The position numbers and the translations under genes were made by a program. A stretch of DNA of 13,687 nucleotides from Nitrososphaerales archaeon TH5893. GTDB taxonomy: Archaea > Thermoproteota > Nitrososphaeria > Nitrososphaerales > Nitrososphaeraceae. Below, one piece after another: positions 1 through 13,687 of the stretch (the stretch's first letter is position 1; each line of letters opens with the position of its first letter). The notes under the pieces are model-generated. The model saw only the letters and a program-made list of their open reading frames with translations, ran no database searches and was not told where the DNA came from. The stretch spans positions 1 through 13,687 of the forward strand of contig JAATVT010000035.1 in the NCBI GenBank assembly GCA_014523685.1, read 5' to 3'.

Positions 1-116
1 ATGAACCACCGGCTAGTGCAGATAAAGATGAACCACCGGCTAGTGCAGATAAAGATGAACCACCGGCTAGTGCAGATAAAGATGAACCACCGGCTAGTGC
101 AGATAAAGATGAACCA
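1..116 (+). repeat. Perfect 27-bp tandem repeat, four copies plus a partial fifth
   Basis: Units begin at 1, 28, 55 and 82 and are identical over 27 bp. A fifth copy starting at 109 runs for 8 bases (to 116) and then diverges. The period is a multiple of three, so changes in copy number keep the reading frame. Perfect identity between copies indicates recent expansion or ongoing homogenisation. The array may extend left beyond the window. Confidence 0.97.
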
Positions 117-122
117 GGTTAA
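3..122 (+). CDS. C-terminal end of a protein with DEPPASADK tandem repeats (partial)
   Basis: An open frame enters from the left edge and stops at TAA (120-122). The 39 visible residues are four copies of the 9-residue unit DEPPASADK, the first lacking its D, followed by DEPG and the stop. The tail is acidic, rich in Pro, Ala and Ser, and probably disordered; such tails often act as linkers or surface-exposed extensions. No domain is visible, so the function of the whole protein cannot be stated. The same DNA is also open in frame 1 (MNHRLVQIK units, stop at 127-129). I prefer frame 3 because its composition is typical of low-complexity protein tails and because frame 1 would need a repeat of an unusual mixed basic/hydrophobic unit. 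The gene body lies outside the window. Confidence 0.6.
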   Translation, partial: EPPASADKDEPPASADKDEPPASADKDEPPASADKDEPG

Positions 123-169
123 TTCCTAAATCTGAATACAAGACAACTCTGGCGACAGGAGTTAGATTC

Positions 170-178
170 TACTATTTT
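170..178 (+). promoter_or_regulatory. Probable TATA-like box of egsA
   Basis: A TACTATTTT stretch is centred about 25 nt before the ATG at 199, the spacing expected for an archaeal leaderless transcript. The match to a TATA box is weak. A short imperfect inverted repeat (AACTC at 145-149, GAGTT at 159-163) just upstream may belong to the end of the preceding gene. Confidence 0.4.
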
Positions 179-198
179 CGTTAAGCAAGTTACCTTCG

Positions 199-1275
199 AT
201 GAAACTAAGTTTGGATCATACTCCTGCTCACTTGATGGAACTACCAAGGAAGATACTGATAGGAGACAATGTGATCGAAAGTCTTGGCGAATTTATAAAA
301 GATTTAAACCAAAATGCCTCGAAGATTGCGATCGTCACCGGTCACATTGTTCAAGCAAAAGCTGGAAAACAATGTCGTGCTTCGATCGACGGATCGTCGT
401 TAAAGAATTCATGGCATATAGTTACAGATGCCTCGATGGATTCTGTAAATAGGTTACAAATAGGTCTCGAAAAATACTCTCCCGATTTTATAGTGGGTCT
501 AGGTGGAGGTCGTTCGGTAGATGTTGCCAAGATGACTGCTTTTCGATTAGCCAAACCTTTTGTTAGCGCACCTACTTCCGCATCTCATGATGGCATCGCA
601 AGCCCTTTTGTCTCTGTGAAAGGGCTGGATCGACCCCATTCAATTAAAGCAAATTCTCCAATAGGAGTCTTGGCCGATACTAGGTTGCTTTCCCAAGCTC
701 CTATGAGGTTATTGGCAAGTGGCTGCGGAGATCTTGTTGCTAAGATTACTGCTGTCAGAGACTGGGAACTTGCGAGAGAAGAAAAAAATGAATACTTTGG
801 AGCCTATGCAGCCAATTTGGCGAGCATGAGTGCGGAAATAATCATTAAACAATCTCACAAATTCCGGAGCAACAGTATTTTCGGGGTTCGAACAATAATT
901 GAAGCCCTGATTAGTGCCGGTGTCGCCGCATGTATCGCTGGAAGTAGCAGACCTTGTTCAGGTTCGGAACATCTTTTCAGTCACGCCCTAGAATATGTTG
1001 CCGGCAATAACTGCGGGTTGCACGGCGAACGTGTAGGATTAGGGACAATAATAATGGCTAAACTTCACGGTTTAGACTGGAGGCAGATTGTAAGAACCCT
1101 CAAGGAGATCGGAGCTCCAACAACGGGCCAAGAAATAAACATAGGGGAGCAAAATATGGTGAAAGCCCTGCTACTTGCACCGTCTCTGAGACCCGAACGT
1201 TACACTATATTAAATAAGGCGAACTTGAACGAACAGTCTGCTAAGCGTGTATTGAAGGATGTGGATGTGCTTTAG
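199..1275 (+). CDS. egsA: sn-glycerol-1-phosphate dehydrogenase
   Basis: Reduces dihydroxyacetone phosphate with NAD(P)H to sn-glycerol-1-phosphate, the step that sets archaeal lipid stereochemistry; a cytosolic, metal-dependent enzyme. The 358 residues match the family length. Visible signatures are the nucleotide-binding GGGRSVDVAK (102-111), PTSASHDGIASP (125-136), and the expected zinc ligands Asp178 (GCGDLVAK), His258 within SGSEHLFSHAL, and His275 within CGLHGERVG. The first ATG is used. An alternative start at Met13 (MELPRKILIG), where family homology begins, is possible, but the TATA-like box fits position 199. The gene stands alone, 76 nt after the repeat-tailed gene and convergent with the FKBP gene. 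A T8 tract follows it. A housekeeping gene with no sign of transfer. Confidence 0.95.
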   Translation: MKLSLDHTPAHLMELPRKILIGDNVIESLGEFIKDLNQNASKIAIVTGHIVQAKAGKQCRASIDGSSLKNSWHIVTDASMDSVNRLQIGLEKYSPDFIVGLGGGRSVDVAKMTAFRLAKPFVSAPTSASHDGIASPFVSVKGLDRPHSIKANSPIGVLADTRLLSQAPMRLLASGCGDLVAKITAVRDWELAREEKNEYFGAYAANLASMSAEIIIKQSHKFRSNSIFGVRTIIEALISAGVAACIAGSSRPCSGSEHLFSHALEYVAGNNCGLHGERVGLGTIIMAKLHGLDWRQIVRTLKEIGAPTTGQEINIGEQNMVKALLLAPSLRPERYTILNKANLNEQSAKRVLKDVDVL

Positions 1276-1290
1276 GATTTTGCATAATTC

Positions 1291-1310
1291 ACCTAATTTT
1301 TTTTGTTGTT
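1291..1310 (+). terminator. T-rich terminator of egsA
   Basis: A T8 run (1297-1304) followed by GTTGTT lies 16-30 nt after the egsA stop, typical of archaeal T-tract termination without a strong hairpin. A small hairpin (TGCTTT 1337-1342, AAAGCA 1346-1351) sits further downstream. The rest of the convergent gap to 1503 shows no convincing gene. Confidence 0.55.
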
Positions 1311-1503
1311 GATAAAATAGGCTTATGGTCGAATAGTGCTTTGTAAAAGCATCATGGGTAATCTCCTTTAGTACGTTGAACCTGCGAAGTCTTGCACGCA
1401 TTGTCAAGAATTGTTCTCCGTATTAAACCTAGATGGCATTCTTATGCGATAAACTTGCAACTAATAAAGAGGTGTGTAATCAGCTAGAAATTCTGCATAA
1501 AAT

Positions 1504-2277
1504 CTATGCCGAAGTTGGTTGGGATACTTCAGTACTCTTCTCTAGAGATTGTCGTTTTTGATCATCCTGATCATCCTGTTTCTTCGAGACTGAAGACTTC
1601 AATGCATAGGTCTCTACAAACTTCGCATTATCTACTCGGGGTACGAATTTGAAGATATCATTTGATATAGCACTCTTGATAATTTGCAACCCGTCGACAA
1701 GGAAGGTTTCTTCGGGGAGATCAATTTGTACTCCCGATCCTTCAATGTTAAACTTTATCTTTTGATCATCTATTGGCAATCGCCTTTTTATTATAGACAG
1801 CACCTTTTCGTTATCGTCATCGAGTTTTTTTGTTATCTCGAGATCATAAATTAGAGTGCGTCCTGCGAACCGATGGTTAAAATCGACCTGAACCCGTCCA
1901 GAGCCGATGAATCTCACAATCCCCACGCGTTCGTCAAGTTCAATAGTGTCTCCCACCCTAGCCTCGTCGGCCTTATCACCAAGTTTGCGAAGGGGAATCA
2001 TCCGTACTTTGTTTTGAACTCTTTCTCCAAAGCCTTTATCTGGAGGAATTTCAATCTTTAATTTATCACCCGCACTTGCATTTTTCAAAGCATCGTCAAG
2101 TCCACTTAATACCCATCCTTCGCCTACTGAGATCAGTCGTGGCTCGTATCTACGAGTCATATCATATAGATCTGATTTCTTCGCTTCTTCTTCTCTGGTC
2201 GTCTCGAAGGTAAGATCGGTCTCCTTGACCTTTGCTGTATAGTCTATTAGAATGAGAGACCCCTTTTCAAGCGTCAT
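1504..2277 (-). CDS. SlyD-like FKBP peptidyl-prolyl cis-trans isomerase, long archaeal type
   Basis: A protein-folding helper that catalyses cis/trans isomerisation before proline and probably acts as a chaperone; likely cytosolic, as no signal peptide is seen. Of 257 residues, about 5-85 and 130-150 form a split FKBP domain (VGEGWVLSGLDDAL at 51-64; VDFNHRFAGRTLIYDLEI at 131-148, the SlyD-type closing segment). Residues about 85-130 form the inserted flap chaperone domain. A further domain at about 155-225 is as in long archaeal FKBPs of the FKBP26 kind. The last 30 residues are a Lys/Gln/Asp/Ser-rich disordered tail that includes a DDQDDQ duplication. There is no His-rich metal tail as in bacterial SlyD. 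The ATG at 2277 has an AT-rich box 25 nt upstream. It lies 70 nt downstream of the aminotransferase gene on the same strand but has its own promoter. Confidence 0.9.
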   Translation of the reverse strand: MTLEKGSLILIDYTAKVKETDLTFETTREEEAKKSDLYDMTRRYEPRLISVGEGWVLSGLDDALKNASAGDKLKIEIPPDKGFGERVQNKVRMIPLRKLGDKADEARVGDTIELDERVGIVRFIGSGRVQVDFNHRFAGRTLIYDLEITKKLDDDNEKVLSIIKRRLPIDDQKIKFNIEGSGVQIDLPEETFLVDGLQIIKSAISNDIFKFVPRVDNAKFVETYALKSSVSKKQDDQDDQKRQSLEKSTEVSQPTSA

Positions 2278-2297
2278 AAATTTCGCTATTGGTATAC

Positions 2298-2306
2298 CAT
2301 ATATTA
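2298..2306 (-). promoter_or_regulatory. TATA box of the FKBP gene
   Basis: Read on the minus strand the sequence is TTAATATAT, centred about 25 nt before the ATG at 2277. This predicts a leaderless transcript separate from the upstream aminotransferase gene. Confidence 0.55.
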
Positions 2307-2347
2307 AGCTTAATAGAATAGACAGGAACCCAAAACATTATCAAATT

Positions 2348-3493
2348 CTAGGCAATACCGCTAATCTTCTCGAATGCATTGGAGGCTGCTTCTGAGTTAA
2401 CTTTTAGCCCGAGCATGTTCATTGCTGAAATGATAGAAGCTAATGTTCTTGTTACGTGATACTTATTTACCTCTCCCATTGAGCCTATTCTAAAAACCTT
2501 ACCTTTTAGTTCGCCGAACCCCCCTGCTATGAGGACCCTAAAATCCTTGGCTAGTAAAGTTCTGAATTTCTTGTCATCCATCCCATCGATATATTTAGCA
2601 GCAATTACGACGTTACTACGTGCTTCCTCTACTGCAAATGGTGGAAGACCAAGTGCGTTTAGGCCGCTGTAAAATGCTTCAGCACATGTTCTATGTCTTC
2701 CAATCCTTTTGTCCAAGCCCTCCTCCAAAACAATATCGAGAGCTTCATTAAAGGCGTAGAACAGAGAGAGCGCAGGTGTAAACGGGGTTTCGAAACTATC
2801 CTCATAATATTTGAAATATCGCTTGAGGTTCAGATAAAGGATCGAAGGGGGATTTGAAAGAATGTACTTTTTAGCCCTATCACTTATTGAAATAGGCGAT
2901 ATTCCAGGGGGAGCTGCTAAACCTTTTTGTGAAGCCGTCACACAAATATCAATATTCCACTTGTCGACTGGCAATTCGTCTCCTCCCAGGATCGAGACTG
3001 CGTCAGCCACGAAGAACGCTCCATGACTCGAACAGAGCTGTCCTATTTTATCCATATATCTTATAGTTGTCCCGGTAGACGTTTCATTGTAGACTGCATA
3101 AATAGCCTTGGTGTCTTTGTTTTGATCAAGGACTTCCTCGATTTTATCATATTGAGGATTCTCACCATACGGCGCAGTTACACGAATCGCCTTGCCTCCC
3201 CAGCTGTCAATTAAATCGGCAAGCCTAGATCCAAATTCTCCACATACAGGAACAATAGCCTTATCACCTTTCTTAATCAGATTAACAACCGAAGCTTCAA
3301 CTGCTCCTGTGCCTGAGGTGGTTAAAAGAATAACATCATTTTGAGTCTGGAATGTCATCTTGATTTTTTCGACTAGTGATCTGTATAGCTGGCGAAAATC
3401 ATCACCTCTGTGATTAATAATAGGGGCTAGCATTGCGTTCATGACCCTATTTGGTACATTAGTTGGACCCGGCAACATGACTAAATATTCCAT
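2348..3493 (-). CDS. Class V PLP aminotransferase (alanine/serine-glyoxylate type)
   Basis: A fold-type I pyridoxal-phosphate enzyme of the alanine-glyoxylate / serine-pyruvate aminotransferase family, which converts glyoxylate to glycine or exchanges amino groups between serine, alanine and 2-oxoacids. In 381 residues (the usual length) one sees MLPGPTNVP (6-14), SGTGAVEAS (60-68) for PLP phosphate binding, Asp164 in VADAVS, the Schiff-base Lys190 in TASQKGLAAPPG (187-197 region), and Arg336 in FRIGSMGE, expected to bind the substrate carboxylate. Exact amino donor and acceptor cannot be read from the sequence; phosphonate-pyruvate or cysteine desulfurase roles are less likely given the N- and C-terminal motifs. 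It is divergent from the M24 peptidase across a 106-bp gap holding both promoters. Confidence 0.9.
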   Translation of the reverse strand: MEYLVMLPGPTNVPNRVMNAMLAPIINHRGDDFRQLYRSLVEKIKMTFQTQNDVILLTTSGTGAVEASVVNLIKKGDKAIVPVCGEFGSRLADLIDSWGGKAIRVTAPYGENPQYDKIEEVLDQNKDTKAIYAVYNETSTGTTIRYMDKIGQLCSSHGAFFVADAVSILGGDELPVDKWNIDICVTASQKGLAAPPGISPISISDRAKKYILSNPPSILYLNLKRYFKYYEDSFETPFTPALSLFYAFNEALDIVLEEGLDKRIGRHRTCAEAFYSGLNALGLPPFAVEEARSNVVIAAKYIDGMDDKKFRTLLAKDFRVLIAGGFGELKGKVFRIGSMGEVNKYHVTRTLASIISAMNMLGLKVNSEAASNAFEKISGIA

Positions 3494-3524
3494 TCTATTT
3501 GTCAGATAATCGAGATAGGGTGGG

Positions 3525-3534
3525 ATATTTATAA
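3525..3534 (-). promoter_or_regulatory. TATA box of the aminotransferase gene
   Basis: The minus-strand sequence TTATAAATAT is centred about 36 nt before the ATG at 3493, predicting a roughly 10-nt leader. The opposite gene at 3600 has two candidates on the plus strand, GATAAAAC (3558-3565) and TTTATA (3579-3584). The second is too close for the annotated start unless transcription begins inside the ORF. Confidence 0.5.
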
Positions 3535-3599
3535 TTAGGGCATGAACTTACGGTAGAGATAAAACTGGGATCTGATCGTTTATACCTATATTAGTACTT

Positions 3600-4682
3600 A
3601 TGCACAAAATTCACCGTCAGAATGTCTTAAATTGCGCAAAAAAAAGATTCGGATGTGATACAATAGCTGCGTTTAGTCCAGAGAATATATTTTATCTGAC
3701 TGGTTTTTGGGGAGAAGGCATCACAGTAATTAATGAGGAGGGGAAGACCATTCTTATAACACCGAGGTTAGAAACAGAAAGGGCAATCAATACCTCCAAC
3801 GATTGTGACGTCGTTACTGCAGAGCGGGGTGGTAGGTTGATATCCCATTTCGTGTCGGTTATAAAAAACAAGAAAACTTGTATCGATTGCCTCGACCACT
3901 CCATTTTTGAAACATTAAAACAGAGACTTAATAATCCTCAGGGATTGCTGACAAATAACCAGCCCTTCTTTGATGCTAGAATGATTAAGGATGAAAAAGA
4001 GATATCCACTATAAGTAAGGCTGCCGCTATTTTGGACAAGCTATATGAAATCTGCACAGAGAGAATCAAAGAGGGTTTGTCCGAACGCCGATTGCAAGCC
4101 ATCCTCATTTATCAGGCCATGAAATTGGGAGCGAGTCCTCCTTCATACAGGTGGACATTGGATCCCTTGATTATTGCTAGTGGGCCGAATGGAGCCCAAC
4201 CCCATGCACAGATCTCTGATCGTAAATTCAAATCTGGAGATATGATCATCGTGGACCTGACACTCAGACACAAAGGATACATTGCTGATGCGACACGAAC
4301 ATTCGGTTTAGGAACAATATCCAATGATATGAAAAAAGTATATGAAGTTGTACGTGAATCTCAGGAGTCTGGTGTCAAGGCAGTATCAGATGGTGTGACA
4401 TGCGGAGACATTGATCATACGTGCAGACAAGTTATCCAACAATCAGGCTTTAATGAATCCTTTGTACATTCAACAGGACATGGGATTGGTTTGGAAGTTC
4501 ACGAGCCACCTTGGATACGGGTAAAGAATAGACAGAAGATTAGGAATAATATGTCAATAACAATTGAACCTGGGATTTACCTGCAAGATAGATTTGGAGT
4601 AAGAATTGAAGATAGTGTGGTGGTAAGGGGTAATGAGAAAAATCTTTGCAGATTCACAAAAGAATTGATCGTAAAGGGATGA
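3600..4682 (+). CDS. M24 family metallopeptidase, Xaa-Pro aminopeptidase type
   Basis: A dinuclear-metal peptidase that removes N-terminal residues before proline (prolidase / aminopeptidase P fold). The 360 residues split into a creatinase-like N-terminal domain (about 1-125, with SPENIFYLTGF at 26-36) and the pita-bread catalytic domain. All five metal ligands are visible: Asp219 (IVDLTL), Asp230 (IADATRTF), His294 (STGHGIGLEVHEPP), Glu323 (TIEPGIY) and Glu337 (RIEDSVV). His202 (QPHAQ) and His301 match the supporting histidines of the family. Start: the ATG at 3600 gives a normal N-terminus. It is a single gene, with the convergent pantothenate operon beginning its 3' end 80 nt further on. 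Dipeptidase versus aminopeptidase specificity cannot be decided from sequence alone. Confidence 0.92.
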   Translation: MHKIHRQNVLNCAKKRFGCDTIAAFSPENIFYLTGFWGEGITVINEEGKTILITPRLETERAINTSNDCDVVTAERGGRLISHFVSVIKNKKTCIDCLDHSIFETLKQRLNNPQGLLTNNQPFFDARMIKDEKEISTISKAAAILDKLYEICTERIKEGLSERRLQAILIYQAMKLGASPPSYRWTLDPLIIASGPNGAQPHAQISDRKFKSGDMIIVDLTLRHKGYIADATRTFGLGTISNDMKKVYEVVRESQESGVKAVSDGVTCGDIDHTCRQVIQQSGFNESFVHSTGHGIGLEVHEPPWIRVKNRQKIRNNMSITIEPGIYLQDRFGVRIEDSVVVRGNEKNLCRFTKELIVKG

Positions 4683-4706
4683 TATACTACAACACTACAC
4701 GTTCTC

Positions 4707-4720
4707 CGAAAAAAATTAGA
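4707..4720 (-). terminator. T-rich terminator of the pantothenate/CoA operon
   Basis: On the minus strand a T7 run (4715-4709) lies about 50 nt downstream of the coaBC stop, in the convergent gap with the M24 peptidase gene. This is typical for archaeal termination. No strong hairpin precedes it. Confidence 0.45.
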
Positions 4721-4762
4721 TTATGTGCATTGAAACTATCTTAAATAATCTATCGCAACTCT

Positions 4763-6184
4763 TTATGATTGCAATCCAGCGGTTAGATGTTCTAATAACT
4801 TTCTCGCAATCAATTTTTTTTTCTGTAGCGGAAGAAAAACGATGTTTTTTTCCTTGTCTACTACTATAGCTTCATTGGTTTCAGACCCCATTTCAGATCC
4901 TTTTCTTCCAACATCAATTGCAACAACCAAATCGCATCTGCCTTCAGACATCTTCTTCAACGCATGGTTTGCCATCTCTTCATTGGATTTGTTGTAGTCA
5001 GCCTTGAATGCTACCAAAAAAATCTCGGCATTTTTGCTAGCAGTTCTCATTTCATCTACAATCTTCTTAGTAGAAGAAAGAGTTAAAACAAATGGGCCTC
5101 TTTTTCTTGTTTCAATTTTTTTCGGAAGTATTCTGCTAGGTTTGAAATCAGCAACTGCTGCGGACATAAAAGCGGCATCATAATATTTTGTCCCTAACTC
5201 TGAGATAACCGAATCGCACATTTCATCACTAGTATTAACTTTGATAATTCTCATTCTGGGTGCTTCTTGTAGTTCGTATGTCCCATGACCATATACTAAG
5301 GTAACATTTGCTCCCTTTGTATATGCTTCTTGCGCAATAGCATTTCCCATTCTACCAGAACTCAAATTGGATATTACCCTAATAGGGTCTATAAACTCAA
5401 CTGTACTTCCAGCTGTTATCAGAATATTTCGTCCTAAAAGGCTTTCATTTTGACCTTCATCTGTCTCTACAACTTGATCTTTTTTCTCATGTGTTATTTC
5501 CCTGCCGAGGCGAGGCAATGATGTTCTATCACCTCTAAACATATATGAAATCCCACGTAGGACTTCTTCTGGCTCCACCAGCTTGGCCTTATTTTCAGAA
5601 ATTGATGGGTCAATGAAATGTACACCCTGCTCTTTGAGACGTTGAATATTAGTGGTAACGAAGGCATTGAAATACATAGATTTGTGCATAGCTGGAGCGA
5701 TAAGTATAGGTATCTTCGATCCCAAGGCTACACTCAAAATAGATGTAACCGGTGTATCGTCTATTCCACTTGCCATCTTTCCTATAGTATTTGCCGTACA
5801 AGGATAGACAAGTATTAGGTCAGACCTATTGTAATCAGCAAGAAAAATGTGTTCCAGATTCGCACTGAGTTTGGTGATAACATTATTGCCTGATGCCCAT
5901 TTCATAATTTCACTTGTCAGCAGTAGATTAGACCCTGATGACATGACGGGGAAAATTTCAGCACCATGTCTAATTAGCAACCGCGTTAGGTCTATCGCCT
6001 TATACGCAGCTACGCTTCCAGTTATACATATCACTATTTTCTTTCCTACTAGGTCCACACCGAGCGAACAAAAAATATCCTTAACTAGAGGATTTTGTGA
6101 CTTGTTCATAAAATTAATTTGGTTATCTTCAATATCGTTCATATCGTTACTTTTTTCTCCCCTAGAATTTTTCGCAATTACCAT
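4763..6184 (-). CDS. coaBC: Bifunctional phosphopantothenoylcysteine decarboxylase / phosphopantothenate-cysteine ligase
   Basis: Joins cysteine to 4'-phosphopantothenate (CoaB, nucleotide-dependent) and decarboxylates the product with FMN (CoaC) to give 4'-phosphopantetheine. The CoaC flavoprotein half spans about 46-212: GKKIVICITGSVAAYK, catalytic His112 in LEHIFLA, CTANTIGKMASGIDD (129-143), APAMHKSM (163-170). A charged linker (about 215-250) leads to the CoaB half with ITAGSTVEFIDP (256-267), ISNLSSGRMG (271-280), AAVADFKP (342-349) and FKADYNKS (393-400). The bacterial clamp motif ACGDxGxG is absent; SISENKAKLVEPEE stands there, which agrees with what I recall of other archaeal enzymes. 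The ATG at 6184 gives a roughly 45-residue hydrophilic extension; Met15 or Met26 are alternatives. It starts 6 nt after the panB stop as the last gene of the operon. Confidence 0.95.
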   Translation of the reverse strand: MVIAKNSRGEKSNDMNDIEDNQINFMNKSQNPLVKDIFCSLGVDLVGKKIVICITGSVAAYKAIDLTRLLIRHGAEIFPVMSSGSNLLLTSEIMKWASGNNVITKLSANLEHIFLADYNRSDLILVYPCTANTIGKMASGIDDTPVTSILSVALGSKIPILIAPAMHKSMYFNAFVTTNIQRLKEQGVHFIDPSISENKAKLVEPEEVLRGISYMFRGDRTSLPRLGREITHEKKDQVVETDEGQNESLLGRNILITAGSTVEFIDPIRVISNLSSGRMGNAIAQEAYTKGANVTLVYGHGTYELQEAPRMRIIKVNTSDEMCDSVISELGTKYYDAAFMSAAVADFKPSRILPKKIETRKRGPFVLTLSSTKKIVDEMRTASKNAEIFLVAFKADYNKSNEEMANHALKKMSEGRCDLVVAIDVGRKGSEMGSETNEAIVVDKEKNIVFLPLQKKKLIARKLLEHLTAGLQS

Positions 6185-6190
6185 TGTGCA

Positions 6191-7126
6191 TCAATCATTT
6201 CGTAATTTTCTCTGTTGTTTCAATTTTCTCAACACTTTCCTTAACTCGTTTTTATCCATATGAAAGCTATTCGTGTCTTGTGGAAATTTTTTTTCCTTAA
6301 CATCTTTTCTATAAAGAGATATTGCGTCGAATATTGTTTCATATAAGTGAGCATAGTGTTTGACAAACCTTAGTTGAGCACCTTGATATAACCCAAGCAG
6401 ATCGTGTGAGACTAGGACTTGACCGTCACAATTCAAACCCGAGCCTATTCCTATTGTAGGAATTGAGAGATTTTCCGAAATCAGTGTAGCAACTTCATCA
6501 GTTACCATTTCTAAAACCACTGAAAAAGCTCCCGCTTCCTCCAGTTCTCTTGCATCTTCTAATAGTTTCAAGGCGGATTTTTCTGTTTTTCCGTGCAGCC
6601 GATTATTATTCCACAATGAAGACGTCTGAGGGGTAAAACCAATGTGGCCCATAACGGGGATACCGGCCGCTATTATGGATCTTATTAATGGTACTACTTC
6701 GGTTCCACCTTCGATTTTTACAGCATTACAACCTGCTTTGATAAAAAGTACAGCATTCTGAACTGCGTCAGCAACTGAGCATTGATAAGAACCAAACGGC
6801 AAATCTCCTATAGTTAATGCTCTTTTGACCGCCCTAGTGACGGCGCCGCAGAATACTAGCATTTCTTGCATTCCTATTGGGGCAGTATTATGATATCCAA
6901 GCATAACCATCGCTGCGCTGTCTCCGATAAGGATCCCATCGACTCCTGCCCTATCACAGATTAAAGCGTTAAAGTAGTCATAAGCAGTTACAATTGCTAC
7001 TTTTTCCTTTTTTTTCTTCATTTCAAGGAGATGGTTCACAGTAAGTTTCTCACCACTATTACCAGTGAAAAATTTGTTCTGCGTAGTGCTCCTACCGTTA
7101 CTCTTATTTGAAACTTCAGAAGACAT
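6191..7126 (-). CDS. panB: 3-methyl-2-oxobutanoate hydroxymethyltransferase (ketopantoate synthase)
   Basis: Transfers a hydroxymethyl group from a methylene-folate/pterin carrier to 2-oxoisovalerate, making ketopantoate for CoA. The TIM-barrel core shows TAYDYFNA (47-54), metal ligands Asp69 (IGDS), Asp108 (GDLPFGSYQ) and Glu139 (AVKIEGG), GHIGFTPQ (160-167), catalytic Glu206 (VVLEMV), and CDGQVLVSHDLLG (233-245). Spacings between these residues match the E. coli enzyme closely. At 311 residues it is longer than the usual ~265, owing to a ~25-residue Ser/Asn-rich N-terminus and a Lys/Arg-rich tail. An AGGAG sequence on the minus strand (7143-7139) lies 12 nt before the ATG and may help internal translation. 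It follows the phosphopantothenate synthetase gene by 21 nt. Confidence 0.96.
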   Translation of the reverse strand: MSSEVSNKSNGRSTTQNKFFTGNSGEKLTVNHLLEMKKKKEKVAIVTAYDYFNALICDRAGVDGILIGDSAAMVMLGYHNTAPIGMQEMLVFCGAVTRAVKRALTIGDLPFGSYQCSVADAVQNAVLFIKAGCNAVKIEGGTEVVPLIRSIIAAGIPVMGHIGFTPQTSSLWNNNRLHGKTEKSALKLLEDARELEEAGAFSVVLEMVTDEVATLISENLSIPTIGIGSGLNCDGQVLVSHDLLGLYQGAQLRFVKHYAHLYETIFDAISLYRKDVKEKKFPQDTNSFHMDKNELRKVLRKLKQQRKLRND

Positions 7127-7147
7127 GGAGGCTACTTTCTCCTACGT

Positions 7148-7966
7148 TTACGATCCCTTGATGTTTCCTCGCATAACTGATAATGATTCAATGAGATTCT
7201 TATGATTGTCATACTCCTTAACTATTCTTTTCATTACCATTTCTCTTTGTTTTCGTTCAAGGTCTTTCAGTTTTCTTACAACCATGATCATTTTTGGTAT
7301 TGCTCGGATCGCATTATCTACAATTGTTATATTTGCTGATCTTGCGGTTCTAGATCCAGGATTAAGATCGATTGCAACCACTATCTTGCCCATTTTAACA
7401 AGTGCTTCTGTCCGATCACCATCTTCTAATGGGACGAGCACAGTATCAGCTTTCATGATTCCTTTCGGATCGACCCGTCTTCGCTCACTTTGCAATTCCG
7501 GGATGACTGCCGACGCGCTTGATGTAACTCCAAGAATTTCTTTTGCGCCAAAGCGTTCCAGCTCTTTTTTTATGAGGCTTTCCCTTTTTATAGTACGATA
7601 AAACAAATTAACTTCAATTTTAGCTCCTATTAAATGACTTAATTCTACAATATTCTTTGCACAAAGCGCCACTAGGTTACCGTTAACAGAGATTACAGGG
7701 AATTTAGATAATAATAGGGCCGATGTGGCCGCCTCTATAGCACACTGTGCCATACTGCTTGTCTTTTCGCCTAATAGATAGTCAAAGGCTTCACCCCTTC
7801 CATGGGCTATCAATCCTTCGGATGCAACCAGTCCTTTCCTGTATCCGTCCACTAACATCTCCCGGATTAAGAGTGACTGTGCCCTAGGATGAGTTGGGGG
7901 TATATGAAAATGTGGATTATAATTGCTGTAGTCACCATCATAAATGTGATCACCATTATTTGTCAA
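7148..7966 (-). CDS. 4-phosphopantoate--beta-alanine ligase (phosphopantothenate synthetase, archaeal)
   Basis: Joins 4-phosphopantoate to beta-alanine with ATP, giving 4'-phosphopantothenate; this is the archaeal replacement for the bacterial PanC/CoaA order of steps. The 272 residues show the family's conserved stretches: IPPTHPRAQSLLIREMLVDG (22-41), GLIAHGRGEAFDYLLGEKT (51-69), NGNLVALCAKN (95-105), and VPLEDGDRTEALVKMGK followed by AIDLNPGSRTA (about 177-209). The start is a TTG at 7966, overlapping the end of the pantoate kinase gene by 11 nt. No in-frame ATG occurs before Met37, which lies inside the conserved region, so a non-ATG start is required. This overlap suggests translational coupling. 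Second gene of the four-gene operon. Confidence 0.95.
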   Translation of the reverse strand: MTNNGDHIYDGDYSNYNPHFHIPPTHPRAQSLLIREMLVDGYRKGLVASEGLIAHGRGEAFDYLLGEKTSSMAQCAIEAATSALLLSKFPVISVNGNLVALCAKNIVELSHLIGAKIEVNLFYRTIKRESLIKKELERFGAKEILGVTSSASAVIPELQSERRRVDPKGIMKADTVLVPLEDGDRTEALVKMGKIVVAIDLNPGSRTARSANITIVDNAIRAIPKMIMVVRKLKDLERKQREMVMKRIVKEYDNHKNLIESLSVMRGNIKGS

Positions 7967-8948
7967 GGATCCTTGCCCCGTGGTGATCTATACCGCATGT
8001 TAACAACGTGCCACCGTTTCCCTTGAGGCAATTTATTACACTGTCCACATTATTGGATTTTACTATAGAAAAAATTGTGTCGCCAAACAAAGCGACACTC
8101 GAACCAAATCCTTGTGATTTGAGTTTCTTAATAAGGGACCCGCTCTTGCCTCGAATCAGGCCAAGACGGGTTGCAAAGTCAAACGATATATCGAGAAAGT
8201 CATTTATGTTTCTTGATATGCTAAATCTTTCTAACATTTCTTCACCGTAGCCGTTTAATAGCCCAACATCATCGGTAAGAAATTTCTTTGTTGACAATGG
8301 AGAAAGACATAAGATGATAACCTTAAGATCTTGTACGCTAGGATGGTACGGAAACTTACTCACCACGCCTACACCTGGACCTCCAATCTCCGACCGCAAT
8401 TCAAATCCTCCCACGTACTGGGCAAGTACGCTACCTAGACCCGTCTTGCATTCAATCTCTGAACTATGGGCAATCTGAGCTGCCCGTTCCATGTCGAGGC
8501 CCACCTTTAAGGCACGATTGAGGGCATAGGACAGGCTCAATGCAGCTGCGCCACTTGATGATAGACCATATCCAATGGGTATGGATGTTTCATGCTCGAT
8601 TTTGATGTGATAAGACCTGCCATGTAAGAGCTCAACATATTGTTCTACAACGGATTTTGTTACTTCGATATTCGAATTCTTATTCAATCCATTAATTAAA
8701 ACATCATAACTCGTCCTAGAATAGTTATTGCCTTTATCAAAAACTCTCACTGTGGTAGTGATACCCAAATCTATCGCAAGTCCAGCACCGAGAGATCCTT
8801 TACGAAGATGAGCGCTACCCCCTTCGTTTTTATTGAGCTTTTCATCCCCCACGAAATCAGATACCTTGGCAAGAAATCCTGTAATATGGCCTGGACAGAA
8901 AGCCTTGGCTGTAGAAACAGCAGAAGCTGTGACTACGGTCATAACCAT
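7956..8948 (-). CDS. Pantoate kinase (GHMP kinase family, archaeal)
   Basis: Phosphorylates pantoate with ATP to 4-phosphopantoate, the first archaea-specific step to CoA. The GHMP fold is shown by AFCPGHITGF (16-25), the glycine/serine ATP-binding loop IPIGYGLSSSGAAALS (about 123-138), and the C-terminal GSSVALFGDTIFS segment. Length (330) is slightly above the usual ~290-300, partly from a charged insert near residues 33-50. The ATG at 8948 has an AT-rich box 27 nt upstream; a second ATG two codons later is equivalent. It heads the operon pantoate kinase, phosphopantothenate synthetase, panB, coaBC, and is divergent from the AbrB-PhoU gene with a 69-bp shared promoter region. Confidence 0.94.
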   Translation of the reverse strand: MVMTVVTASAVSTAKAFCPGHITGFLAKVSDFVGDEKLNKNEGGSAHLRKGSLGAGLAIDLGITTTVRVFDKGNNYSRTSYDVLINGLNKNSNIEVTKSVVEQYVELLHGRSYHIKIEHETSIPIGYGLSSSGAAALSLSYALNRALKVGLDMERAAQIAHSSEIECKTGLGSVLAQYVGGFELRSEIGGPGVGVVSKFPYHPSVQDLKVIILCLSPLSTKKFLTDDVGLLNGYGEEMLERFSISRNINDFLDISFDFATRLGLIRGKSGSLIKKLKSQGFGSSVALFGDTIFSIVKSNNVDSVINCLKGNGGTLLTCGIDHHGARILDK

Positions 8949-8970
8949 GAAGGATTTATAGATATGATGA

Positions 8971-8980
8971 AATATAAAAA
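8971..8980 (-). promoter_or_regulatory. TATA box of the pantothenate/CoA operon
   Basis: The minus-strand sequence TTTTTATATT is centred about 27 nt before the pantoate kinase ATG, fitting a leaderless operon transcript. It lies in the 69-bp gap facing the divergent regulator gene. Confidence 0.6.
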
Positions 8981-8994
8981 TAATGTTTAATTAG

Positions 8995-9000
8995 TATAAA
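8995..9000 (+). promoter_or_regulatory. TATA box of the AbrB-PhoU gene
   Basis: TATAAA lies 18-23 nt before the ATG at 9018, giving a leaderless or nearly leaderless transcript. It is about 15-20 bp from the operon's oppositely directed TATA box, so the two promoters could compete or be co-regulated. Confidence 0.5.
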
Positions 9001-9017
9001 CATGTTTAAATTTCCAC

Positions 9018-10019
9018 ATGCTTAGATTTGGGAGAAGGGTACAGCAGATAGGAAGTAGTTTTCTTGTATCGTTGCCTAGTGGGTGGGTAAAAAAGAACAA
9101 CTTGAAAAAAGGAAACATGGTGCTAATCGAGATAAATAATGACAATACGTTATCCTTGTTTTCATCAGATTTAACAGGTGAAGAACTTAAGGAAGTAACA
9201 ATTGCCTATTCACATATTTCTGTAGACAGCATAGTAAACCAAATTTATGGGACTTATCTTCTCGGATACAATATAATCCGTATTAAAGGAACTGAAGAAA
9301 TAGCCTTCGACCACAGAGATCGCATAAAACACACAATGCGAACTCTTGCAGGATTGGAAATAATCGAGGAAGATAGCACAAACATAATATGCCAGTTTTT
9401 ACTCGATGCAGGAACGTTGGACATAGAAAAAATACTCAGACGAATGAACACAATTATTGCTGGAATGTATAAAGATACGATTGATCTTCTTGGTAGAAGC
9501 TATGAAAATAATATAAGAAAATCTGTAGTGAGTAGGGATGCCGAAGTTGACCGTCAGTATTTTCTTCTAGTAAGGCTAATTCGCAGTGCAATGTTAGATC
9601 CGCAGCTCGCCACCAAACTCAATCTTAGCAATATAGATATACTAGATTATAGAATCGCAGCCAATCATTTAGAAAATGCGGGAGACTACATTAAGGATTT
9701 TGCTAAAGCTTTACCACGTCTTGAAAGTAAGGAGCTATTAAATGAAATAATAGAAGCAAGCATACTTACTGTCAGAATGCAAGAAAAATCTGTGACAGCT
9801 TTCGTAAACAATAACAGAATCGAGTCTTCTGAGATAATAAAATTGTACAATAAATTCAACCAGCTGATGGATTCAATAAAAGAGCTGTCTGCATTCCGAA
9901 ACAGACCCGAAGAACCCATGCTTAGTATCTCGCTTTTAAATTCTGTCTATTCAATGGATAAAATTGCGAGATGTTGGGTTGATGTTGCCGACTTAGTTAA
10001 ACCATCATACCTGAAATAA
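9018..10019 (+). CDS. AbrB-PhoU fusion protein, phosphate-uptake type regulator
   Basis: A 333-residue cytosolic protein. Residues about 1-48 form an AbrB/SpoVT swapped-hairpin DNA-binding domain (RRVQQIGSSFLVSLPSGWVK). Residues about 70-115 link to a PhoU helical domain with characteristic metal-cluster motifs RDAEVDRQ (173-180) and RIAANHLENAGDYI (212-225). A more degenerate second PhoU half covers about 240-330 (SMDKIARCWVDVADL). Such fusions are common in archaea, especially thaumarchaea, and are usually annotated as phosphate uptake regulators. PhoU proteins modulate Pst transport, but no transporter gene is in this window. Position next to the CoA operon could mean regulation of it, which is only inference. 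The AbrB hairpin is intact, so DNA binding is plausible. Confidence 0.88.
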   Translation: MLRFGRRVQQIGSSFLVSLPSGWVKKNNLKKGNMVLIEINNDNTLSLFSSDLTGEELKEVTIAYSHISVDSIVNQIYGTYLLGYNIIRIKGTEEIAFDHRDRIKHTMRTLAGLEIIEEDSTNIICQFLLDAGTLDIEKILRRMNTIIAGMYKDTIDLLGRSYENNIRKSVVSRDAEVDRQYFLLVRLIRSAMLDPQLATKLNLSNIDILDYRIAANHLENAGDYIKDFAKALPRLESKELLNEIIEASILTVRMQEKSVTAFVNNNRIESSEIIKLYNKFNQLMDSIKELSAFRNRPEEPMLSISLLNSVYSMDKIARCWVDVADLVKPSYLK

Positions 10020-10303
10020 AAGTCACGTCTAATTTGCTCCCATGTACATTGCTATTATTTAGTAAATGGTTTACTGCTATTAGAAATGTGCCATCAAGTA
10101 GCTATCACTCTTACTCGCAATTCTCAGTTAGTATGCCGGAAGCCAATCAAATTTTAACGACAATTATTTCTGAATGTTGCTTAACTAACTAAATTAGAAT
10201 AACCTAGATATTACTAGGCAGAGTTTTGTTTGTATTGCCTCGCCGTTCTATGTTATTCAATATCATATGCGATTAGCCGCTAGAATTTTTAGTGAGTGGT
10301 TCG
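10020..10303. other. Convergent intergenic spacer with one terminator-like inverted repeat
   Basis: This 284-nt gap lies between the 3' ends of the AbrB-PhoU and PDE-like genes. It contains a 5-bp inverted repeat, CCTAG (10203-10207) and CTAGG (10214-10218), followed on the plus strand by GTTTTGTTT, a possible terminator for the plus-strand gene. I see only ORFs under 30 codons and no RNA gene. Confidence 0.5.
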
Positions 10304-12745
10304 TCATCCAACTTCGTGTGAATCACGAAGTACAAGAACATGTATACTATGTTTCTTAAGAGACGAGCCACTGTCCCAATCCTTTGGAAAGTAAACCTTT
10401 CCGGAATTGCTGAGCTTAAATGAACTGCTTGCTATGTACGATAAAAGTTCTCTGAAAAACTGACTATCTTCGTTGATATCTGTAAGAATCTGCACAGTAC
10501 CTCTATCGCCAACCAATTTCACTTTCAATATTGGAAGAAGTTTACCAAAAGATGGTGCCGCAATCGGAGAGAAATCCTTCTCGGGTAAAACAAAGAAAAA
10601 ATTATCGATCGATGAATTTTGTATGCGAGGTACGAGTTTCATGGTGTCTCCCCAGAATGAAGAGGCGTTCTGAGGATCCAGAGCAGCGAACTTTGATTTA
10701 GCTCGTAATACTTCATCCTGATCTGTACCTATGCCAATAAAATACTCTGACCAGTGGTTGGAAGCAATTCTGAAAAGCATATCACAATCTTGCATTCCCA
10801 AATCTAAATTGACTTTTAAATAAAGCCTCCTGGCATTGCTGATTGTTCTATTCAATTGTGTTGAAGGGTTTCCTTCATGGAAGAATTGATAAACAAGGTT
10901 CCATCTTTGTCTTAAAATTTCAGGAAAGTTTCGTGTGCGTATTAGTTCTTTAAATAGATCGTCATCGGCAAAATCTGAAAAAAATGCATCCGTCCTTGAG
11001 ACTGCCTCAAAGCGAGGGAGATACAATTCATCATATAGTTTGCTAACTCTATCCCAAGCTCTTATGGGGTCTGAACCCATATAGGTTACAGATAGGTCTG
11101 CCAACCAAAGAATCTCCCCAAGTAATCGTATTTTATTTTGGTTGAATCCTTTTCTCCCAAGTTCAGAGAGAATCTGTTCAAACTTCCCCTGTGCTCTTTG
11201 CTGTTTAGCAAAAGGAAAGTCCGTTCTCCATATTAAGGCCTCAACAATCAAGCTCTCAGTAGGCTTCCAATCAACCTTCACGTATTCTGGATGGGTTGAT
11301 GAAAATTCAATTGGTAGAAGCAAACTAGATTTGTATTCTCTAAAGTAGTTTTCAAATTCCATGGAACTCATTGTAAAATAAGCATCCAGAATTCTTGTTC
11401 TATTTAATTCATCGATAGTTCTATAAACTCTAGGTCCCTTTGGCTGGGCTGAGATAGTGTCATTATCAATATCAGTCCTGAGCGATTCGATATGAGCGTC
11501 ACTGGGATCATAGTCATGTAAAATACCAGCCAATAGCAGAAGTTCATAATCCTTCCAAGAATAAGTATATCCATGAAATTCTTTTGGTAGCATTTGTAAA
11601 CTAAGAAAGGTAACCTCTAAACTATGATGAAAATTATGGTATTTACTTGACCCTTCACCTATCCCCTGTCTACTATATTCATTCTTAAGAAACAAGACAA
11701 GGATACGAAATTTGTCTATTCTTTCCTGCGGAATTTCTCTATTCTTAGCAACATCGATTATAGATTCAATCAATTGATCGTTCGGGATGTTAGCTAGATT
11801 CTCATTAGTATATTCAATAGTTCGTTTTCTTGCTCCAGGAAAATGACTTATTGCTTTTCTGTATATTATTCTGAGGGGCAGACTCTTATTTAGATATGCG
11901 ACGAATGCAGATATTTTCCAGGGGTACTTGATACGAGATTTTTCTCTCTCAACCACTTCTTCTGATGCTCTGGCTAGCTTTGTATTGAGTATTGTTAGAA
12001 ATGTACCCAAATCTGACTCATCAATATTCCAAGATTCTTTTTGCTTTTCAGTTAGGGAAATTTCAGTGTTCATAACTAACCACTGAGGTATTTTCACTCT
12101 GTAACGATATTTTTTCTGAGGAGCCTGGAGTTCCCTCGAGGTGACAGCAACGTTCCGGGGATTTTCTAAGAATGGCAGATCGCTATCTTTAACAACTTGT
12201 AGGATAATTTCCTTGTTAGGAACCTGGAGTCCAAGTAGGATATGCCAATATTTTCCCTTATCAAGCCAATCAGGCACCTGAGTTTCTCGATCCCAGAAAT
12301 CGATAGGACCCATGGGAACATATCCTTTTTCATAGTCCCTCGTTTCAGGATTGTATGATCGATATTCATAATCGCCAATCATCGGATTAAGTTTCTTCGC
12401 CAAATCTCTTGCATCATTTATCAAGGCGGCAGAGATAGTAAATTCCCGGTAAGCCATTGCTCCCCAAATCGTACCCAATGCACTGAGCAAAGAAAACAAA
12501 GCAGAGACAGGGTCTATTTCGTTATACAAGAAGTATAAAGGGGCAAGAGGTATGCCGAACCAGCCTGTGGCCAAAATACCAGTGAAGGCTAATGTTATGA
12601 AGAGCCAGCGAGTAAGATCATTATAAAAGAGGCTGAAGGATCTGGTCTGCTGAGAATCATTAGCAGAGGCGTGGGATTGATGGTTAGCAGGTTTAGCTGG
12701 TTGAAAATCAGAATTATTTTTTCTTGCTGTATCCGATCTAACCAA
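10304..12745 (-). CDS. Membrane-anchored HD-superfamily protein resembling class I cyclic-nucleotide phosphodiesterases
   Basis: An 813-residue protein. After a ~40-residue hydrophilic N-terminus come two hydrophobic segments (about 46-74 and 78-98), then a long soluble part. Residues about 345-625 carry the PDE metal motifs: YHNFHHSLEV (369-378, matching YHNxxHAxDV), HDYD (410-413) and LADLS (548-552). These give candidate ligands His374, His410, Asp411, Asp550 and acid His370. The His374-His410 spacing of 36 equals that recalled for human PDE4. The second His of HDxDH is Pro414 here. Residues 110-340 and 640-813 match nothing I recognise. The start is a TTG at 12745: an in-frame stop lies upstream at 12794-12796 and no ATG occurs before residue 121, downstream of the membrane segments. 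Likely role is hydrolysis of a cyclic nucleotide or other phosphoester at the membrane; substrate unknown. Confidence 0.8.
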   Translation of the reverse strand: MVRSDTARKNNSDFQPAKPANHQSHASANDSQQTRSFSLFYNDLTRWLFITLAFTGILATGWFGIPLAPLYFLYNEIDPVSALFSLLSALGTIWGAMAYREFTISAALINDARDLAKKLNPMIGDYEYRSYNPETRDYEKGYVPMGPIDFWDRETQVPDWLDKGKYWHILLGLQVPNKEIILQVVKDSDLPFLENPRNVAVTSRELQAPQKKYRYRVKIPQWLVMNTEISLTEKQKESWNIDESDLGTFLTILNTKLARASEEVVEREKSRIKYPWKISAFVAYLNKSLPLRIIYRKAISHFPGARKRTIEYTNENLANIPNDQLIESIIDVAKNREIPQERIDKFRILVLFLKNEYSRQGIGEGSSKYHNFHHSLEVTFLSLQMLPKEFHGYTYSWKDYELLLLAGILHDYDPSDAHIESLRTDIDNDTISAQPKGPRVYRTIDELNRTRILDAYFTMSSMEFENYFREYKSSLLLPIEFSSTHPEYVKVDWKPTESLIVEALIWRTDFPFAKQQRAQGKFEQILSELGRKGFNQNKIRLLGEILWLADLSVTYMGSDPIRAWDRVSKLYDELYLPRFEAVSRTDAFFSDFADDDLFKELIRTRNFPEILRQRWNLVYQFFHEGNPSTQLNRTISNARRLYLKVNLDLGMQDCDMLFRIASNHWSEYFIGIGTDQDEVLRAKSKFAALDPQNASSFWGDTMKLVPRIQNSSIDNFFFVLPEKDFSPIAAPSFGKLLPILKVKLVGDRGTVQILTDINEDSQFFRELLSYIASSSFKLSNSGKVYFPKDWDSGSSLKKHSIHVLVLRDSHEVG

Positions 12746-12779
12746 GTCTCTGTTCCGTCCGCTCCAAGTCTTAAAGTTA

Positions 12780-12796
12780 GGATATATTATATATTA
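12780..12796. promoter_or_regulatory. AT-rich divergent promoter region
   Basis: An almost pure A/T stretch with overlapping TATA-like matches on both strands. On the minus strand it would start transcription about 15-20 nt before the TTG of the PDE-like gene. On the plus strand it lies about 20-25 nt before the ATG of the short ORF at 12806. Confidence 0.5.
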
Positions 12797-12805
12797 TTAC
12801 GCTGG

Positions 12806-12931
12806 ATGACCATAAGCCGATATTATATTCCAAAATGGCCTAACAATGTCCCAGACATGAGCGATATTATCGAATTTCAATATCCAGAAGACATGGATAG
12901 GGATGTGCTTACCAAGTTGAAAGACTTTTAA
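12806..12931 (+). CDS. Possible 41-residue protein
   Basis: An ATG at 12806, about 20 nt after an AT-rich TATA-like stretch, opens a 41-codon frame ending in TAA. The product is soluble and mixed in composition (begins MTISRYYIPKWPNNVPDMSD, ends LTKLKDF) with no membrane segment or known motif. The same frame is open further upstream to 12671, but that part is antisense to the PDE-like gene and is not protein-like in character. The ORF fills the gap between the divergent promoter and the tRNA gene. It may be a genuine small protein or chance; conservation would decide. Confidence 0.35.
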   Translation: MTISRYYIPKWPNNVPDMSDIIEFQYPEDMDRDVLTKLKDF

Positions 12932-12957
12932 ATGGCAATTAGTATCTGGTTGAGAAA

Positions 12958-12969
12958 AACATATTTAGC
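12958..12969 (+). promoter_or_regulatory. TATA box of the tRNA-Val gene
   Basis: An AACATATTTAGC stretch is centred about 35 nt before the first base of the mature tRNA. This predicts a short 5' leader to be removed by RNase P. Confidence 0.45.
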
Positions 12970-12997
12970 ATGCAACGAGTCTAGTTCATTCCCACGT

Positions 12998-13072
12998 GGG
13001 CCGGTGGTCTAGCCTGGTTAAGATACCGCCTTGACATGGCGGGGGTCGCGTGTTCGAATCACGTCCGGCCCA
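12998..13072 (+). tRNA. tRNA-Val (anticodon GAC)
   Basis: A complete 75-nt cloverleaf. The 7-bp acceptor stem GGGCCGG/CCGGCCC is perfect. The D arm is GTCT/AGAT. The anticodon stem CCGCC/GGCGG holds loop TTGACAT with anticodon GAC (13033-13035), reading GUC and GUU valine codons. The T stem GCGTG/CACGT (one G-U pair) closes loop TTCGAAT. The discriminator is A and CCA is not encoded, as is common in archaea. No intron. Confidence 0.97.
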
Positions 13073-13083
13073 TTATCCTTAAT

Positions 13084-13100
13084 CAAAAAACCCGTTTTTG
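13084..13100 (+). terminator. Probable terminator of the tRNA gene
   Basis: A short A/T inverted repeat, CAAAAA pairing with TTTTTG, begins 12 nt after the tRNA and includes a T5 run (13095-13099). It fits archaeal T-tract termination. Confidence 0.45.
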
Positions 13101-13376
13101 GTCTATTTAGTTTATCATTGTAATTATTGTAATACAGTATGGGTAACTGTAAAATCAGCCAGTTGTTCAATAGATTCGTAGTTCTTCTATATCAAAGTAG
13201 TAATTTACAAATCCATTAGTGATTTGATTTTTTGTATAATACGAAAATCCACTGATTTTTCAGATTTCTTAGAATAATGATACCATCTCAAAAGCCGTTC
13301 TAATTCAGTCTAGGCCAGAGAAGAAGATAGTAAAGTGCCCTAGTTAAAACAGGAATGATTTCTTAAGTCATTAATT

Positions 13377-13388
13377 AAAAAAAATAAA
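13377..13388 (-). terminator. T8 terminator of the NMT-repeat peptide gene
   Basis: On the minus strand a T8 run (13384-13377) follows the stop codon of the small secreted-peptide gene by about 16 nt, a good archaeal termination tract. Confidence 0.55.
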
Positions 13389-13400
13389 GGGTGTTGAGGT

Positions 13401-13556
13401 CTAAGGCGTAGGCGGAGCCGTCATATTGGTCATGTTCGTCATATTTTGGGCGAAAGCTTCCATTGGTTCTACGCCGCTAAACACCCCAATGCTTGCCATG
13501 GACGTTATGGCAAACACAACTATTGCGATTGCCACGAATACTAGTTTGGGATTCAT
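13401..13556 (-). CDS. 51-residue secreted or membrane-anchored peptide with three N-glycosylation sequons
   Basis: The minus-strand frame opens at ATG (13556) and stops at TAG (13401-13403). The product begins MNPKLVFVAIAIVVFAIT: one Lys at position 4 and then a hydrophobic stretch (about 5-26), either a signal peptide or a single membrane helix. A short segment SGVEPMEAFAQ (28-37) contains AFA-Q, a plausible signal-peptidase site. It is followed by NMTNMTNMT (38-46) and APPTP. Each NMT is an N-X-T sequon, so the mature end could be densely glycosylated outside the cell. The TATA box at 13579-13586 is 26 nt from the ATG, a model leaderless promoter, and a T8 terminator follows. I recall similar small Nitrososphaera-group proteins with this N-terminus but know of no function. 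Cleavage would leave a peptide of about 15 residues. Confidence 0.8.
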   Translation of the reverse strand: MNPKLVFVAIAIVVFAITSMASIGVFSGVEPMEAFAQNMTNMTNMTAPPTP

Positions 13557-13578
13557 TGTCCTTGATCGCGCCGCGTAC

Positions 13579-13586
13579 TATATAAG
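13579..13586 (-). promoter_or_regulatory. TATA box of the NMT-repeat peptide gene
   Basis: The minus-strand sequence CTTATATAGT spans this position and is centred 26-27 nt before the ATG at 13556. It is the cleanest TATA-to-start spacing in the window and predicts a leaderless mRNA. Confidence 0.65.
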
Positions 13587-13687
13587 AATTTCATAGTAGA
13601 ATCATATAGATCACAGTTGTAACTTCAGTTATTGGGTCGATAGTTCTCATTCTCACGCAATAGTAAGCTCCCAATTTATCAGATAAT

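Follow-up and report, generated by a model that had tools for sequence, protein, structure and literature searches.

The class I phosphodiesterases (PDEs; PF00233), represented by PDE5, PDE9A, PDE10A and the rhodopsin-PDE of Salpingoeca rosetta, share the core shape of the enzymes with which animals switch off cyclic AMP and cyclic GMP signals. In solved PDEs, the direct metal ligands are His, His, Asp and Asp, the second His of the HDxxH motif belongs to the second shell around the second metal, and an invariant Gln binds the purine. Passages of one paper (PMC10865986) give the class I signature as H-D-[LIVMFY]-x-H-x-[AG]-x(2)-[NQ]-x-[LIVMFY], describe members with transmembrane segments ahead of the catalytic domain, and mention a few bacterial and archaeal examples. 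According to further excerpts of the literature, surprisingly little is known about archaeal second messengers (PMC6741144), very few predicted archaeal adenylate cyclases belong to class III (PMC8646023), and Thaumarchaeota have been noted to carry class 3 cyclases as well as CpdA (PMC9289680).

Here, we describe an archaeal protein that fuses an HD domain, very likely of the class I PDE fold, to a TrmB-type tail; no published description of this fused family was found among the titles, abstract openings and passages searched. The protein is encoded in a stretch of 13,687 nt (hereafter the window), part of a 1.88-Mb, 79%-complete assembly. The gene set of the window is archaeal-looking (Fe-ADH-type dehydrogenase, FKBP, class V aminotransferase, M24 peptidase, PhoU protein and others), and includes a compact coenzyme A gene group at 4763-8948 on the minus strand (GHMP kinase, PPS_PS, PanB and a CoaBC-like Flavoprotein/DFP), as well as the ORF described here, followed by a tRNA-Val. 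The features of this ORF are the following:

10304-12745, minus strand: 813-aa ORF, TTG start, stop at 10304-10306; probable membrane hairpin, N-terminal region, HD domain very likely of class I PDE fold, and probable TrmB-type pseudo-methyltransferase
12389-12631, minus strand: residues 39-119, a probable membrane hairpin of two long helices (KD segments and model helices)
12026-12388, minus strand: residues 120-240, several strands (from the model) and conserved columns (from alignment A1)
10847-11836, minus strand: residues 304-633, HD domain very likely of class I PDE fold, slightly exceeding the 10871-11713 first proposed
11612-11641, minus strand: YHNFHHSLEV, residues 369-378, with candidate general acid His370 and candidate metal ligand His374
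11504-11518, minus strand: HDYDP, residues 410-414, with candidate metal ligands His410 and Asp411, and Pro414 at the position of the class I second His
11213-11230, minus strand: WRTDFP, residues 506-511; T508, D509 and P511 invariant in 48/48 orthologues
11090-11104, minus strand: LADLS, residues 548-552, with candidate metal ligand Asp550
10307-10870, minus strand: residues 626-813, TrmB/METTL1-type methyltransferase fold with a probably degraded SAM site (profile, predicted fold and alignment columns)

The membrane anchor proposed in the initial annotation agrees with two KD segments above 1.6 beginning at residues 47 and 80, and with two long helices of the predicted model at 38-63 and 78-118 (model numbering runs one below protein numbering). 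Among 48 orthologues, two such segments are found in 22, one in 22 and none in 4. The region at residues 120-240, between the membrane hairpin and the HD domain, could be a sensor.

The class I PDE-like domain had been proposed from its motifs at 10871-11713, which is exactly residues 345-625 of the ORF, and the proposal is supported by profile searches, conservation and a whole-domain fold comparison. Regarding profiles, the comparison with PDEase_I (PF00233) gave a mixed outcome: the window protein alone scores 13.7 bits (E 0.053), under the cut-off of 24.8, and all 34 orthologues compared match at E<=1, the best at 4.5e-5. Above the cut-off, PF00233 is found in 2 of the 61 genomes of the family and the rest of the order. 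A PF00233 match was nevertheless rejected as proof in itself, the model being unspecific in the phylum: proteins above the cut-off occur in 6 of 300 genomes, and the three best of them, which were examined (at L135-L137), look like SAMHD1-type dNTPases, so that counts of archaeal PF00233 matches may be inflated. These archaeal members of the HD superfamily share the H...HD metal motifs with class I PDEs.

A family profile of the HD domain (alignment A6, used only for this purpose) retrieved PDE9A from the PDB sequences at E 2.2e-4, and the single window sequence gave one chance-like match (E 2.6). In a joint profile search, the stretch from His374 to His410 aligned to PDE9A chains without a gap, so that PDE9A shares the 36-residue spacing, and the HN-x-x-H motif was aligned as well. 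SAMHD1 ranked lower, at E about 0.1, the best class I PDE E-value being approximately 560 times below that of the best SAMHD1. The fold comparison did not yield the unrelated fold that would have contradicted the proposal: for most of its length the predicted domain superposes on class I PDEs. The Foldseek matches listed consist of such PDEs, at modest E-values and 11-16% identity in the structural alignments, and the 50 fold matches listed include neither SAMHD1-like proteins nor members of other HD families. The HD domain thus very likely has the class I PDE fold.

Several alignments were made. A1 contains the window protein and 33 full-length or nearly full-length places (the partial ones of G007, G022, G023, G034 and G036 were excluded); A2, 14 of 28 HD-only places; A3, six of seven TrmB-only places; A4, 47 of 56 loci (L076, L086, L089, L090, L102, L104, L107, L108 and L109 were excluded as partial, masked or split between frames); and A5, 17 of the 34 A1 rows with 13 of the 14 A2 rows. 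One orthologue, L102:5962-8393, is split over two overlapping frames, likely through an assembly error or as a broken copy.

The three motifs of the initial annotation were found at the positions it gave, and its 36-residue spacing from His374 to His410 is identical in all 48 family members; the equivalent spacing ranges from 34 to 43 in 14 paralogues of a sister family, HD-GNAT, presented below. His370, His373 and His374 are invariant in the 48 orthologues, residue 371 being Asn in 41 and Ser in 7. His410, Asp411 and Pro414 are likewise invariant, as are their counterparts in 14/14 paralogues; the replacement of the second His of HDxxH by Pro, already remarked upon in the window protein, is therefore a property of both families. 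Asp550, in an ADLS-like motif, is conserved by sequence in 48/48 orthologues, and we take it to be equivalent to the late metal Asp of PDEs; the column aligned to it holds Glu in nine paralogues and Asp in five. WRTDFP resembles the 'TD' motif of class I PDEs. Judged from the alignments, all four direct metal ligands of PDEs have invariant candidate counterparts in the archaeal domain. By contrast, because Pro stands at the second His, the published signature occurs in 0/48 orthologues and 0/14 paralogues, and no invariant Gln was found by sequence alignment at residues 556-640, where the best columns reach 39/48 and 38/48. The domain may thus work like a class I PDE, and by the features tested it is not a standard member of the class, from which its archaeal origin and TrmB-type tail also set it apart.

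For residues 626-813, the predicted structure matches the TrmB methyltransferase fold, and the window protein scores below both profile cut-offs (TIGR00091, 17.3 versus 112.65 bits; PF02390, 14.9 versus 24 bits). Unlike the TrmB/METTL1 tRNA m7G methyltransferases (PF02390), the archaeal domain is fused to an HD domain, and in most members the central Gly of the SAM-binding GxGxG loop is missing, as is the acidic residue that follows strand 2. At loop position 652, Gly is not one of the six residues seen most often (R 18, S 7, F 7, and Q, K and N 3 each; n=48); position 673, after strand 2, holds Asp in 1/48, and nearby position 675 in 42/48. The SAM site has probably been lost, and the tail is likely a non-catalytic module. 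Separately, a free-standing TrmB-like methyltransferase (L045-L049, L051; G000:C17:6216-6794) is largely limited to the family that carries the fused protein, being present at E<1e-40 in 31/37 family genomes and 0/24 others in the order.

The fused protein occurs at E 1.2e-108 or better in all 37 genomes of the window's family, its own included. At that level it is found in 0/24 genomes of the order's other families, six of which match over the HD stretch only (best 4.8e-7). The 56 related loci are labelled Nitrososphaeraceae, Nitrososphaera, Nitrosocosmicus, Nitrosopolaris or with broader names of the group, and three are labelled Nitrosopumilus or Nitrosopumilales; judging by these labels, the window's family is probably Nitrososphaeraceae. 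In a draw of 300 genomes of the phylum, 52 match the joint HD profile: the 49 strong matches belong without exception to this order, whereas three weak ones (9.5e-5 to 8.8e-4) fall outside it. Gene neighbourhood was uninformative, no neighbour being common to most loci; the largest groups, counted without the gene itself and its internal antisense frame, reach 19, 17 and 15 of 57 loci.

The HD-GNAT sister family (L035-L044, L050, L052-L054; about 440-580 aa), absent from the initial annotation like the tail and the cyclases considered below, carries the same HD domain with HD[YF]DP; it differs from the fused protein by a shorter stretch from the HD to the RT motif and by an acetyltransferase-like (GNAT-like) tail instead of a TrmB-like one. 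Its 14 members match Acetyltransf_1 in six cases (best 3.8e-6), PDEase_I in 11 and HD in six. At E<1e-100, HD-GNAT is found in 22/37 family genomes and 6/24 others in the order; the genome that contains the window, which is incomplete, gave no such match.

Matches to the class III cyclase model (PF00211) are present in 36/37 family genomes, with 3 to 20 each, and in 10/24 others; the sole family genome without one, G001, is 59% complete. The window's own genome holds four, all above the cut-off (G000:C123, C30, C45 and C222, or L119-L122). These numerous cyclases contrast with the 'very few' of the excerpt cited above (PMC8646023). Among the 24 other genomes, six carry both HD-GNAT and a cyclase, none HD-GNAT only, four a cyclase only and 14 neither, an association among related genomes and not a proof. 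A cyclase adjacent to the gene was also sought using four ORFs that passed the pattern (L115, L119, L120 and L121, out of eight cyclase loci), and was not retained: four ORFs match in 3/56 loci (L058, L091 twice and L067; E 3e-17 to 8.5e-7). In every case the query matched is L121, an ORF that includes a receiver-like stretch as well, and these matches neither support nor cleanly exclude an adjacent cyclase. The cNMP-binding domain (PF00027) was set aside as a partner given its patchy occurrence (28/61 genomes at E<=1e-3, 26 above the cut-off; one match in the own genome).

We consider it an evenly balanced proposition that this is a membrane-anchored signalling protein whose HD domain, a divergent archaeal offshoot of the class I PDE fold, likely cleaves a phosphodiester, with a tail that is probably non-catalytic. 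His374, His410, Asp411 and Asp550 would most likely hold the catalytic metal, with Asp411 forming a bridge to another, more loosely bound metal, and His370 would be the general acid. By analogy with solved PDEs, the His-to-Pro change would deprive the second metal of one second-shell residue and keep all direct protein ligands. Hydrolysis of the phosphodiester would most likely occur on the cytoplasmic side. The best guess at the substrate is a cyclic mononucleotide, produced by the class III cyclases that these genomes encode, and the TrmB-type domain probably acts as a binding or regulatory module. That the domain is an active metal phosphohydrolase appears reasonably probable; that its main substrate is a cyclic mononucleotide is a guess falling somewhat short of even.

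The same Pro, present in every orthologue and paralogue, invites the reading that it killed turnover and left a pseudo-phosphodiesterase, a nucleotide or metal sensor that relays its signal to both the membrane and the TrmB-like tail; the adjoining methyltransferase domain is itself degraded, and the protein therefore tolerates dead enzyme folds. However, the candidate general acid and direct metal ligands are invariant in 48/48 orthologues, a degree of conservation that simple binding would not require, and we regard this reading as unlikely. We find it rather improbable that the domain is an HD hydrolase of another substrate (a nucleotidase, a dNTPase, or an enzyme acting on RNA 2',3'-cyclic phosphate or a cyclic oligonucleotide) sharing only the class I PDE fold, with a tail that binds RNA or tRNA ends. 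TrmB relatives bind tRNA, no invariant Gln was found, SAMHD1 does appear in the joint search, and SAMHD1-like proteins are among those matched by PF00233; yet the lead of class I PDEs over SAMHD1 in that search and their filling of the fold matches listed argue against it. A chance resemblance of motifs, or a generic helical bundle, could draw on the sub-threshold Pfam score of the window protein and the modest Foldseek E-values, but is already disfavoured and can be considered very remote.

These archaea, from a group known as ammonia oxidisers of soil, thus combine a conserved protein of the class I PDE fold with 3 to 20 class III cyclase matches per genome (36 genomes). The family offers a concrete enzyme candidate to assay for the destruction of signal molecules, as well as a non-eukaryotic branch from which the origin of the class I PDE fold can be asked. 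Ammonia-oxidising archaea might, as we tentatively speculate, run a full second-messenger system, with expanded class III cyclases and with class I-type PDEs that form a branch of their own. One of these PDEs would sit in the membrane and carry a former methyltransferase now serving as sensor, the other would be linked to an acetyltransferase-like domain. If so, this domain of HD-GNAT could couple the decay of the signal to protein acetylation.
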